From positions 2,294,001-2,358,000 of the forward strand of contig NZ_LT629766.1 in assembly GCF_900105315.1 (NCBI RefSeq): DNA of 64,000 bases, in the 5' to 3' direction. This stretch comes from Brevibacterium siliguriense. GTDB taxonomy: Bacteria > Actinomycetota > Actinomycetes > Actinomycetales > Brevibacteriaceae. A program made the translations under genes and the position numbers. A model generated the notes under the pieces. The model made no database searches and was not told the DNA's origin. It worked only from the letters and a program-made list of their open reading frames with translations. This document shows positions 1 to 64,000 of the stretch, in pieces; position 1 is the first letter of the stretch, and each line of letters starts with the position of its first letter.

Positions 1-633
1 GCCGAGGACCTTGCCGGGCTGTTCATCGTCCTGATGATCGCCCTGTCCGCGGTCATCGCCGCGTGGGAAGCGATCGACCGCATGCTCAACCCTCGCCCGA
101 TGGAGAACATCGGCTGGGTGATCGTGGCCGGCATCATCGGCTTCCTCGGCAATGAGGCGGTCGCCGTCTACCGAATTCGCGTGGGCAGAAAGATCGGCTC
201 GGCCGCCCTGGTCGCCGACGGCATCCACGCCCGCACCGACGGGTTTACCTCTCTGGCCGTCGTGGCCGGCGGGATCGGCGTGCTGCTCGGCTTCCCCTTG
301 GCCGACCCGATCGTTGGCCTGCTGATCTCGGCCATGATCGCAGTGCTGCTGGTGGGCACCGTGCGCTCGGTCGGCCGACGGTTGATGGACGGCGTTGAGC
401 CGGAGCTCGTCGAACGCGCCGAGCGCGCCCTGGGGCATCTGGCCGAGGTCGAGTCGGTGGAGCGGGTGCGGATGCGCTGGGTCGGGCACCGCCTCCACGG
501 CGACGCGCTCGTCCGCACCTCCGTGACGAGCCTTGCCGATGCCGACCGGCTGGCGGCGGAGGCAGAGGGTTCGGTGAAGCAGCACATGCCGAACGTGGAC
601 GAGATGGCCGTGCAGGTGGCCCCAAAGCTCTAG
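1..633 (+). CDS. Cation diffusion facilitator (CDF) family metal transporter, C-terminal part
   Basis: The frame is already open at base 1, so only the last 210 residues are present; the true start lies upstream of the window. CDF proteins export divalent metals (Zn, Fe, Mn, Co) in exchange for protons across the cytoplasmic membrane. Visible here are hydrophobic segments, the family motif HARTDG (the H-x3-D pair of the penultimate helix that builds the metal site), a last helix around ADPIVGLLIS, and a soluble C-terminal metal-sensing domain of about 85 residues. Metal specificity cannot be told from this fragment. The gene is followed by a long gene-free stretch. Confidence 0.85.
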   Translation, partial: AEDLAGLFIVLMIALSAVIAAWEAIDRMLNPRPMENIGWVIVAGIIGFLGNEAVAVYRIRVGRKIGSAALVADGIHARTDGFTSLAVVAGGIGVLLGFPLADPIVGLLISAMIAVLLVGTVRSVGRRLMDGVEPELVERAERALGHLAEVESVERVRMRWVGHRLHGDALVRTSVTSLADADRLAAEAEGSVKQHMPNVDEMAVQVAPKL

Positions 634-974
634 AGTGTGAGTCGCGTGATGACATGGCGCGAGACAGGCTTCGTGAGACGGACGCCTGCGCGTGATTGAT
701 TCGACTGGATGCCTGTTTCAGCGATGGATGACTGACGAAGCCCCTTCCATGTCCTCGGGGCCCGACCCGGGATAGTCACCATTCATGGCGAATCTACCGT
801 AGTCGAAGCATGTCGACGGCGATGTGTCAGCGGCTGCGGGAAAGCCCCCGCAGGATTCATAGCGCGCCTCTGACCAGGGGATTTGCTGTCGGGCTCGAGC
901 GCTTGACTACCGTGCACGTCGACGAAGCCTGTCACAGTACGTTCTGCGTCAGCTCGCAGAAGCCTGATCGCAGG

Positions 975-1080
975 AGACGCGCTGAGGCGCTGTGAGTCTG
1001 TGACTCGCGGCAGTCGGTTCGCGCTGAGGCGCTGAACCGGAACACAGCGAGGGCCGGTGGGATTCTTCCCACCGGCCTTC
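975..1080 (+). ncRNA. Candidate structured small RNA or long structured 3' region
   Basis: Three hairpins follow one another: 994-1006 (GAGTC/GACTC, 3-base loop), 1015-1039 (CGGTTC+GCGC paired with GCGC+GAACCG, one bulged T) and 1052-1077 (10-bp stem). The 14-base word GCGCTGAGGCGCTG occurs at 979-992 and again at 1021-1034. No protein frame explains the region. I do not recognise 6S RNA, tmRNA or RNase P RNA consensus here. It could be an independent small RNA ending at the last hairpin, or only a terminator region. Nothing in the sequence proves transcription. Confidence 0.25.
1052..1077 (+). terminator. Hairpin, probable intrinsic terminator
   Basis: GGCCGGTGGG (1052-1061) pairs perfectly with CCCACCGGCC (1068-1077) around a 6-base loop. 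It is followed by TTCGTC rather than a long T run, as is common in high-GC actinobacteria. It would end a transcript coming from the left and insulate dxs. Confidence 0.55.
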
Positions 1081-1228
1081 GTCGTGCCCGGACGCAATTA
1101 GCGTGACCATCCCTCACTATCAGCGTCACTTCCTACACGCAGTTCGGCATCCAGCATCGTTCGCGGCACAACGACTTGCTGCAACGCGGTGATGCGCCGC
1201 GAAGGATGAGGGACGCTGCTGAGAGCGA

Positions 1229-1277
1229 TAGGATGGGGCGAATGGAATCTGTCCGTCAACGATGTCGTCAGAACTGA
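1229..1277 (+). promoter_or_regulatory. dxs promoter box and 11-codon upstream ORF
   Basis: A TAGGAT box (1229-1234) lies 7 bases before an ATG at 1242, the spacing expected for a leaderless mRNA. That ATG opens an 11-residue frame (MESVRQRCRQN) that stops at 1275-1277, six bases before the dxs ATG and in the same frame. dxs itself has only a weak TGAGG ribosome site that overlaps this stop. Translation of the short ORF could therefore feed re-initiation at dxs. This is inference from spacing only. Confidence 0.3.
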
Positions 1278-1283
1278 GGCCGC

Positions 1284-3224
1284 ATGACCTTTCTCGAATC
1301 CCTCGGCTCGCCTGCCGATCTGCGCCGCCTCGACGCATCAGAATGCGACGTACTGGCCAAAGAGATCCGCGACTACCTCATCACGACTGTGTCCGGCACG
1401 GGCGGACATCTCGGCCCCAACCTCGGCGTCGTCGAACTGACCATGGGCCTCCATCGCACCTTCGACTCGCCGCGCGACACCATCATCTTCGACGTCGGCC
1501 ACCAGACGTATGTGCACAAACTGCTCACCGGCCGTCGGAACGAATTCTCCACCCTGCGGCAGCGCGACGGACTCTCCGGCTACCCGAGCCGGTCCGAGAG
1601 CGCCCACGACGTCGTCGAGAACTCGCATGCGTCCGCGTCCCTGTCCTGGGCCGACGGCATCGCAAAAGCCCGCCAACTCACCGGTGAGACTGATCGCCAC
1701 GTCGTCGCCGTCATCGGCGACGGAGCCCTGACCGGAGGAATGGCCTGGGAAGCGCTCAACACCATCGCCGCCGACACCTCCACCCCGCCGAGGCGACTGG
1801 TCATCATCGTCAACGACAACGGCCGCTCCTACGCCCCGACCGTCGGCGGATTCGCCGCCCACCTCGACGAACTGCGCACCACCTCGAGCTACGAGAAGCT
1901 CCTCAGCTGGGGCAAAGAGACTCTGCGCCAATCCGGTCGCCCCGGTCGCGCCGCCTACAGCGCCATCCACGGCGTCAAACGCGGACTCAAGGACATGGTC
2001 AGCCCGCCCGAGACCGGAATGTTCGACGAACTCGGCATCAAATACTTGGGACCTGTCGACGGACACGATCTGCCCTCGGTTGAAAAAGCCCTGCAGCTGG
2101 CCAAACAGTTCGACGGCGGCCCCATCATCGTCCACATGATCACGCAGAAGGGCCACGGATTCGACCCGGCCGTCAACGACGACGCCGACCAGTTCCACTC
2201 CGTCGGCGTCATCGACCCCGTCACCGGGAGATCGACACCCTCGAAATCCACGTCATGGACCTCCGTCTTCGGCACCGAGATCTGCGAACTCGCCGAAGAG
2301 CGCGAGGACATTGTCGCCATCACCGCGGCCATGCTCATGCCCGTGGGATTGGCGAAATTCGCCGAGGAATTCCCGCACCGCGTCTTCGACGTCGGCATCG
2401 CCGAACAGCACGCTGTCGCCTCCGCCGCCGGTCTGTCCTATGGCGGACTCCACCCGGTCGTGTGCATCTACTCCACGTTCCTCTCCCGCGCCTTCGACCA
2501 AGTGCTCATGGACGTCGCACTCCACCGCCAGGGCGTGACCTTCGTGCTCGACCGCGCCGGAATCACCGGCCCCGACGGAGCCAGCCACCATGGAATCTGG
2601 GACATCGCGATGCTCCGCGTCGTCCCCGGACTGCGCCTGGCCGCACCCCGCGATGCCGCCCGACTGACCGAAGAGCTGCGCGAAGCCGTGACCGTCGAAG
2701 ACGCCCCGACCGTAGTGAGATTTCCCCGCGGCGGCGTCGGTGCCGACATCCCTGCGCTGAGGCGGCTCGACGACGGCGTCGATATCCTCCGTGAGGGACC
2801 GGCCGGTTCCGAATCCCATGTGCTCATCGTCTCCGTGGGCCCCTTCGCCAGGTTGGCCGGCGACGTCGCCGACCGCCTGGCCGAACACGGACTGATCGCG
2901 ACGATCATCGATCCCAGATGGGTGCTGCCCGTACCCGAATCCGTCATCGACCTCGCCGCCGACCACAGCCTCGTGGCCGTCATCGAAGACGGCGTGAAGA
3001 TCGGCGGCATCGGCTGCCAGATCCGCTCCGACCTGCGCGAAGCCGATTCGCGGATCGGTGTGCTCGAACTCGGCGTGCCCGATGAGTTCCTCCCGCAGGG
3101 AACCCGCGAAGAGATCCTCGCCGAGGTGGGCCTCGACGTCGGCACGATCGTGTCCGATATTCTTAAGGCCCTGCCCGCCGAGGTGGCCGATCGAGCCGAT
3201 CAGAGTGCCCGCCGTGCGGTGTGA
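1284..3224 (+). CDS. dxs: 1-deoxy-D-xylulose-5-phosphate synthase
   Basis: Condenses pyruvate and glyceraldehyde-3-phosphate to DXP, the first step of the MEP isoprenoid pathway, using thiamine diphosphate. The 646-residue protein has the family's normal length and order: GHQTY with its conserved His near residue 73, the thiamine motif GDGALTGG at 145-152 followed by the MAWEALN helix and an Asn, the catalytic Glu in IAEQHAV near 374, and DRAGITGPDGASHHG in the pyrimidine domain. The C-terminal transketolase domain is complete. The start was chosen because it fits family length; the ribosome site is weak and preceded by a short upstream ORF. uppS in this window uses isoprenoid chains built from its product. 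Confidence 0.96.
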   Translation: MTFLESLGSPADLRRLDASECDVLAKEIRDYLITTVSGTGGHLGPNLGVVELTMGLHRTFDSPRDTIIFDVGHQTYVHKLLTGRRNEFSTLRQRDGLSGYPSRSESAHDVVENSHASASLSWADGIAKARQLTGETDRHVVAVIGDGALTGGMAWEALNTIAADTSTPPRRLVIIVNDNGRSYAPTVGGFAAHLDELRTTSSYEKLLSWGKETLRQSGRPGRAAYSAIHGVKRGLKDMVSPPETGMFDELGIKYLGPVDGHDLPSVEKALQLAKQFDGGPIIVHMITQKGHGFDPAVNDDADQFHSVGVIDPVTGRSTPSKSTSWTSVFGTEICELAEEREDIVAITAAMLMPVGLAKFAEEFPHRVFDVGIAEQHAVASAAGLSYGGLHPVVCIYSTFLSRAFDQVLMDVALHRQGVTFVLDRAGITGPDGASHHGIWDIAMLRVVPGLRLAAPRDAARLTEELREAVTVEDAPTVVRFPRGGVGADIPALRRLDDGVDILREGPAGSESHVLIVSVGPFARLAGDVADRLAEHGLIATIIDPRWVLPVPESVIDLAADHSLVAVIEDGVKIGGIGCQIRSDLREADSRIGVLELGVPDEFLPQGTREEILAEVGLDVGTIVSDILKALPAEVADRADQSARRAV

Positions 3225-3259
3225 GGTGCAGAGCTAACGCCGTACGGTGTGAGGTTCAG
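3210..3259. repeat. Imperfect 22-base direct repeat at the dxs/rnd convergence
   Basis: CGCCGTGCGGTGTGAGGTGC.. (3210-3231) recurs as CGCCGTACGGTGTGAGGTTC.. (3238-3259) with two mismatches and a period of 28. The left copy contains the dxs stop codon and the right copy contains the stop codon of rnd on the other strand, so a small tandem duplication appears to have shaped both gene ends. Confidence 0.7.
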
Positions 3260-4428
3260 GACTGGGGGAGTCCGGCCAAGGCCTTCTGCAGCATGGGAGC
3301 ACTGAGCTCGACCTGCCAGGGCCGTGCCCCCGCCTCGGCGAGGTAATCCTCGACATCGACGTTCGACTCCGCAGCCAGGGACTTCACGATGGCCGGCTGG
3401 AGGAGCACATCATGGGGGATCGTCAGCTCGTCGGAGAGCTCCGACATTGCGGCCTTCAGCGCCGCCACCCGCTCCTTGAGCTCCGCCGGGTTGAACGCGC
3501 TGCGCTTCGACCGTCCGCGTTCGAACCGTCCCGGCAGCTCTTCGGCACCCAACCGGGAGGCCTTGCGGTAGGCACGGAAGAGCCGGGCCGCCTCGGCGCG
3601 GGAGAGCCGGCGCCACTGCGCCAGGATGTCATCGCTGGACTTCACACCGGACTGTGCGAGGGCGACGAGGTCACGATCGCGCAGGATCTTCGACGGAGCC
3701 AGGTCGGCCTCGCGCGCCATGGAGTCCCGTGCCTGCCAGAGCTCACGGACCCGGGCGATGTCCCGGCGGGACTTGATCTTCGACAGCCCATGCGTGCGCC
3801 GCCACGGCTCAGCGAAATGCTTCGGGGTGAAATCGAGCAGGTGCGTGAACTCCTGCCGCGCAAACTCCCACCGGCCGGAATCGAGCAGCTGCTGGTGGAG
3901 GATGTCGCGGATCGGCAGGAGCACCTCGACGTCGAGGGCGGCATAGTTCAGCCACTCCTTCGGCAGCGGACGCGTCGACCAATCGGCGGCCGAATGCTCC
4001 TTCGCCAGTCGCACACCCAGAGTGCGCTCGGCGACAGCGGCCAGACCGAACTTCTCCCATCCGAGCAGCCTGGCGGCCAGCTCGGTGTCGAACAGGGCCG
4101 CCGGGCGCATCCCACGCTCCTGCAGGCACGGCAGATCCTGTGTCACCGAATGGATGACCCACTCATCGGACCCAAGCGCCGGGTTGAGCTCGCTGAGATC
4201 ACCGAGAGACTCGGAATCGAGGAGGAACGTGCCTGCACCCTCACGGCGCAGCTGAACGAGGAAAGCGCGCTGACCGTATCTGATTCCCGAAGCTCGTTCG
4301 GCGTCGATGGCGATGGGCCCCGCGGCGGCGGCCAGACTGGCGATCGAGGAGGAGAGATCCTCCGGGGTGTCGACGACGTCGGGGATGCCGTTCGCGGGTG
4401 TTTCCAAAAGCGGTAGTTCGGTTGTCAT
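3256..4428 (-). CDS. rnd: Ribonuclease D-type 3'-5' exonuclease with HRDC domain
   Basis: A 390-residue DEDD-superfamily exonuclease that trims 3' ends of structured RNAs such as tRNA precursors. Exo motif I is IAIDAERA (Asp and Glu), motif II lies in WVIHSVTQDLPCL (Asp), and motif III is LNYAALDVEVLLPI (Tyr and Asp). The basic region after residue 200 fits an HRDC nucleic-acid-binding domain, and the tail matches the extra C-terminal domain usual in actinobacteria. It is translationally coupled to the DUF3000 gene: its ATG overlaps that gene's stop by four bases. It converges on dxs. Confidence 0.9.
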   Translation of the reverse strand: MTTELPLLETPANGIPDVVDTPEDLSSSIASLAAAAGPIAIDAERASGIRYGQRAFLVQLRREGAGTFLLDSESLGDLSELNPALGSDEWVIHSVTQDLPCLQERGMRPAALFDTELAARLLGWEKFGLAAVAERTLGVRLAKEHSAADWSTRPLPKEWLNYAALDVEVLLPIRDILHQQLLDSGRWEFARQEFTHLLDFTPKHFAEPWRRTHGLSKIKSRRDIARVRELWQARDSMAREADLAPSKILRDRDLVALAQSGVKSSDDILAQWRRLSRAEAARLFRAYRKASRLGAEELPGRFERGRSKRSAFNPAELKERVAALKAAMSELSDELTIPHDVLLQPAIVKSLAAESNVDVEDYLAEAGARPWQVELSAPMLQKALAGLPQS

Positions 4429-5048
4429 CGACGGCGCCCGGGCAGGGCTGTGACTCCTTCAGGAAGTGGTGGCAGTCCGGCGACTGTGCTGAGCAGATCG
4501 ATCCAGGCTTCGAAGTGATTGCCGATCAGATCCGGCTCGTCAATCACGGGTGTCCACGAAGCGCGCAGCTCCAAGTCTATCGTGGCCGGGCGATCGGCCA
4601 AGGTGCCGAAGCTCTCGGACAGCACCCGAGTGGTCGTCCCGCCGGCGGCGAGCACCTGGCAGTCGTTGGAGTCGAGGGCATCCTCGAGCCAGCTCCACGC
4701 CACATGGCCGAGCATCGTCTCATTGCCGAGTTCGTGTTCGAGTTCGGCGCGGATATAGGAGACCACCCGGAACGAGCCTTCCCATTCCTCCGGGGCGGCG
4801 GGGTCAAAGAGGACGACGATGCGGCCGGTGGCGAGCTCATCGATGGTCTCGCCGCTGGCCCGCAGGAACGTCTCGTCGGCGCTGACCTCGGCACCGAGAG
4901 CATAGGAGTAGGGGGCCAGCCGGGCCGGGGCGGGGATCTCGGAAATCGACACGTTGTTCGTGCTGCGCGCCTGACGCAGCACCGACGTCACGGCGGAGAA
5001 CTCCGCCGGAATGCGATTGAGAGGTGAGGTGTTGACCACAGTTGCCAC
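4425..5048 (-). CDS. DUF3000 family protein
   Basis: A 207-residue protein of unknown function that, as far as I know, is restricted to actinobacteria and commonly sits between hemE and the RNase D gene, as here. The core VSISEIPAPARLAPYSYALGAE and the stretch EWEGSFRVVSYIRAELE are what I recognise. It starts with GTG; no transmembrane segment or catalytic motif is visible. It ends in a four-base overlap with rnd, so the two are probably one transcript. It is divergent from hemE over a 159-base gap. No function can be assigned from sequence. Confidence 0.8.
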   Translation of the reverse strand: MATVVNTSPLNRIPAEFSAVTSVLRQARSTNNVSISEIPAPARLAPYSYALGAEVSADETFLRASGETIDELATGRIVVLFDPAAPEEWEGSFRVVSYIRAELEHELGNETMLGHVAWSWLEDALDSNDCQVLAAGGTTTRVLSESFGTLADRPATIDLELRASWTPVIDEPDLIGNHFEAWIDLLSTVAGLPPLPEGVTALPGRRR

Positions 5049-5207
5049 GATAGATCAGCCGTGCCGGCGGGGGAATCATCCACGCCGAGGCGGCCCCGGA
5101 CATTTCTGACGGCGCTGTCCTCGGCCGCATTCTGAGACGGCAAGACGGCCCGTCTTGAAACCGAGATCGAGTGGGCATGTGCGATCGAAGAATGGGAAGA
5201 TGGAGCC

Positions 5208-6254
5208 ATGACATCACCCTTGTTGGCTGCCCTGCGTTCGGAGCCGGTTTCGCACACTCCCGTCTGGTTCATGCGGCAGGCTGGCCGCTCCCTGCCCGAG
5301 TACCGCAAGCTGCGCGAAGGCACCCAGATGCTCGATGCCTGCCGCGACCCCGAGATGGTCTCCGAAATCACTCTGCAGCCGGTCCGCCGCCACGGCGTCG
5401 ACGCGGCCATCTTCTTCTCCGATATCGTCGTCCCGCTCCAGGCCGCCGGTGTCGATGTGGAGATCGTCCCCGGCGTCGGCCCGGTCATCGCGTCCCCGGT
5501 GCGCTCCCGCGCCGATATCGACGTCCTGCCCGGACTCGACGCCGCCGACATCCCCGATATCGCCGAATCGATCCAGCGTGTGACCGCCGAACTCGACGAG
5601 ACCACCCCCGTCATCGGGTTCGCCGGCGCCCCGTTCACCCTGGCCAGCTACCTCATCGAAGGAGGGCCGAGCAAGAACCATGAGAAGACTAAGTCCCTCA
5701 TGGCCTCCGACCCCGAGGCGTTCTCCGCGCTCCTGGGCAAGCTCGCACAGATGTCGGCGACATTCATCGACGTGCAGCTGAACGCCGGAGCCAAGGCCTT
5801 CCAGCTCTTCGACTCCTGGGCCGGCTACCTCTGCCGGGAGGACTACGAGAACCACGTCCTCGAACACTCCACCGCCGTCTTCGACGCACTGTCCGGCCAC
5901 GATGTGCCCAGCATCCACTTCGGCGTGCAGACCGGTGAGCTCCTCGGCTCCATGGGCCAGGCCGGATCCACCGCCGTCGGCGTCGACTTCCGCGTCGACC
6001 TCGCCGACGCCGCCACTCGGGTCAAGCCCGGTCAGGCGCTCCAGGGCAATCTGGACCCGGCCCTGCTCTTCGCCCCCTGGGAGGCGCTGTCGGCCCGCGT
6101 CGAGGCGACCGTGTGCAAGGGACTCGATCTCGACCGCGGATTCGTCTTCAACCTCGGCCACGGCGTCCTTCCCGACACCGACCCCGAGGTGCCCGGTCGC
6201 ATCGTCGACCTCGTGCACCGCGTCTCGGCAGAGATCCTCGGCAGCCGCGGCTGA
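5208..6254 (+). CDS. hemE: Uroporphyrinogen decarboxylase
   Basis: Removes four carboxyl groups from uroporphyrinogen III to give coproporphyrinogen III, the branch-point of heme synthesis. The 348-residue length is standard. The N-terminal signature PVWFMRQAGRSLPEYR carries the conserved substrate-binding Arg residues, and the second signature is GFAGAPFTLASYLIEGG; the catalytic Asp lies in FFSDIVVPLQAAG. It is first gene of a heme cluster, four bases before cgoX. A GGAG ribosome site precedes the ATG. Confidence 0.97.
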   Translation: MTSPLLAALRSEPVSHTPVWFMRQAGRSLPEYRKLREGTQMLDACRDPEMVSEITLQPVRRHGVDAAIFFSDIVVPLQAAGVDVEIVPGVGPVIASPVRSRADIDVLPGLDAADIPDIAESIQRVTAELDETTPVIGFAGAPFTLASYLIEGGPSKNHEKTKSLMASDPEAFSALLGKLAQMSATFIDVQLNAGAKAFQLFDSWAGYLCREDYENHVLEHSTAVFDALSGHDVPSIHFGVQTGELLGSMGQAGSTAVGVDFRVDLADAATRVKPGQALQGNLDPALLFAPWEALSARVEATVCKGLDLDRGFVFNLGHGVLPDTDPEVPGRIVDLVHRVSAEILGSRG

Positions 6255-6258
6255 TCGG

Positions 6259-7662
6259 ATGGGACAGATCACCGTCGTCGGGGGAGGGATCTCCGGTCTC
6301 GTCGCCGCGTACCGTCTCTCCGCCGATCACCACGTGACCGTGCTCGAGGCCGGCGGCCGCCTCGGCGGCTGCCTGAAATCGACCACGCTCGATGGTGCCG
6401 TGCCCGTCGGCATCGACACCGGAGCCGAAGCGAGCCTCAACCGACGTCCGGAGACCAAGAGCCTGGCCGCCGAACTCGGCCTCGACTCGGTGTTCCCTTC
6501 GACACACCACAGTTCGCAGGTGCTGAGCCGGGGGGACCTGCACGCGATTCCCAAACGGACGATCATGGGAGTGCCCGCCGAAGCCGCCGAGGTCGAATCC
6601 CTCATCGGCACCGAGGCGGCCGAACGTCTGGCTGCCGAGCAGCTGACGCCCCCGATCGACGGCGACGATGTCTCGCTGGGTGCGTTCCTGGCCGAGCGCC
6701 TCGGCGATGCCATCGTCGACTCCCTCGTCGATCCGCTGCTCGGCGGAGTGTATGCGGGCCGCTGCCGGGACCTGTCCCTGGCCGAGACGGTTCCTGCCCT
6801 GCTGCCCGCCGCAGTCGAAGGCACCTCGGTGCTCGACCTCGTGGCGCAGCTGCTTGCCGCACGCGATGCTCAAGCGGCTGCCCCGGGACGACCGGCAGAA
6901 CCGGTGTTCATGAGCTTCGAAGGCGGGATCAACCGCCTCATCCCGACCCTGCACGAGGCGATCGAGGCCCGAGGAGGTCAGGTCCGCCTCGGCGCCGGTG
7001 TCACCGGTATCCGGCGTGACGGTCGCACTTGGACGGTGACCGCGGACGGGACCGATATCGAGTCCGACGGGCTCGTCCTCGCCACCCCTGCCCACGTCAG
7101 CGCGGGACTCCTCGCCGAGGCGGCCCCCACCGCGGCCGCGGCACTGCAGTCCGTCCCCTACGCCTCCACCGCGTTGGTCGCGGCGCTCGTCGATCTCGGG
7201 GGAGTCGAGCTGGACGGTTCGGGATTCCTCGTCCCCGTCACCGAGGGCACATTCATCAAGGCCTCGACCTTCGTGTCGAACAAATGGCCGTGGACGGCCG
7301 CCCATATCCCCGCGGGCACGGCCCTGGTGAGGATGAGCATCGGACGCTTCGGCGACGGACCAGAGGTGTGGAGCAGCCTGTCCGACGAGGAGATCGTCGA
7401 ACGCGCCTTCGCCGATTGGCAGGCGATTACCTCCCGCCCGGAATCGCGCCTGCTGAGCGCAGAAGTCCAACGCTGGAACTCCGCCCTGCCGCAGTACCTG
7501 CCCGGCCATGCCGGACGGATCGCCGTCGTCGATGCGGAGATCGCAGAACTGCCCGGTCTCGAACTCGCCGGATCCGCGTACGGGGGAATCGGCATTCCCG
7601 CCTGCATCGCCCGTGCCGACTCGGCGGCTCAGAGATTGAACCGGTCAGCCGACGACTCGTAA
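6259..7662 (+). CDS. cgoX: Coproporphyrinogen III oxidase (HemY type)
   Basis: FAD-dependent oxidase converting coproporphyrinogen III to coproporphyrin III in the coproporphyrin-dependent heme route of Gram-positives. The ADP-binding fold opens the protein ([16 protein letters not shown], then a glutamate at the end of strand two in [11 protein letters not shown]). The C-terminal [15 protein letters not shown] block matches the family's FAD-contact motif. The frame is open far upstream, but the ATG at 6259 (467 residues) gives the correct family N-terminus. Its position between hemE and chdC supports CgoX rather than a mitochondrial-type protoporphyrinogen oxidase. Confidence 0.93.
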
Positions 7663-7699
7663 GACAATTGAGAATGAAGAGATGACAGAAGGAGCAGAT

Positions 7700-8410
7700 A
7701 TGAGCGAATACACTCAGCCCACCGACGCCCAGATCGAGGAAGCGAACGAGCAGACGCGGTATATCGCCTACTCCGTCTTCGCCTCTGCGGGAGAACTCGG
7801 CGATGCCGATCGCAAGGAACTCGCCGATGAGCTGCATGCGGCTCTGGAGCCGCTGAATGAACGCGGCCTCGTCGTCCGCGGAATCTACGACGTCTCGGCT
7901 CTGCGGGCCGATGCCGACGTCATGTTCTGGTACCACGCCCCCGAGATCGAGGTCGTCCAGGCCGCGTACTCGGCGATCCGTCGCAGCCTGATCGGCGGAG
8001 TGCTCGAACCCGTCTGGTCCAACGTCGGAGTCCACCGCCCGGCAGAGTTCAACAAGGCCCACCTGCCGGCTCTGCTCACCGATCCCGAGCCCGGCGACTA
8101 CATCTGCGTGTACCCGTTCGTGCGGTCCTACGACTGGTACCTCCTCGATCCCGCCGAACGGTCGAAGATGCTGCGCGACCACGGTATGGCCGCCGCCGGG
8201 TACAAGGACATCAAGGCGAACACGATCGCCTCCTTCGCTCTCGGCGACTACGAATGGCTGTTGGCCTTCGAAGCTCCCGAACTCCACCGCATCGTCGACC
8301 TGATGCGCGACCTGCGCAACACCGAGGCGCGTCTGCACGTGCGTGAAGAGGTCCCGTTCTACACCGGACCGCGCCGCGAACTCGTCGACATCATCTCCGA
8401 CTGGCGCTGA
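7700..8410 (+). CDS. chdC: Coproheme decarboxylase (HemQ)
   Basis: Final enzyme of the coproporphyrin-dependent pathway: decarboxylates two propionates of iron-coproporphyrin to give heme b with hydrogen peroxide. It belongs to the chlorite-dismutase fold. I see the family core [20 protein letters not shown] with the downstream RDHG carrying the heme-ligating His, and [14 protein letters not shown]. The ATG at 7700 is preferred to one at 7682 because AAGGAG lies seven bases before it; this gives 236 residues. A ferrochelatase gene (cpfC), usually close by, is not in the window. Confidence 0.94.
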
Positions 8411-8449
8411 CCGACTAGCGCTGACTGGCAGAGGCTGAGAGCGACAGAG

Positions 8450-8486
8450 AAAGGGCCGCCGCACCGATTCGGTGCGGCGGCCCTTT
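8450..8486. terminator. Strong bidirectional intrinsic terminator
   Basis: AAAGGGCCGCCGCACC.. pairs with ..GGTGCGGCGGCCCTTT around a very short loop, with A's on one side and TTTT on the other. It sits between the convergent heme operon and the small gene 8512-8799 and can serve both. Confidence 0.9.
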
Positions 8487-8511
8487 TGCGTGGTCGGGGA
8501 GCGGCCGGCGG

Positions 8512-8799
8512 TTACTTGCTGCCTTTCTTGACCACATAGGAGTGGCCGTTGGCGTCGGTGCGCATCTCCAGTCCCATGGCATCGAGCTGTTGGTGCCGCA
8601 GCGTCTCGTCCTCGTAGTATCCGCCCGGACGGGTGTTGTCGACCTGCGCCGGTCCGACGATCTTGCGGAAGAAGTTGTTGAGCCAGCCCACTCCGCGCTG
8701 AGATTCCGGATGCTGGTTCTTCTTCCGTGCCGGAGCCTTCTGCTTCGGGGCCTGTCCCAGGTTCGAACCATCGGCGGAAGGCTGCGAGGAGGATGACAT
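8512..8799 (-). CDS. Small uncharacterised protein
   Basis: A 95-residue hydrophilic protein with a basic, Gln/Lys-rich N-terminus (KQKAPARKKNQHPES) and a core GVGWLNNFFRKIVGPAQ followed by NGHSYVVKK at the end. I do not recognise a family or catalytic motif. A longer frame starts at 8853, but the ATG at 8799 has AGGAAC just upstream and removes a tail that looks like read-through. It is divergent from the OhrR-type regulator and could share its control region. Possibly a conserved actinobacterial small protein. Confidence 0.55.
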   Translation of the reverse strand: MSSSSQPSADGSNLGQAPKQKAPARKKNQHPESQRGVGWLNNFFRKIVGPAQVDNTRPGGYYEDETLRHQQLDAMGLEMRTDANGHSYVVKKGSK

Positions 8800-8856
8800 A
8801 GCGAGGTTCCTATTGACGAGGCGCCGCACGGGCGGGAACTGGGCAGGTTTCACTCA

Positions 8857-8883
8857 AGTGTACACTGATCATTAGCGCACTAA
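8857..8883. promoter_or_regulatory. Candidate OhrR/MarR operator
   Basis: Two inverted repeats lie side by side: AGTGTACACT (8857-8866, perfect) and TTAGCGCACTAA (8872-8883, TTAG/CTAA arms). They sit in the divergent gap before the OhrR-type gene, where autoregulation is typical. TACACT at 8861 could also act as a -10 box. Confidence 0.4.
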
Positions 8884-8941
8884 GTAGTTTGCGAACAGAG
8901 TGCACTCCCTGATCGACGACGTGGAGGATCGACGAGACGCG

Positions 8942-9418
8942 ATGCTGGAATCAGAAGGTTCGACTGAGCAGCTGGACAATCCGCTGGCGCTCGAGAGTCA
9001 GATCTGCTTCGCCCTGGCGGTGGCCTCCCGCGGAGTGATCGGCGCCTACCGGTCAGTGCTCGAACCGATCCATCTGACCCATCCGCAGTACCTGGTCATG
9101 CTTGCGCTGTGGCAGCACGAGAAGCTGCCGATCCGCGAGCTCGCTCGACTGCTGCGCCTTGAACCCGCGACCGTGTCCCCGCTGGTCAAACGCCTCGAAG
9201 CGCTGGACTATGTGACGAAGACGCGCAGCGAGAGCGATGAACGGATCGTCGAGGTCACGCTCACCGACACCGGCCGAGAGCTGCGCAGCACCGCCGAGGC
9301 GATCCCCGGGACGATGATGGCCAAGCTGGGCATGGACGCCGAGGGAGTGCGCGAACTGCACGCGGTGATGCAGAAGATCATCGCCTCCGTCGACGCCGCC
9401 GAGGCGGGCACGGACTGA
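8942..9418 (+). CDS. ohrR: OhrR-type MarR family organic-hydroperoxide sensor
   Basis: A winged-helix repressor of about 158 residues. The block SQICFALAVASRGVIGAY carries the single reactive Cys of OhrR near residue 22, and HPQYLVMLALWQHEKLPIRELA and EPATVSPLVKRLEAL match the helix-turn-helix. OhrR proteins repress ohr and release DNA when the Cys is oxidised by organic peroxides. No ohr gene lies next to it, so its target may be itself, the divergent small gene or something distant. A GTG at 8900 would add 14 residues; 8942 fits family length better, though GGAGG is 14 bases away. msrB nearby suits an oxidative-stress setting. Confidence 0.8.
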   Translation: MLESEGSTEQLDNPLALESQICFALAVASRGVIGAYRSVLEPIHLTHPQYLVMLALWQHEKLPIRELARLLRLEPATVSPLVKRLEALDYVTKTRSESDERIVEVTLTDTGRELRSTAEAIPGTMMAKLGMDAEGVRELHAVMQKIIASVDAAEAGTD

Positions 9419-9420
9419 AC

Positions 9421-9963
9421 TCAGCCCGCGGGGCGCTCCATCGGAGTGTGCTCGAGACCGTCCTCATCGAAGCGCGGTCCGTTCGGAGTGAAGCCGAAGG
9501 ATCCGTAGAGACGTTCGAGATGCGATTGTGCGTTGAGGGTCAGCGGCGAATCCGACCAGGCACCGACGATATCGGTGAGCAGCCGACGGCCCCAGCCCTG
9601 CCCGCGGGCGTCGGGATGGGTCGCGACGCGACTGATGCTGCGGGCCCCGGGCCGGGCTGCGGGTCCGTCGGGGACGTCGGACGGCAGCAGTCTGGCGTAG
9701 GCCCACGGTGAGAGGTCGCGTCCGTGCTCGGCTCCATGGGTGTCCGACATCGCCGTCGCCGGTCGCGGGTAGAATACGTGCAGAGTCTCCGGCAGGGTGT
9801 CGACTCCATCGGCGTCGAGGAAGACGCATTCCTGCTCGACAACGAAGGCGCGGGAACGAAGCTGTAGGATTCCGTAGAGCTCTGCGGGCCGGAGCTGATC
9901 GAAGGTCTTCACGACCAGCTCGGTCGCCTCGGCGATCTGAGTCGCTGTCGCCGTCTCAGGCAT
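9421..9963 (-). CDS. GNAT acetyltransferase, ElaA type
   Basis: A 180-residue Gcn5-related N-acetyltransferase. The opening TFDQLRPAELYGILQLRSRAFVVEQECVFLDADGVD is the ElaA signature, and RVATHPDARGQGWGRRLL holds the acetyl-CoA pyrophosphate-binding loop (Q/R-x-x-G-x-G/A form). The C-terminal SHLERLYGSFGF follows the fold. The ElaA substrate is unknown. The gene overlaps the msrB end by eight bases, so both are probably co-transcribed. It converges on ohrR with a two-base gap. Confidence 0.85.
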   Translation of the reverse strand: MPETATATQIAEATELVVKTFDQLRPAELYGILQLRSRAFVVEQECVFLDADGVDTLPETLHVFYPRPATAMSDTHGAEHGRDLSPWAYARLLPSDVPDGPAARPGARSISRVATHPDARGQGWGRRLLTDIVGAWSDSPLTLNAQSHLERLYGSFGFTPNGPRFDEDGLEHTPMERPAG

Positions 9964-10405
9964 CGGCGTCGGCGGGGTTGAGCTTCAGGGAGATCGAGTT
10001 GATGCAGTAGCGCTGGTCGGTGGGGGTGTCATAGCCCTCACCGGCGAAGACGTGTCCCATGTGCGAATCGCAGTTCGCACAGCGAACTTCGACGCGTTCC
10101 ATGCCCAGAGAGCTGTCGCGGATGTAGCGGACCCGGTCTTCGGCCAGGGGCGCGTAGAACGACGGCCATCCGCAGTGGGAGGTGAACTTCGTATCCGAAG
10201 GGAACAGGTCGGCTCCGCACGCGCGACACTGGTACATCCCCGCAGCCGTCTCCTCGTTGTACTCACCGGTGAAGGGACGTTCGGTCGCGCCCTGGCGCAG
10301 CACCGCGAACTCCTCGGGGCTGAGCACGTCCTGCCAGCGGATCTCCTCGGCCGCTGCCTGCTCGTTCGTCGAAGTTCCAGCGTTGATATCTGATGACTGA
10401 GTCAT
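9956..10405 (-). CDS. msrB: Peptide-methionine (R)-S-oxide reductase
   Basis: Repairs oxidised methionine (R-sulfoxide form) in proteins. The 149-residue protein has both zinc CxxC pairs (CRACG and CANC), the CGWPSFYAPL motif and the catalytic Cys in RYCINSISL near the C-terminus. The ATG has a good GGAGG site. It leads a two-gene operon with the GNAT enzyme and is divergent from the hydrolase at 10562. Confidence 0.96.
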   Translation of the reverse strand: MTQSSDINAGTSTNEQAAAEEIRWQDVLSPEEFAVLRQGATERPFTGEYNEETAAGMYQCRACGADLFPSDTKFTSHCGWPSFYAPLAEDRVRYIRDSSLGMERVEVRCANCDSHMGHVFAGEGYDTPTDQRYCINSISLKLNPADADA

Positions 10406-10561
10406 CGTGACCTCCGGTCTCTGTCAATGACGGTGTGTGCGGCGAGGAGGAGACGGTCTCCGCCTCTGCTGAGTGCAACAGCGAGCGGCACTCGCTCATT
10501 CCGCACAACAGCGTTTGGTGCCTGATCATTCCGTAGGCAACAATGAACACAGGAGGTTTTC

Positions 10562-11761
10562 ATGGTCCGCGACACGAAGTTCCCCGCTCGCCTGCTTGCC
10601 GTCGGTATCGGCGTCGGCGCCGGACTCGGTGCCCTGATCTCTGTGGCGTCGTCGGGCCTGGCAGCCTACTTCGCCCGCAAGATCATCGTTCCGGAGAACG
10701 CCCCGGAAGAACTCGACATTCTGCACATCGATGGTTTTCCGCCGAATATGCGCATCCATCTGCCCGCCGATGAGGAGACCACGGTGCCGGGCACCTACGG
10801 CCTCTACTTCAAACAGGGTTCGGGGCACGCGGTGATCGGCGATATCATCGAATACGATCCGCGCTCACGTACCGTCTCCCGAGAGATCCTGTCGGTGACC
10901 CGCGGTGATATCCGCCGGGCCTGGCGGGGACGCTGGACCGGAGTCGTCTACCCCGATCCGATCGCGGCCGGAGTGAACTTCGAAGACATCGAGATCCGCT
11001 CCGATGCCGGGAACCTGCCCGCATGGCTGCTGCCGACCGATCATCCGGAGCCGCAGGACACCTGGGCGATCCTCATCCACGGCCGTGCCAGCACCCGCGC
11101 CGAAGGCCTGCGCGCCGCTCCCGTGCTCAACACCCTCGGCGTGCCCGCGATCGCCATGTCCTACCGCAATGACGCCGAGGTGCGGGTGGAGACCACATCC
11201 CGCTACGGACTCGGCGACACCGAATGGATCGACGTCGACGCGGCCATTGACTTCGCCGTCTCACGCGGGGCGAAGAACGTCGTCCTCTTCGGCTGGTCGA
11301 TGGGCGGGGCTATCGCCCTGCAGGCGGCATCCCGCGGACGCAACCGCAGATTCGTCACCTCACTGGTCCTCGACGGGCCCGTCGTCGACTGGGTGAATGT
11401 GCTCGACGATCAGGCGAAGAAGAACATGCTGCCGACGCCGGTCGCGAAACTCACTCTCGAAATGATCACACAGCCGTGGGCCCGACCGATCACCGGTCTG
11501 GAGACCCCGCTCGACCTCGATCGCATGGACTGGGTGACCCGCGCCGCCGAACTCGATGTGCCCGTGCTGCTCATCCACTCCGATGACGACGAGTTCGTCC
11601 CCTCCGGTCCATCACACGCCCTGGCAGGGGTCAGACGGGACCTGGTGACGATGCCCTCGTACAGCAAGGCCCATCACACGAAGGAATGGAACATCGACCC
11701 GGTGCGCTGGGAAGACGATGTCGCGAACTTCCTCGAGGCGAAGATCCTGCCCAAGGACTGA
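10562..11761 (+). CDS. Membrane-anchored alpha/beta hydrolase
   Basis: A 399-residue serine hydrolase of unknown substrate. One N-terminal hydrophobic helix (residues 10-35) suggests a membrane anchor. The catalytic triad is visible: Ser in GWSMGG, Asp in LLIHSDDDEFVP and His in YSKAHHTKEW. The oxyanion strand is WAILIHGRAS. About 130 residues between the anchor and the hydrolase core form an extra N-terminal domain. It is preceded by an excellent AGGAGG site. It converges on the penicillin-acylase gene with an 11-base gap and is probably transcribed alone. Confidence 0.85.
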   Translation: MVRDTKFPARLLAVGIGVGAGLGALISVASSGLAAYFARKIIVPENAPEELDILHIDGFPPNMRIHLPADEETTVPGTYGLYFKQGSGHAVIGDIIEYDPRSRTVSREILSVTRGDIRRAWRGRWTGVVYPDPIAAGVNFEDIEIRSDAGNLPAWLLPTDHPEPQDTWAILIHGRASTRAEGLRAAPVLNTLGVPAIAMSYRNDAEVRVETTSRYGLGDTEWIDVDAAIDFAVSRGAKNVVLFGWSMGGAIALQAASRGRNRRFVTSLVLDGPVVDWVNVLDDQAKKNMLPTPVAKLTLEMITQPWARPITGLETPLDLDRMDWVTRAAELDVPVLLIHSDDDEFVPSGPSHALAGVRRDLVTMPSYSKAHHTKEWNIDPVRWEDDVANFLEAKILPKD

Positions 11762-11771
11762 CAGCCAGCAA

Positions 11772-14483
11772 TCAGGGTTCGAGCCTGAGCGTGTCCTCTG
11801 CCGCTGCCTCCACGGCCTGCTTCGAATACGGCCAGGGGCGATTGACGTTGGCCGCCCAGTCATTGGTCTGATCGTCGTAGTGCGGGTGGAAGGCATGCCC
11901 CGAGGCGCCCGTGAGGTTGATCCAGTTCGAGGCGTCGAAGTTCGACAGATCGACCGTCTGCCGCATCGACGGCACCCAGTTCGTCTCATAGCCGACCGAG
12001 GCGTCCCAGCCAGTGGCATGGACGACTCCCGAACCGCCGGAGACCTCATAGGGACCGCGGTTGAACAGCTTCTCCACCGGTGTGATCCCGGATTCGCCGA
12101 GGCTGGCGTTGCGGACCGTCAGCCGGTGCAGGATTCCCCACCGCCACGTCACGGGTTCGGGTCCCAGCAGGTCCTCGGTCTCCGCCCAGGCCGACTTCAT
12201 GGCCCTGCGCAGTGCCTCGTCTCGTCCTTCGACGCCCTCGCTCGTCCACCACTGAGAGTCCGGGTCGTCGAGCAGTTCCGAGAGCACGAGATACCAGCGT
12301 GAACCACCGGAGGGGGACACGCCTTCGGGCAGCTTCGAGCTGATCGTCTGCTCGAGCAGCGTCTTCGTGAGGACATTGAAGTAGGCGGCCCCGGCACTGC
12401 TGGCGGAATCGAAGCCGTTCCACTGCTTCAGCAGCTTCTTCGCCTCGAGAATGTCCTCGTCGCCGTGGGAGTGGATCTTGACCGCCGCGGGTACGAGCTT
12501 CGCGGCGAACGGATTCTGGTCGTCGCTCTGGATCTCCGCCATGTCCGCCGGTCGCAGCTTCCGCCCCTCGGCGACGGCGTCCTTGATGCGCTTCGTGATG
12601 CGTCGGGCGCGATCTCCGTAGTCGAACCCCTGGCCCAGCTGCACCGTCTCACCGGGGGAGGCGACGGGATTGTTCGCCGTGACGATCCAACCGCGCTCGG
12701 GGTTGTACAGGCTCGGCAGATCCTCGAAGTCGATCCAGCCCTGCCAGTCCTCCTCGGACTTCCAACCCCGGCGGGGCACGGTGCCGTCGGCCTTTCCGCG
12801 GCGCGGGATCATCCCGGGGACCTGATAGCCGATATTGCCGGCGACATCGGCGTAGACGAGGTTCTGCGAGGGTGCGTCGAACAGAGAGGCCGCATGCCGG
12901 AACTCCTGCCAGTTCGTGGCCTTGTTGATGGCGAACACCGCCGAGGCGGTCCTGCCCGGACGCAGAGCCGTCCAATCGAGGGCGAGCCCGTAATGCTCCT
13001 CGGCCGGTCCCGATTTCGGATCCTCGGAATCCGCCCCGGTCGTCGAATCGAGCACCTTCCGGTAGGTGCCGTCGAGCTTCGACACCAGCGGACCGTTGCG
13101 AGTGGAGCGGATGGAGATCTCACGCGAGTCCTCGCCGGCGACCTCGATCGTCTCCTTGCGGACCTGCAGCGGTTCGTCACCGTCGTCGTGGATGACCTTT
13201 CCATCGCGGATCTTCTCCACCACGAGGTCGGTGACATCGGCTCCGAGGTTCGTCAGCCCCCAGGCGATCGACTGATTGTGGCCGATGACGACGCCGGGCA
13301 GTCCGGAGAAGGAGAACCCGGTGACATCGAAGGGACACTCATCGGTGACCTTCTTGCACCGCAGACCCACCTGGTACCAGACCGAGGGCATCGCCGGGGC
13401 GAGATGCGGGTCATTGGACAGGAGCGGTCGACCGGTGCTCGTGTGCTCCCCGGAGATCACCCACGAGTTAGACCCGATATCGTCACTGTTCTGTCCCAGC
13501 ATCTGCGGCAGCGATGAGACGGTGTCCCGCAGTTCGAGGAGATCATCGGCCGGCGGTGCCGCCTCGGTGTCGGTGCTCCCCGATGGGGGCGCCCCGGTCA
13601 CGGAACCACCGGCATTGGCCTGATCGTCGGACTGTGCCCGATCGTCAGGCTGCCCGGGGGCCGCCTCGTCGACATCGTCGCCGTTGCGGTTCTTCGGGGC
13701 CTTCTGACCGGCCTTGCCGCCGAGGATCGTCGGCCGGGTGGCGTACGGGTAATCGGGATAGAGCGAGGCCATCTGCTCGTCGCTCAGTTCCGAACTGAGG
13801 ATCGACCGGTCGATCTCGTCCTCGAGATTCGATCGCAGATCCCAGGCCATGGCCTTGAGCCACGCGACGCTGTCGACCGGAGTCCATTCCTCGACATCGG
13901 TGCTGCCGGACTCCAATCCTAGGACGGCGTATTCGAGGGACAGTTCGGTGGGGGACTTGTCCTTGATGTAGGCGTTGACGCCGTCCGCGTAGGCCTCGTA
14001 GTAGCTCAGACTCGTCTTGTCGAGCTTCTTCACTTCCTGCTCGGCGACCTTCCGCCAGCCGAGAGTTCGGATGAAAGTGTCGGTGCCCAGCTGGGATCTG
14101 CCGAAGAGTTCGGAGAGACGTCCTGCGGTGACGTGGCGGCGGAAGTCCATCTCCCAGAACCTGTCCTGGGCGTGGACGAATCCCTGGGCCAGGAACAGGT
14201 CGTGGGCGGTTTCGGCCTCGATGGTCGGGACACCCGACTCGTCGCGGTTGACGGTGACCGGCGCGTCGAGCCCCGGCAGTGAGATCTCACCATCGGTGGT
14301 CGGGAAGGACCGGCGGACGAGGAACAGTCCGACGAGGGCGAGGATGAGAGCGAGGACGAGGACTCCGGCGATGACTCGCAGCAGCACACGTGCACTGACC
14401 GAGAGGTTGGAACCGCTGGCTGGGCGGAGCACCTTGAGCAATGCGCTCGATTCTTTCTCATTCTGCGCATCGGGTGCCGCCAT
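11772..14483 (-). CDS. Penicillin acylase family Ntn hydrolase, membrane-anchored
   Basis: A 903-residue amidase of the penicillin amidase family; such enzymes self-cleave and use the new N-terminal Ser to hydrolyse amide bonds in beta-lactams, acyl-homoserine lactones or cyclic lipopeptides. A transmembrane helix lies at about residues 33-60. The A-chain has AQGFVHAQDRFWEMDFRR. The probable processing Ser is near residue 338 (SNSWVISGEHTSTGRPLLSNDPHL), after a polar low-complexity stretch that fits a spacer peptide. The ATG at 14483 is chosen for its GAAGGAG site; the frame opens 25 codons earlier. The substrate cannot be told. Confidence 0.9.
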   Translation of the reverse strand: MAAPDAQNEKESSALLKVLRPASGSNLSVSARVLLRVIAGVLVLALILALVGLFLVRRSFPTTDGEISLPGLDAPVTVNRDESGVPTIEAETAHDLFLAQGFVHAQDRFWEMDFRRHVTAGRLSELFGRSQLGTDTFIRTLGWRKVAEQEVKKLDKTSLSYYEAYADGVNAYIKDKSPTELSLEYAVLGLESGSTDVEEWTPVDSVAWLKAMAWDLRSNLEDEIDRSILSSELSDEQMASLYPDYPYATRPTILGGKAGQKAPKNRNGDDVDEAAPGQPDDRAQSDDQANAGGSVTGAPPSGSTDTEAAPPADDLLELRDTVSSLPQMLGQNSDDIGSNSWVISGEHTSTGRPLLSNDPHLAPAMPSVWYQVGLRCKKVTDECPFDVTGFSFSGLPGVVIGHNQSIAWGLTNLGADVTDLVVEKIRDGKVIHDDGDEPLQVRKETIEVAGEDSREISIRSTRNGPLVSKLDGTYRKVLDSTTGADSEDPKSGPAEEHYGLALDWTALRPGRTASAVFAINKATNWQEFRHAASLFDAPSQNLVYADVAGNIGYQVPGMIPRRGKADGTVPRRGWKSEEDWQGWIDFEDLPSLYNPERGWIVTANNPVASPGETVQLGQGFDYGDRARRITKRIKDAVAEGRKLRPADMAEIQSDDQNPFAAKLVPAAVKIHSHGDEDILEAKKLLKQWNGFDSASSAGAAYFNVLTKTLLEQTISSKLPEGVSPSGGSRWYLVLSELLDDPDSQWWTSEGVEGRDEALRRAMKSAWAETEDLLGPEPVTWRWGILHRLTVRNASLGESGITPVEKLFNRGPYEVSGGSGVVHATGWDASVGYETNWVPSMRQTVDLSNFDASNWINLTGASGHAFHPHYDDQTNDWAANVNRPWPYSKQAVEAAAEDTLRLEP

Positions 14484-14517
14484 GAGTCTCCTTCGGCTGT
14501 CCTGAAAGTTTCGGTTC

Positions 14518-15372
14518 TCAGCAAGTATAGGTGTCAGGAAGCTTGGGTCTGTGGACAAAAGTCACGAGAACGACGGAGATCATCATGAGAAGGAACCAGG
14601 CCACCAGCTTCGTCAGCGGCACCAGATGCCAGCCGTCGTCCTGACTCGGGTACAGCCAGGCCCCGGCCGCGGTCCCGATGTTCTCGGCCACCCAGATGAA
14701 GAAGGCGACGAGGACGAAGGCCAGCAGCACCGGCATGGTCAGGGTCCTGCGATGGATATGGAAGTACATGCGGCAGCGGAAGAAGACGATCACGGTGGCC
14801 AACACGAGGACGAGTCGGACGTCGACGATGAAGTGGTGTGTGAAGAAGTTGACGTAGATGGCGGCGGCGATGATCACGGTCAGCCACCTCGGCGGGTAAT
14901 GGCTGAACCTCAGGTCGAAGAGGCGATGCACGCGGGCGATATAGGAGCCGACGGCGGCGTACATGAACCCGGTGAACAGCGGCACGGCACCGATGTGCAG
15001 GATGCCGCCGGGGGCGTAGTTCCACGAGCCGACGGCGGTTTTGAAGATCTCCATTCCGGTGCCGACGATGTGGAAGACGATGATGACGATGAGTTCGCAG
15101 CCGGTCTCCAGTCGGGCGGCGAGCATGCCGATCTGGATGAGCACGGCGACGATGACGAGGAAGTCGTTCTGGGCCACCGACGCGTCGGATGGATAGAACC
15201 ACGAGGTGGCGATGATCGCTGCGAGCATGAGCGCGCCGAAGAGGCACGCCCAGGCCTGTTTGATTCCGAAGGCGAGGAACTCCCGGACGCCGGTGGGAAC
15301 CCGGGGCAGCAGCCTGTCGGCGAAGGCATCGAGGACGGCCTCGAGTCGTGTCAGTTCGCTGCGATCGGCCAT
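14518..15372 (-). CDS. DUF817 family membrane protein
   Basis: A 284-residue, very hydrophobic protein with about eight transmembrane helices, matching DUF817. Conserved polar spots such as GTGMEIFKTAVGSWNYAP and ENIGTAAGAWLYP are typical. No function is established for the family. The ATG at 15372 (GAAGGA just upstream) is preferred over a longer frame to 15525. It lies upstream of and in the same direction as the penicillin-acylase gene with a 34-base gap, so they may form an operon. Confidence 0.85.
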   Translation of the reverse strand: MADRSELTRLEAVLDAFADRLLPRVPTGVREFLAFGIKQAWACLFGALMLAAIIATSWFYPSDASVAQNDFLVIVAVLIQIGMLAARLETGCELIVIIVFHIVGTGMEIFKTAVGSWNYAPGGILHIGAVPLFTGFMYAAVGSYIARVHRLFDLRFSHYPPRWLTVIIAAAIYVNFFTHHFIVDVRLVLVLATVIVFFRCRMYFHIHRRTLTMPVLLAFVLVAFFIWVAENIGTAAGAWLYPSQDDGWHLVPLTKLVAWFLLMMISVVLVTFVHRPKLPDTYTC

Positions 15373-15536
15373 AGGTGTCCTTCGGCGGGGAAGCGGGGGT
15401 GCAGTGCCAGCGTATCGTGGACTGCTGTGGACAAGATCCGACAGAACTTCGAACACGGGTACATGACCTATACGAAGAGTCAGGTCGTCAAGGTCCATCT
15501 CACCTGACCGACGCTGTCCGGACATAGACTGCCGTC

Positions 15537-16276
15537 ATGCACATCCTTCTCTTCGGCGCCTCCGGCCATGTCGGGGCCGGGCTCGCTCGGCTGCTCAGTC
15601 CGCACCACACGGTCACCGGGATCGTGCGTCATCGTCCGAAAACGGAGACGGCGTTCGAACCGGTGATCGTGCCGGACTGGGTGGACGAACCGGAGTCGGT
15701 CACCTCGGGGCTCGCCTCCGCCGGTCGCCCCCGGTCGATGCCGTCATCGCCGCCATCGGCGGGTGGTATATCGACCAGCCGGTGCTCGATCGGGGTCTGG
15801 CGAAGTTCGATGAAGACTATGACTCCTACCTGCGCGGGCACTTCACTGCGTGTGCGATCTCGCAGAGCCTGGCCACCGAACGGTCCAAGGCGGCAGGCCC
15901 GTCGTCCGACCGTTCTGCCGACCCGTCGACTGACCGCTCATCGGCAGCAGGACCGGCATCCACCCGATTCGTCCACCTGGCCCTCAACGGGGTCGCCAGT
16001 ATCGAGGCGCTCGCCGGGTCCGGGGCGATCAGCGTCTTCGGGGCCGCGCAGAAGATGCTCATTGAGGTCGCCGCGACGGAATCGACGACCGTGGACTTTC
16101 GGGAGCTGCGGATCATGGCCCCCATCGGCGGCGATGATCGCAATGATCTGACCGGGGGAGTCGACACCGTCCCCCTCGCCGAGGTGGCCGAAGCGCTGAT
16201 CCCGATCCTGCACTCACCCGAACGCTTCACCGTGAGCACGGAGATCCACGCGGACGCTGAGCGACCAGAAGGCTGA
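15537..16276 (+). pseudogene. NAD(P)-binding short-chain dehydrogenase-like gene with single-base frameshift
   Basis: The first frame begins with a Rossmann motif (LLFGASGHVGAGLARLL) and runs to about base 15730. The homologous continuation (AVIAAIGGWYIDQPVLDRG ... FVHLALNGVASIEALAG ... PIGGDDRNDLTGG) lies in the -1 frame up to 16276. The break falls at the C5 run 15728-15732, as if one C were missing. A polar Ser/Asp-rich insert lies around 15880-15955. A TAGACT box ends six bases before the ATG, so the mRNA would be leaderless. Either a recent loss of function or a base-calling error; the rest of both halves looks intact. Confidence 0.75.
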
Positions 16277-16291
16277 GCCTCAGCCTAGGGT

Positions 16292-16938
16292 TCAGGCTCG
16301 GCGGTAGCGGAGGAAGACCTGGTCATCCTCCGTGCGCACATCGACGAGGTGCATATCGATTTTCGCCTCGAATCCGGAGAAGTGGCTGCCGGTCGTGCGG
16401 ATATAGTGCGGACTCACACTCAGATGCAGCTCTGCTCCCGGATAGTGCTCGAGCAGCCGGAACGCGAGGTTCGGACCCGATTCGCACAGAAGCACCACCT
16501 CGTCGCTTGGTGCCGAGTCCGTCCTGTTGGAGGACGCCTCATTCTCTCCCGTGGACGACTCTGTCTGGGCAGAGCGGGACTGCCGCGATTCGGGGATGGG
16601 GCCGTCGGCAGTGAGGCGGCCACCTCGGTGATGGTGTCGGCACTGAAATGCTGGGCGCGATAGTCGAGACCGTGAGCGTCGAGCTCGCTCTGCAGGGACT
16701 CCGGATCGGATTCGGTGAGCACGTACACGGGCGTGTGCTCCAGCGTCTTGCCGGCGGCGTTGATGACGGGCAGCTGCGGATTCAGCGCGGTGCGGCGGTC
16801 GATGATGATCGCATTCGCGCTGCGGCGCAGAGCGAGGAAGTGCCGGAAATCAGCGTCTGTGGACACTCCGGTCGACCAATCGTCTTCGGCGAATGATCCG
16901 TTGATCGACTGGACGAGGGAGATGATGAGACGGCGCAC
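16292..16938 (-). pseudogene. RibD C-terminal (dihydrofolate reductase-like) domain gene with frameshift
   Basis: The start (LIISLVQSINGSFAEDDWS ... RRSANAIIIDRRTALNPQLPV) is a RibD_C/DHFR-like reductase fold. After about base 16620 the frame turns Pro/Arg-rich and loses homology, while the neighbouring frame reads EVVLLCESGPNLAFRLLEHY ... LHLSVSPHYIRTTGSHF to 16292, the expected C-terminal half. A single missing base between about 16500 and 16625 explains it. The join lies in a polar Ser/Asn/Asp-rich linker, so the exact point is unclear. It converges on the frameshifted gene at 15537-16276. Confidence 0.7.
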
Positions 16939-16969
16939 GGGATCCTGCCCTTCTGCTGCTTCGGGTCTG

Positions 16970-17824
16970 CTATTTCTTCAGTTCGGGCGCCGGGCCCATG
17001 GCGATGCGCGGGTGGGCGTCGGGATCGATGGTGCGCATGATCCACTTGAGGTCCGCCTCGTCGAGGGTGACGCAGCCGTTCGTACCCGAATCGTGGTCGA
17101 GGTGAAGCCAGATTCCGCCGCCCCTGTCCCAGCCCAGCGGTCGCGTCTTGTCCGTGGGCGGGGTGCCGGGCCTGCGGTTGTAGTCGATGGCGATGATGTA
17201 GTCGAACACCGATTCGTAGTCCGCCCCATAGGCCACCGTCGCCGAGGAGGGCAGACGATCATCCTGGGTGTACGGCAGATCGGTGCCCGGGTTCGCCTTG
17301 AAACCGCCGGCGTCGCTGAGCGTGAACACGCCGATCGGGGTGGTTTTGTCGCCTTCGCGGTGATCCTTCAGCCAGCCCTTGGAACCGTTGTGAGTGTCGA
17401 ACGTCTTGAGCTTCTTCCACTTCTTGTCCGTGAACTCAAAGAAGCTCAGGCTCGACTTCTCGGACTTCGCCGTCGGCGAGGTCGCGACGAGGACCTGCGA
17501 GGTCTCTGCCGGGATCTGGTCCGTGAACTCCTTCGTCAGGCCGGGGACAGGGACGGGATGGGCCGGCCCGGTCGCCTCGGCGCCGGACTGATCGCCGGAC
17601 TGTTCTGCTGTGGTCGAAGATGAGTCATCGCCGGTGGGGGAATCCTGAGCGGGAGCCGCGAAATCACCGAAACCAGTCTGCTGGGCGGGAGCGGCGAAGT
17701 CAGCGGACTCGCCTGTTGCGGAATCAACCGTGCCGTCGCCGTCATCGGCACCGCAGGCGGTCACCAGCAGAGCGCATGCGAGGAGCGCGGGCAGCCCCGC
17801 GCGCCGGTAGACTCCATTGGACAT
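16970..17824 (-). CDS. L,D-transpeptidase (YkuD) lipoprotein
   Basis: A 284-residue exported protein. A lipoprotein signal ends in the lipobox LVTAC, followed by a roughly 85-residue Ser/Asp/Gln-rich tether. The C-terminal domain has the L,D-transpeptidase active site, a conserved His then S-G-T-N-G-C-V (HLDHDSGTNGCVTL), the form of the HxxxSxGC motif with its catalytic Cys. Such enzymes make 3-3 cross-links in peptidoglycan or only act as putative carboxypeptidases. It is divergent from the membrane protein at 17885. Export and acylation are inferred from the signal. Confidence 0.88.
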   Translation of the reverse strand: MSNGVYRRAGLPALLACALLVTACGADDGDGTVDSATGESADFAAPAQQTGFGDFAAPAQDSPTGDDSSSTTAEQSGDQSGAEATGPAHPVPVPGLTKEFTDQIPAETSQVLVATSPTAKSEKSSLSFFEFTDKKWKKLKTFDTHNGSKGWLKDHREGDKTTPIGVFTLSDAGGFKANPGTDLPYTQDDRLPSSATVAYGADYESVFDYIIAIDYNRRPGTPPTDKTRPLGWDRGGGIWLHLDHDSGTNGCVTLDEADLKWIMRTIDPDAHPRIAMGPAPELKK

Positions 17825-17884
17825 GAGGTCATCATCTCACGAGGTCTGAGAACTCGCAGGCAGCGACTATGCGAAAATGACCTC

Positions 17885-19143
17885 ATGAGCATTCCACCTG
17901 TGCCGAACCATCCTCCGCGCCCCGGGCGTCGGAAGCCGGCCGAGGAGTCTCCGGAGTCGATCACAACCCAGTTGTTCATCGGCGAGGATGAGTCCGCGGC
18001 CGCCGATGGCTCCACCCAAGCGCTGACCCCCGCAGAACTTCAGAGGCTGCGGTCGATGGTCGAATCCGATGGCACCGATGCCACCGAGGTGCTCAGCCTC
18101 GAAGAGCTGCGCGGACTCGCCGCCGCAGAAGGCTATGAGACCGGAGGGCTGCCGGCCGCGCCGCGCAAAGTGAACTCCGACGACATCGCCGCCGCCGAAG
18201 CGGCTTCGGCTCCGAAACAGTGGAACCCGCTGCCCGGATCGCAGTCGGCGCCTGCCGAGGCGGACCAGGCACAGCCCCAACCGCAACAGCCCGATCCTCA
18301 TCCGCATCAGGGACAGTGGGGCGGCGAATTCGGTGCCGGCGGACAGGCGGCAGCACCCCAGTCCGCCGGACCGGTGCAGTCGCCGGCGCGACCCGATTAC
18401 GCACAATCCGGTACCGGCCATCCCGGTGGACCCGGATACGGACAGTCCGGTCACGCCCCCGCCTACGCGGCCGCACCCGCCGGCTATGCTGCAGGCTATG
18501 GACCGGGCGGACCCGCCGGTCCGGGAGGGTCCGGTGGGCCTGGAGGCCCCGGAGGTCCAGGCAGACCCGGTGGACCGCACGATCCCTACGGCCGTCGCGC
18601 CGACACCAAGAAGGTTCCCGCGTGGCTGTGGGTGCTCGCGGCGATCGCGCTCATCCTGGCACTCGGCATCGTCGGCTATATCGTCTGGGACGCCACCCAG
18701 GGTGAGGACACCAAAACGGTCGGACCCACGGACGAGCCGTCGATCGGTCAGACCGACGATCCCGGGGCGTCGGACTCGGGCAGTTCGAAAGCACCGGTCG
18801 CCGAAGAGACTTTCACCTCACCGTCGGGCAACATCGCGTGCACGATCGACTCCGAACGTGCGCGCTGCGTGATCAAGGACTACGACTACTCACCGCCCCA
18901 GAAACCCGACGACTGCAAGCTCGACGACTGGGGCTCCATCGTGGTGGCGAATAAGGAAGGTGCAGGATTCTCCTGCGTCGAAGCGCCCGAGGGCAACGGT
19001 CCGGCACGCGTCCTCGGCTACGGGGACTCGATCTCCGCCGCGGGATGACATGCACCTCCAGCGAAGAGGGCATGACCTGCAAGTCCGATGACACCGGACT
19101 CGGATTCAACGTCCGCCGCGCCTCGGTCGACTTCATCAAGTAA
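17885..19143 (+). pseudogene. Pro/Gly-rich single-pass membrane protein, apparent frameshift near the C-terminus
   Basis: The N-terminal 235 residues are cytoplasmic, acidic, then rich in Pro, Gln and Gly (GPGGPAGPGGSGGPGG type). One membrane helix (WLWVLAAIALILALGIVGY) leads to an extracytoplasmic domain with conserved Cys (SPSGNIACTID, ARCVIKDYDYSPP, DDCKLDDWG, GFSCVE). The frame stops at 19046-19048, but the -1 frame continues as MTCTSSEEGMTCKSDDTGLGF ... SVDFIK to 19143, the expected end with two more Cys. One missing G in the run 19042-19044 would repair it. Function unknown. Confidence 0.7.
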
Positions 19144-19254
19144 GTCGGCATCGACGATCCGGTCGGCGTCCTCCGGATCGGCGACCTCGAATTCGGGGGA
19201 GCCCGCCCGGACGTGACGGACGGTGCACGGCCGCGGCGGGCCGCCTCGGCGATC

Positions 19255-19317
19255 TCAGGATGTGGACTTGATTCGGACGGAACGAAGAAGGGGGACTACG
19301 GTGGCCGCGTGGCTCAT
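19255..19317 (-). CDS. Possible 20-residue peptide with near-perfect ribosome site
   Basis: ATG at 19317 reads MSHAATVVPLLRSVRIKSTS and stops at 19255. AAGGAGGAGGAACC lies directly upstream at ideal distance. Six of ten central residues are Val, Leu or Ile, as in branched-chain attenuator leaders, but the reading direction is away from leuA and no minus-strand biosynthetic gene follows. The purine-rich site is the complement of the Leu codons of the leader on the plus strand, so one of the two readings may be chance. Confidence 0.3.
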   Translation of the reverse strand: MSHAATVVPLLRSVRIKSTS

Positions 19318-19353
19318 AGGTTCCTCCTCCTTCCTTGCCGCGACGAGTCCTGA
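19309..19353 (+). CDS. Candidate leuA leader peptide
   Basis: A GTG-initiated 14-codon frame reads MAHRFLLLPCRDES, with the three adjacent Leu codons CTC CTC CTT at 19324-19332, and ends at 19351-19353 just inside the hairpin that precedes leuA. Ribosome stalling at the Leu run when leucine is scarce would sit immediately before the hairpin, the layout of a leucine attenuator. The ribosome site (AAGGGGG, 14 bases upstream) is poor, which lowers confidence. Confidence 0.35.
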   Translation: MAHRFLLLPCRDES

Positions 19354-19375
19354 ACGGACAGCATGCTCGTCGCGG
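19338..19375 (+). promoter_or_regulatory. leuA leader hairpin
   Basis: CCGCGACGAG (19338-19347) pairs perfectly with CTCGTCGCGG (19366-19375) over an 18-base loop. GAGTCCT occurs at 19345 and again at 19375, offering an alternative pairing. It lies between the Leu-codon run and the leuA ribosome site, so it could control leuA read-through or translation. Confidence 0.45.
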
Positions 19376-19422
19376 AGTCCTCGTATGCTGGTCAAGCGTT
19401 GAGAAACGGAGATAGAGGAACA

Positions 19423-21189
19423 ATGAAACTGCAGAAGCCTTCTCCCATGCCGTTCGGCAAGTACAAGTCGTTCCAGGACCGCATCGGCCTGGACATGCGC
19501 GACCGCACCTGGCCCGATCAGGTCATCCGCAACGCCCCTCGCTGGCTGAGCACCGACCTGCGCGACGGCAACCAGGCGCTCATCGACCCGATGACCCCGG
19601 ACCGCAAACGCAAGATGTTCGATCTGCTCGTCAAGCTCGGCTTCAAGGAGATCGAGGTCGGGTTCCCGGCCGCCAGCCAGGTCGACTTCGACTTCGTCCG
19701 CGAGATCATCGAACAGGACGCGATCCCCGACGACGTCCGTATCTCCGTGCTCACGCAGGCTCGTGAGGATCTCATCGAACGCACCGTCGAATCACTCGTC
19801 GGCGCGAAGAAACCCACAGTGCACCTCTACAACGCGACCGCGCCGGTCTTCCGCAAGGTCGTCTTCGGCTTCGACGGCGACGGCTTCGACCAGACCCGTG
19901 ACATCGCACTGCAGGGCACTCAGGCAGTGATGAAGCACGCCGAGACGCTGCTGTCCGACGCAGACTTCGGCTACCAGTACTCGCCGGAGATCTTCGTCGA
20001 CACCGAACCCGAGTTCGCCCTCGATATCGTCGGCAGCGTCCTCGACATGTGGCAACCCGCCGACGGCCGAGAGACCGTCGTCAACCTGCCCGCCACCGTC
20101 GAGCGCGGCACCCCGAACACCTATGCGGACCAGATCGAATGGTTCTGCCGCAATATGCCCTACCGCGACGAGGTGGCAGTGTCCCTGCACCCGCACAACG
20201 ACCGGGGCACCGGCGTGGCCGCAGCGGAGCTGGGAATGATGGCCGGAGCCGACCGCATCGAAGGCTGCCTGTTCGGCAACGGTGAGCGCACCGGCAACCT
20301 CGACCTCGTCACCGTCGCCCTCAACCTGTACACACAGGGCGTGGATCCGGAACTCGACTTCTCCGACATCGACGAAGTCATCCACACCGTCACCGAATGC
20401 AACCAGATCGGCGTCCACGAACGTCACCCCTACGGCGGCGACCTCGTCTTCACCTCGTTCTCGGGCTCGCACCAGGACGCGATCAACAAGGCCTTCGCCG
20501 ACCGCGAGAAGAAGGCGAACGCACAGGGCACCCCGGTCGACCTCATGGAATGGGACATGCCCTACCTGCCGGTCGACCCGAAGGACCTGGGCCGCTCGTA
20601 CGAGGCGATCATCCGCGTGAACTCGCAGTCCGGCAAGGGCGGAGTGACCTACCTGCTCAAGAGCGAGCACGGACTGGACCTGCCGCGACGCATGCAGGTC
20701 GAATTCTCCCGCGCCGTGCAGCAGCACACCGAAGCCGGCGGCGAGGTCACCAGCGAAGAGATCCGCCGCATCTTCAACTACGAATACCTGCCCTCCGACG
20801 ATCCCGAAACGGCATGGGGTCGTTTCCAGATCGTCGGGCTGCGCACCGAGTCGGGCAACATCGACGGAGGCGGCGCTTCCTCGGCAGAGCGCATCGAGGT
20901 CGACCTCATCGTCGACGGTCAGGAACGCACCTACGAAGGACGCGGCAACGGCCCGATCGATGCGCTGGTGAAGATCCTCATCGACCATTTCGACGTCGAC
21001 GTCCGACTCCAGGACTACTCCGAGCACGCCATCGGCTCCGGCGCGGACACCAACGCCGCCGCCTATGTCGAACTCGCCGTCGAAGACCGTGTCGTCTGGG
21101 GTGCCGGACTGCACCCGAACATCACGAAGGCCTCGCTCAAGGCCGTCGTCTCGGCGGTCAACCGTGCGGCCCGGGACCGCCAGAGCTGA
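19423..21189 (+). CDS. leuA: 2-isopropylmalate synthase
   Basis: Condenses acetyl-CoA with 2-oxoisovalerate, the committed step of leucine synthesis. The 588-residue protein is the long actinobacterial form: a TIM barrel with the signature [16 protein letters not shown], the metal-binding His pair in [18 protein letters not shown], and a C-terminal leucine-binding regulatory domain (ending [15 protein letters not shown] and so on). The frame opens at 19363 inside the leader hairpin; the ATG at 19423 with AGAGGAAC upstream gives the family N-terminus [13 protein letters not shown]. Feedback inhibition by leucine is known for the family. Confidence 0.96.
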
Positions 21190-21240
21190 GGTTCCTGCGC
21201 CGGGGCCCAAAGGCGCCTCCGCGGTCGATCTCACAGCAGT

Positions 21241-21279
21241 CGCAGAGCGCGGCGGGGTGATTCTCCGCCGCGCTCTGCG
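21241..21279. terminator. 15-bp hairpin between leuA and recO
   Basis: CGCAGAGCGCGGCGG (21241-21255) pairs with CCGCCGCGCTCTGCG (21265-21279) around nine bases. It probably ends leuA. Its last base overlaps the GATAAT -10 box of recO (21279-21284), which lies exactly six bases before the GTG start. Confidence 0.7.
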
Positions 21280-21284
21280 ATAAT
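21279..21284 (+). promoter_or_regulatory. recO -10 box, leaderless type
   Basis: GATAAT followed by six bases and the GTG start of recO at 21291. The start point of transcription would fall on the start codon. No clear -35 is visible because the upstream bases form the terminator stem. Confidence 0.45.
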
Positions 21285-21290
21285 GGGCGA

Positions 21291-22019
21291 GTGCACAACT
21301 ATCGTGATGAAGGCATCGTGCTTCAGGGGCATAAGCTCGGCGAAGCCGACCGCATCGTCACCGTGCTCACTCGCAGCCACGGCCTCGTCCGTGCCGTCGC
21401 GAAGGGGGTGCGCCGGACGAAATCGCGGTTCGGCTCCCGCCTCGAGCCCTTCATGCTCGTCGACCTGCAGTGCCATGTCGGGCGCAGCCTCGACATCGTC
21501 ACCCAGGTCGAGCTCGTCGAGCCCTTCGCCCGCGGAATCGCCTCAGACTTCGATGTCTACTCAGCCGCCTCGGTGATGGCCGAAACGGCACGCAGTATCA
21601 CCGAAGCCGAACCACAATCCCGTACGCATTTCCTCCTCCTCGTCTCCGCTATCCGCTCGCTGTGCAACCGCGAACACCCGCCGAGGCTGTCGCTCGATGC
21701 GTACCTGCTGCGCGCCATGTCCGTGGCTGGCTGGGCGCCGAGCCTGCTCGACTGCGCTCAGTGCGGCAGCCCCGGACCCCACCGCGCGTTCTCCGCAGCA
21801 TTGGGCGGGGCTGTGTGCACGAACTGCCGCCCCTCCGGTGCGGCACTGCCCGACACCGATGCGCTCGAGCACATGGCAGCGCTGCTGTCCGGTGACTGGG
21901 AGCGGGCCGAAGCCGCTGACCTGCACGATCAGATCGACGGGTCGAAGATGGTCTCGGACTGGGTGTCCTGGCACCTCGAGCGCAATATCCGATCACTGAG
22001 AGTCCTGGAGAGCACATGA
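21291..22019 (+). CDS. recO: DNA repair protein RecO
   Basis: Mediator of the RecFOR pathway that loads RecA on SSB-coated single strands and anneals complementary strands. The 242-residue protein begins with the OB-fold signature [24 protein letters not shown] and has the four Cys of the zinc knuckle in CAQCG and VCTNC. The start is GTG. Its stop overlaps the uppS ATG by four bases, the usual actinobacterial recO-uppS pairing. Confidence 0.95.
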
Positions 22020-22792
22020 GCTACCCCGCACCACCGGCCCACCCCAGCGGAGCGATGCCTCCGCGCATCGACGCGAAGTTCGTGCCCAGACACGTCGCGA
22101 TCGTCATGGACGGCAACGGTCGGTGGGCGAATCAGCGGGGACTGCCGCGCACCGAAGGACACAAAGCCGGCGAGGCGTCGCTGCTCGACGTCATCCACGG
22201 CGCGATCGAGATCGGCGTGGACTATCTGTCGGCGTACGCGTTCTCGACCGAGAACTGGAAACGCTCACCCGAAGAGGTGCGGTTCCTCATGGGCTTCAAC
22301 CGTGATGTCATCCGCCGCCGTCGCGACGAGCTCAACGCCCTCGGTGTGCGCATCGTGTGGTCCGGGCGGCGTGGCCGTCTGTGGCGTTCGGTCATCGACG
22401 AACTCGAAACCGCAGCGGAGATGACGAAGAACAACACCGGTCTCGTGCTCCAGTTCTGCGTCAACTACGGCGGACGCTCCGAGATCATCGACGCGGTCAA
22501 TGAGATCACCGCCGAGGTGGCCGCCGGGAAGCTCAAACCGGGCAAGGTCTCGGAGAAGACCGTCCGCTCCCGCCTCTACGCACCCATCGTGCCCGATGTC
22601 GACCTGTTCATGCGGTCGTCGGGGGAGCAGCGGACCTCGAACTTCCTGCTCTGGCAGTCCGCCTACGCCGAGATGGTCTTCCAGGACGTGCTGTGGCCCG
22701 ACGTCGACCGGCGGACCCTGTGGGCGGCGATCGAAGAGTACGCGCGCCGTGACCGTCGCTTCGGAGGCGCCGTCGACACCCCTTCGGCCTGA
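22016..22792 (+). CDS. uppS: Isoprenyl (undecaprenyl/decaprenyl) diphosphate synthase
   Basis: Cis-prenyltransferase that builds the lipid carrier for peptidoglycan from farnesyl or shorter diphosphates and IPP. The 258-residue protein has [16 protein letters not shown] with the catalytic Asp, the [10 protein letters not shown] and [10 protein letters not shown] motifs, and [25 protein letters not shown] with substrate Arg residues. It is translationally coupled to recO and followed by a strong bidirectional terminator. dxs in this window begins the pathway that supplies its substrate. Confidence 0.96.
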
Positions 22793-22833
22793 CACACGGT
22801 CGACCCGCCCTCGACCTGCGGTCGCAGACAGTC

Positions 22834-22872
22834 GACCGGGGCCCCGCAGCATCATGCTGCGGGGCCCCGGTC
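22834..22872. terminator. Bidirectional terminator between uppS and deaD
   Basis: A nearly perfect 39-base palindrome: GACCGGGGCCCCGCAGCAT and its complement around one base. It lies in the convergent gap and can stop transcripts from both sides. There is no T tract. Confidence 0.85.
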
Positions 22873-22886
22873 AGTCCGTGCTCGGA

Positions 22887-24683
22887 TCAGTAGCGGTCGC
22901 GGGAGCGGTCGCCCCGTCCGCCGAACTTCTTGCCGCCTCGGCGATCACCGCGGAAGTTGCGGCCGTCACCGGGTTGCTTGTCGAAGTTGCGCTTCTTGAA
23001 CGGGCGCCCCGGGCGGCCCGAATCCGGGCGGATGTCGATGGGGCGGCCCTGGATCTCGGTGTGGGAGAGCTTGCGCAGCACCGACGGGTCGAGGTCCTTG
23101 GGCAGGTCGACGAGGGTGTGGTTCGAGCGGATGTCGATATGGCCGATCTGCTTCGAGGTGATTCCACCTTCGTTCGCGATCGCACCGACCACGGCGCCCG
23201 GCTGCAGCCGCTCATTGCGTCCCAGCGCCAGACGGTAGGTCGTCATGTTCTCATCGCGGGCACGACCGCCTCGGCCCGGACGGCTGCCGTCACGACCGCC
23301 GTCGCGGTCACGGCCCTGGCGACGGGTCGGCTCCGGCATCGGCTCGGCCTTGAGCGTGTTCGACTCTAGGACGAGGGAGGCCAGAGCGGCCGCGATGTTC
23401 GAGGCCGGCACATCACGAGAGAGCGAGTACTGATCGATGACGTCGGTGAGCTCGGACAGTTCGGTCTGCGCGAGCACATCGTCGATGCGCTTCGTGAACT
23501 TCTCGACTCGGGTGTTCGTCAGCTCTTCGACGCTGGGCAGAGTCAGCGGCTCGACCTTCTGCTTCGTGGCGCGTTCGATCGAACCGAGCATGCGCTGCTC
23601 GCGCGGGGTGACGAAGAGGATCGCCTCACCGGAGCGTCCGGCACGACCGGTGCGGCCGATGCGGTGGACGTAGGACTCGGTGTCGTGCGGGATGTCATAG
23701 TTGACGACCAGCGTGATGCGCTCGACGTCGAGACCGCGGGCGGCGACATCGGTGGCGACGAGGATGTCGATCTTCGCCTCGCGCAGCTGGTCGATCGTGC
23801 GCTCACGAGCCTGCTGCGGGATGTCGCCGTTGATCGCGGCGGTCTTGAAACCGCGTGCGCGCAGCTTCTCGGCGAGCTCCTCGGTGGCCTGCTTGGTGCG
23901 CACGAACATGATGATGCCCTCGTACTCCTCCACTTCGAGGATGCGGGTCAGGGCGTCGAGCTTATGCGAATGCTGGACCATGAAGTAGCGCTGACGGATA
24001 TTGGCTCCGGTCTGCGACTTCGCGGCGATCCGGACTTCCTTCGGGTTGTCCAGGTACTTGCCGGTGATGCGGTGGATCGAGGTCGGCATGGTGGCCGAGA
24101 ACAGTGCGACCTGACGGTCCTCTCCAACCTGGCTGAAGATCTCTTCGATGTCCTCGGCGAAGCCCATCTTGAGCATCTCGTCGGCCTCATCGAGGATGAG
24201 GTGGCGCAGGCTGCCGAGCTTGAGCGAACCCTTCTTGAGGTGGTCGATGACACGACCGGGGGTGCCCACGACGACCTGCGCACCACGACGCAGACCCGCC
24301 AGCTGGGGACCGTAGGCCTGCCCGCCGTAGATCGGGAGGACGGAGAAGTCGGGCAGTTCCGTGGCGTAGGAGGTGAACGCCTCGGCGACCTGGATCGCGA
24401 GTTCGCGAGTGGGGGTGAGGACGAGAGCGAACGGACCATCGTCGGCGCGACCCGCCTCGGCGAGGTCGGACAGAGCCGGCAGGGCGAAAGCCGCGGTCTT
24501 GCCAGTTCCGGTCTGGGCGAGACCGATGACGTCACGGCCCGACAGGAGGGTCGGGATGGTCTCGGCCTGGATGGGGGTGGGGATCTCGTAGCCCTGCGCC
24601 TGTACTGCCTTGAGTACGAGCGGGTGGAGTCCCAGTTCGGAGAATCTCGGAGTGGTTTCGTCGTTTGCGGACACATCGGTCAT
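22887..24683 (-). CDS. deaD: DEAD-box RNA helicase, DeaD/CsdA type
   Basis: ATP-dependent RNA helicase for ribosome assembly and mRNA decay, usually cold-induced. Order of motifs: Q-motif (FSELGLHPLVLKAVQAQGY, then PTPIQ), AQTGTGKT, PTRELA, TPGR, DEAD with following EMLKMGF, SAT, VATDVAARGLD and HRIGRTGRAG. The C-terminal part carries a DbpA-type RNA-binding domain (TTYRLALGRNERLQPGAVVGAI) and a basic RGG-like tail (GDGRNFRGDRRGGKKFGGRG). The 598-residue length is normal. The ATG has a weak site, and a long upstream gap leaves room for a regulated 5' leader. Confidence 0.95.
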   Translation of the reverse strand: MTDVSANDETTPRFSELGLHPLVLKAVQAQGYEIPTPIQAETIPTLLSGRDVIGLAQTGTGKTAAFALPALSDLAEAGRADDGPFALVLTPTRELAIQVAEAFTSYATELPDFSVLPIYGGQAYGPQLAGLRRGAQVVVGTPGRVIDHLKKGSLKLGSLRHLILDEADEMLKMGFAEDIEEIFSQVGEDRQVALFSATMPTSIHRITGKYLDNPKEVRIAAKSQTGANIRQRYFMVQHSHKLDALTRILEVEEYEGIIMFVRTKQATEELAEKLRARGFKTAAINGDIPQQARERTIDQLREAKIDILVATDVAARGLDVERITLVVNYDIPHDTESYVHRIGRTGRAGRSGEAILFVTPREQRMLGSIERATKQKVEPLTLPSVEELTNTRVEKFTKRIDDVLAQTELSELTDVIDQYSLSRDVPASNIAAALASLVLESNTLKAEPMPEPTRRQGRDRDGGRDGSRPGRGGRARDENMTTYRLALGRNERLQPGAVVGAIANEGGITSKQIGHIDIRSNHTLVDLPKDLDPSVLRKLSHTEIQGRPIDIRPDSGRPGRPFKKRNFDKQPGDGRNFRGDRRGGKKFGGRGDRSRDRY

Positions 24684-25066
24684 GAGTGATCTCTCTCACG
24701 TCGGCACACACTTGATCGCAGATGACTGTAGTGGCGATCTACCCTGCGGCCGCTTGTGCAATCATCGTGAGCAATTCGGGCCGAAACCGTAGAGATCCAA
24801 GAACTCGCTTGGACAGACGTGAAGACGTCGGTACGGAGAAAGGTTTGGGTGTACCCCAAGTCTACATGCCGCACCCTCGCCGAGGCGGTCCCGAAGCGGG
24901 AATCCCGGTGTGAGATCAGTCGCCTCCTGCGCTTGCTATCCGTCGTTTCGGATCCGCGTCAGAGCCCGTCGGGTCGGTGTTGAGGAAGCGGCGGCGGGAC
25001 GAGTTAGGCTGGTAGCTGCGAGCCACGGCAGCCGGCCGTCGGCGAACTGAAACAAGGAGAGAACAA
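24684..25066. other. 383-base divergent gap between deaD and glyS
   Basis: No gene seen. It holds the glyS promoter (right end), presumably the deaD promoter and leader, a small inverted repeat TTGGG/CCCAA at 24845-24859, and one copy of the GCCGAGGCGG word at 24879-24888. Short frames here have no ribosome sites or homology. Confidence 0.5.
24980..25010 (+). promoter_or_regulatory. Candidate glyS promoter
   Basis: TTGAGG (24980-24985) and TAGGCT (25005-25010) are separated by 19 bases. The same TAGGCT box precedes holA and the DedA gene. The transcript would have a leader of about 50 bases carrying the AAGGAG site of glyS. Confidence 0.45.
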
Positions 25067-26449
25067 GTGGCACAGTCCAAGTTGGATGCCGTCATCGCCC
25101 TGGCCAAGCGCAGAGGATTCGTCTTCCAAGCAGGAGAGATCTACGGCGGTTCCCGCTCGGCATGGGACTACGGGCCCTTGGGCGTGGAGCTCAAAGACAA
25201 CATCAAGAGCCAGTGGTGGCAGCAGTTCGTGCGCGGTCGCGAAGACGTCGTCGGCCTCGACTCCTCGATCATCCTGCCCAAGCGCGTCTGGGAGGCCTCC
25301 GGCCACGTCGAGACCTTCGTCGATCCTCTCGTGGAGTGCCTCAACTGCCACAAGCGCCACCGCGAGGACCACCTCGTCGAGGCATATGAGGCGAAGAACA
25401 AGAAGGCCCCGGAGAACGGGATGGCCGATATCGTCTGCCCCGACTGCGGCACCCGTGGTCAGTGGACCGATCCACAGGAGTTCTCCGGTCTGGTCAAGAC
25501 CTTTCTCGGCCCCGTCGATTCCGAAGCCGGACTCCACTACCTGCGCCCGGAGACCGCGCAGGGCATCTTCGTGAACTTCAACAATGTGCTCACCGCCGCC
25601 CGGAAGAAGCCGCCGTTCGGCATCGGCCAGATCGGCAAGGCCTTCCGCAACGAGATCACTCCCGGCAACTTCATCTTCCGCACCCGTGAGTTCGAGCAGA
25701 TGGAGATCGAGTACTTCGTCCACCCGGACGAGGCCGATGACTACTACAAGCAGTGGGCCGAAGACTGCTGGTCCTGGTTCCTCGGCCTCGGCATCTCCGA
25801 GGACAACGTGCGTCGCCTCGACGTTCCCGCAGAGGACCGTGCACACTACTCGGCCGGCACCATCGACATCGAATACCGCTTCGGCTTCCAGGGTTCCGAA
25901 TGGGGCGAGCTGATGGGTGTGGCCAACCGCACCGACTACGACCTCGGCACCCATACGGAGGTCTCGGGAACCAAGCTGCAGTACTTCGATCAGGCCAGCG
26001 GCGACCGCTACACCCCGTACGTCATCGAGCCCTCCTTCGGCCTGACGCGGTCGATGATGGCGTTCCTCGTCGAGGCCTACAGCGAAGACGAGGCTCCGAA
26101 CACGAAGGGCGGTGTCGACAAGCGCGTCGTGCTGGGACTCGACCCGCGCCTGGCCCCGGTCAAGGCTGCGGTGCTGCCGCTGAGCCGCAACGAGAGGCTG
26201 ACACCTGCGGCCAAGGATCTCGCGGCGACGCTGCGCCGACGCTGGAACATCGACTTCGACGATGCCGGTGCCATCGGCCGTCGCTACCGTCGTCAGGACG
26301 AGATCGGCACCCCGCTGTGCATCACCGTCGACTTCGACACCCTCGATGATCAGGCAGTGACGGTCCGCAAGCGTGATGACATGAGCCAGGAACGCGTGAG
26401 CATCGACCAGGTGGAGAACTACCTGGCCGAACACTTAGCCGGAGCCTGA
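25067..26449 (+). CDS. glyS: Glycyl-tRNA synthetase (single-chain, class II)
   Basis: Charges tRNA-Gly. The 460-residue protein is the alpha-2 dimer type of actinobacteria and eukaryotes, not the bacterial alpha/beta type. It opens with the motif [22 protein letters not shown], has zinc-type Cys pairs (CLNCHKRH and CPDCG), class II motif 2 around [24 protein letters not shown] and motif 3 at [14 protein letters not shown], then an anticodon-binding domain. It starts at GTG with AAGGAG upstream. A 58-bp palindrome follows its stop. Confidence 0.96.
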
Positions 26450-26457
26450 CCCCAATT

Positions 26458-26515
26458 ACTACCCGACGGCGGCCCAGCAACCTGGCGCCAGGTTGCTGGG
26501 CCGCCGTCGGGTAGT
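26458..26515. repeat. Intergenic palindromic repeat, copy 1 (58 bp, perfect)
   Basis: The left arm (26458-26486, ACTACCCGACGGCGGCCC..) is the exact reverse complement of the right arm (26487-26515). The stem would be 29 bp. It lies eight bases after the glyS stop, where it could end transcription, though no T run follows. It is the best-preserved member of a three-copy family, with copies at 28036 and 33701/35273. Confidence 0.95.
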
Positions 26516-26615
26516 TCTGATAACGGTCGGCCGCCTCGGCGAGCACCTGCCGCACATCCTCCCTTGGTCGGCCGCCGATGCATCTCTTCCGTCAGCCATC
26601 CTCTGAAGGACCGCC

Positions 26616-28019
26616 ATGCATATGACGTCCCAACACGAACCGAAGGCCTCGCCGAAGGTTCAGCTGATCATGCTCGCCTGCCTCGTCCCGCTCATCGTGG
26701 TCACGATCGCCGGTCTGTTCGTCCTGTGGCCGTCGGGCCCGGACAAGGAGCTGCCCGGCGGCGGGCCGACGACGAACACGGCTGAGGGCACCACGGATAC
26801 GAAGGTCACCGTCACCGCGGTGGACGCCTCGGACTGCGAGTCGGGGAAGACGGACCCGATGGTCCGCGCCGACTGCACGAAGTACATCGTGGAGGCGGAC
26901 GGGCAGGAAGGCAGCCTGTACGTCACTCCCGATGCGGTCAAGGCCGGTGTCGACGTCGGGGACAGGATCAAGGCCCTCGACTTCACACAGTCTCCGGACC
27001 GCGCGGAGATGGGCACCGACTATGTGTTCATCGATTTCGACCGCAACGTGCCGATGCTGGCCCTGGCGATCATCTACGCGATCGTCGTCCTCCTCGTCGC
27101 CGGTCTGCGGGGACTTCGCGCACTGATCGGACTCGGGTTCGCCGGCGCTGTGCTGTTCGTCTTCATGCTCCCGGCCATGCTCGACGGCAAACCTCCGGTG
27201 CTGGTGGCGATGGTTTCGGCGAGTCTGATCATGGTCATCGCCCTCTACCTAGCGCACGGAATCTCGACGCGGACGTCGACGGCGCTGTTCGGAACAGTGC
27301 TCGGCATCATCATCACGGGCATCCTCGGCGCGTGGATGACGTCCTGGGCGAATCTGGGCATCGCGTATTCGGAGGACGGGTATCTGCTGGTCGATACGAC
27401 CGACCTGGGGATGACCGACATGATCGTGTGCGCAATCCTCATCACCGGGCTCGGAGTGCTCAACGACGTCACGATCACCCAGGCTTCGGCTGTGTGGGAG
27501 TTGGCGGCCGCCGCTCCGGAGATGAAGCCAGGTCAGCTGTTCTCCCGGGCGATGCGCATCGGCCGCGACCATATCGCCTCGACCGTTTATACGATCACCT
27601 TCGCGTATGTGGGCTCGGCGCTGATGACGCTCATCATCGTCTCCGCACACGACCAGCCGCTGTTCGACACGTTCACGCTCGGCGACATGTCGGTGGAGGT
27701 GGTGAGCATCCTCGTGTGTTCGATCGGCCTGGTCATCGCGATTCCGCTGACGACCGGACTCGGCGTCCTTGTCGTCCGCTCCGGCCTTCGCCCACCGAGA
27801 CGGCCCGTCGCTTCCGCAGCTTCGCCCGTTCCGGCCGTGTCCGGTGGAGAGACGACCGAGCGCGCGACCGCCGAGGCGGCTGGAGCCGCGGACGGACACC
27901 CGGAACCCGCACGCGAGGTTCCGGGGAGTCCGGCGGGCTCAAAGGATCCAGTGGGCCCAGCAGGGGAGCGGCCGCCGATGACCCGCCGCGAGGCCCGGGA
28001 ACGTGACAGGAACCGCTGA
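26616..28019 (+). CDS. YibE/F family membrane protein
   Basis: A 467-residue membrane protein of the YibE/F family, whose function is not established. One N-terminal helix is followed by a soluble extracytoplasmic domain (about residues 45-145) and then seven or so helices. The conserved stretch ILITGLGVLNDVTITQASAVWEL and the later YTITFAYVGSALMTLI identify the family. The C-terminal 90 residues are a polar Pro/Arg/Glu-rich tail. The ATG at 26616 has GAAGGA upstream. It lies between two palindromic repeats. Confidence 0.85.
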   Translation: MHMTSQHEPKASPKVQLIMLACLVPLIVVTIAGLFVLWPSGPDKELPGGGPTTNTAEGTTDTKVTVTAVDASDCESGKTDPMVRADCTKYIVEADGQEGSLYVTPDAVKAGVDVGDRIKALDFTQSPDRAEMGTDYVFIDFDRNVPMLALAIIYAIVVLLVAGLRGLRALIGLGFAGAVLFVFMLPAMLDGKPPVLVAMVSASLIMVIALYLAHGISTRTSTALFGTVLGIIITGILGAWMTSWANLGIAYSEDGYLLVDTTDLGMTDMIVCAILITGLGVLNDVTITQASAVWELAAAAPEMKPGQLFSRAMRIGRDHIASTVYTITFAYVGSALMTLIIVSAHDQPLFDTFTLGDMSVEVVSILVCSIGLVIAIPLTTGLGVLVVRSGLRPPRRPVASAASPVPAVSGGETTERATAEAAGAADGHPEPAREVPGSPAGSKDPVGPAGERPPMTRREARERDRNR

Positions 28020-28035
28020 ACTTCACCCCAGAACC

Positions 28036-28087
28036 ACCTGACGGCGGCTCAGCAACCTCGCGCGAGGTTGCTGAGCCGCCGTCAGGT
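28036..28087. repeat. Intergenic palindromic repeat, copy 2 (52 bp, perfect)
   Basis: ACCTGACGGCGGCTCAGC.. (28036-28061) mirrors 28062-28087 exactly. Compared with copy 1, three positions differ in the left arm and each is matched by a compensating change in the right arm, so the stem is kept. It sits in the convergent gap between the YibE/F gene and the aminotransferase. Confidence 0.95.
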
Positions 28088-28101
28088 AGTAATAAGGGAG
28101 G

Positions 28102-29493
28102 TCAGAACATTGTCCAGGCTTCCTGCAGGACGCCGCGGATGATCTGCTCCATCTCGTCGAACTCGTTCTGACCGACGGTCAGCGGAGGCGACAGCTGGAT
28201 GACCGGGTCGCCGCGGTCGTCGGCGCGGCAGTACAGACCGCTTTCGTACATCTTCGCCGACACGAAGTTCTTGAGAATCCGCTCGGACTCCTCCTCGGTG
28301 AATGACTCCTTCGTGTCCTTGTCCTTGACGAGTTCGATTCCGTAGAAAAATCCCTCACCGCGGACGTCTCCGACGATCGGCAGGTCCTTGAGCTTCTCGA
28401 GCGTGAACTTGAACGCCGCAGCGTTCTCGTGCACGTGGTCGTTAAGCTTCTCCTCTTCGAAGACATCGAAGTTCGCCATCGCGGCGGCACAGGCGACGGG
28501 GTGACCGCCGAAGGTGTAGCCGTGGTAGAAGGTCTCATCGCCGCCAGGACCGAAGGGCTCGAAGAGACGATCGGAGGCGATCATCGCACCCAGCGGCGCA
28601 TAGCCGGAGGTGATGCCCTTGGCCGAGGTGATGATGTCGGGAACATATCCGAAGTCGTTGCAGGCGAACATGTCGCCGATGCGACCGTAGGCGCAGATCG
28701 TCTCGTCAGAGACGAGCAGCACATCATATTCGTCGCAGATCTCGCGGACTCGCTCGAAGTATCCGGGAGGCGGCGGGAAGCAGCCGCCCGAGTTCTGCAC
28801 GGGTTCGAGGAAGACCGCGGCGACGGAGTCAGCGCCCTCGAACTCGATGGCCTCACCGATGCGGTCGGCGGCCCAGCGGCCGAAGGCCTTCTCGTCATGT
28901 GCGAGATGCTCCGGTGCCCGGTAGAAGTTCGTGTTCGGCACCTTGTGAGCGCCGGGGACCAGGGGAGCGAACTGCTCACGCAGCCCCGGCAGCGAGGTCA
29001 CCGACAGCGCACCGTGCGGGGTGCCGTGGTAGGCGGTGGCGCGGGAGATGATCTTGTGCTTGCCGGGCTTGCCGACGAGCTTGAAGTAGTTCTTCGCCAG
29101 CTTCATCGCCGATTCGACGGAATCGCCGCCGCCGGAGGTGAGGAAGACCCGGTTGAGATCGCCCGGCGCATAGCTGGCCAGACGCTCCGAGACCTCGATC
29201 GCCTGCGGATGGGCATACGACCACAGCGGCATGAACGGCAGCTTCATAGTCTGGTCGTACATCGCCTTGGCGATCTGCTCGCGTCCGTGCCCCACCTGGA
29301 CGGTGAACAGGCCCGCGAGACCGTCAAGGTACTTCTTGCCCTTGTCGTCGAAGATGTGGTGGCCTTCGCCGCGTACGATGACCGGCGCCTCACCACCGTT
29401 GAACAGTGCTTGGTGTGGTGACATGTGCATCCACACGTTGTTGCGGATGGCATCCTGATAAGGAGTGCCGGCCTTGGTGACATTGTCTGTCAT
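28102..29493 (-). CDS. Class III PLP-dependent aminotransferase
   Basis: A 463-residue omega-aminotransferase of the ornithine/GABA/diaminobutyrate superfamily. The cofactor Lys is in ITSAKGITSGYAPLG, with the PLP Asp in LLVSDETICAYGRIGDMF and the phosphate loop TSGGGDSVESAMKLA. The substrate cannot be read with certainty. Its coupling to an Lrp/AsnC regulator (four-base overlap) and the divergent ectoine-hydrolase-like gene make diaminobutyrate a reasonable candidate (role of DoeD), with GABA, putrescine or beta-alanine as alternatives. It ends close to palindrome copy 2. Confidence 0.85.
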   Translation of the reverse strand: MTDNVTKAGTPYQDAIRNNVWMHMSPHQALFNGGEAPVIVRGEGHHIFDDKGKKYLDGLAGLFTVQVGHGREQIAKAMYDQTMKLPFMPLWSYAHPQAIEVSERLASYAPGDLNRVFLTSGGGDSVESAMKLAKNYFKLVGKPGKHKIISRATAYHGTPHGALSVTSLPGLREQFAPLVPGAHKVPNTNFYRAPEHLAHDEKAFGRWAADRIGEAIEFEGADSVAAVFLEPVQNSGGCFPPPPGYFERVREICDEYDVLLVSDETICAYGRIGDMFACNDFGYVPDIITSAKGITSGYAPLGAMIASDRLFEPFGPGGDETFYHGYTFGGHPVACAAAMANFDVFEEEKLNDHVHENAAAFKFTLEKLKDLPIVGDVRGEGFFYGIELVKDKDTKESFTEEESERILKNFVSAKMYESGLYCRADDRGDPVIQLSPPLTVGQNEFDEMEQIIRGVLQEAWTMF

Positions 29494-29975
29494 CGCGTCC
29501 CCCAGTTGTATTTCTGCTTTTCGAGTGAGAGGTACATGAAGAGCTCCGTATCCACGACGGCATCGATCGAGCGGAGCTCCTCATTGACGAACTCGATCAG
29601 ATGCCGATCCGATTCACACACGATCTCGACCAGGAGGTCGAACGAACCGGCGGTGACTACGAGGTAGTCGATCTCGTCGTAGTCGTGCAGCTTCTCGGCG
29701 ACCGCGGTGATGTCCCCGCGGACCTTCAGCCCCACCATCGCCTGCCGCGCGAATCCCAGGCTCAGCGGGTCGGTCACGGCGACGATCTCCATGACACCCG
29801 AGTCGATGAGCCGCGACACCCGTTGGCGCACGGCGGCCTCGGACAGGCCGACGGACTTGCCGATGGCCGAATAGGATTTCCTTCCGTCGTGCTGCAGTTC
29901 GACGATGATCGCCTTAGATTTCTCGTCGAGATTCCCCAGTCGGGAACCGCTGCCGTTCGGCAGGAGCGGGTCCAT
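29490..29975 (-). CDS. Lrp/AsnC family transcriptional regulator
   Basis: A 161-residue regulator with an N-terminal helix-turn-helix (KAIIVELQHDGRKSYSAIGKSVGLSEAAVRQRVSRL) and a C-terminal RAM ligand-binding domain (DYLVVTAGSFDLLVEIVCES). Such proteins sense amino acids and control adjacent genes. Its stop overlaps the aminotransferase start by four bases, so it leads that operon and probably controls it and the divergent hydrolase. DoeX of ectoine catabolism belongs to this family, which fits but does not prove the context. Confidence 0.92.
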   Translation of the reverse strand: MDPLLPNGSGSRLGNLDEKSKAIIVELQHDGRKSYSAIGKSVGLSEAAVRQRVSRLIDSGVMEIVAVTDPLSLGFARQAMVGLKVRGDITAVAEKLHDYDEIDYLVVTAGSFDLLVEIVCESDRHLIEFVNEELRSIDAVVDTELFMYLSLEKQKYNWGTR

Positions 29976-30049
29976 TCTTCACCTCCGTGATGTGCGCCTC
30001 AGATCAATCTATCACCGATTCTGCTGAAATGCGCTGTTTGGTATGCGAA

Positions 30050-30065
30050 TTCAGTCGAAACTGAA
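30050..30065. promoter_or_regulatory. Candidate Lrp/AsnC operator
   Basis: TTCAGTCGAAACTGAA is a perfect inverted repeat (6-base arms, 4-base spacer), flanked by further partial symmetry (GAAT / ATTC). It lies 75 bases before the regulator's start, in an unusually AT-rich spot. Confidence 0.5.
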
Positions 30066-30250
30066 ATTCTTTGGTTCTGGATTCGTCAGAAATCGCCGAG
30101 GCGACCGACGAGTATCCGTGTCCACGTTGCGCTCGCGCGGGCGTCCGGATCCGCTGTTCCAGGACCGCCTGAAACTCCGCTTCGCAATCCCGCAGATCCC
30201 CGCCGCCGCACCGAACGGAGGGCTGCCGACAACACGCGCGTCGACAGTGA

Positions 30251-30280
30251 TTGACAGTGTGTGAGCAGGGTCACCACACT
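30251..30280 (+). promoter_or_regulatory. Promoter of the ectoine-hydrolase-like gene
   Basis: A consensus TTGACA (30251-30256) and CACACT (30275-30280) are 18 bases apart, and the ATG follows six bases later. The mRNA would start at or next to the A of the ATG, that is leaderless; no ribosome site precedes the ATG. Confidence 0.55.
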
Positions 30281-30286
30281 GGGATC

Positions 30287-31615
30287 ATGAATGAGGGTGA
30301 GCTGTTCTACGGCGGCGAAGATAATCGCCCGGATGTGTACGGGATGCGTCCCGGAGCCGAGCAGGGGCAGGCCGGCAAAGAGGTCAAGGCACGCCCGCAG
30401 CCGGTTCCCGGTGGGGTCGATACGATCGGCGCGAACGAACTGTCGTTCAGTGCCGAGGAATATCTCGGGCGCATCGCCTCGGTGCGCAATCGCATGGTCG
30501 ACCAGGGTCTGGCCGCGCTCATCGTCACCGATCCGGCGAACATCTACTACCTCACCGGATACAACGCCTGGTCCTTCTACACCCCGCAGCTGCTGTTCGT
30601 GCCCTCGTCTGGACCGATGACCCTGTTCATGCGCGATATGGACGCCCGCGGAGCCTCGCACACCTCGTGGCTGCCGCCCGAGGACATCGTCGGCTATCCC
30701 GAACGCTATGTGCAGCGTCCCCATATCCACCCTTTCGATTGGGTCGCCTTCGCCCTGCGCCAACGGTGGGAGGTCGCCCGAGCCTCGACCATGCCGGTCG
30801 GCGTCGAGATGGACTCACACTTCTTCTCCCCGCGGGGCTTCCGCGCGCTTGTCAACGGAGTGCCCGAATGGCGCCTCGTCGACTGCTTCGAACTTGTCAA
30901 TTGGATTCGCGCGGTCAAATCCCCGGCGGAGATCGAGCTCATGCGCAAGGCTTCGAAAGTGACCACCGCTGCCATGGACGCGGCGCTGGGCACGATCGGC
31001 GTCGGAGTCGGCCAGAACGAAGTGGCCGCCGCGATCTCCGAGGCCCAGACCAGAGGCGGCGACGGAGTCTGGGGCGACTACCCGGCGATCGTGCCGCTCA
31101 TGCCCACCGGCGAAAGCGCGGACACTCCGCACCTGAGCTGGACAGACCGAAAGTTCGAACGCGACGAATCGGTGAGCATCGAACTCGCCGGAGTCCACCG
31201 CCGTTACCACGTCCCGCTGGCACGCACAGCGGTGACCGGGCGACCGAAGCAGGAACTCGTGCGCCTCGAGGGAGTCGTCGCCGAGGCGCTGTCCGCAGTC
31301 CTCGACGTCGCCGCACCCGAGGTGCCCACTGCGGAACTAGCCCGCACCTGGAATCGTGTGCTCGCATTGTCGGGACTCGAGAAGCCCAGCCGCCTGGGCT
31401 ACTCGATCGGCATCGGATATCCGCCGGATTGGGGTGAGCGGACGATCTCGATCCGTACCGAGGACGACCAGATCCTCGAGGCGGGAATGACGTTCCACCT
31501 CATCGGCGGAATGTGGATGAACGGCTACGGAATCGAACTGTCCGAACCGGTGCTCATCACCGACACCGGCTGCGAACCGTTCACGAACTTCCCCCGCGAG
31601 ATCATCCGCGTCTGA
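30287..31615 (+). CDS. doeA: Ectoine hydrolase-like M24 (creatinase-fold) protein
   Basis: A 442-residue pita-bread hydrolase. It matches the ectoine hydrolase DoeA/EutD throughout by block order: YYLTGYNAWSFYTPQ, DIVGYPERYVQ, VGVEMDSHFFS, NWIRAVKSPAEIELMRKA, WGDYPAIVPLMPTGESADTPH, GYSIGIGYPPDWGERTIS and GMTFHLIGGMW. DoeA opens the ectoine ring to acetyl-diaminobutyrate. A 45-residue N-terminal extension rich in Gly precedes the conserved part. The deacetylase DoeB is not in the window, so complete ectoine use cannot be claimed. A general Xaa-Pro peptidase is the alternative. Confidence 0.75.
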   Translation: MNEGELFYGGEDNRPDVYGMRPGAEQGQAGKEVKARPQPVPGGVDTIGANELSFSAEEYLGRIASVRNRMVDQGLAALIVTDPANIYYLTGYNAWSFYTPQLLFVPSSGPMTLFMRDMDARGASHTSWLPPEDIVGYPERYVQRPHIHPFDWVAFALRQRWEVARASTMPVGVEMDSHFFSPRGFRALVNGVPEWRLVDCFELVNWIRAVKSPAEIELMRKASKVTTAAMDAALGTIGVGVGQNEVAAAISEAQTRGGDGVWGDYPAIVPLMPTGESADTPHLSWTDRKFERDESVSIELAGVHRRYHVPLARTAVTGRPKQELVRLEGVVAEALSAVLDVAAPEVPTAELARTWNRVLALSGLEKPSRLGYSIGIGYPPDWGERTISIRTEDDQILEAGMTFHLIGGMWMNGYGIELSEPVLITDTGCEPFTNFPREIIRV

Positions 31616-31684
31616 GACTCGTACCGTCTGCGGTCATGCGAAGCCGGCCTGCATCCCCGACCTGAGCCGCGTATCGAGCGCCCC

Positions 31685-33073
31685 TCAGGCGAAGAACTGG
31701 ACCCACAGTCCGACGGCCAGGGCGTTGATCCCGGCCACCGTGAGCGCGCGCCCCTGCACCCAGGAGATGTCCCGCGCCGAGGCGCCCACCGACGAATCCG
31801 CGATCTGCACGGCCATGGCCACCCGCGGGGGAGCGGCGAGAGCGGCCAGTGAGCCGGCCGCGTTTCCTGCCGCGACCACCGGCAGCGCCGAGACATGCGA
31901 CGACGCAGCGACCGCGGTCAGGGTGCCGGTGAACATCGAGTTCGCCCCCGTGTTCGACCCTGTCAGCACCGCCCCGATGGAATTCAGCCACGGAGTGAGC
32001 AGAACGAGCCCGGCCGGCAGCAGCCCGCCGATCGCCTCGCTCATCCCCGTCGTCGTCATGATCCAGCCCATGAGCATGAATGCGGCAGTGCCCACCCCGA
32101 TGGGAACCCAGGAGCGCACCGCCGCGACTGAGACGGTGCGCCTGCCCTCGACGGCGACGGCGGCGATGAGGCAGGCGGCGGCCAGCCAGAACGGGGGAGA
32201 GGCGATGATCTGCGTGATCAACGAGGGCACTGCCGAATGCAGAGCCCGCGCCAACAGCAGCCCGATCGTGAGCACCCCATAGGGCAGAACCGCCACGCCG
32301 AGACTGCGGGTGAGCCCCGTGGTCCGTTTGCCGATCATGAACAGCGCACCGACAACGAGGATGACGATCAGCGATCCGATGATCCCCGACGGCGCCATGC
32401 CGATGACATAGCTGGAAGCGAGGATCCCCACCCACATGAGCGCACCGGCCCCGATGATCCCCAGCGCCGAGGCGGGAGTCGGGCGCATGATCGCGACCAC
32501 CGCGATCGCGACGATGATGACCGGGATCGCATTGATCCACGCCGTGGCCAAACCGAGTTCGTCGACATCCGAGCCGGCCAGCGCCGCCGCGACGGTGGTG
32601 CCTGGACCCAAAGCGCCCCATGGAACGGCGATGAGGCCGAGGAGGCCGAGGATCGCCGACTGCCGCAGAGTGCAGCCGAGGTGGCGCAGGATCGGCACCC
32701 CGACGGTGACGCCGATGCCGAAGCCCGTGACGGATTCGGCAAAAGGTACGATCCCGAACACGACGAGCGCGACACCGAGAGGGCGACCCGGCGACAGCGA
32801 TTCGACCCACGAGGAGATCTGCGACATCGACCCGGCGGACTCGAGCAGCCGGGCGAGCAGCATGCCGAAGAGCAGGATGAGCGCGACCTCGAGGATGAGC
32901 GGAAAGTAGTCGATCCCCGAATCCACCAGCACCGAGGCGGGGGTGGGGAAGGCGAAGACGACGAGAACGGCCGCGAGCACGGCTCCGGCCAGGGCCGCGA
33001 CCCACGAGCTCTGCTTGAGCAGGAGCAGGGCGATGGCAATGAGGATCGGTGAGAGAGCCAGCACTGCCGCCAT
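31685..33073 (-). CDS. LctP family L-lactate permease
   Basis: A 462-residue integral membrane protein with 12-14 helices, matching the lactate/glycolate permease family. Conserved stretches include VPFAESVTGFGIGVTVGVPIL, ALGPGTTVAAALAG and the C-terminal LTGSNTGANSMFTGTL. It imports small 2-hydroxy acids with protons. It is divergent from the XRE-cupin regulator over 61 bases and is likely its target. The actual substrate here is not proven. It converges on the ectoine-hydrolase-like gene. Confidence 0.88.
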   Translation of the reverse strand: MAAVLALSPILIAIALLLLKQSSWVAALAGAVLAAVLVVFAFPTPASVLVDSGIDYFPLILEVALILLFGMLLARLLESAGSMSQISSWVESLSPGRPLGVALVVFGIVPFAESVTGFGIGVTVGVPILRHLGCTLRQSAILGLLGLIAVPWGALGPGTTVAAALAGSDVDELGLATAWINAIPVIIVAIAVVAIMRPTPASALGIIGAGALMWVGILASSYVIGMAPSGIIGSLIVILVVGALFMIGKRTTGLTRSLGVAVLPYGVLTIGLLLARALHSAVPSLITQIIASPPFWLAAACLIAAVAVEGRRTVSVAAVRSWVPIGVGTAAFMLMGWIMTTTGMSEAIGGLLPAGLVLLTPWLNSIGAVLTGSNTGANSMFTGTLTAVAASSHVSALPVVAAGNAAGSLAALAAPPRVAMAVQIADSSVGASARDISWVQGRALTVAGINALAVGLWVQFFA

Positions 33074-33122
33074 GGAGTCAAGTTTCCTTTGTGAGAGATG
33101 ATTCTACGATCCAAGAATAGAT

Positions 33123-33128
33123 TATGAT
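33123..33128 (+). promoter_or_regulatory. Leaderless -10 box of the XRE-cupin gene
   Basis: TATGAT lies six bases before the ATG at 33135. An inverted repeat ATTCT/AGAAT (33101-33105, 33114-33118) just upstream could be the operator shared with the divergent permease. Confidence 0.5.
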
Positions 33129-33134
33129 GCTCCA

Positions 33135-33683
33135 ATGGTGAAAGAAGAGGATCTCGGCGCACGTGTCTTCGGTGCCCGCATCAGAGCACGGCGCAAATTC
33201 AACAATCTCACCCTCAACGAGCTCGCGGTCCGGGCAGGACTGTCCCGCGCCGCTCTGTCGAAGATTGAACGAGGCGAGCAGGACACATCGGTCTCGAACG
33301 CCATGGGGCTCTCCCGCGCCCTCGGCGTCGACGTCGGCGAACTGCTGGCCGCCCCGGAAGTCGCCATCACCCGCAGTGAGGCGATCCCCGCGGCCTCAAC
33401 TTTCGGGAAAGGAGTCTGGCGCCGGGACCTGCCGTCGGCGATCGAGAACATGGACGTCGTCCACTACCGCCTCGACCCGCGCAGCGAGACCTCCGCTTTC
33501 GCTGCCCACCGCAGCGGATCGCGTGAGAGCTTCTTCGTCCTCAAAGGCAGCATCGAGATCGTCACCATCGACCGCCGCACCACTCTGCACTCCGGCGACT
33601 GTGCCCAAGCTCCTGGCGACGTTCCGCACCAATTGGCCAACCCCCACGATGAGCCCGCCGAACTCATGCTTATCATCGTCTGA
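33135..33683 (+). CDS. XRE family regulator with C-terminal cupin domain
   Basis: A 182-residue regulator: helix-turn-helix at about residues 10-65 (LNELAVRAGLSRAALSKIERGEQDTSV) and a cupin sensor at about 110-180 (SRESFFVLKGSIEIVTIDRRTTLHSGDCAQAPGDVPHQLANP). This architecture controls transport or catabolism of small metabolites bound in the cupin. The divergent permease is the obvious target. There is no ribosome site, consistent with a leaderless mRNA. Palindrome copy 3 follows its stop. Confidence 0.9.
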   Translation: MVKEEDLGARVFGARIRARRKFNNLTLNELAVRAGLSRAALSKIERGEQDTSVSNAMGLSRALGVDVGELLAAPEVAITRSEAIPAASTFGKGVWRRDLPSAIENMDVVHYRLDPRSETSAFAAHRSGSRESFFVLKGSIEIVTIDRRTTLHSGDCAQAPGDVPHQLANPHDEPAELMLIIV

Positions 33684-33700
33684 CCCTGCCGGACCCCTTC

Positions 33701-33733
33701 TTACTACCTGACGGCGGCCCAGCAACCTCGCGC
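33701..33733. repeat. Palindromic repeat copy 3, left half
   Basis: TTACTACCTGACGGCGGCCC.. matches the left arm of copies 1 and 2 and ends with the CGC that is duplicated on the other side of the insertion sequence. Its partner is 35273-35304. Confidence 0.92.
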
Positions 33734-33793
33734 TGGAGTGGTCCCCGAAAGTTGGACTGTGATCAACACAAACCAACTTGAAGGGACTACTCC

Positions 33794-34363
33794 ATGCGCA
33801 AGGACTGTCTGATCACCAACGTCCAAGCCCGTGCCGCGATCGAACTGTTCGACCACGGCTACGGATACGCTGCGACAGCCACGAAGCTCGACGTCCACAA
33901 ACCCACACTCAAACTCCTCCACGACCGGTGGTTAGTGCGTGGAACAATATCGGTCATGGAACCCCACCAGCCCCGGCGCATACCAGCAGAGCAGAAGATC
34001 GCGACCGCGAAGCGATACCTCGACGGTGAACACAAAGTCGAACTCGCCAAGGAACTCGGCCTGGCATCATCGCGACCGATCCTCGACTGGGTCAAGGAAT
34101 ACCGAGACAAGGGCGAGGACGCTTTCACCCCACGCAAAGCATCGGGGAAGGGCAAAACAGCTCGCATGCGCGCGATCGATCACGGGCAGGACCCGGATGC
34201 CGACCCGGCACCGTCGAAGCCGGATGTGATGGCGAAGAAGACTCGGGTCGAGGACATCAGCCTGGCCGAGTACCGGCAGTTACAAGACCGGCTGCTGCGG
34301 GCGGAAGCGGAGAACGCGTACTTAAAAAAACTGAAGGCCTTGAGGCAGAACGGGCAGCTGTAA
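33794..34363 (+). CDS. IS150-group OrfA, DNA-binding protein
   Basis: A 189-residue protein with two helix-turn-helix segments (AAIELFDHGYGYAATATKLDVHKPTLKLL and KRYLDGEHKVELAKELGLASSRPILDWVKEY) and a C-terminal leucine-zipper-like helix (AEYRQLQDRLLRAEAENAYLKKLKAL). It binds the IS ends and is also the N-terminal part of the OrfAB transposase made by frameshifting. The slippery A7 (34324-34330) lies near its end. Confidence 0.93.
   Translation: MRKDCLITNVQARAAIELFDHGYGYAATATKLDVHKPTLKLLHDRWLVRGTISVMEPHQPRRIPAEQKIATAKRYLDGEHKVELAKELGLASSRPILDWVKEYRDKGEDAFTPRKASGKGKTARMRAIDHGQDPDADPAPSKPDVMAKKTRVEDISLAEYRQLQDRLLRAEAENAYLKKLKALRQNGQL
34324..34330 (+). promoter_or_regulatory. Programmed -1 frameshift site (A7)
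   Basis: In the OrfA frame the run reads TTA AAA AAA CTG, an A-AAA-AAA slippery heptamer. Slipping back by one base joins OrfA to OrfB in frame (continuing KKTEGLEAERAAVKARI..) with no stop. Confidence 0.85.
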
Positions 34364-34428
34364 AAGCACGCATTGTTGCCAGTCTCAAGGCGGACTACCC
34401 ACTGTCACTGCTGCTGAGCATTGCGGGG

Positions 34429-35238
34429 TTGGCGCGGTCGACGTTTTTCTATCACCAGAAACGCTTCGGTCAGAGACCTGACCCGTATGTGCAGGTGAGG
34501 GCCCGGATCCGGGAGATCTTCACCGACAGCAACGAACGCTACGGGCACCGCAAGATTATGACTGTCTTGGTCAAAGAGGGCCTGTCGATTGCGAAGAAGA
34601 CCGTGCTGCGGTTGATGCAGGACATGGGGATCAAGACCAAGGTGCGCCGGAAGCGGTACAACTCCCACCGCGGCACGGTCGGCCGTGTGGCTGGCAATGT
34701 CCTCAACCGGGACTTCACTGCTGAGGAACCGAATGAGAAATGGGTCTCTGACGTCACGGAATTCGCTGTGGCGGATCAGAAACTGTATCTGTCACCGGTC
34801 ATTGATCTCTTCGATACCAGTGTGGTGTCGTACTCGATGTCGACGTCACCGAACACGGCGTTGACGAACGAGTCACTGATCAGGGCATGCCAGGGGCTTC
34901 GGCCGGGTCAGGCACCGTTGGTGCACACGGACCAGGGGTTTCAGTACCAGCACGTGTCGTGGGCGGCGATCTTGGCCGAGTATGGTGCACGCCCGTCGAT
35001 GTCGCGGAAGGGAAATTGTTGGGATAACGCGGTCGCGGAGAACTTCTTCGGGCAATTGAAGTCTGAAATGTTCTATCTGCAGAAGTTCGACACTGTCGAG
35101 GACCTCAAGACCGCGATCGATGAGTACATTCACTGGTATAACTTTGAGAGGATCTCGACACGACTTGGCGGTCTTGCTCCGATGGAGTATCGGACCAAGA
35201 CCGCCAATGCCACAGAGGCCGTAACCGCTCTATGCTGA
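34429..35238 (+). CDS. IS150-group OrfB, DDE integrase domain of the transposase
   Basis: The 269-residue listed frame is the catalytic half; by -1 frameshifting it is continuous with OrfA from 34324. The DDE triad is Asp in WVSDVTEF, Asp in LVHTDQGFQYQ and Glu in NAVAENFFGQLKSEMFY. The motif SMSRKGNCWDNAV is typical of IS150. The frame is complete and ends 34 bases before the right end of the element. Confidence 0.95.
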   Translation: MARSTFFYHQKRFGQRPDPYVQVRARIREIFTDSNERYGHRKIMTVLVKEGLSIAKKTVLRLMQDMGIKTKVRRKRYNSHRGTVGRVAGNVLNRDFTAEEPNEKWVSDVTEFAVADQKLYLSPVIDLFDTSVVSYSMSTSPNTALTNESLIRACQGLRPGQAPLVHTDQGFQYQHVSWAAILAEYGARPSMSRKGNCWDNAVAENFFGQLKSEMFYLQKFDTVEDLKTAIDEYIHWYNFERISTRLGGLAPMEYRTKTANATEAVTALC

Positions 35239-35272
35239 CCCCACAGCAGTCCAACTATTGGGGACCACTCCA

Positions 35273-35304
35273 CGCCAGGTTGCTCAGCCGCCGTCAGGTA
35301 GTAA
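35273..35304. repeat. Palindromic repeat copy 3, right half
   Basis: CGC then CAGGTTGCTCAGCCGCCG..TAGTAA completes the palindrome begun at 33701. With one CGC removed the original site would be 62 bp. Two mismatches between the arms distinguish this copy from the two perfect ones. Confidence 0.92.
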
Positions 35305-35343
35305 GGAGGGGTGGTCTTGACCGGACGAGCCGCTTCGGCGACC

Positions 35344-35385
35344 ATGGATATGTTCCATTTCCGTTCAAGGACGTCTCAGCTGTGA
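35344..35385 (+). other. Possible upstream ORF before the ABC-F gene
   Basis: ATG at 35344 reads a 13-residue frame (MDMFHFRSRTSQL) ending at 35385, followed by a hairpin TGCGGGT/ACCCGCA (35408-35414, 35422-35428) and the ABC-F start. Antibiotic-resistance ABC-F genes are often controlled by such leaders. No ribosome site precedes the ATG, so this is weak. Confidence 0.2.
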
Positions 35386-35459
35386 AGTGAATCCTCGTGC
35401 CGTGACTTGCGGGTGCCGCGGACCCGCAGCGCTTCTGCGTACACGAAATGAGGACCCTC

Positions 35460-37145
35460 ATGCCTGCAGCAATCATTGTGTCCGAACTGGACTACCGCCT
35501 CGGCGACGATACCGAGATCTTCTCCCGACTCACCGCCACCATCCCCGCTGACCTCGTCGGACTGGTCGGCGACAACGGGATCGGGAAATCCACCTTTGCT
35601 CGAATACTCGCCGGTCGGCTGCGCGCCTCGGCGGGAACCGTCACGGGTGCTGACGGTGCGGTCTACATCGACCAGCTGCTGCCGCACTCGACGCAGCGAG
35701 TCGACTCCGCACTGGATATCGCCTCCGTTCGCGTGGCTCTGCACCGCGCCCTGAACGGAGATGCGACCGACTCCGATTTCGAGCTCATCGGCGACGACTG
35801 GGACATCGAAGAGCGGGCTCTGGCGGCGCTGGCCGATCTCGGCCTGCACCTGAGCCCGAGCGACCTCGGCCGGAGCCTGAGCAGCTTCTCCGGCGGACAG
35901 GGCACTCGCATCGGACTGGCCCGAGCGGCACTGGTCCGCGACTCCTGGCTGATCCTCGATGAGCCGAGCAACAATCTCGACGAGGACGGTAGGGGTCTGC
36001 TGGCGACCCTGCTCACGGAACGGCGGGGGCCCACCCTCGTCATCTCCCACGATCGCAACCTGCTGACGCATATGTCCTCGATCATCGAGATGACCGACCG
36101 GCTGCGTGTCTACGGCGGGAACTTCGACGACTACGAAACCATGGTCGCCGCCGAAGAGGAGGCCAAACAGCAGAAGGTCACCGACGCGAAGAAGACCCAC
36201 CAGATCGAGAAGCGCCAGCGGATCGAACTGGAGACGAAACTCGCACGAGCCGACCGGAAAGCCAAGAAGGACAAGGAGAACAAGCGTCGACCGAAGATCG
36301 TGATGAACGGGCTGAAGAACTTCGCCGAGAGGTCAGCGGCCAAACGACGCGGCGACAAAGCCGCCGACGAAGCGGCGGCCTGGGACGAACTCAACTCAGC
36401 CAAGGACGCGCTGCGTCGGACGTCGAGCGTCCGCCTCGACCTGCCGGATACCCACGTCCATGCGACGAAACGGGTCCTCGGGATCTCCACGGCAGCCTCG
36501 GCGAGGCCCGAGCGGCCCAAGACGATCGTCGGACCGGAAAGGATCCGGCTGACCGGTCCGAACGGGGCAGGGAAGTCGACCCTGCTGGCAGCGATCCTGG
36601 CAGCTGCCAACGGCCAGGACGGACAGGGCGAAGGCACGGGCGACGCAGCCGGGGGACACGCCGGGGTCGAACCCGGACCGCCGATCGCCGACCTCTTCGG
36701 CGACCTCGACATCACCGTCGCCGCTCCGACGGCTCACCTCGACCAGCAGTACCGGCTGCCGGGAGAGCTGACTGTGATGGAAGCGGTGCGATCGGGCAAC
36801 CCGCAGCTCGACCCGCATCGCGTCCACGAAATACTCGCGGCCATGGGGCTGCGCGCCGGACGCACCGACCAGCTCTGTCAGACCCTGTCCGGAGGGGAAC
36901 GATTCCGTGTCGCCCTGGCTGCAGGACTCCTCCAGGACCCGGCCCCGCAGCTGCTCATCCTCGACGAGCCGGGCAACAATCTCGACCTGTCATCGCTCGA
37001 AGCACTGGTGACCGCGCTCGAAGGATTCGGCGGTGCCATGGTGATCGTCACCCACGACGACCGGCTCGCCGCCGAACTTTCCGTCGACACCGAATGGGAC
37101 GTGCGGGAATTTCTGCGCACCGAATCAGTTGAGGTGAACAGGTGA
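35460..37145 (+). CDS. ABC-F family ATPase (two ABC domains, no membrane part)
   Basis: A 561-residue soluble protein acting on the ribosome, either as a translation factor or in antibiotic protection. ABC1 has GDNGIGKSTFARILAG, SSFSGGQGTRIGLARA and LLDEPSNNLD-type box (WLILDEPSNNLDEDG); a long basic coiled-coil linker (about residues 225-320) follows; ABC2 has TGPNGAGKSTLLAAIL, LSGGERFRVALAAG and LLILDEPGNNLDL. The ATG at 35460 has TGAGGACC upstream and is preferred to 35448. Sequence alone does not show which antibiotic, if any. Confidence 0.9.
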   Translation: MPAAIIVSELDYRLGDDTEIFSRLTATIPADLVGLVGDNGIGKSTFARILAGRLRASAGTVTGADGAVYIDQLLPHSTQRVDSALDIASVRVALHRALNGDATDSDFELIGDDWDIEERALAALADLGLHLSPSDLGRSLSSFSGGQGTRIGLARAALVRDSWLILDEPSNNLDEDGRGLLATLLTERRGPTLVISHDRNLLTHMSSIIEMTDRLRVYGGNFDDYETMVAAEEEAKQQKVTDAKKTHQIEKRQRIELETKLARADRKAKKDKENKRRPKIVMNGLKNFAERSAAKRRGDKAADEAAAWDELNSAKDALRRTSSVRLDLPDTHVHATKRVLGISTAASARPERPKTIVGPERIRLTGPNGAGKSTLLAAILAAANGQDGQGEGTGDAAGGHAGVEPGPPIADLFGDLDITVAAPTAHLDQQYRLPGELTVMEAVRSGNPQLDPHRVHEILAAMGLRAGRTDQLCQTLSGGERFRVALAAGLLQDPAPQLLILDEPGNNLDLSSLEALVTALEGFGGAMVIVTHDDRLAAELSVDTEWDVREFLRTESVEVNR

Positions 37146-37242
37146 GTCGGAGCCACGGGGAGGAGCGCGTCCGCAGCGGCATGGATTCCGACCGTGAACA
37201 GGTGAGGAGAAGCAGACGAATGTGCGATTTTGACTTGACTGG

Positions 37243-37248
37243 GATAAT
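37243..37248 (+). promoter_or_regulatory. dusB extended -10 box, leaderless type
   Basis: TGGGATAAT ends six bases before the GTG start of dusB, like recO. No ribosome site precedes the GTG. Upstream, TGAACAGGTGAG occurs twice (about 37135 and 37195), the first covering the ABC-F stop. Confidence 0.5.
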
Positions 37249-37254
37249 GGTTCC

Positions 37255-38442
37255 GTGAGTGTCATCAGCCCTGCCCCAGAAACCGCATCCCCGAAGCCCG
37301 AAACAGCCCTGCGCATCGGGCCCATCGAGCTGTCCTCGCCCGTCGTGCTCGCGCCCATGGCCGGGATCACAAACACGGCCTTCCGAAGGCTGTGCCGAGA
37401 ATACGGGGCGGGCCTCTATGTGACCGAGATGGTCACAACCCGGGCGCTGGTCGAGCGCAATCCGAAGACGATGCGCATCATCCACCACGAATCCTATGAG
37501 ACCCCGCGCTCCGTCCAGCTCTACGGAGTCGACCCGGTGACCATGGGCCAGGCCGTGCGGATGCTAGTCGAAGAGGATCGGGCCGACCATATCGACCTCA
37601 ACTTCGGCTGCCCCGTGCCCAAGGTCACCCGCAAGGGCGGCGGCTCCGCACTGCCGTGGAAACAGGACCTGTTCAAGTCCATCGTCACAACGGCCGTCAC
37701 CGAGGCGGCCCGCCGGGACGTGCCCGTGACCGTGAAGATGCGCAAAGGCATCGACGCCGATCACACGACGTTCCTCGACGCCGCCGAAACCGCTCGCAAC
37801 GCCGGTGTCGCGGCCGTGGCCCTGCACGGCCGCACCGCCGCTGACCTCTACTCGGGGACTGCGGACTGGGACGCGATCGCCCGACTCAAGGACCACCTCG
37901 GCGACACCGTTCCGGTGCTCGGCAACGGTGATATCTTCGCCGCCGAGGATGCCCTGGACATGATGGCCAGGACCGGCTGCGACGGCGTCGTCATCGGTCG
38001 AGGCTGTCAGGGACGGCCGTGGCTGTTCGGCGACCTCGCGAATGCGCTGAACGGCAGCGACGACCGCCACCGTCCCGGACTCGCCGAGGTGGCACGGGCC
38101 GTGTACAAACACGGCGAATACCTCGTCGACCATTTCGAGGACGAATTCCTCGGTGTTCGCGACCTGCGCAAACACATCGCCTGGTACTTCAAGGGCTACC
38201 CCGTCGGCGGAGAGCTGCGCAGCCAGCTGGCCATGGTGTCCTCGCTCGAAGAGCTCGCCGGACTGCTCGACCAGCTCGACAAGGACGCCGGTTACCCGGG
38301 AGAAGCCGCCGAAGGATCCCGCGGCCGCACCACCCGACCGAAGAAGCCGCACCTGCCCGAAGGCTGGCTGGACTCCCGTATCTTCGATCCCAGCGGGAAG
38401 TCGCTGCTGTCGGAGGCCGAACTCGACATCTCTGGAGGATGA
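37255..38442 (+). CDS. dusB: tRNA-dihydrouridine synthase, DusB type
   Basis: FMN-dependent enzyme reducing uridines in the tRNA D-loop. The 395-residue protein has the signature VVLAPMAGITNTAFRRLCREYGAG, the catalytic Cys in LNFGCPVPKVTRKGGGSAL, and the phosphate-binding GNGDIFAAEDALDMMARTGCDGVVIGRGCQGRPW. The C-terminal helical domain is complete. It starts with GTG. It is two bases before dgt and forms a likely dusB-dgt-dnaG operon. Confidence 0.95.
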   Translation: MSVISPAPETASPKPETALRIGPIELSSPVVLAPMAGITNTAFRRLCREYGAGLYVTEMVTTRALVERNPKTMRIIHHESYETPRSVQLYGVDPVTMGQAVRMLVEEDRADHIDLNFGCPVPKVTRKGGGSALPWKQDLFKSIVTTAVTEAARRDVPVTVKMRKGIDADHTTFLDAAETARNAGVAAVALHGRTAADLYSGTADWDAIARLKDHLGDTVPVLGNGDIFAAEDALDMMARTGCDGVVIGRGCQGRPWLFGDLANALNGSDDRHRPGLAEVARAVYKHGEYLVDHFEDEFLGVRDLRKHIAWYFKGYPVGGELRSQLAMVSSLEELAGLLDQLDKDAGYPGEAAEGSRGRTTRPKKPHLPEGWLDSRIFDPSGKSLLSEAELDISGG

Positions 38443-38444
38443 GA

Positions 38445-39752
38445 ATGCCCTTCGACACTCACCCGCACACCTCGGTGCGGACGGGCACCGTGGCGGTCTA
38501 CTCGCCCTGGGACGAGGAACGGTGGGTGAGCGAACCGGCGAAGAATCCACGACGCTCGGCCTTCCAACGCGACCGTGCCCGCGTCCTCCACTCCTCGGGG
38601 CTGCGCCGCCTCGGCGCGAAGACCCAAGTCGTGTCCCCGGGCACGGACGACTTCGTCCGCACCCGTCTCACCCACTCCCTCGAGGTCGCCCAGGTCGGAC
38701 GCGAACTCGCCCGCTACCTCGGCTGTGATCCCGATATCGTCGATACCGCCTGTCTGTCCCACGACCTCGGTCACCCGCCCTTCGGTCACCACGGGGAGAC
38801 GATCCTCGATGCCCTGTGCACAGACATCGGCGGCTTCGAAGGCAACGCCCAGACCCTGCGTCTGGTCACCCGCATCGAACCGAAGGTGATCGCCGATGAC
38901 GGCCGCCCGGCCGGTCTCAACCTGTCCCGCGCGAGCCTCGACGCACTGACGAAGTACCCGTGGCCGCGGGCCGAAGCCACGGCCGGTCGCCGCGACTCCG
39001 GGGTGCGCAAATTCGGTGTCTACGATGACGACCGTGCCGTCTTCGACTTCTATCGAGACGGCATCGACAACGGCCAGAAATGCATCGAAGCCGAGGTCAT
39101 GGACTTGGCTGACGACATCTCCTACTCCGTCCACGACGTCGAGGACGCCATCGTCGCGGGCCACCTCGACCTTGCCGACTTCGCCGCCGACGACCGCCGC
39201 ACCGAACTCTTCGAAATCACGCGTCAGTGGTATCTGCCGGAGACCACGGATACGGAGATGGACAAGGCTCTCGGTCGCCTGCAGGCAGCTGCCTACTGGC
39301 CCAAGGAGGTCTTCGACGGATCCCGCCGTGCGCAGGCCGGTCTCAAACACATGACCAGTCAGCTCATCGGGCGCTTCGTCGGTGCCGCGGAATCCGCGAC
39401 GCGGGAGGAATTCGGCTGGGAACCCCTCGCTCGGTACTCGGCCTCACTCGTCGTTCCCGAGGCGACCGCTGTTGAGATCGCCGTGCTCAAGGGGATGGCC
39501 ACCCTCACGGTGATGGTCGCCGAGGATCGACTGCGGCTGCATGACATCCAGGCCGCGGTCATCAACGAACTCGCCGACTGGTACTGGCAGTCACCGGACA
39601 AACTCGATCCGATGTTCCGCGCCGATCACGCCGAGGCCGCCGACGACTCGACACGCCTGCGCGTGATCGTCGACCAGATCGCGTCCCTGACCGACCATTC
39701 CGCCTGGGCCCTGTACCACCACCTCAACGCCGGAGCGGAGGATCGGCTCTAG
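38445..39752 (+). CDS. dgt: Deoxyguanosinetriphosphate triphosphohydrolase-like protein
   Basis: An HD-superfamily dNTPase of 435 residues that hydrolyses dNTPs to deoxynucleosides and triphosphate. HD metal ligands are visible: RLTHSLEVAQVGREL (His), CLSHDLGHPPFGHHGE (His-Asp), and LADDISYSVHDVEDAI (Asp). The frame opens far upstream, but the ATG at 38445 with TGGAGG nearby gives the family start. It sits three bases before dnaG, a conserved actinobacterial pair linking nucleotide pools with replication. Confidence 0.94.
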   Translation: MPFDTHPHTSVRTGTVAVYSPWDEERWVSEPAKNPRRSAFQRDRARVLHSSGLRRLGAKTQVVSPGTDDFVRTRLTHSLEVAQVGRELARYLGCDPDIVDTACLSHDLGHPPFGHHGETILDALCTDIGGFEGNAQTLRLVTRIEPKVIADDGRPAGLNLSRASLDALTKYPWPRAEATAGRRDSGVRKFGVYDDDRAVFDFYRDGIDNGQKCIEAEVMDLADDISYSVHDVEDAIVAGHLDLADFAADDRRTELFEITRQWYLPETTDTEMDKALGRLQAAAYWPKEVFDGSRRAQAGLKHMTSQLIGRFVGAAESATREEFGWEPLARYSASLVVPEATAVEIAVLKGMATLTVMVAEDRLRLHDIQAAVINELADWYWQSPDKLDPMFRADHAEAADDSTRLRVIVDQIASLTDHSAWALYHHLNAGAEDRL

Positions 39753-39755
39753 ACC

Positions 39756-41786
39756 ATGGCCGGACTCATCAAACGCGAGGACATCGACGAACTGCGCAGC
39801 CGCACCCGAATCGACGAGGTGATCGGGGAATTCGTCACCCTCAAGACCGCGGGCATCGGATCGCTCAAGGGTCTGTGTCCCTTCCACGACGAGAAGACCC
39901 CGTCGTTCACCGTGCGTCCGCAGGTCGGGATGTATCACTGCTTCGGCTGCGGAGAATCCGGAGACGTGTTCACCTTTCTGCAGAAGGTCGAACAGCTCAG
40001 CTTCGTCGAAGCCGTCGAGACTCTGGCCGGCAAGGCCGGAATGCACCTGCGCTACGAGGACGGGAAAGGGCCGGACCGGGAACAGGCGAGCCGCAGGCAG
40101 CGGCTGCTGGAGATGCACGAAGTCGCGCAGCGCTTCTTCACCCAGGCGCTGGAATCCGAGGCCGGACAGATCGGCCGCGAATTCCTCACCGGCCGCGGCT
40201 TCCCCGCCGAGTCGAGCCGAGAGTTCGGCATCGGCTTCGCCCCGAAATCCTGGGACGCCCTGACGGGCCACCTGCGCAAGGCCGGATTCACCGATGAGGA
40301 GATCCTCGCCGGCGGTCTGGCCAGCGAGGGCGGTCGCGGAATCTACGACCGGTTCCGCGGTCGGGTGATCTGGCCGATCAAGGACATGACGGCACGGACC
40401 ATCGGCTTCGGCGCCCGCCGTCTCTATGACGACGACAAGGGACCGAAGTACCTCAACACTCCGGAGACCGCGCTCTACCACAAGAACCAGGTTCTCTACG
40501 GGCTCGACCTGGCGAAGAAATCGATCGCGAAGACGAAACGCGTCGTCGTCGTCGAGGGCTACACCGACGTCATGGCCGCCCACCTCGCCGGAGTCGACCA
40601 GGCCGTGGCCACCTGCGGCACGGCCTTCGGCGCTGAACACGTGAAGATCATCCGACGCCTCCTCGGCGACGACCCGACCGGGCAGGTGATCTTCACTTTC
40701 GACGGTGACGCCGCCGGTCAGAAGGCTGCGCTCAAGGCCTTCGAATTCGAGAACCTGTTCACCGCCCAGACCTTCGTCGCCGTCGAACCCGACGGGCTCG
40801 ACCCCTGTGACCTGCGCATGCAGAAAGGAGACGCGGCGCTGCGCGAACTCATCGACGGATGCAAGCCGCTCTTCGAATTCGTCATCACCACCGCGATCTC
40901 CCGCTTTGACCTCGACACCGTCGAAGGTCGGATCTCCGCGGTGCGTGCCGCCGCCGACGTGCTCACCGATATCCGCGATCGCAACAGCCTGTCCCACTAC
41001 TATCGGTTCGTCGCCGGCCGCATCGGGGTCGACATCGATGAGGTGGAGACCGCCGTCCGCACCGCCGCCCGGCAGCCGAAGCAGAACCGACAGACCGGAA
41101 ACCAGTCGGCCAACCGGCCGGGATTCCGCGACGGTCCTCCCGCGGCCCCCGCGCAGAGCTTCCGCAGCGAACCACCGCCTCCGCCTGCTGCTCCGTCATC
41201 GGCACCCGCCGAGGCGGCCCCGGAGCCCGCGACCGCCTCGGCGGGGGAGATCTCCGATGAACGCAGCATCGAATACGTCTACGAAGAACGCCCCGACGTC
41301 TCGAACCTCTCGGCTCCGATCAACCCTGCCCGGCTGAAGACGGAGAAGGGTGCCCTCATGGTCGCTCTCCAGCATCCCGAGGTCGTCAACGCGAAGCTCT
41401 TCGACTCACTGTCTGCGAAGGCGTTCGAACACCCCGGCTACCGGCGGATCCAGGAAGCGATCAAGCAGGCCGGGGGGCTCGGTGCCGCCGGCCCTGCCCA
41501 GTCGAAATGGGCCGAACGCGTGCTCGAAGTCAGCGCCGAGGATCTCAGGCCCTATGTGGCCCAGCTGCTCGTTACCCCGCTGCCGGTCATCGAGGGCGAC
41601 GGGATCGATCGGTTCGCCCGCGGCATCGTCGCCCGCCTCTTCGACTACGACCTCGAACGCATCGCAAAGGAACTCCACTCCCGTCTGCAGCGCCAGGACA
41701 CCGCTGACGGAGCGGGCCAGGCGGCGCTGCTCGGTCAGTTGCAGACCTTGGAACAGCATCGAGCACGGCTGAAGATGCTCATGTGA
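39756..41786 (+). CDS. dnaG: DNA primase
   Basis: Synthesises RNA primers for replication. The 676-residue protein has the CHC2 zinc finger (CPFHDEKTPSF ... YHCFGCG), the RNA-polymerase basic motif region, the TOPRIM acidic motif VVVVEGYTDVMAAH and a second TOPRIM block TFDGDAAGQKAAL. A Pro/Ala-rich linker of about 60 residues (around residues 445-510) separates the helicase-interaction domain. Two copies of the GCCGAGGCG word, in opposite orientations, lie in that linker. GGAGG is present but 13 bases before the ATG. Confidence 0.97.
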   Translation: MAGLIKREDIDELRSRTRIDEVIGEFVTLKTAGIGSLKGLCPFHDEKTPSFTVRPQVGMYHCFGCGESGDVFTFLQKVEQLSFVEAVETLAGKAGMHLRYEDGKGPDREQASRRQRLLEMHEVAQRFFTQALESEAGQIGREFLTGRGFPAESSREFGIGFAPKSWDALTGHLRKAGFTDEEILAGGLASEGGRGIYDRFRGRVIWPIKDMTARTIGFGARRLYDDDKGPKYLNTPETALYHKNQVLYGLDLAKKSIAKTKRVVVVEGYTDVMAAHLAGVDQAVATCGTAFGAEHVKIIRRLLGDDPTGQVIFTFDGDAAGQKAALKAFEFENLFTAQTFVAVEPDGLDPCDLRMQKGDAALRELIDGCKPLFEFVITTAISRFDLDTVEGRISAVRAAADVLTDIRDRNSLSHYYRFVAGRIGVDIDEVETAVRTAARQPKQNRQTGNQSANRPGFRDGPPAAPAQSFRSEPPPPPAAPSSAPAEAAPEPATASAGEISDERSIEYVYEERPDVSNLSAPINPARLKTEKGALMVALQHPEVVNAKLFDSLSAKAFEHPGYRRIQEAIKQAGGLGAAGPAQSKWAERVLEVSAEDLRPYVAQLLVTPLPVIEGDGIDRFARGIVARLFDYDLERIAKELHSRLQRQDTADGAGQAALLGQLQTLEQHRARLKMLM

Positions 41787-41839
41787 AACTCTGCACACAG
41801 TGAAATAGTGCACAAATGCAGATTTGCAGTTGGCGAAAG

Positions 41840-41856
41840 TTTGCATGTGGTGCAAA
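41840..41856. promoter_or_regulatory. Candidate TetR operator
   Basis: TTTGCATGTGGTGCAAA is a 6+5+6 inverted repeat, with an additional ATTTGCAG half-site at 41822. It lies eight bases before the TetR start in an AT-rich gap, as expected for autoregulation of the TetR-MFS pair. Confidence 0.55.
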
Positions 41857-41864
41857 ATGTACTT

Positions 41865-42509
41865 ATGCCCGTTGAAGAAACCCTGCGCTCGAAGAAGGCG
41901 CGGCTGACCCGCAATGCCCTCCATGAGGCGGCGATCACCCGCGTCCTCGAAGACGGCCTGTCCTGCGCCACCGTGGCGACCATCGCCGCAGACGCAGGCG
42001 TGTCCACACGCACCTTCTTCAACTACTTCGAAACGAAAGAGGACGCGATCGTCGGTCTCGGATCCGAGGTCAGCGTCGACGAAGGCCTGGCCTTCGACTA
42101 CGTCCACAGCCCCGCCGGACTCGACACTCTGGCCGAAGACACTGCGCGCTTCGTGCGTGAAGCACTGCTCATCGGATCCGTCGATCCGAAACTGCCGGCT
42201 CGGCGCCGCCGCCTCTTCGCCCTGTATCCGGAACTCGTGAGCAAGAGCTTCGACCGGGCAGAAGAACTCGAAGAGATCGTCACCGGCCATGTGCTCGACC
42301 GACTGCGCCACCTCGGCCAGGAGTTTTCCTCCGAGGATTCCGCTTGGCGCAGCGCGCGTATGCTCACCCAACTCTGCCGCGTCCCGCTGACTCATGCGGG
42401 ACAGGCGATCAAGGCCAATCCGGAGACAGTCGACGACAAGGGCGGGACCAAAGCGATCTTCGAAGAATCCCTGAGCCTGTTCCGCAAGGTACTGGACCGA
42501 CTGCAATGA
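41865..42509 (+). CDS. TetR family transcriptional regulator
   Basis: A 214-residue repressor with the N-terminal helix-turn-helix ATVATIAADAGVSTRTFFNYFETKEDAIVG and a divergent ligand-binding C-terminal domain. The ATG at 41865 gives the usual TetR N-terminus (a GTG at 41808 is unlikely because it would cover the operator). Its stop overlaps the MFS gene start by four bases, so it almost certainly controls that pump. The inducer is unknown. Confidence 0.9.
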   Translation: MPVEETLRSKKARLTRNALHEAAITRVLEDGLSCATVATIAADAGVSTRTFFNYFETKEDAIVGLGSEVSVDEGLAFDYVHSPAGLDTLAEDTARFVREALLIGSVDPKLPARRRRLFALYPELVSKSFDRAEELEEIVTGHVLDRLRHLGQEFSSEDSAWRSARMLTQLCRVPLTHAGQAIKANPETVDDKGGTKAIFEESLSLFRKVLDRLQ

Positions 42510-44317
42510 CGAAAGCTGTGATGAGAAGCAACCACGAGACTGATGTGACGACGATGACGGCAACCACCTCGAAGAGCTCAGCACCCGCGGGACCCGACGA
42601 ACAGACCGAGCCGATGGCCACCTCGGCGATCATTCTGCTCTTCGTGGGCCTGATGATCGCGATGTTCATGTTCTCGCTCAACCAGACGGTGCTGGCGACC
42701 GCGCTGCCGACCATCGTCGGCGAACTCGACGGCGTCGACCAGATGCTGTGGGTCTCGACCGCATTCATGCTCGCCTCGACGATCATGATGCCCGTCTACG
42801 GCAAGGTCGGTGACCTGTTCGGACGCAAACCGCTGTTCATGTTCGCCATCTGCTGCTTCCTGCTGGGGTCGGTCTTCGCCCTCATCGCGAATGAGATGTC
42901 GACGCTGATCTTCGGTCGCGTGCTCCAGGGCATCGGCGGCGGCGGAATGATGATCCTCTCGCAGTCGATCATCGCCTCCGTCGTCCCCGCCCGCGAACGC
43001 GGCAAGTACATGGGCATCATGGGCTCGGCCTTCGCCGTGTCGTCCGTGGCCGGGCCGCTCATCGGCGGTTGGCTGACAGAAGGACCCGGCTGGCGCTGGG
43101 CCTTCGCCATCAACTTCCCGCTGGGCATCATCGCTCTCATCGCCGCCGCCGTGTTCCTCAAGGTGCCCAAGCATTCCAGGGGCAGCGGACCGCGACCGAA
43201 GATCGATGTCATCGGCATGGCGCTCATCTCCATCGTCACCTCCTGCATCGTGCTCACCTCCGCCTGGGGCGGACACGACTTCGAATGGGGATCCTGGCAG
43301 ATCAACGGGCTCATCGTCACCGGAATCGTCGCCGCGGTCGCTTTCGTGTTCGTCGAACTCAAGGTCAGCGAACCGGTCATCCCGATGCAGCTGTTCGCCA
43401 ACCGCGACTTCCTGCTGTGCACGATCGCCGGTCTCTTCGTCGGCATCGGCATGTTCGGTGTACTCTCCTACATGCCCACCTACCTGCAGATGGTCCACGG
43501 CATCGACGCCACCGTCGCAGGCCTGATGATGGTGCCGATGATGGGCACCATGCTCGTGTCCTCGACCCTCGTCGGCTTCATCGTCTCCCGCACCGGCAAG
43601 TACAAGAAGTACCCGCTGACCGGCATCCTCGTCATGGCCGCCTCGCTCGTCCTGCTCTCCCAGCTGAAGGCAGAGAGCTCGGCCTGGGAGACCATCGGCT
43701 GCCTGGCGCTGCTCGGACTCGGTCTGGGCCTGAGCATGCAGACTCTCGTCCTCGTCGTCCAGAACGCCTTCCCGGTGTCTATGGTCGGCACAGCGACCGC
43801 ATCGAACAACTACTTCCGCCAGGTCGGTGCCACCCTCGGCATGGCGTTCATCGGGTCCGTATTCACCCAACGACTCATGGACAACATCAAGTCCGGAATC
43901 ACGGAGATCGCGAAGACAGCCCCGCAGGGTCACATTCCCAAGATCTCCTCGACGGGGCTGACCCCGGAGATCGTGTCGAAGCTGCCGGAGCCGATGCATT
44001 CGCTCATCATCACCTCCTACAACGACGCCCTCGTGCCCCTGTTCCTATGGGTGGCTCCGCTGGCCGTCCTCGGATTCGTCTTCCTCTGCTTCCTGCCCAA
44101 CACTCCGCTGGCGCAGACGCTGAAGAACGAACCGGCGAAGCGGGAGAACCTCGACGTGGGAGTGGAGAACGCGGTGATCGCGTCCGCGCCGGTTTCCACC
44201 CCCGCCGAGGCTTCATCGGTTAGTGTGGCAGAAAGCCCACTGTCGGAGGAGCCGAGGAATGACGGTACTGACCATACTCAACTCACCCGGGACAGAGATC
44301 CCCGCACTGATCACTGA
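42506..44317 (+). CDS. MFS drug/proton antiporter, DHA2 (14-helix, EmrB/QacA) family
   Basis: A 603-residue membrane transporter. Motif D1/C-type landmarks are MFSLNQTVLATALPTIVGEL, GKVGDLFGRKPLFM (loop 2-3) and the antiporter-like GSAFAVSSVAGPLIGGWLTE. Fourteen helices fit the DHA2 family, which exports lipophilic drugs or dyes. The last 50 residues are polar, and the final 59 bases overlap the start of the next gene, an unusual extent. Coupled to TetR; the substrate is unknown. Starts at 42521 or 42554 are possible alternatives. Confidence 0.9.
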   Translation: MTKAVMRSNHETDVTTMTATTSKSSAPAGPDEQTEPMATSAIILLFVGLMIAMFMFSLNQTVLATALPTIVGELDGVDQMLWVSTAFMLASTIMMPVYGKVGDLFGRKPLFMFAICCFLLGSVFALIANEMSTLIFGRVLQGIGGGGMMILSQSIIASVVPARERGKYMGIMGSAFAVSSVAGPLIGGWLTEGPGWRWAFAINFPLGIIALIAAAVFLKVPKHSRGSGPRPKIDVIGMALISIVTSCIVLTSAWGGHDFEWGSWQINGLIVTGIVAAVAFVFVELKVSEPVIPMQLFANRDFLLCTIAGLFVGIGMFGVLSYMPTYLQMVHGIDATVAGLMMVPMMGTMLVSSTLVGFIVSRTGKYKKYPLTGILVMAASLVLLSQLKAESSAWETIGCLALLGLGLGLSMQTLVLVVQNAFPVSMVGTATASNNYFRQVGATLGMAFIGSVFTQRLMDNIKSGITEIAKTAPQGHIPKISSTGLTPEIVSKLPEPMHSLIITSYNDALVPLFLWVAPLAVLGFVFLCFLPNTPLAQTLKNEPAKRENLDVGVENAVIASAPVSTPAEASSVSVAESPLSEEPRNDGTDHTQLTRDRDPRTDH

Positions 44318-45224
44318 TCTGGGGGAGCGGGACGGGATCGAACTGCGCGTCGCCGAGGCGTCGACCCTGTCCCAGGCGCTGCCCGGAACCGATGTGCTGC
44401 TGATGTGGGATTTCTTCTCCACCGCACTCGAGGATGCCTTCGGCAGCGCCGACCGGCTCGAATGGGTGCACGCCGCAGCAGCGGGCGTGGATTCGCTGCT
44501 CTTCGATGAACTCGTCGACTCGCCGGTGACGGTGACGAACGCTCGGGGGATCTTCGACCGCCCGATCGCCGAGTTCGTCCTGAGCTATATCCTCATGCAC
44601 GCGAAGAGCTCGATCGGCTCCCTCGCTGATCAGGCCGAGGGGAAATGGAACCGCCGGTCGACCCGGGATATCGCCGGCTCCAAGGCCCTCATCGTCGGCA
44701 CCGGAGCGATCGGCCGGGGGATCGCCCGGCTGCTGAGTGCCGTCGATATCGAGGTCACCGGTGCCGGATCGCGTGCCCGCAGCGGCGACGCCGACTTCGG
44801 TGAGGTCATCGATTCCGCCGCCCTACCCGAGCATGCGGCCGGATTCGATTGGGTCATCGATATCGCACCTCTGACGGAGAAGACCGAGAGGCTCATCGGC
44901 GCCGAGGCGTTCGCCGCCATGGATGACACCGCCGTGTTCATCAACGTCGGCCGAGGCGACACCGTCGACACCGATGCACTCGTCACCGCCCTGCGCGACG
45001 GACAGATCGCCGGAGCCGGACTCGACGTCTTCGACGAAGAGCCGCTGCCCGCGGATCATCCTCTGTGGTCGATGGACAATGTCATCATCACCCCGCATAT
45101 GAGCGGAGACACCGACGGCTGGAGAATGCGACTGGCCGAGCAGTTCCATCGCCTGTTCGAACTGTATCTGGCGGGCGAGCAGTTCCCGCACACAGTGGAC
45201 AAGAAGCTCGGGTACGTGCGGTGA
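44259..45224 (+). CDS. D-isomer-specific 2-hydroxyacid dehydrogenase
   Basis: A 321-residue NAD(P)-dependent oxidoreductase. The Rossmann motif is VGTGAIGRGIARLL and the catalytic Arg, Glu and His are in INVGRGDTVD, LDVFDEEPLPADHPLW and VIITPHMSGDT. Substrate unknown (glyoxylate/hydroxypyruvate-like). The ATG at 44259 with GGAGGAGCCGAGGA upstream is used; it lies inside the end of the MFS gene. It overlaps the next membrane protein by four bases. Confidence 0.88.
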   Translation: MTVLTILNSPGTEIPALITDLGERDGIELRVAEASTLSQALPGTDVLLMWDFFSTALEDAFGSADRLEWVHAAAAGVDSLLFDELVDSPVTVTNARGIFDRPIAEFVLSYILMHAKSSIGSLADQAEGKWNRRSTRDIAGSKALIVGTGAIGRGIARLLSAVDIEVTGAGSRARSGDADFGEVIDSAALPEHAAGFDWVIDIAPLTEKTERLIGAEAFAAMDDTAVFINVGRGDTVDTDALVTALRDGQIAGAGLDVFDEEPLPADHPLWSMDNVIITPHMSGDTDGWRMRLAEQFHRLFELYLAGEQFPHTVDKKLGYVR

Positions 45225-45808
45225 GCCAGGCCGACGACCCTGCGGCACAGCGGGCGTTCCTGGCCAGAGCGATCGCCGAGCTCATCGCGGTGCGCCGTGC
45301 CCGGCTGCTGAGCATGCTGGTGCTGGCCTTGGCGATGCTCGTCGCCGGACTCGGGGCCGCCGTCCAAGCCCAAGGCGATCATATCGATGCGGTGCTGCTG
45401 TTCTCGGCGTTCAGTCTCATCATGATCGGCATCGTCTGTGCGCTGGGTGCGATCATCGCCTGGACTCGGATCAACCGGGATGTGCTCGACTCGATCGCTG
45501 CTACGCGACCGGCTCGAGCAAAAGCTCCGCGGACGCGCAACGCCGGACTCGCGGTAGCTGTCGGTTTCGCCATCGTCGGGATCCTGTTCGGCATGCTGCT
45601 GTGGGCTCAGACTCCGATCCTGGCCGGTGCCATCGTCATCGCGTGTCTGCTGCTGGCCTGCTTGGGACCCATCTGGGCGAATGAGATGGCGAACGCCGAT
45701 GACCGACTGGCCGTCATCCTCGACAGCGACGATGAACTGGCGGAGCGGTTCGCGACCTTCACCCCGATCTGGCTCCACGAAGCCATGGAGTCCGACGCCG
45801 CGGAGTGA
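45221..45808 (+). CDS. Small membrane protein, four predicted helices
   Basis: A 195-residue protein starting at GTG in a GTGA overlap with the dehydrogenase stop. Two hydrophobic pairs are visible: LLSMLVLALAMLVAGLGAAV with VLLFSAFSLIMIGIVCALGAI, then AVAVGFAIVGILFGMLLWA with PILAGAIVIACLLLACLGPI. The C-terminus is acidic (DSDDELAERF). I do not recognise a family. Co-transcription with the dehydrogenase is likely; a strong terminator follows. Confidence 0.7.
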   Translation: MSQADDPAAQRAFLARAIAELIAVRRARLLSMLVLALAMLVAGLGAAVQAQGDHIDAVLLFSAFSLIMIGIVCALGAIIAWTRINRDVLDSIAATRPARAKAPRTRNAGLAVAVGFAIVGILFGMLLWAQTPILAGAIVIACLLLACLGPIWANEMANADDRLAVILDSDDELAERFATFTPIWLHEAMESDAAE

Positions 45809-45917
45809 CTGAACTCTCGCACTGCTGATAGACCCTCTCGAAACTGCCAGAACTTCCCGTTCCTGCAGGAGGTCCTGGCACTCTCAAGGGGGTTTGGCGC
45901 GCTGCGATGAATGACGA

Positions 45918-45949
45918 AGGCGCCCGGAGTCTGTGGACTCCGGGCGCCT
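45918..45949. terminator. Bidirectional intrinsic terminator
   Basis: AGGCGCCCGGAGTC (45918-45931) and GACTCCGGGCGCCT (45936-45949) form a perfect 14-bp stem with a four-base loop, in the convergent gap between the membrane protein and GAPDH. Confidence 0.9.
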
Positions 45950-46006
45950 GTCTCAGCCGGTCACCGACCGCTCATCCGAACGGTTCGGTGGGCCGCCTCG
46001 GCGAAA

Positions 46007-47434
46007 TCAGGGAAAGGCCGGGACGTCGACGTCGGCCATCTTGGCCACGCACCGCACGACCTGGCAGGAGTAGCCGAATTCGTTGTCGTACCAGACATAG
46101 ACGACGACACGGTCCTCATCGACGATCGTGGCCAGACCGTCGACGACTCCGGCACGCTTGGAGCCGACGAGGTCGGTGGACACGAGCTCGGGGGAGCTGA
46201 CGTAGTCGACCTGGTTGCGCAGCGGCGAATGCATCGACACCTCACGCAGGTAGGTGTTGAGTTCGTCGACGGAGGTCGTCTTCTCCAGATTGAGGTTGAG
46301 AATCGCCATCGACACGTTCGGGGTGGGCACGCGGATCGCATTGCCTGAGAGCTTTCCGGCCAGCTCCGGAAGAGCCTTGGCCACTGCTTTGGCGGCACCG
46401 GTCTCTGTCAGGACCATGTTCAGCCCGGCTGCGCGGCCACGGCGGGAACCCTTGTGGAAGTTGTCGATGAGGTTCTGATCGTTGGTGAACGAGTGGACCG
46501 TCTCGACGTGGCCGTTGCGGACGCCGAACTTGTCGTTGATGGCCTTGAGCACCGGGGTGATCGCATTCGTCGTGCACGATGCGGCCGAGACGACCGTGTC
46601 AGTGTCGAGGATCTCGCCGTCGTTGACTCCGAAGACGATGTTTTTGACGTCGCCCTTGCCGGGAGCCGTGAGTAGGACCTTCGATGCGCCAGGGCAGGCG
46701 AGGTGCTTGGACAGGCCCTCGTCGTCGCGCCACTTTCCGGTGTTGTCGACGATGATGGCGTCGTTGATTCCGTACGCGGTGTAGTCGACCTCAGAGGGGT
46801 CATTCGAGTAGATGACCTGGATGAGGGTGCCGTTGGCCTGGATGGTGTTGTTCTCTTCATCGACGACGATGCTGCCGTCGAAGGCACCGTGCACCGAATC
46901 TCGGCGCAGCAGGGAGGCGCGCTTGACGATGTCGTTCTCCCCATTGCGGCGCACCACGATGGCGCGCAGACGCATACCGGTTCCACCGGCACGGTCGATG
47001 AGAATGCGAGCGAGCAGACGACCGATCCGACCGAAGCCGTAGAGGACGATGTCGCGGGTCTCGCCCTTGCCCGACTGCGACTGAACGACCTCGGCGAGCT
47101 CGGCGGCGAGGAAGGCGTCGACATCGGCGTTCGGATCATCGAGCTTCTCGATGAGGCGGCCCAGATCGATTCGAGCAGGAGCGAGGTTGAGTCCCGACAG
47201 TGCCTTGACGATGCGGTGGGTGATCTCGATGTCGAGCTCTTCGCCGAGGAAGTGGCGAGCGTAGCGGTGAGCCTTGATCATTCCGGTCACCGACTTGTTC
47301 AGCAGCGACCGTCCGAACAGGGTCAGCAGAACGTCGTTCTCACGGTACAGGCGTCCGACTAGCGGAATGAGTTCTTCGGCGGCGGTCTGCTTCTTCGCCC
47401 AATCGTCCAGGCGAGCAGTCGTAGCGTCAGTCAA
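46007..47434 (-). CDS. gap: Glyceraldehyde-3-phosphate dehydrogenase, large (GapB-like) form
   Basis: A 475-residue GAPDH, about 140 longer than glycolytic GapA. The N-terminal 125 residues (EELIPLVGRLYRENDVLLTLFGRSL ...) are the extension seen in large actinobacterial and some proteobacterial forms. The NAD fold begins at IVLYGFGRIGRLLARIL; the catalytic Cys is in VSAASCTTNAITPVL and the conserved His-bearing segment follows. Large forms often run in the gluconeogenic direction with NADP, but that is not decided here. The start is TTG with GAGGGG upstream. The gene is in the same direction as the YihY gene. Confidence 0.92.
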   Translation of the reverse strand: MTDATTARLDDWAKKQTAAEELIPLVGRLYRENDVLLTLFGRSLLNKSVTGMIKAHRYARHFLGEELDIEITHRIVKALSGLNLAPARIDLGRLIEKLDDPNADVDAFLAAELAEVVQSQSGKGETRDIVLYGFGRIGRLLARILIDRAGGTGMRLRAIVVRRNGENDIVKRASLLRRDSVHGAFDGSIVVDEENNTIQANGTLIQVIYSNDPSEVDYTAYGINDAIIVDNTGKWRDDEGLSKHLACPGASKVLLTAPGKGDVKNIVFGVNDGEILDTDTVVSAASCTTNAITPVLKAINDKFGVRNGHVETVHSFTNDQNLIDNFHKGSRRGRAAGLNMVLTETGAAKAVAKALPELAGKLSGNAIRVPTPNVSMAILNLNLEKTTSVDELNTYLREVSMHSPLRNQVDYVSSPELVSTDLVGSKRAGVVDGLATIVDEDRVVVYVWYDNEFGYSCQVVRCVAKMADVDVPAFP

Positions 47435-47477
47435 AGGTCGTGTCCCCTCGGTCAGTTAAAACGGATGCGCCAACAGT

Positions 47478-48527
47478 CTACCGTCTCGCCAATTCGCGAT
47501 CGGACCGGCGTTCCTCGAACCGCTTGAAGCCCAGCAGGGTCAGCGTCACGATTCCCGCTCCGGTGATGAGAGCACCGAGGCTCTGTGCCTGCACCTTCGG
47601 CTCGACGAAGCGGTATTCCGGCTCCTCTTCACGCGGCCGCGGCGGTTTCGCCGTGCCGATCCAAGCGGCGATGAAGAGGATGATGCGGGCAAAGACGTTG
47701 AGCGTGAGCATGATCGCGATGATCGATCCGAAAACACCAGCGGCCTTGTTCCCGGAGAAGAGATTGACCAGCACGGTGGAGAAGTTGATGAGGATGAGGA
47801 ACGCGGTTGCGCCGATGAGGGAGCCGCGGTTCTTCGCCTGCTTGTCCACCGGCTTCTCCGGCAGCATCGTGAACAGGAACCAGAAGATCATCCAGGCGGC
47901 TCCGAAGGTGAGGATGACCGGGACGATGAACAGCAGGCTCGAGGCGAAGCCGGAGAGTCCGAGCAGATCGGCGATCATCGACCGGAGGCCGGTGCCGACT
48001 ACCGTGAGTGCCACGGCCAGGAGGAGTCCGATGATGAGGCCGATGAGGGTGACGATATTGCCGAGGACCTTGGCTGCGAACGACTTCTCCGGCACGGCAT
48101 CGTCGAAATCGTCGTGCAGCTGTGCCCGTACCGCAGCACCGAGGTTGCCGATGAATCCCTGACCCGTGTAGAGGCCGGTGAGAATACCGATGATTCCGAC
48201 TGCCTGCCACTGCAGCAGGTAGCCTTCGAGTGTCTTCGTCAGTGAGGAGTTGCCTGCGGTGAAGGCCTCGATCTGCTTCGTGACCTCGGGCAGGAGTTCG
48301 GGGCGGGCGATGTCGAGGACGAAGCCGATGCTCGCGAGGCTGACCATGGCGATGGGCATGACCGCGAGAACGAGGAAGTAGGTGATCGCGGCACCGAACT
48401 GATTGCCCAGACGCTGTCCGAAACGCTGGACGGCGCGCATGAGGTGGGCGGGTCCGGGTCTGTTGACGGCATTGTGTCCGACCTCAGCGACGGTGTTGCG
48501 CGAGGCCAGTACTTTGGCAGGTGCCAC
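47478..48527 (-). CDS. YihY/BrkB family membrane protein
   Basis: A 349-residue membrane protein with six helices, matching YihY (once called ribonuclease BN, now of uncertain function). Typical blocks are FGAAITYFLVLAVMPIAMVSLASIG, TGLYTGQGFIGNLGAAVRAQ and SLIGATAFLILINFSTVLVNLF. GTG at 48527 has GAAGGAG at ideal distance and is chosen over a TTG at 48554. It is divergent from the DedA gene. No substrate is known. Confidence 0.87.
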   Translation of the reverse strand: MAPAKVLASRNTVAEVGHNAVNRPGPAHLMRAVQRFGQRLGNQFGAAITYFLVLAVMPIAMVSLASIGFVLDIARPELLPEVTKQIEAFTAGNSSLTKTLEGYLLQWQAVGIIGILTGLYTGQGFIGNLGAAVRAQLHDDFDDAVPEKSFAAKVLGNIVTLIGLIIGLLLAVALTVVGTGLRSMIADLLGLSGFASSLLFIVPVILTFGAAWMIFWFLFTMLPEKPVDKQAKNRGSLIGATAFLILINFSTVLVNLFSGNKAAGVFGSIIAIMLTLNVFARIILFIAAWIGTAKPPRPREEEPEYRFVEPKVQAQSLGALITGAGIVTLTLLGFKRFEERRSDRELARR

Positions 48528-48638
48528 GTGTGCTCCTTCGATGCGTATCCGCAAGGTGCGTTCGTTTTCCGGTCTGAGGTGTTCGTTTCCACACTAGCCG
48601 CTGTGAGCGGACTGTGAGCTGCAGGCCGCGCCCTTATC

Positions 48639-48644
48639 TAGGCT
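48639..48644 (+). promoter_or_regulatory. Leaderless -10 box (TAGGCT) of the DedA gene
   Basis: TAGGCT followed by seven bases and ATG at 48652, identical in layout to the holA promoter. No ribosome site is present. Confidence 0.5.
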
Positions 48645-48651
48645 TTTGACC

Positions 48652-49452
48652 ATGCCGATCACTGATTCGCCTGCGTCCGTCGCTGATTTCGCACCCGCTG
48701 CCGCAGGCAGCCTCACTTCCGGCCTGCCTGCCGGGGGAGTGCCTGCCGATGTCCTCGCAGCCGGCGGAAGTGCCGCGGACAGCCTCACCGGTTTCTCGGC
48801 CTGGACCGTGACGATCATGGAGATTCTGGGGCCGGCCGGTGTCGGGTTCATGGTCTTCCTCGACAACATATTTCCGCCCATTCCCAGCGAACTCGTCCTG
48901 CCCCTGGCCGGTTTCACCTCGAGCCAAGGGCAGATGAACATCGTGGCCGCCATCGTCTTCGCCACGATCGGTTCGGTCGTCGGCGCGGTTCTGCTGTGGG
49001 CTCTGGGCAAGTGGATCGGCATCGAACGCATCGCCCGCATCGCGGTGAAGATGCCGCTGGTCGACGTCGATGATGTGCACAAGACCGTCGACTGGTTCGA
49101 CAAGCACGGGGATAAGGCTGTGTTCTTCGGGCGGATGATCCCGATCTTCCGGTCGCTCATCTCCATCCCCGCCGGCATGCGTGATATGCGACTGATCAAG
49201 TTCCTGCTGCTGACCACGGCGGGCAGCACGATCTGGAACACGATCCTCATCGTCGCCGGCTTCACCCTCGGTGAGAACTGGTCGGTCGTCGAGACCTACG
49301 CCGGCTACTTCCAGAACCTCGTCATCGTCGCCGTCATCGTCTTCGTCGTCGTATGGATCGTGCTCAAGGTCCGCAAAAAGCGGCGGAAGAAGGCCGCCGG
49401 GCTCGACACGACCGAAGACGATCATATCGAGCCCGGACAGTTCGACTCCTGA
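48652..49452 (+). CDS. DedA family (VTT domain) membrane protein
   Basis: A 266-residue protein with about five helices. The family signatures are DNIFPPIPSELVLPLAGF (Glu in the first re-entrant segment) and FFGRMIPIFRSLISIPAGM (Arg pair in the second), followed by LIKFLLLTTAGSTIWNTILI. DedA proteins flip lipids such as undecaprenyl phosphate or phosphatidylethanolamine and affect membrane homeostasis. The C-terminus is a basic stretch (VRKKRRKKAAG) and an acidic tail. It has a leaderless-type promoter. Confidence 0.9.
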   Translation: MPITDSPASVADFAPAAAGSLTSGLPAGGVPADVLAAGGSAADSLTGFSAWTVTIMEILGPAGVGFMVFLDNIFPPIPSELVLPLAGFTSSQGQMNIVAAIVFATIGSVVGAVLLWALGKWIGIERIARIAVKMPLVDVDDVHKTVDWFDKHGDKAVFFGRMIPIFRSLISIPAGMRDMRLIKFLLLTTAGSTIWNTILIVAGFTLGENWSVVETYAGYFQNLVIVAVIVFVVVWIVLKVRKKRRKKAAGLDTTEDDHIEPGQFDS

Positions 49453-49476
49453 GATAAGGAGTACGGCTCGTGAGGT

Positions 49477-49503
49477 CGAGCCGGTCGAGCCGGCCGAGCC
49501 GGG
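49477..49503. repeat. Short tandem repeat, three 9-base units
   Basis: CGAGCCGGT, CGAGCCGGC and CGAGCCGGG follow each other in the convergent gap after the DedA gene. With GGCTCG upstream (49464) the first unit can also form a small hairpin. Confidence 0.7.
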
Positions 49504-49539
49504 GGTTCAGTTCACCCAGCGAGCCGACTCGACCGCACA

Positions 49540-50583
49540 TCACTTCACCCAGGCGGATGCCGTATGGGCGGGTGCGACCTCTTCGCCTGGCTTGACCGGT
49601 CCGGGGGCCGTCCCTTCGCCGAAGGGCGATCCGCCGAACTTGCTGTCGCGACCGTGATCGCTGAGCCAGCCCGACAGATCCGGTCCCTTGGGCACGATCT
49701 GCGTCGGGTTCACATCCTGGTGGACGATGTAGTAGTGCTGTTTGATCTGTACGAAGTCGACCGTGTCCCCGAATCCCGGTGTCTGGTACAGATCGCGGGC
49801 GTAGCCCCACAGGTTCTCGAACGCCGTGAGCGGCTGACGATTGCACTTGAAGTGGCCGAAGTAGACGGGATCGAAGCGAACGAGTGTCGTGAACAAACGC
49901 ACATCCGCCTCGGTGATGGTCTCACCCATGAGGAAACGTGAACGACTAAGCCGGTCCTCGACGATATCGAGCGCGTTGAATAGGCGGTCGAAGGCGGCGT
50001 CGTAGGCGTCCTGAGAACCGGCGAAACCGCAGCGGTAGACTCCGTTGTTGATCTCCGTGTAGATATGACGCATCACCTTCTCCATCTCCTCCCGTGATTC
50101 CTCGGGCCAGAGATTCGGGGCACCCTCACGGTGGTACTCGGTCCACTGAGTGGAGAAGTCCTCGGTGATCTGCGGGAAGTCGTTGGTCACCACGACGCCG
50201 GTGGGCACATCGACGACGGCTGGCACGGTGATTCCGCGCGGATAATCCGGGAAACGCTTGAAGAACGCCTGCTGCAGCCGTTCGATGCCGAGCACTGGGT
50301 CCACGCTGCCCGGGTCGAGATCGAACGTCCACGACCGCGCATCATGGGTGGGGCCGGGCATGCCGAGGGAGATGACATCCTCGAGCCCGAGGAGGCGACG
50401 GACGATGATCGTCCGATTCGCCCACGGGCAGGCGCGGGCGGCGATCAGGCGATACCGGCCCGGTTCGACGGGCCACTGAGCATTCGGATCGTTGAGGATG
50501 CGATCGTCGATGTAGTTCGTATCGCGGTTGAACTCCGCGCCTTCTGTCACATAGCTGGGAGTGTGATCGGTGTTCTCGGACAT
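49540..50583 (-). CDS. Xi-class glutathione-transferase-like reductase (YqjG/ECM4 family)
   Basis: A 347-residue enzyme related to glutathionyl-hydroquinone reductases. The thioredoxin-like domain has the catalytic Cys in AARACPWANRTIIVRRLLGL; the C-terminal helical domain carries the family block GETITEADVRLFTTLVRFDPVYFGHFKCN. As actinobacteria generally use mycothiol instead of glutathione, the thiol partner here is likely mycothiol, but this is inference. The ATG at 50583 has GGAGG upstream. A structured repeat array lies before it. Confidence 0.87.
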   Translation of the reverse strand: MSENTDHTPSYVTEGAEFNRDTNYIDDRILNDPNAQWPVEPGRYRLIAARACPWANRTIIVRRLLGLEDVISLGMPGPTHDARSWTFDLDPGSVDPVLGIERLQQAFFKRFPDYPRGITVPAVVDVPTGVVVTNDFPQITEDFSTQWTEYHREGAPNLWPEESREEMEKVMRHIYTEINNGVYRCGFAGSQDAYDAAFDRLFNALDIVEDRLSRSRFLMGETITEADVRLFTTLVRFDPVYFGHFKCNRQPLTAFENLWGYARDLYQTPGFGDTVDFVQIKQHYYIVHQDVNPTQIVPKGPDLSGWLSDHGRDSKFGGSPFGEGTAPGPVKPGEEVAPAHTASAWVK

Positions 50584-50667
50584 GACGCTGCCTCCAATGA
50601 GTTCGATGAGTTCGACTTCTGCCCTCAGCTTACGACGCTGAGGCAAGCCCTCGCCGAGGCGAGACGA

Positions 50668-50757
50668 GCACGGCCCGGGCCCGGACCGTTCGAGGTCCGG
50701 GCCCGGACCGTTCGAGGTCCGGGCCCGGGCCGTTCGAGGTCCGGGCCCGGGCCGTGC
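50668..50757. repeat. 22-base self-complementary tandem array with outer inverted repeats
   Basis: Units GGGCCCGGACCGTTCGAGGT.. at 50677-50698, 50699-50720 and 50721-50742, the last with one change, then a partial unit to 50759. Each unit contains GGACC/GGTCC or GGGCC arms around GTTCGA. The ends, GCACGGCCCGGGCCC (50668-50682) and GGGCCCGGGCCGTGC (50743-50757), are perfect inverted repeats, so the whole can fold as one or several hairpins. It lies between the acyl-CoA ligase stop and the GST-like start, both minus strand, where it may act as a terminator or processing element. Confidence 0.9.
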
Positions 50758-50804
50758 CCACGAGCCGTGCTCGGCGGATCATCCTGGCCGGCAGCGACTG
50801 CACC

Positions 50805-52613
50805 TCAGCCCGCGTAGAGCGCGTCGATTTCGGCGGCGAAGTCCTTGTTGATGAGGTGACGTTTGACCGACTGTTTGGCCGACAGGTAGCCGTTGTCCTC
50901 GGTGAGTTCGATCGGCAGGATCGTGAACTTCTTGACTCCTTCGGCGCGCGAGACGGTCTTGTTCATCTGCTCGACTGCCTTGGCCACTTCGGCGTGGACC
51001 GCATCGTCGGAGGCGGCTTCGCACAGATCCATCTGCGGCAGATCATGGTTCTTCAACCAGGCCGGGAGCATCTCCGAATCGAGGAAGATCAGCGCCGAGA
51101 CGAATTTGCGGTTCTCACCGACGAGGACCGGCTGGCCGATGATCGGATGACGACGCAGCACATCCTCGAGCGGAGCCGGGGCGATGTTCTTGCCGCTGGA
51201 GGTCACGATGATCTCCTTCTTGCGGCCGTTGATCGTGAGGTAGCCGTCGTCATCGAGTGAGCCGAGGTCACCGGTGCCGAACCAGCCGTCGTGGAACTCC
51301 TTGGCCGTGGCCTCGGGGTTGTTCCAGTACTCCAGGAAGACCGGCACGCCCTTGGTCAGGATCTCACCGTCGGGAGCGATCGCCACCGAGACGCCCGGCA
51401 GCGGCACGCCGACGGTTCCGATCTTCGACTTCTCCGGAATATTGACGGTGATCGGTGCCGTGGTCTCAGTGAGTCCGTAGCCTTCGAGGACGATGATGCC
51501 CAGTCCGCGGAAGAAGTGGCCGAGATGAGAGCCGAGTGCGCCGCCGCCGGAGACCGCATGAGTGACGTTGTCGCCCATGACCGCGCGCAGCTTCGAATAG
51601 ACGAGCTTGTCGAACAGGGCGTGCTGGAGTCTGAGGCCGGCAGGCACCTTGCCGGTGTCGAGTGCCTTCGAATAGGCGACGGCGACCTGCTCGGCACGGC
51701 GGAAGATCTTCTCCTTGCCTCCCGCCTGAGCGGTCGCAAGTGCGGAGTTGAAGACTTTCTCGAAGACGCGGGGCACGCCGAGGATGAACGAGGGACGGAA
51801 GCTGCCCATGGCGTCGGTGAGCTTCGTCAGGTCCGACTGGTGGGCCAGCACAGCACCGTTGCTGATGGCCAGGACCTCGATGAACCGGGCGAAGACGTGA
51901 GCCTGCGGCAGGAACAGCAGGCAGCGCATCTTCGTGTCCAGAACGCTGGGGATCTGGTGGCGCGCGGCCTGGGCGGTCTGCACGAAGTTCGCGTGGGTGA
52001 GCACACAGCCCTTGGGCTTGCCGGTGGTGCCGGAGGTGTAGATGATCGTAGCCACAGATTCGGACGTGACCTGTGAGCGGGCGGCTTCGAGTTCGTCATC
52101 GCTGACGTTCTTGCCGGCTTCGGTGAGATCGGCGAAAGCGCCCTCGTCCCAGACCCGTAGGGCCGGCTCCTCGCGTCCGCCGGCCGCGGCCGCTGCCCGC
52201 ACCCGATCGGCATGCTCGGCGGTGGCGACGAGCCCACGTGTGACATCGGCGTCGGTGAGCATCCAGTTGAGCTGGCTCTCCGAGGAGGTGTCGTAGAACG
52301 GCACGGAGATTCCGCCGGCGTACCAGATGGCATAGTCGCTGAGCGTCCACTCATAGGAGGTGGGGCCGAAGATTGCGATCCGGTCACCGACTCCCACGCC
52401 CAAGGCGATGAGTCCCTTCGCGGCCGCCTTGACCTCAGCGAGGAATTCGGCCGCGGTCAGTTCGTCCCAACCGTCCCCGTCGGGCTTGGCGACCAGAGGC
52501 CGGTTGGGGTTCTCAGCTACCGTGTTGAGGAAGATATCGGTCGTCGACGAGGCGGTATCGACCTCGAAACCGACGACGGGTGTTGACGACTGCGGCATGG
52601 TCGTTGAGCTCAT
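50805..52613 (-). CDS. Long-chain acyl-CoA synthetase (AMP-forming, FadD15-like)
   Basis: Activates fatty acids to acyl-CoA through an acyl-adenylate. The 602-residue protein has P-loop TIIYTSGTTGKPKGCVLTHANF, the linker gate region, LEGYGLTETTAPITVN, GWFGTGDLGSLDDDGYLTINGRKKEII and the C-terminal Lys region GYLSAKQSVKRHLI. Chain-length preference cannot be seen. The ATG follows GAAGGAG. It is probably transcribed alone, with the repeat array as its downstream border. Confidence 0.92.
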   Translation of the reverse strand: MSSTTMPQSSTPVVGFEVDTASSTTDIFLNTVAENPNRPLVAKPDGDGWDELTAAEFLAEVKAAAKGLIALGVGVGDRIAIFGPTSYEWTLSDYAIWYAGGISVPFYDTSSESQLNWMLTDADVTRGLVATAEHADRVRAAAAAGGREEPALRVWDEGAFADLTEAGKNVSDDELEAARSQVTSESVATIIYTSGTTGKPKGCVLTHANFVQTAQAARHQIPSVLDTKMRCLLFLPQAHVFARFIEVLAISNGAVLAHQSDLTKLTDAMGSFRPSFILGVPRVFEKVFNSALATAQAGGKEKIFRRAEQVAVAYSKALDTGKVPAGLRLQHALFDKLVYSKLRAVMGDNVTHAVSGGGALGSHLGHFFRGLGIIVLEGYGLTETTAPITVNIPEKSKIGTVGVPLPGVSVAIAPDGEILTKGVPVFLEYWNNPEATAKEFHDGWFGTGDLGSLDDDGYLTINGRKKEIIVTSSGKNIAPAPLEDVLRRHPIIGQPVLVGENRKFVSALIFLDSEMLPAWLKNHDLPQMDLCEAASDDAVHAEVAKAVEQMNKTVSRAEGVKKFTILPIELTEDNGYLSAKQSVKRHLINKDFAAEIDALYAG

Positions 52614-52802
52614 GAGTCTCCTTCGAGGACGTAAGTTACTGCTCGGTTATCCTACAGTTCGGCCGGATCTCAGTGAAATCGATCACGTTTGCCGAGATAA
52701 CCGGCGTCCGCTGCCCTGTGAGCAGTCTAACCAAGTCGAATCAGGGGGTGTTCAGAGTACGATGGTCTGAACCCGCTCACGTCTGTTCAGCGAAGGAAGG
52801 TA

Positions 52803-55718
52803 ATGACGACGAACCCTGAGGAGACCGGTTTCCGCTACGACGCGGCGCTGGCCGAAGAGATCGAGAAGTCTTGGCAGCGCACATGGGAGGAATCGGGCAC
52901 GTTCCACACCCCGAACCCCACCGGAGACCTCAGCGTCCTCGAGCCCCAGGACGTCTCGTCGCCCTACGGTCCGCCGGCCGACCTCAGCGAGCGCGAGTCC
53001 CTGTACATCATGGATATGTTCCCGTACCCCTCCGGTGCGGGCCTGCACGTCGGTCACCCCCTGGGGTACCTCGGCACCGACGTCTACGGCCGGTACCAGC
53101 GGATGCGCGGACACAACGTCATGCACGCCCTGTCATACGACGCCTTCGGACTGCCCGCCGATCTCTATGCGGTGCAGACCGGTCAGCACCCGCGCATCAC
53201 CACCGATGCCAATATCGCGAACATGACCGAACAGCTGCGTCGCCTGGGCCTGGCCCACGATGTGCGCCGTCGCTTCGCCACGACCGACGACGAGTTCGTG
53301 AAATGGACGCAATGGATCTTCCTGCAGATCTTCAACTCCTGGTACGACTCCGAGGCGACCACCCCCGACGGTGAAGCCAAGGGCGCTGCCCGTCCGATCG
53401 ACACGCTCATCGAGCAGTTCGCCTCCGGTGCCCGCCCCACACCGGACGGTCGCGCCTGGTCGGATCTGAGCCCGGCCGAGCGGGAGAACGTCCTGCAGGA
53501 CTTCCGCCTCGCCTATGTCTCCGAATCCCCGGTCAACTGGTGCCCCGGACTGGGCACCGTGCTGGCCAATGAAGAGGTCACCGCCGAGGGCCTGTCCGAA
53601 CGCGGAAACTATCCGGTCTTCACCCGTCGTCTGCGTCAGTGGAACATGCGCATCACCGCTTACGCCGACCGCCTCATCGACGACCTCGACGTGCTGGACT
53701 GGCCGCATGCGATCCATGCGATGCAGGTCAACTGGATCGGCCGGTCGAAGGGCGCCCTGCTGAGCCTGCCCGTTGCCGGTGACGAGACTTCCGAGATCGA
53801 GGTCTACACCACGCGCCCGGACACCCTGTTCGGTGCCACCTACCTCGTCCTCAGCCCCGAACACCCGCAGGTCGCCGAACTGACCGCGCAGACATGGGAT
53901 GAGTCCACCCCCGAGTCCTGGCGTGGGGGAGAGGCCACCCCCGCCGAGGCGATCGCCGCCTACCAGCGCGCCGCTGCGGCCAAAACCGACGCCGACCGGC
54001 AGCAGAGCCGGGAGAAGACCGGCATCTTTACCGGCTCCTATGCGCTCAATCCGGCCACCGGGGCGCAGATTCCGATCTTCATCGCCGACTACGTGCTCAT
54101 GGGCTACGGCACCGGCGCGATCATGGCCGTGCCCGCCGAAGACGCCCGTGACTGGGACTTCGCGAAGACTTTCGGACTGCCCTATATCCGCACCGTGCAG
54201 CCTCCGGCCGACCACGATGAGGACGCTCCGTTCGCCGGCACCGGAGTGATGATCAACTCGGCCAATGCCGAGATCGACATCAACGGTCTCGAGATCGACG
54301 CGGCGAAGGCCCGGGTCACCGAATGGCTGGCCGGAAAGGGACTGGCCACCGAGTCCACTCAGTACCGACTGCGCGACTGGTTGTTCTCGCGTCAGCGCTA
54401 CTGGGGCGAACCGTTCCCGATCGTCTATGACGAGAACGGCACCCCCATCGCGCTGCCCGACGAGATGCTGCCCGTCCAGCTGCCCGAGGTCGACGACTTC
54501 GCACCGCGGACGTTCGCGCCCGACGATGCCGACAGCCGTCCCGAACCCGCGCTGAGCCGGAATCAGGAATGGACCAGCATCGAACTCGACCTCGGTGACG
54601 GTCCGAAGACCTACCAGCGTGAGACGAACACGATGCCCAACTGGGCCGGATCGTCGTGGTACCAGCTGCGCTACGCGGACCCGCACAATGACGAACGCCT
54701 CGTCGACCCCGCCAACGAGAAGTACTGGCTGGGGCCGCGAGCCTCGAAACCGCGCGGCGGCGCCGACCTCTACGTCGGCGGGCAGGAACACGCCGTGCTC
54801 CACCTGCTCTACGCCCGGTTCTGGCACAAGGTCCTCTTCGACCTCGGACACATCTCCTCGTCCGAGCCGTTCCACCGTCTGGTCAACCAGGGCTACATCC
54901 AGGCCTACGCCTATACCGATTCCCGTGGTGTCTACGTCCCCGCCGCCGAGGTGGAGGAGAGGACCGAATCGAACGGTGAACTGACTTTCTGGTATGGCGG
55001 CGAACAGGTCAACCGGGAGTACGGAAAGATCGGCAAATCGCTGAAGAACTCCGTCATGCCTGACGAGATGTACGACGCATTCGGAGCCGACACCTTCCGT
55101 GTCTACGAGATGTCGATGGGTCCGCTGGAGCAGGACCGTCCCTGGGACACCCGCGCCGTCGTCGGCGCACAGCGGTTCCTGCAGCGCGTGTGGAGGCTCT
55201 TCGTCGACGAGACCACGGGCGATTCCGTGGTCGCAGACGGCGAGACCGACGCCGAATCGCTCAAGGTCCTCCACCAGGTCATCGACGGTGTACGCGAGGA
55301 CATGGACCATCTGCGGTTCAACACCGCGATCTCCAAGCTCATCGTGCTCACCAATCACGCCACCAAGCAGGGCGGTGCGACCAGTGAGGTCCTCGAACCT
55401 CTGACGATCATGCTCGCGCCCTTCGCTCCGCACCTGGCCGAAGAGCTGTGGTCGCGTCTCGGCCACGAATCGACGGTCACCTATGCGGCCTTCCCCGAGG
55501 CGGATCCGAACCACCTCGTCGCCGAGACCGTGACCTGCGTGGTCCAAGTCAAGGGCAAGGTGCGTGCACGCCTCGAGGTGGCTCCCGACATCTCGGCAGA
55601 GGAGCTGGAGAGGCTGGCTCTCGAATCGCCGAACGCTCTCAAGGCCCTCGGCGGAGCCGGGGTGCGCAAGGTGATCGTGCGCGCACCGAAGCTCGTCAAT
55701 ATCGTTCCCGACGCCTGA
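52803..55718 (+). CDS. leuS: Leucyl-tRNA synthetase
   Basis: Charges tRNA-Leu and edits mischarged products. The 971-residue class I enzyme has the HIGH-type motif [17 protein letters not shown], an editing domain with [20 protein letters not shown] and [19 protein letters not shown], and the KMSKS-type loop [12 protein letters not shown]. An anticodon-binding and C-terminal domain follow. The ribosome site GAAGGAAGG precedes ATG. A long frame on the opposite strand across most of this gene is a GC-driven shadow. Confidence 0.97.
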
Positions 55719-55819
55719 GGCCACGGCGATACTTCGTCGTAACACAGCATCTGGGAGACTGCATGTATACGGGCGCCGGACTCAGGCGCACGTCCCCTTC
55801 GACTACGACTGGTGAGAGC

Positions 55820-56653
55820 ATGACGAACGACAGAGTTCAGGACGAGATCCGACACGCCCTCGGCGTGCGACCGCAGATCGACCCGGCGACGGAGGTCGCC
55901 CGACGGGTCGAATTCCTCGTCGACTATGTGCTCACCACCGGTGTCAAGGGCCTCGTGCTCGGCATCAGCGGCGGACAGGACTCCACTCTGGCCGGCAGGC
56001 TCTGTCAGCTGGCCGTGGAGGATCTGCGCCGCCGCGGTGCCGACGCCGAGTTCTGGGCCGTGCGCCTGCCCCATCATGTGCAGACCGACGAGTCGGACGC
56101 CCAGGACGCTCTGTCCTTCATCGGCGCCGATCATGAGCTGGCGATCAACATCGGCGCCGCCACGGATGTGGCCGCCGAGGAGTACGAGAAGGCGACCGGT
56201 ACGCCGATCACCGATTTCGGCAAGGGCAACGTCAAAGCCCGGATGCGGATGATCGCCCAGTTCGAACTCGCGGGCGAGAAGAAGGCTCTCGTCGTCGGCA
56301 CCGATCACGCCGCCGAGGCGGTCACCGGGTTCTTCACGAAGTTCGGTGACGGTGCGGCCGACGTCGTCCCCCTGGCGGGGCTGAACAAGCGGCAGGGACG
56401 GGAACTGCTGCGCCACCTCGGAGCTCCCGAACATCTCATCGTCAAGGTCCCGACTGCGGACCTGCTCGATGACGAACCGGGGCAGACGGACGAATCGTCG
56501 CTGGGTCTGACCTACGACCAGATCGATGACTTCCTCGAGGGGAGGGCGATCGAGCCCGCGGCCGCCTCGGCGCTCATCGAGAAGTACCGTCGGTCAGAGC
56601 ACAAACGCCGCACACCTGTGGCGCCGCTGGAGACGTGGTGGATCCGGCACTGA
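55820..56653 (+). CDS. nadE: NH3-dependent NAD+ synthetase
   Basis: Amidates nicotinic acid adenine dinucleotide to NAD+ with ATP and ammonia. The 277-residue protein is the short, single-domain form. The ATP PP-loop is GLVLGISGGQDSTLAGRL, followed by the conserved VVGTDHAAEAVTGFFTKFGDGAADVVPLAGLNKRQ. The ATG at 55820 matches the usual N-terminus (RHALGVRPQID); an ATG at 55763 with GGGAG is an alternative. The C-terminus RRTPVAP is conserved in the family. Confidence 0.95.
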   Translation: MTNDRVQDEIRHALGVRPQIDPATEVARRVEFLVDYVLTTGVKGLVLGISGGQDSTLAGRLCQLAVEDLRRRGADAEFWAVRLPHHVQTDESDAQDALSFIGADHELAINIGAATDVAAEEYEKATGTPITDFGKGNVKARMRMIAQFELAGEKKALVVGTDHAAEAVTGFFTKFGDGAADVVPLAGLNKRQGRELLRHLGAPEHLIVKVPTADLLDDEPGQTDESSLGLTYDQIDDFLEGRAIEPAAASALIEKYRRSEHKRRTPVAPLETWWIRH

Positions 56654-56659
56654 ACTCGC

Positions 56660-57376
56660 TCAGTCGTTGAACGGCGGGGCGCCGGAGACGAGCCCGAGTT
56701 CGAGTGCCGTCTGATTGAACTCCCAGCGGGAGGAGACGAAGTCATCGCTGAGGCGTTCGCCGCGGCTCTGCGCTTCGGTGTAGCCGCGCCAGCCGTCCTT
56801 GCGGGCATCACCGGGACGGATCTCACGGACCTCGGAATCAGCAGGGGAGACCTGGGTCTCCTCCTTCACCCACATCGACAGGCCTTCGGCTGCTCGATAG
56901 AGGTTCATGAATGCGGTGTGCGAGCGCGGGTTGTCGAAGCTGGCCTTCTTGAACTCGGCACAGAAGGTGGTGAGCGGTTCGAGTTCGTCGACGGCGACGG
57001 TGGCGAAGGTCGCATCGAGACGCAGGGACTGGATGAGGCCCGAGGAATCCGGGATGAGTTCGAGGATGCGGCGAGCGCGACGCTCATCGGGAAGCAGCTC
57101 GACGGTCTCTTCCACCGGGGTCAGTCCGACGGTGTCCAACCGACCGCGTTCGACGCTCAGCTGCTGTCGCAGCGCGTCGATCTGCTGTTGGGCACGTCGC
57201 CATTCGCCGTGGAACATCAGCAGCGCCGCGATCACGCCGAGGCACAGCACGAGTCCGATGGTCCAAGCCGCAGGGTGCAGCCCGGGGATGGCGAAAGCCA
57301 CGATGCCGAGCACGGTGAGCACGGCAAACGTCACGGCGGCCGGTGAGTTGGTGAGGAAATCAAGGAAACGCTTCAC
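56660..57376 (-). CDS. Membrane protein with cytoplasmic domain, unrecognised
   Basis: A 238-residue protein with two adjacent N-terminal helices (SPAAVTFAVLTVLGIVAFAIPG and PAAWTIGLVLCLGVIAALLMF), a short coiled-coil (EWRRAQQQIDALRQQLSVERGRL) and a soluble C-terminal domain of about 140 residues rich in Glu and Arg. I do not recognise a family or active site. It is convergent with nadE (six-base gap) and divergent from ugd. Confidence 0.65.
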   Translation of the reverse strand: MKRFLDFLTNSPAAVTFAVLTVLGIVAFAIPGLHPAAWTIGLVLCLGVIAALLMFHGEWRRAQQQIDALRQQLSVERGRLDTVGLTPVEETVELLPDERRARRILELIPDSSGLIQSLRLDATFATVAVDELEPLTTFCAEFKKASFDNPRSHTAFMNLYRAAEGLSMWVKEETQVSPADSEVREIRPGDARKDGWRGYTEAQSRGERLSDDFVSSRWEFNQTALELGLVSGAPPFND

Positions 57377-57471
57377 ATTTCCAAGCCTACTGTTTCAACC
57401 TCCACATATCGTGCAACCGGGTGGCATATAGTGTGGTCGAAAACGCATGCCAATTCCCAGGAGAGCTCGGT

Positions 57472-58779
57472 TTGAAGATTTCAGTCATCGGTTGCGGATA
57501 TCTGGGCGCGGTCCATGCGGCTGCCATGGCGTCCCTGGGCCATGAGGTCACGGGAGTCGACGTCGACACCGCCAAGGTCCAGGCGCTGACCTCGGGTCGT
57601 CCGCCCTTCTTCGAACCGGGACTGAGTGAACTCCTCGTGAAGGCTCAGGAACGCGGAAAGCTCGAGTTCACCACTGACGTCTCCCGTGCCGCCGACGCCA
57701 CCGTGCACTTCGTGTGCGTGGGCACTCCGCAGAAGCCCGGAGAGTTCGCCGCCGATGTCACCTATGTCGATGCGGCCGTGGATTCGCTGCACCCGCACCT
57801 GACTGAGACGTCAGTGGTTGTGGGAAAGTCGACCGTTCCCGTGGGCACCGCCGAGCGTCTGTCCGGAATCATCGCCGACACCGGAGCCGCGATGATGTGG
57901 AACCCGGAGTTCCTGCGTGAAGGCCATGCCGTCGAGGACACTCTCCACCCCAACCGTCTGGTCTATGGAGTCGCCGACGGCGAGCCCGGCAAGGCCGCAG
58001 CCGCGACCCTCGACGAGGTGTATGCATCGATCCTCGCCGAAGACACACCTCGGATGATCACGGACTTCGCGACTGCCGAGCTGGTCAAGACTGCCGCGAA
58101 TTCGTTCCTGGCCACGAAGATCTCGTTCATCAACGCCATGGCCGAACTCTGCGAGGCCTCCGGGGCCGATGTCACTCAGCTCGCCGATGCGATCGGCATG
58201 GACGACCGGATCGGCCGCAAATTCCTCAACGCCGGACTCGGGTTCGGCGGCGGTTGTCTGCCCAAGGACATCCGCGCCTTCATGGCCAGAGCCGGAGAGC
58301 TCGGCGCCGATCAGGCGGTGGCCTTCCTCAAGGAGATCGATTCGATCAACATGCGCCGTCGTGTGCGGATGGTCGACATCGCCCGCGATGCTCTGGGCGG
58401 GTCGTTCATCGGCAAGAAGATCACCATCCTCGGTGCCGCCTTCAAACCCGACAGCGATGACGTCCGTGATTCCCCGGCGCTGGCCGTGGCCCGACTCATT
58501 GCCACCCAGGGCGGGCTGGTCACCGTCACCGATCCGCAGGCGATCGGCAATGCGCAGAAGTCGTTCCCCGAACTCGACTACGTCGCCGACACCGCCGAGG
58601 CGATCACCGGGGCGCAAGCCGTGCTGCTGCTGACGGAATGGCGCGAATACCGCGACCTCGATCCCGCGGCGACCGCTGAGCTCGTGCGCGGGAAAGTGCT
58701 CGTCGACGGTCGCAATGTGCTCACTCCCGAACTGTGGCGGGCAGCGGGCTGGACCTACCGAGCACTTGGCCGTCCATGA
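57472..58779 (+). CDS. ugd: UDP-glucose 6-dehydrogenase
   Basis: Oxidises UDP-glucose to UDP-glucuronate with two NAD+, supplying uronic acids for cell-surface polymers. The NAD fold starts KISVIGCGYLGAVHAAAMASLGHEV; the catalytic Cys is in GFGGGCLPKDIRAFM, and NPEFLREGHAVEDTLHPNRLV and KTAANSFLATKISFINAM are conserved. The true start is most likely TTG at 57472 with AGGAGAGC upstream (435 residues); the frame opens at GTG 57421. It overlaps degV by four bases. Confidence 0.93.
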   Translation: MKISVIGCGYLGAVHAAAMASLGHEVTGVDVDTAKVQALTSGRPPFFEPGLSELLVKAQERGKLEFTTDVSRAADATVHFVCVGTPQKPGEFAADVTYVDAAVDSLHPHLTETSVVVGKSTVPVGTAERLSGIIADTGAAMMWNPEFLREGHAVEDTLHPNRLVYGVADGEPGKAAAATLDEVYASILAEDTPRMITDFATAELVKTAANSFLATKISFINAMAELCEASGADVTQLADAIGMDDRIGRKFLNAGLGFGGGCLPKDIRAFMARAGELGADQAVAFLKEIDSINMRRRVRMVDIARDALGGSFIGKKITILGAAFKPDSDDVRDSPALAVARLIATQGGLVTVTDPQAIGNAQKSFPELDYVADTAEAITGAQAVLLLTEWREYRDLDPAATAELVRGKVLVDGRNVLTPELWRAAGWTYRALGRP

Positions 58780-59651
58780 GAATCGGACTGGTCACCGACT
58801 CCACGGCGCAGCTGTCCGCAAGTGAGCGCGAAGAGCTGAGTGAGGCCACCGGAGGCCTCTTCGCCGTGGTGCCGCTGACCGTGCTCATCGGCGGAGTCGC
58901 CTTCGCCGACGGTGAGGTCGATGCCGGGCATCTGTGCACGAAGATGATCGAGGGCACCGAGGTCACCACCTCCATGGCTGCCCCGACGCAGTTTTCCGAA
59001 GCCTATGCCGGTCTGCGCGAGAACGGAGCCGAGGCCATCATCGTCGTGACCATGTCCGCGGAGCTCTCGGGCACCCGCGACTCCGCGGTCACGGCTGCCG
59101 AGACCGAGGGCATCCTCGTCGATGTCGTCGATTCGAGGACCACCTCGGCGGGATTGGCCGGAGCGCTGTCCGTGGCCGCGGCCGGGATCCGGCAGGGACT
59201 CGACGCCGAATCGATCGCCGGAACCATCGCCGACTGGTGCGCGGCTGAGACCCGTTCCGTGTTCGCCCCCGGAAGCCTCGAATACCTGCGCCGAGGCGGC
59301 CGGATCGGTGCCGCCTCTTCGCTGCTGGGCCGGGCCCTGCAGATCGTTCCTGTGCTCGGACTCAATGCCGGAATCGTCGTTCCGCTCGCCCGGGTGCGCA
59401 CCCGGGCCAAAGCGCTGGAGAAGATCGTCGCCCTTGCCGCTCAGGCCGCCGCCAAGGTGGCCGACCCCGAGGACACCGTGCACGTCGAGGTGCAGAACGC
59501 TGAAGGGGAGATGGACACCGCCGATGCGGAACTGCTGAGCTCACGGCTGCGCGAACTCGGATTCGAGCCCTCATTCAGGACGCTGTCGACGATCATCACA
59601 GCGCATGTGGGACCCGGAACGGTCGGTGTGACCGTGCAGACGAAACCCTGA
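58776..59651 (+). CDS. DegV family fatty-acid-binding protein
   Basis: A 291-residue DegV protein; in Firmicutes these (FakB) present fatty acids to a kinase for phosphorylation. The opening RIGLVTDSTAQLS, the TSMAAPTQFSEAYAG block and SLEYLRRGGRIGAASSLLGRALQIVPVLGL identify the family. Whether a FakA partner exists cannot be seen here. Translationally coupled to ugd through a four-base overlap, an odd functional pair. Confidence 0.9.
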   Translation: MRIGLVTDSTAQLSASEREELSEATGGLFAVVPLTVLIGGVAFADGEVDAGHLCTKMIEGTEVTTSMAAPTQFSEAYAGLRENGAEAIIVVTMSAELSGTRDSAVTAAETEGILVDVVDSRTTSAGLAGALSVAAAGIRQGLDAESIAGTIADWCAAETRSVFAPGSLEYLRRGGRIGAASSLLGRALQIVPVLGLNAGIVVPLARVRTRAKALEKIVALAAQAAAKVADPEDTVHVEVQNAEGEMDTADAELLSSRLRELGFEPSFRTLSTIITAHVGPGTVGVTVQTKP

Positions 59652-59700
59652 CTCACCCACTCCAGCCTGGGGACTCTCAGGTGACTTGACCACCTCCGGT

Positions 59701-59727
59701 CTGTGGACGTAGGAGTCGTTTCCACAG
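59701..59727. promoter_or_regulatory. Inverted repeat before comEA
   Basis: CTGTGGA (59701-59707) and TCCACAG (59721-59727) are perfect arms 13 bases apart, about 50 bases before the comEA start. A TAACGT box (59767-59772) lies six bases before the ATG. The repeat could bind a regulator of competence genes; no known box is matched. Confidence 0.35.
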
Positions 59728-59778
59728 GTGAGGAATCCGTCCTGGCCGCAGCGAATCAGCAGGCCCTAACGTCGGAGC

Positions 59779-60723
59779 ATGGCTGTGTCTCCGGATGATC
59801 GTTTCGCCGGCCTCCTGGGCGCCAGTGCCGAACGCGGCGGTTGGGTGCCCGGCGATGTCTATACCGCCGACACCGCCGGTGATGAGGAACCCGTCGAACC
59901 CCGTCGCGTGCGGCTGCCCGTGTTGGTCGCCGTCGGCATCGCTACGATCGGAATCCTCGTCCTCGCTTTCCTCCTCTTCCGACCCGCGCCGCGGCAGTCG
60001 CCGGGCGGCGATGGTCCCGGGCAGGTCGCGGAAGCCGGCCAGTCGCCGGCTGCGACCGGGGACGGGGCAGGAACGGGCGCGGCCGGTGTGGAACCGGCCG
60101 AAGGGGCGGCGGGAACGGCCGAGGAAAAGGAGGGAGCCGCCTCGGCGAAGGCGGCGAATGCAAACGGAGACGTGATCGTCCATATCACCGGGGCGGTGAA
60201 CGATCCCTCCGTGGTCACGCTGAAGGCGGGAGCACGGGTCCAAGATGCCGTCGAAGCCGCAGGCGGGCTGAGCGCAGGTGCCGACGGCGAGGCCGTGAAT
60301 CTGGCGCGCGTGCTGACCGACGGGGAGCAGATCCATATCCCGAAGGAGGGAGAAGAACCGGTCGGCGGCGTCGCGGGTGCCGGTCCGGATAGGACCAGCC
60401 AGAACGGGGATGGGTCTGACGGGACCGGGTCGGCTGGGGCTGGGGGAGCTGCGGACGGAGGGACAGGCAGCGGGTCCGCAGGAACTGCTGCCGCATCGGC
60501 CGGGGCCAACGGCACGGCACCCGGTCCGGCGGGAAAGGTCGATCTCAACACCGCCGATGCCACCACTCTGGAGACCCTGCCCGGCGTCGGCCCCGTGACT
60601 GCAGAGGCGATCATCAGCCACCGCAGCCAGCAGCCCTTCGCGAGCGTCGAGGACCTGCTTCTCGTCAAAGGCATTGGACCGAAGACCTTCGAAAGCCTCA
60701 AAGACCTTGTCACGGTCGGCTGA
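59779..60723 (+). CDS. comEA: ComEA-like DNA-binding competence protein
   Basis: A 314-residue membrane-anchored DNA receptor. One helix (VLVAVGIATIGILVLAFLLF, near residue 50) is followed by a Gly/Ala/Glu-rich spacer, an SLBB-like domain (VHITGAVNDPSVVTLKAGARVQDAVEAAGG), another Gly-rich spacer and a C-terminal helix-hairpin-helix domain (DLNTADATTLETLPGVGPVTAEAII ... GIGPKTFESL). It binds incoming double-stranded DNA. It lies directly before comEC. Natural competence is not proven by this pair alone. Confidence 0.93.
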   Translation: MAVSPDDRFAGLLGASAERGGWVPGDVYTADTAGDEEPVEPRRVRLPVLVAVGIATIGILVLAFLLFRPAPRQSPGGDGPGQVAEAGQSPAATGDGAGTGAAGVEPAEGAAGTAEEKEGAASAKAANANGDVIVHITGAVNDPSVVTLKAGARVQDAVEAAGGLSAGADGEAVNLARVLTDGEQIHIPKEGEEPVGGVAGAGPDRTSQNGDGSDGTGSAGAGGAADGGTGSGSAGTAAASAGANGTAPGPAGKVDLNTADATTLETLPGVGPVTAEAIISHRSQQPFASVEDLLLVKGIGPKTFESLKDLVTVG

Positions 60724-60844
60724 CCCGGACCACTCGCCGCCGCAGACGCGGTCGCGGCGGTCCGTGCAGCCCTCGCGGTCGCGAAAGCGAAGGTCCCGGC
60801 AGCATTCGTGGGAGCGCAGACGCGCAGTCCTGCGACGAAGGTGT

Positions 60845-63073
60845 GTGTCCGTAGTCGCTTGGCTGCGAGAACGGGCGGCGCTGTGGCCTGGATCCGTGCG
60901 TCTTCTCTGCTGCGCCGCCGGTCTCTGGGCCAGTGCGCTACTGTCACCGGAGCCGTGGGCGCTGTTCGGCATTCCCCTGCTCGGAATCGTCGGGATCGTG
61001 GTCCTGAGACGGCACCACCACCTCGGTGTCGGTGTCCTCGTCTTCACCTGTCTGCTGACGATCCAGATCACCGCCCTGGCCGCCGCCCTTGGACCGGAGG
61101 CGGAAGCCGAGACCACAGGACTCATCGTCGGTCACAGCGAACCAGGGGCGTCCGGATGGACCAGGCTGACTCTGCTCACGCCCACCGGGTTCACTCACGT
61201 GCTCAGCCCCGAAGTCGTTGCCGACGGAGCGAGAGTGCGGATGCGCACGGAGCGCCTCGACGATATCCGCTCCACCCAGACGGAACCCCAAGTGTTGGCC
61301 GAGCCGAACGGGCTGTGGAGGTGGCGTGAGACGCTGCGCACGGAACTCCGCGTCGACTCAGTCGCCGCAGGCAACGACGGAGGCAGGCTCCTACCCGGAC
61401 TCGTCGTCGGCGACACCTCTCCGCAGGAGGACCGGATGGTCGACGATATGCGGGTAGTCTCCCTCACCCACGTCTCGGCCGTATCGGGCAGCAACGTCAC
61501 GATCGTCAGCCTCGGTGCCGGACTGCTCGCCGGAGCCTGCCGCGCCGGACCGCGACTGCGAGTGAGCATCGGTGTGCTCACCTGCCTCGGCTACGTCTTC
61601 ATCGTCGGCTTCGAACCCAGCGCCATCCGCGCGGCCGGAATGGCGATGGCCGCTGCACTCGTGTTCCTGCGCGGAGGCGGGATCTCCCCGGTCGCTGTCA
61701 TGTGCTCGACGGCGAGCCTGCTTCTCGCCTTCGTGCCGGTGCTGGCCACCTCGGTGGGGTTCGTCCTGTCCGTGGTCTCCACGGCCGCGATCATGTTCGT
61801 CGTCCCGATTCTGCTGCGCCGTCTCGCGGTGCACCTGCCGCTGGTGCCCACAGTGCTCGTCACCGCACTCCTCGTGCCCTTCGTCGCCCAGCTCGCCTGC
61901 ACTCCGGTGCTCGTGGCGATCGATCCGCGCATCGGACTGTGGTCGGTGGCCGCCAACGCCCTGGCTGCGCCCGCGGTCATGCCGGCGACGGTGGCGGGCT
62001 TCCTCAGCCTCGTGACCACGGGTATCGGGACGACAGGACTGCCCGGAGCGGACTTCGCCTCGGCCCTGCTGGCGTGGATCGGATCCTTCCCGGCATGGTG
62101 GATCGTCCTCGTCGCCCGAGTCTGCGCCGCACTGCCCGGAGCCGCCCTCGATTGGCCGGGGCCGCCGGTCGGAACGCTGCTGGCACTCGGGCTTCTTGCT
62201 GTGGCCGTGGCCGGAACATGGATGCTCGTGCGTCGACGGCTCTGGGGCCTGCCCGTCCTCGTCCTGTGCTGCCTGCTCACCGCCGCCGTCATCGTCACGG
62301 TGAGGGCGAAGCCGCCGGCGGAGGACTGGCTGGTGCTCATCTGCGATGTCGGTCAGGGATCGGGGGCTGTGATCAACCTCGGCGATGGTCGGGGCCTCGT
62401 CGTCGACACTGGGCGTGAACCGAAACCGATCGACTCCTGCCTCGACTCATCCGGGATCGAGGAGTTCGACCTGCTCATCTCCCATTTCGACGCCGACCAT
62501 TTCGCCGGATACGCGGGCACAGCCTGGGGGCGCAAGGTCGGCCGACTGTTCGTATCCGCGAACGTCGCGACCACGCCTGAAGCCCGGCGCGTGGTCGCCG
62601 ACACCGGCGTCGAGATGGTTCCCACCCACCGCGGACAGACGCTCAACTTCGAGTCGGCGAGGCTGGACGTGCTGTGGCCGCCGCTGCGGTCGGTGCCCGC
62701 AGCGGAGGATGAGGAGCTGCGCAACGAAGACTCCCTTGTGGTGCGGGTCGAACAGGAGGGGCTGAGCACCCTGCTGCCCGGCGACGTCGGAGCCGAGGAA
62801 CAGTACGTGCTGGCTCAGCAGATACAGCCGGTCGATGTGCTCGTCGCACCTCACCACGGTTCTTCCGACCTGGCTCCGGAGTTCTTCGCCGCCGCGGCAC
62901 CCGGCCTCGGTGTCATTTCGGTGGGGGCGAACAATTACGGGCATCCGAGCGAGAAGTCGCTGCGCTCTTTCGGTCCCGTGCCTGTGCTGCGCACCGATCA
63001 CTGCGGTTCGGTGGCGCTCTACGCCGACAGTCGATTCAGCACAGCCCACAGCTGTCCCGAGGACAAGGGGTGA
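60845..63073 (+). CDS. comEC: ComEC/Rec2-like DNA channel protein with metallo-beta-lactamase domain
   Basis: Forms the inner-membrane channel for single-stranded DNA. About 743 residues from a GTG at 60845 (GAAGG five bases upstream); the frame also opens at 60674 inside comEA, which is less likely. The N-terminal part has a hydrophobic pair and an OB-like extracytoplasmic loop, the middle is the Competence domain (SLTHVSAVSGSNVTIVSLGAGLL and about eight helices), and the end is a metallo-beta-lactamase fold (CDVGQGSGAVINLG, ISHFDADHFAGYAG, VLVAPHHGSSDLAPEFF). Confidence 0.9.
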   Translation: MSVVAWLRERAALWPGSVRLLCCAAGLWASALLSPEPWALFGIPLLGIVGIVVLRRHHHLGVGVLVFTCLLTIQITALAAALGPEAEAETTGLIVGHSEPGASGWTRLTLLTPTGFTHVLSPEVVADGARVRMRTERLDDIRSTQTEPQVLAEPNGLWRWRETLRTELRVDSVAAGNDGGRLLPGLVVGDTSPQEDRMVDDMRVVSLTHVSAVSGSNVTIVSLGAGLLAGACRAGPRLRVSIGVLTCLGYVFIVGFEPSAIRAAGMAMAAALVFLRGGGISPVAVMCSTASLLLAFVPVLATSVGFVLSVVSTAAIMFVVPILLRRLAVHLPLVPTVLVTALLVPFVAQLACTPVLVAIDPRIGLWSVAANALAAPAVMPATVAGFLSLVTTGIGTTGLPGADFASALLAWIGSFPAWWIVLVARVCAALPGAALDWPGPPVGTLLALGLLAVAVAGTWMLVRRRLWGLPVLVLCCLLTAAVIVTVRAKPPAEDWLVLICDVGQGSGAVINLGDGRGLVVDTGREPKPIDSCLDSSGIEEFDLLISHFDADHFAGYAGTAWGRKVGRLFVSANVATTPEARRVVADTGVEMVPTHRGQTLNFESARLDVLWPPLRSVPAAEDEELRNEDSLVVRVEQEGLSTLLPGDVGAEEQYVLAQQIQPVDVLVAPHHGSSDLAPEFFAAAAPGLGVISVGANNYGHPSEKSLRSFGPVPVLRTDHCGSVALYADSRFSTAHSCPEDKG

Positions 63074-63120
63074 GATCGCAGGTGGGGGACAGCCGTGTCC
63101 GTCGTGTCGGTCGGCCGCGA

Positions 63121-63126
63121 TAGGCT
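63121..63126 (+). promoter_or_regulatory. Leaderless -10 box (TAGGCT) of holA
   Basis: TAGGCT followed by seven bases and ATG at 63134, the same as at the DedA gene. No ribosome site precedes the ATG. Confidence 0.5.
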
Positions 63127-63133
63127 GGGGTCC

Positions 63134-64000
63134 ATGGCAGTGAAGAAGACCCTGATCCCGTGGAGCTCGGCGAAACCCGCCCCGGTCGTCATGATCTCCG
63201 GCGGCGAATCGGTGCTCGTGCGCATAGCCAAGGACCGCATCGTGTCGGCCGCACGAAAGCAGGATCCCGAAGAGATCGAAATCGACGCTGCCGGATACCA
63301 GGCCGGTGAACTGGCCATGGCGGCTTCCCCGTCTCTGTTCTCCTCGTCGAAGCTCATCGTCGTCGATGCCGTCGAGAAATGTTCGGAGGACTTCCTGAGC
63401 GACGCCCTTGCTTACCTGGACGCCCCGAACGACGACGCCGTGGTGCTGCTGCTGCACTCCGGCGGCAATCGAGGAGCGAAGCTCATCAAGAAGCTCGACT
63501 CCGTCGGCTTCCCACGCATCGACGCGGCGGTGCTGAAGAACGAAAGCGATCGGGAGAAGTTCGCGCATACCCGGTTCAAGACCGCGAAGCGGCGCATCGA
63601 CGAAGCGGGAATGGCCGCGCTCATGTCGGCGCTCGGCTCCGATCTCGCCGAGCTCAACGCCGGGGTCGACCAGCTCATCGAAGACACCGAAGGCACGATC
63701 ACTGCCGAGGTCGTCGATCAGTACTACGGCGGTCGGGTCGAAGCCACCGGCTTCAAGGTCGCCGATGCGGCAGTGGCCGGCGACGCGAAGAACGCGCTCA
63801 GTCTGCTCAGGCATGCGCTGTCGACCGGATCCGATCCGGTCCCGCTCGTAGCGGCGGTGGCGATGAAGCTGCGCGGCATGGCGAAGGTGCAGGGATTCTC
63901 CGGTACCAGCGGAGAGCTCGCCTCGGAACTGAAGATGGCGCCGTGGCAGGTCGACCGTGCGCGCCGGGAAGTTCGGCGGTGGAACGAGGTGGCGCTCGGC
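63134..64000 (+). CDS. holA: DNA polymerase III delta subunit, partial
   Basis: The clamp-loader subunit that opens the beta clamp. 289 residues are visible and the frame runs off the window end, so a small C-terminal part is missing. The AAA+-like N-terminal domain lacks a Walker A, as expected for delta (VVMISGGESVLVRIAKDRIVSAAR). LFSSSKLIVVDAVEK and LNAGVDQLIEDTEGTITAEVVDQYYGGR match the family. It usually follows comEC in actinobacteria. Confidence 0.93.
   Translation, partial: MAVKKTLIPWSSAKPAPVVMISGGESVLVRIAKDRIVSAARKQDPEEIEIDAAGYQAGELAMAASPSLFSSSKLIVVDAVEKCSEDFLSDALAYLDAPNDDAVVLLLHSGGNRGAKLIKKLDSVGFPRIDAAVLKNESDREKFAHTRFKTAKRRIDEAGMAALMSALGSDLAELNAGVDQLIEDTEGTITAEVVDQYYGGRVEATGFKVADAAVAGDAKNALSLLRHALSTGSDPVPLVAAVAMKLRGMAKVQGFSGTSGELASELKMAPWQVDRARREVRRWNEVALG

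What the first reader, a model, noticed from the sequence alone, without database searches (positions are those of the whole stretch)
33701..35304. IS150-group element inserted in the centre of a palindromic repeat
The IS interrupts copy 3 at the palindrome tip with a CGC duplication, leaving both halves in place. Removing the IS and one CGC rebuilds a 62-bp palindrome. Some IS elements target REP-like hairpins or terminators, so this palindrome family may be a preferred landing site. Insertion also separates the palindrome from the gene it served and puts IS sequence before the ABC-F gene.
Basis: seen in the sequence. Interest (0 to 1): 0.55.

Follow-up and report, generated by a model that had tools for sequence, protein, structure and literature searches.

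The report
Jumping gene that lands in hairpins
A small bacterial jumping gene was found only at the tip of a DNA hairpin that sits just after genes, and most of its relatives in other bacteria sit in hairpins of different sequence, which suggests a way to multiply without breaking genes.

Summary
A 1,539-bp IS3-family (IS150-group) element lies at 33734-35272 between the two arms of a palindrome, with a CGC duplication. At the window's own locus, 12 species lacking the IS carry an uninterrupted palindrome.

The palindrome is a dispersed 3'-end element: 47 of 53 empty copies lie within 20 nt of a predicted gene end. It is abundant in 17 of 57 species, and the IS was found only in those.

Relatives in other genera (43-59% OrfB identity) mostly sit between arms of hairpins of other sequence, many terminator-like (24 of 32 above control). 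E. coli IS150 (about 50% identity) does not. An unrelated IS110-family element enters the same palindrome at three positions, with a candidate RNA-guide segment that tracks the position.

REP targeting by IS3 elements is known (IS1397, ISKpn1, ISPsy8), so this is a new variant of a known kind. New here are a hairpin-targeting, mainly actinobacterial clade, varied hairpin sequences, and two unrelated IS families sharing one repeat. Whether structure or symmetric sequence is recognised is open.

The parts
33734..35272 (+). IS3-family (IS150-group) insertion sequence, 1,539 bp
   Evidence: Ends from terminal repeats and from 8 near-identical genomic copies; transposase hits NF033516 IS3 family
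33734..33759 (+). left terminal inverted repeat (TGGAGTGGTCCCC...)
   Evidence: pair I25, 26 nt, 92% complementary
35247..35272 (+). right terminal inverted repeat
   Evidence: pair I25
33794..34363 (+). OrfA, helix-turn-helix protein, 189 aa
   Evidence: HTH_28, HTH_23, HTH_Tnp_1
34348..35238 (+). OrfB frame, DDE transposase; D135, D195 and E231 of the aligned frame give DD(35)E spacing
   Evidence: rve, rve_2, HTH_21; transpos_IS3, 319.9 bits, cut-off 160; invariant columns
34324..34330 (+). run of seven A, probable -1 frameshift site joining OrfA and OrfB
   Evidence: read; function inferred from IS3 family knowledge
33701..33733 (+). left arm of the target palindrome, ending in CGC
35273..35304 (+). 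right arm of the target palindrome, starting with the duplicated CGC
   Evidence: uninterrupted palindrome at the same locus in 12 species without the IS there
26456..26517 (.). empty palindrome a few bp behind the stop codon of the gene ending at 26449
28031..28092 (.). empty palindrome between convergent genes ending at 28019 (+) and near 28101 (-)
33135..33683 (+). HTH-cupin regulator whose 3' end the palindrome follows by about 18 bp
35448..37145 (+). ABC-F ATPase gene downstream; its leader (35305-35447) is uninterrupted

Best explanation
The element is a site-selective IS3-family (IS150-group) insertion sequence whose transposase directs insertion to the apex of hairpin-forming inverted repeats at the 3' ends of genes. 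In this genus the main such hairpin is a dispersed, almost loopless palindrome just behind stop codons; the IS inserts into its central GCGC, duplicating 3 bp (sometimes 4). In other genera most members of the same clade use terminator-like hairpins of other sequences. Shown here: occupancy in every copy read, exact centre, duplications, empty sites in species without the IS, and site-specific complementarity of the flanks in relatives. Inferred: that the transposase (OrfA helix-turn-helix and/or the catalytic complex) recognises the symmetric hairpin, and that the benefit is multiplication without breaking genes.
For: 8 of 8 genomic copies and 57 of 57 IS ends read in 7 species abut palindrome arms; the searches used IS sequence only, so flanks were not selected. 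All 17 copies with both ends read have a central GCG or CGC (14) or GCGC (3) duplication. 12 of 28 readable orthologous spacers in other species hold an uninterrupted palindrome. The IS was found in 7 of 17 palindrome-rich and 0 of 40 palindrome-poor species. In 32 relatives from other genera with both ends identified, flank complementarity averages 12.3 against 6.3 for swapped flanks; 0 of 2,000 permutations reach the observed sum; 24 of 32 exceed the control's 95th percentile against 5 of 256 displaced positions. AAA lies 10-34 nt from the insertion point in 25 of 32 against 75 of 256 displaced, and 27 of 32 have a 3-4 bp duplication. The same terminator is entered in opposite orientations in L130/L132 and in L140/L141. 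IS150/ISKpn8: 11 copies at 9 sites, scores 4-8, none above that percentile.
Against: 8 of 32 relatives do not exceed the control's 95th percentile: L128, L129, L137, L138, L142, L147, L158, L211; in L128 and L147 I see no paired arms by eye. Some of the 32 are near-copies or share a terminator, so they are not all independent. Sporosarcina L154 (5) and ISEnfa3 L270 (6) are not in hairpins by this score. In palindrome-poor species of the genus, L051 and L050 score only 7. Corynebacterium arms share a C-rich core (about AAGCCCC), so symmetric sequence recognition could mimic structure recognition. The genus palindrome lacks a U-tract, so it is not a textbook intrinsic terminator. No experiment was possible.
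Confidence: 0.85

Rival explanations
1. The transposase reads a palindromic DNA sequence in ordinary double helix, as a dimer binding two inverted half-sites; hairpin structure plays no part.
For: All 17 both-ended copies in the genus share the centre around GCGC, with few exceptions in the bases beside it. Arms in Corynebacterium relatives share a C-rich motif. PMC1525189 (parts 1-2 of 6 read) proposes recognition of REPs in the way regulators bind palindromes, and cites work on IS1397/ISKpn1 that points to the transposases.
Against: Arms of one site match each other better than arms of different sites (12.3 against 6.3), so the common feature across relatives is complementarity more than one shared motif. 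Neobacillus relatives use A-rich arms with ACACC or ACACA cores.
Confidence: 0.4
2. Insertion follows transcription termination: paused polymerase, an R-loop or single-stranded DNA at 3' ends exposes the site, and hairpins are found because they sit there.
For: 47 of 53 empty palindromes lie within 20 nt of a predicted gene 3' end. Terminator-like arms with nearby A/T tracts occur in relatives.
Against: Insertion points are at the apex, not scattered through the 3' region (17 of 17); the IS150 copies examined do not share the preference.
Confidence: 0.15
3. The palindrome arms are part of the mobile element (extended ends), and empty palindromes are excision scars or small non-autonomous derivatives.
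For: Every IS end read is flanked by an arm.
Against: IS copies are nearly identical while their arms differ from site to site in a matched way (L003 GACGGGGGCC against L004 GACGGCGGCC). Duplications lie inside the palindrome. 10 palindrome-rich species show no strong match to the IS. Uninterrupted palindromes stand at the window locus in other species. Two further places in the palindrome are used by an unrelated IS.
Confidence: 0.02
4. Survivorship: the IS inserts widely but only insertions in harmless intergenic hairpins persist.
For: Intergenic 3' ends are safe places for an insertion (general knowledge).
Against: Selection against gene disruption cannot by itself explain placement at the palindrome centre in 17 of 17.
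Confidence: 0.03

Closest known systems
IS1397 and ISKpn1 (IS3 family) in palindromic units of E. coli and Klebsiella
   Same: IS3 family; specific insertion into a repeated intergenic palindrome; work cited in PMC1525189 suggests the transposase sets specificity
   Different: Different host phylum and palindrome. I held no IS1397 or ISKpn1 sequence, so relatedness beyond the IS3 family was not measured. Those reports concern PU/REP families; here the clade also uses varied terminator-like hairpins.
ISPsy8 in Pseudomonas syringae REPs (PMC1525189, parts 1-2 read)
   Same: IS3 family, OrfA/OrfB, all 5 copies in REPs, insertion at the symmetry axis of a hairpin, 3-bp direct repeat
   Different: Other host and repeat; not compared by sequence here
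IS150 (E. coli)
   Same: About 50% OrfB identity; it gives the group its name
   Different: 11 IS150/ISKpn8 copies at 9 sites examined are not in hairpins by the same score
IS621, ISPa11, ISPpu9/10 (IS110/IS1111 families) in REPs
   Same: Unrelated enzymes that also target REPs (PMC1525189, PMC11187229 passages); the second element found here is IS110-family
   Different: Here related IS110 elements use three positions within one palindrome, with matching candidate guide segments
IS1272 of Staphylococcus (inverted-repeat replacing)
   Same: Uses stem-loop/inverted-repeat targets, judging by title and abstract opening
   Different: By its title (PMC5678879, listing only) it replaces the inverted repeat; here the repeat is kept and split, with a 3-4 bp duplication

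Membership tests
IS3 family, IS150 group | OrfB DDE transposase of the IS3 family | tested here: met
   NF033516 319.9 bits, cut-off 160; rve, rve_2, HTH_21
IS3 family, IS150 group | DD(35)E catalytic spacing | tested here: met
   D135, D195, E231 invariant among the 3 rows of alignment A1; that these are the catalytic residues is from family knowledge
IS3 family, IS150 group | two overlapping frames with a frameshift motif | tested here: met
   OrfA and OrfB frames, A7 run; frameshifting itself not tested
IS3 family, IS150 group | TG...CA ends and 3-4 bp target duplication | tested here: met
   14 of 17 copies with 3 bp and 3 of 17 with 4 bp
IS3 family, IS150 group | closer to IS150 than to other IS3 groups | tested here: inconclusive
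   IS150 and ISKpn8 are the best-scoring named elements among the 40 spread rows of a capped plasmid search, 50.4% aa; inner forks of the tree are partly unresolved and other IS3 groups were not sampled
REP-targeting IS with 'type 1' association (PMC1525189) | 100% of copies inserted at the same position of a repeated palindrome | tested here: met
   8 of 8 in the genome; 17 of 17 both-ended copies at the central GCGC
RAYT-type REP elements (palindrome side) | associated TnpA-REP (Y1) transposase | not tested
   no search for the Y1 transposase was run
Intrinsic terminator (palindrome side) | stable G+C-rich hairpin | tested here: met
   two copies folded, -61 to -69 kcal/mol, z -10 to -12
Intrinsic terminator (palindrome side) | position just after genes | tested here: met
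   47 of 53 empty copies within 20 nt of a predicted gene 3' end; 5 of 53 within 20 nt of a predicted gene start
Intrinsic terminator (palindrome side) | U-tract after the stem | tested here: not met
   by eye, the sequence after the stem is mostly GCAATT-, GTAATT- or GTTCTGG-like, without a T run

The most novel reading that the evidence does not exclude
A clade of DDE transposases selects its target by hairpin or cruciform structure, largely independent of sequence. Its members can therefore use whatever 3'-end hairpins a new host has; in this genus that turned a 3'-end palindrome into a landing pad shared with an RNA-guided IS110 element.
Probability: 0.35. Interest if true: 0.72.

Novelty: new variant of a known kind. 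Interest (0 to 1): 0.55.

Why it matters
It extends IS3-type palindrome targeting to Gram-positive bacteria and shows that relatives with about half-identical transposases use different hairpins. That makes the question of structure versus sequence recognition directly testable with natural variants. The same palindrome is also used by IS110 elements at three positions with matching candidate guides, a compact natural comparison of protein-directed and RNA-directed targeting of one repeat. Such IS could suit low-damage insertion tools.

Tried and rejected
Rejected: palindrome arms as IS ends, since arms vary between sites while the IS does not. A strand bias of half-sites in species G003 suggested by the listing was a listing artefact: four fetched sites have both arms. 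Effect on the ABC-F leader: no support. Rfam: no match at 26000-36000 at gathering scores. The IS has no match in the plasmid collection at megablast level. The genome search with the IS3 family model gave the 8 copies (as OrfA and OrfB rows) plus three weak matches, too few for a within-genome control.

Literature: (no paper) and 66 sought IS3/IS150 elements in terminators, stem-loops or palindromes, or palindrome-targeting IS in this genus; sought target site selection at terminators. I saw nothing there that describes this clade, but judged listings by titles and abstract openings, opened few papers, and the library lacks most subscription journals.

Limits: the genus searches scored at most 6 candidates per genome. 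Rows below the 7 species' strong matches were read only for L046-L052, of which L047-L049 and L052 gave no usable ends; L053-L056 and unfetched weak rows were not read. 8 of 35 loci lacked two identified ends in the main test (L133, L134, L144, L146, L153-L156); L154 was read; L215 had unsure ends (score 6). L143, L159 and L217 gave end pairs 2.1-2.9 kb apart, so they may hold extra DNA or pair ends of two copies; they were kept in the count of 32. Gene calls used a simple codon-score caller written here, not a standard gene finder. The palindrome census started from the 100 listed of 164 half-site matches and counts the 53 empty sites found in the stretches fetched around them, so it is not the whole genome.

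Full report
OBSERVATION. The window holds a 1,539-bp insertion sequence at 33734-35272 with 26-bp terminal inverted repeats. It separates the two arms of a palindrome (33701-33733 and 35273-35304) and has a CGC duplication. Without the IS and one CGC, 62 bp remain with 28 of 31 pairs complementary (my hand count). Two intact copies are in the window (about 26456-26517, 28031-28092). The half-site, with up to 3 mismatches, has 81 forward and 83 reverse matches in the 4.02-Mb genome against 0 and 4 for the reversed control. The two intact copies fold at -61 to -69 kcal/mol, z -10 to -12.

THE IS. OrfB is an IS3-family DDE transposase (NF033516 319.9 bits; rve, rve_2 and HTH_21) with DD(35)E spacing. 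OrfA carries helix-turn-helix matches, and an A7 run at 34324-34330 marks a likely frameshift site. Among 40 spread rows of a capped plasmid search, the named elements nearest by score are IS150 and ISKpn8 at 50.4%; an unnamed Arthrobacter element is nearer at 57.4%.

The genome has 8 copies (the family search, with all 25 candidates scored, gives the same 8). All 8 lie between arms of this palindrome. In 57 genomes of the genus, strong matches (79-100% identity, E 9e-20 or better) occur in 7 species. I read all of these: 57 IS ends, namely 16 in G000, 8 in G043, 11 in G053, 6 in G014, 4 in G026, 6 in G036 and 6 in G041. All 57 abut palindrome arms. The genus search scored at most 6 candidates per genome, so more copies may exist, and in draft genomes a left and a right end may belong to one insertion. 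In the 17 copies with both ends read, the duplication is GCG or CGC (14) or GCGC (3), at the centre.

THE SITE CAME FIRST. Palindrome half-sites are abundant (28 or more per strand) in 17 of 57 species and scarce (16 or fewer) in 40. The IS is in 7 of the 17 and was found in 0 of the 40 (hypergeometric about 7e-5 by my arithmetic, ignoring relatedness). I compared 30 loci at the ABC-F gene, one per species. One is the window's own; one (L242) could not be read at the spacer; 12 have an uninterrupted palindrome between the HTH-cupin and ABC-F genes and no IS (one of them, L232, with imperfect arms); 16 have no palindrome there, including two from palindrome-rich species (L228 of G041, L234 of G040). 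In L224 the centre equals the window halves less one CGC. Arms differ between sites while IS copies are near-identical.

WHAT THE PALINDROME IS. I counted 53 empty sites in stretches fetched from the genome. Of these, 51 have a predicted gene 3' end as neighbour and 47 have one within 20 nt of the outer stem edge (median of the 51: 5 nt; in 13 the distance is -1, that is, the stop codon touches the outer TAATTGCTACC-like tail). Five have a predicted gene start within 20 nt. Neighbour orientations are convergent 19, tandem 32, divergent 2. Several stem positions change on both sides (e.g. column 31 C-G 28 and G-C 9; column 21 C-G 32 and T-A 10). It looks like a 3'-end hairpin, possibly a terminator, but it lacks a U-tract, and termination is untested. 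It is present or absent between species at one locus, so it is gained or lost. No Rfam family matched.

RELATIVES. A scan of genome contigs gave 35 loci (34-51% identity), and a class search with a strict cut-off gave matches in 5 of 394 genomes, four of them new (G336, G382, G422, G318). For 32 loci with both ends (27 of the 35, plus 5), left and right flanks were compared. The within-site score averages 12.3 against 6.3 for swapped flanks; 0 of 2,000 permutations reach the observed sum; 24 of 32 exceed the control's 95th percentile against 5 of 256 displaced positions, and 13 of 32 exceed its 99th. Eight do not exceed the 95th: L128, L129, L137, L138, L142, L147, L158, L211. Some loci are near-copies or share a terminator, so the 32 are not all independent. 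A 3-4 bp duplication is present in 27 of 32, and AAA lies 10-34 nt from the insertion point in 25 of 32 against 75 of 256 displaced. Many arms look like intrinsic terminators, e.g. AAGCCCC...GGGGCTTTTT and AAAAAAACACC...GGTGTTTTTTT. The same terminator is entered in opposite orientations in L130/L132 and in L140/L141. An Arthrobacter plasmid copy (L267, 14) and copies in two palindrome-poor species of the genus (L046, 15; L064, 15) also have complementary flanks; L051 (7) and L050 (7) do not.

CONTRAST. Eleven IS150/ISKpn8 copies at 9 distinct sites score 4-8; ISEnfa3 scores 6 and Sporosarcina L154 scores 5. In the tree the actinobacterial elements group together (95/89), apart from IS150, with the Neobacillus elements outside. 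Hairpin use may thus be old and lost, or gained twice; the tree has long branches and open forks and does not decide.

A SECOND ELEMENT. Some palindromes are split by a 1.4-kb IS110-family element (PF01548, PF02371). Of 35 distinct copies read in the genus, 34 lie in the palindrome: 14 at the centre, 5 in the inner arm, 15 at the outer edge. Several were read at one side only; for L190 and L194 that side shows just the short outer tail. The one outside is in a palindrome-poor species, G005, and its leader segment matches its own, different target. Further rows were not read. At one place in the noncoding leader lies a segment that resembles the left target flank: ACCTCGCGCT for the centre type; TAATTGCTACT, TAATTACTACT or CAGAACTACT for outer types with corresponding flanks; looser matches for the inner type. 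Two outer copies (L262, L264) mismatch by one base. This fits the bridge RNA/seekRNA guides described in PMC11208160 and PMC11187229 (passages read); the second also reports natural redirection between relatives. I have not shown that this RNA exists.

KNOWN GROUND. PMC1525189 (parts 1-2 of 6 and passages read) reports or cites specific insertion into REPs by IS1397, ISKpn1 and ISPsy8 (IS3 family) and by IS110-family elements; ISPsy8 inserts at a hairpin axis with a 3-bp repeat. The mode here is therefore known. I saw no description of this clade in the searches named in Tried and rejected. PMC6579920 (passages) catalogues Brevibacterium IS; the passages shown contain no target-palindrome analysis. 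The window's genus is probably Brevibacterium, which is inference; no call named it.

VERDICT. Best explanation: a hairpin-apex-targeting IS150-group element (0.85). Whether structure or symmetric sequence is read is open.

Noticed in passing
L114:4396-5803 (own genome about 3379895-3381302) and 5 further copies in the own genome: An unrelated IS110-family element also inserts into this palindrome; related elements in the genus use three positions, and a leader segment tracks the target position, as expected of a bridge RNA guide.
   Followed up: partly
L222-L250 against window 33684-35447: The palindrome is present in 12 and absent in 16 of 28 readable orthologous spacers, so it is gained or lost; how it spreads was not studied.
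   Followed up: partly
own-genome palindromes, outer segments: Outer flanks come in two flavours, mostly gene-proximal (TA)ATTGCTACC or AATTACTACC and mostly distal AGAACTACC, which would give the palindrome an orientation relative to the gene it follows; seen by eye, not counted.
   Followed up: no
L268, L269, L272, L274, L276-L279: Seven of eleven IS150/ISKpn8 copies examined lie beside annotated hok genes, and an eighth (L269) has a flank that resembles a hok leader by eye; L276-L278 are one site. An association of IS with hok loci is known to me from memory only.
   Followed up: no
L143, L159, L217: IS end pairs are 2.1-2.9 kb apart instead of about 1.44 kb: possible extra cargo, nested insertion, or paired ends of two copies.
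   Followed up: no
window:50668-50757: Short tandem array of a 22-bp G+C-rich unit (GGTCCGGGCCCGGACCGTTCGA) with internal inverted symmetry (D3, I4, I17).
   Followed up: no
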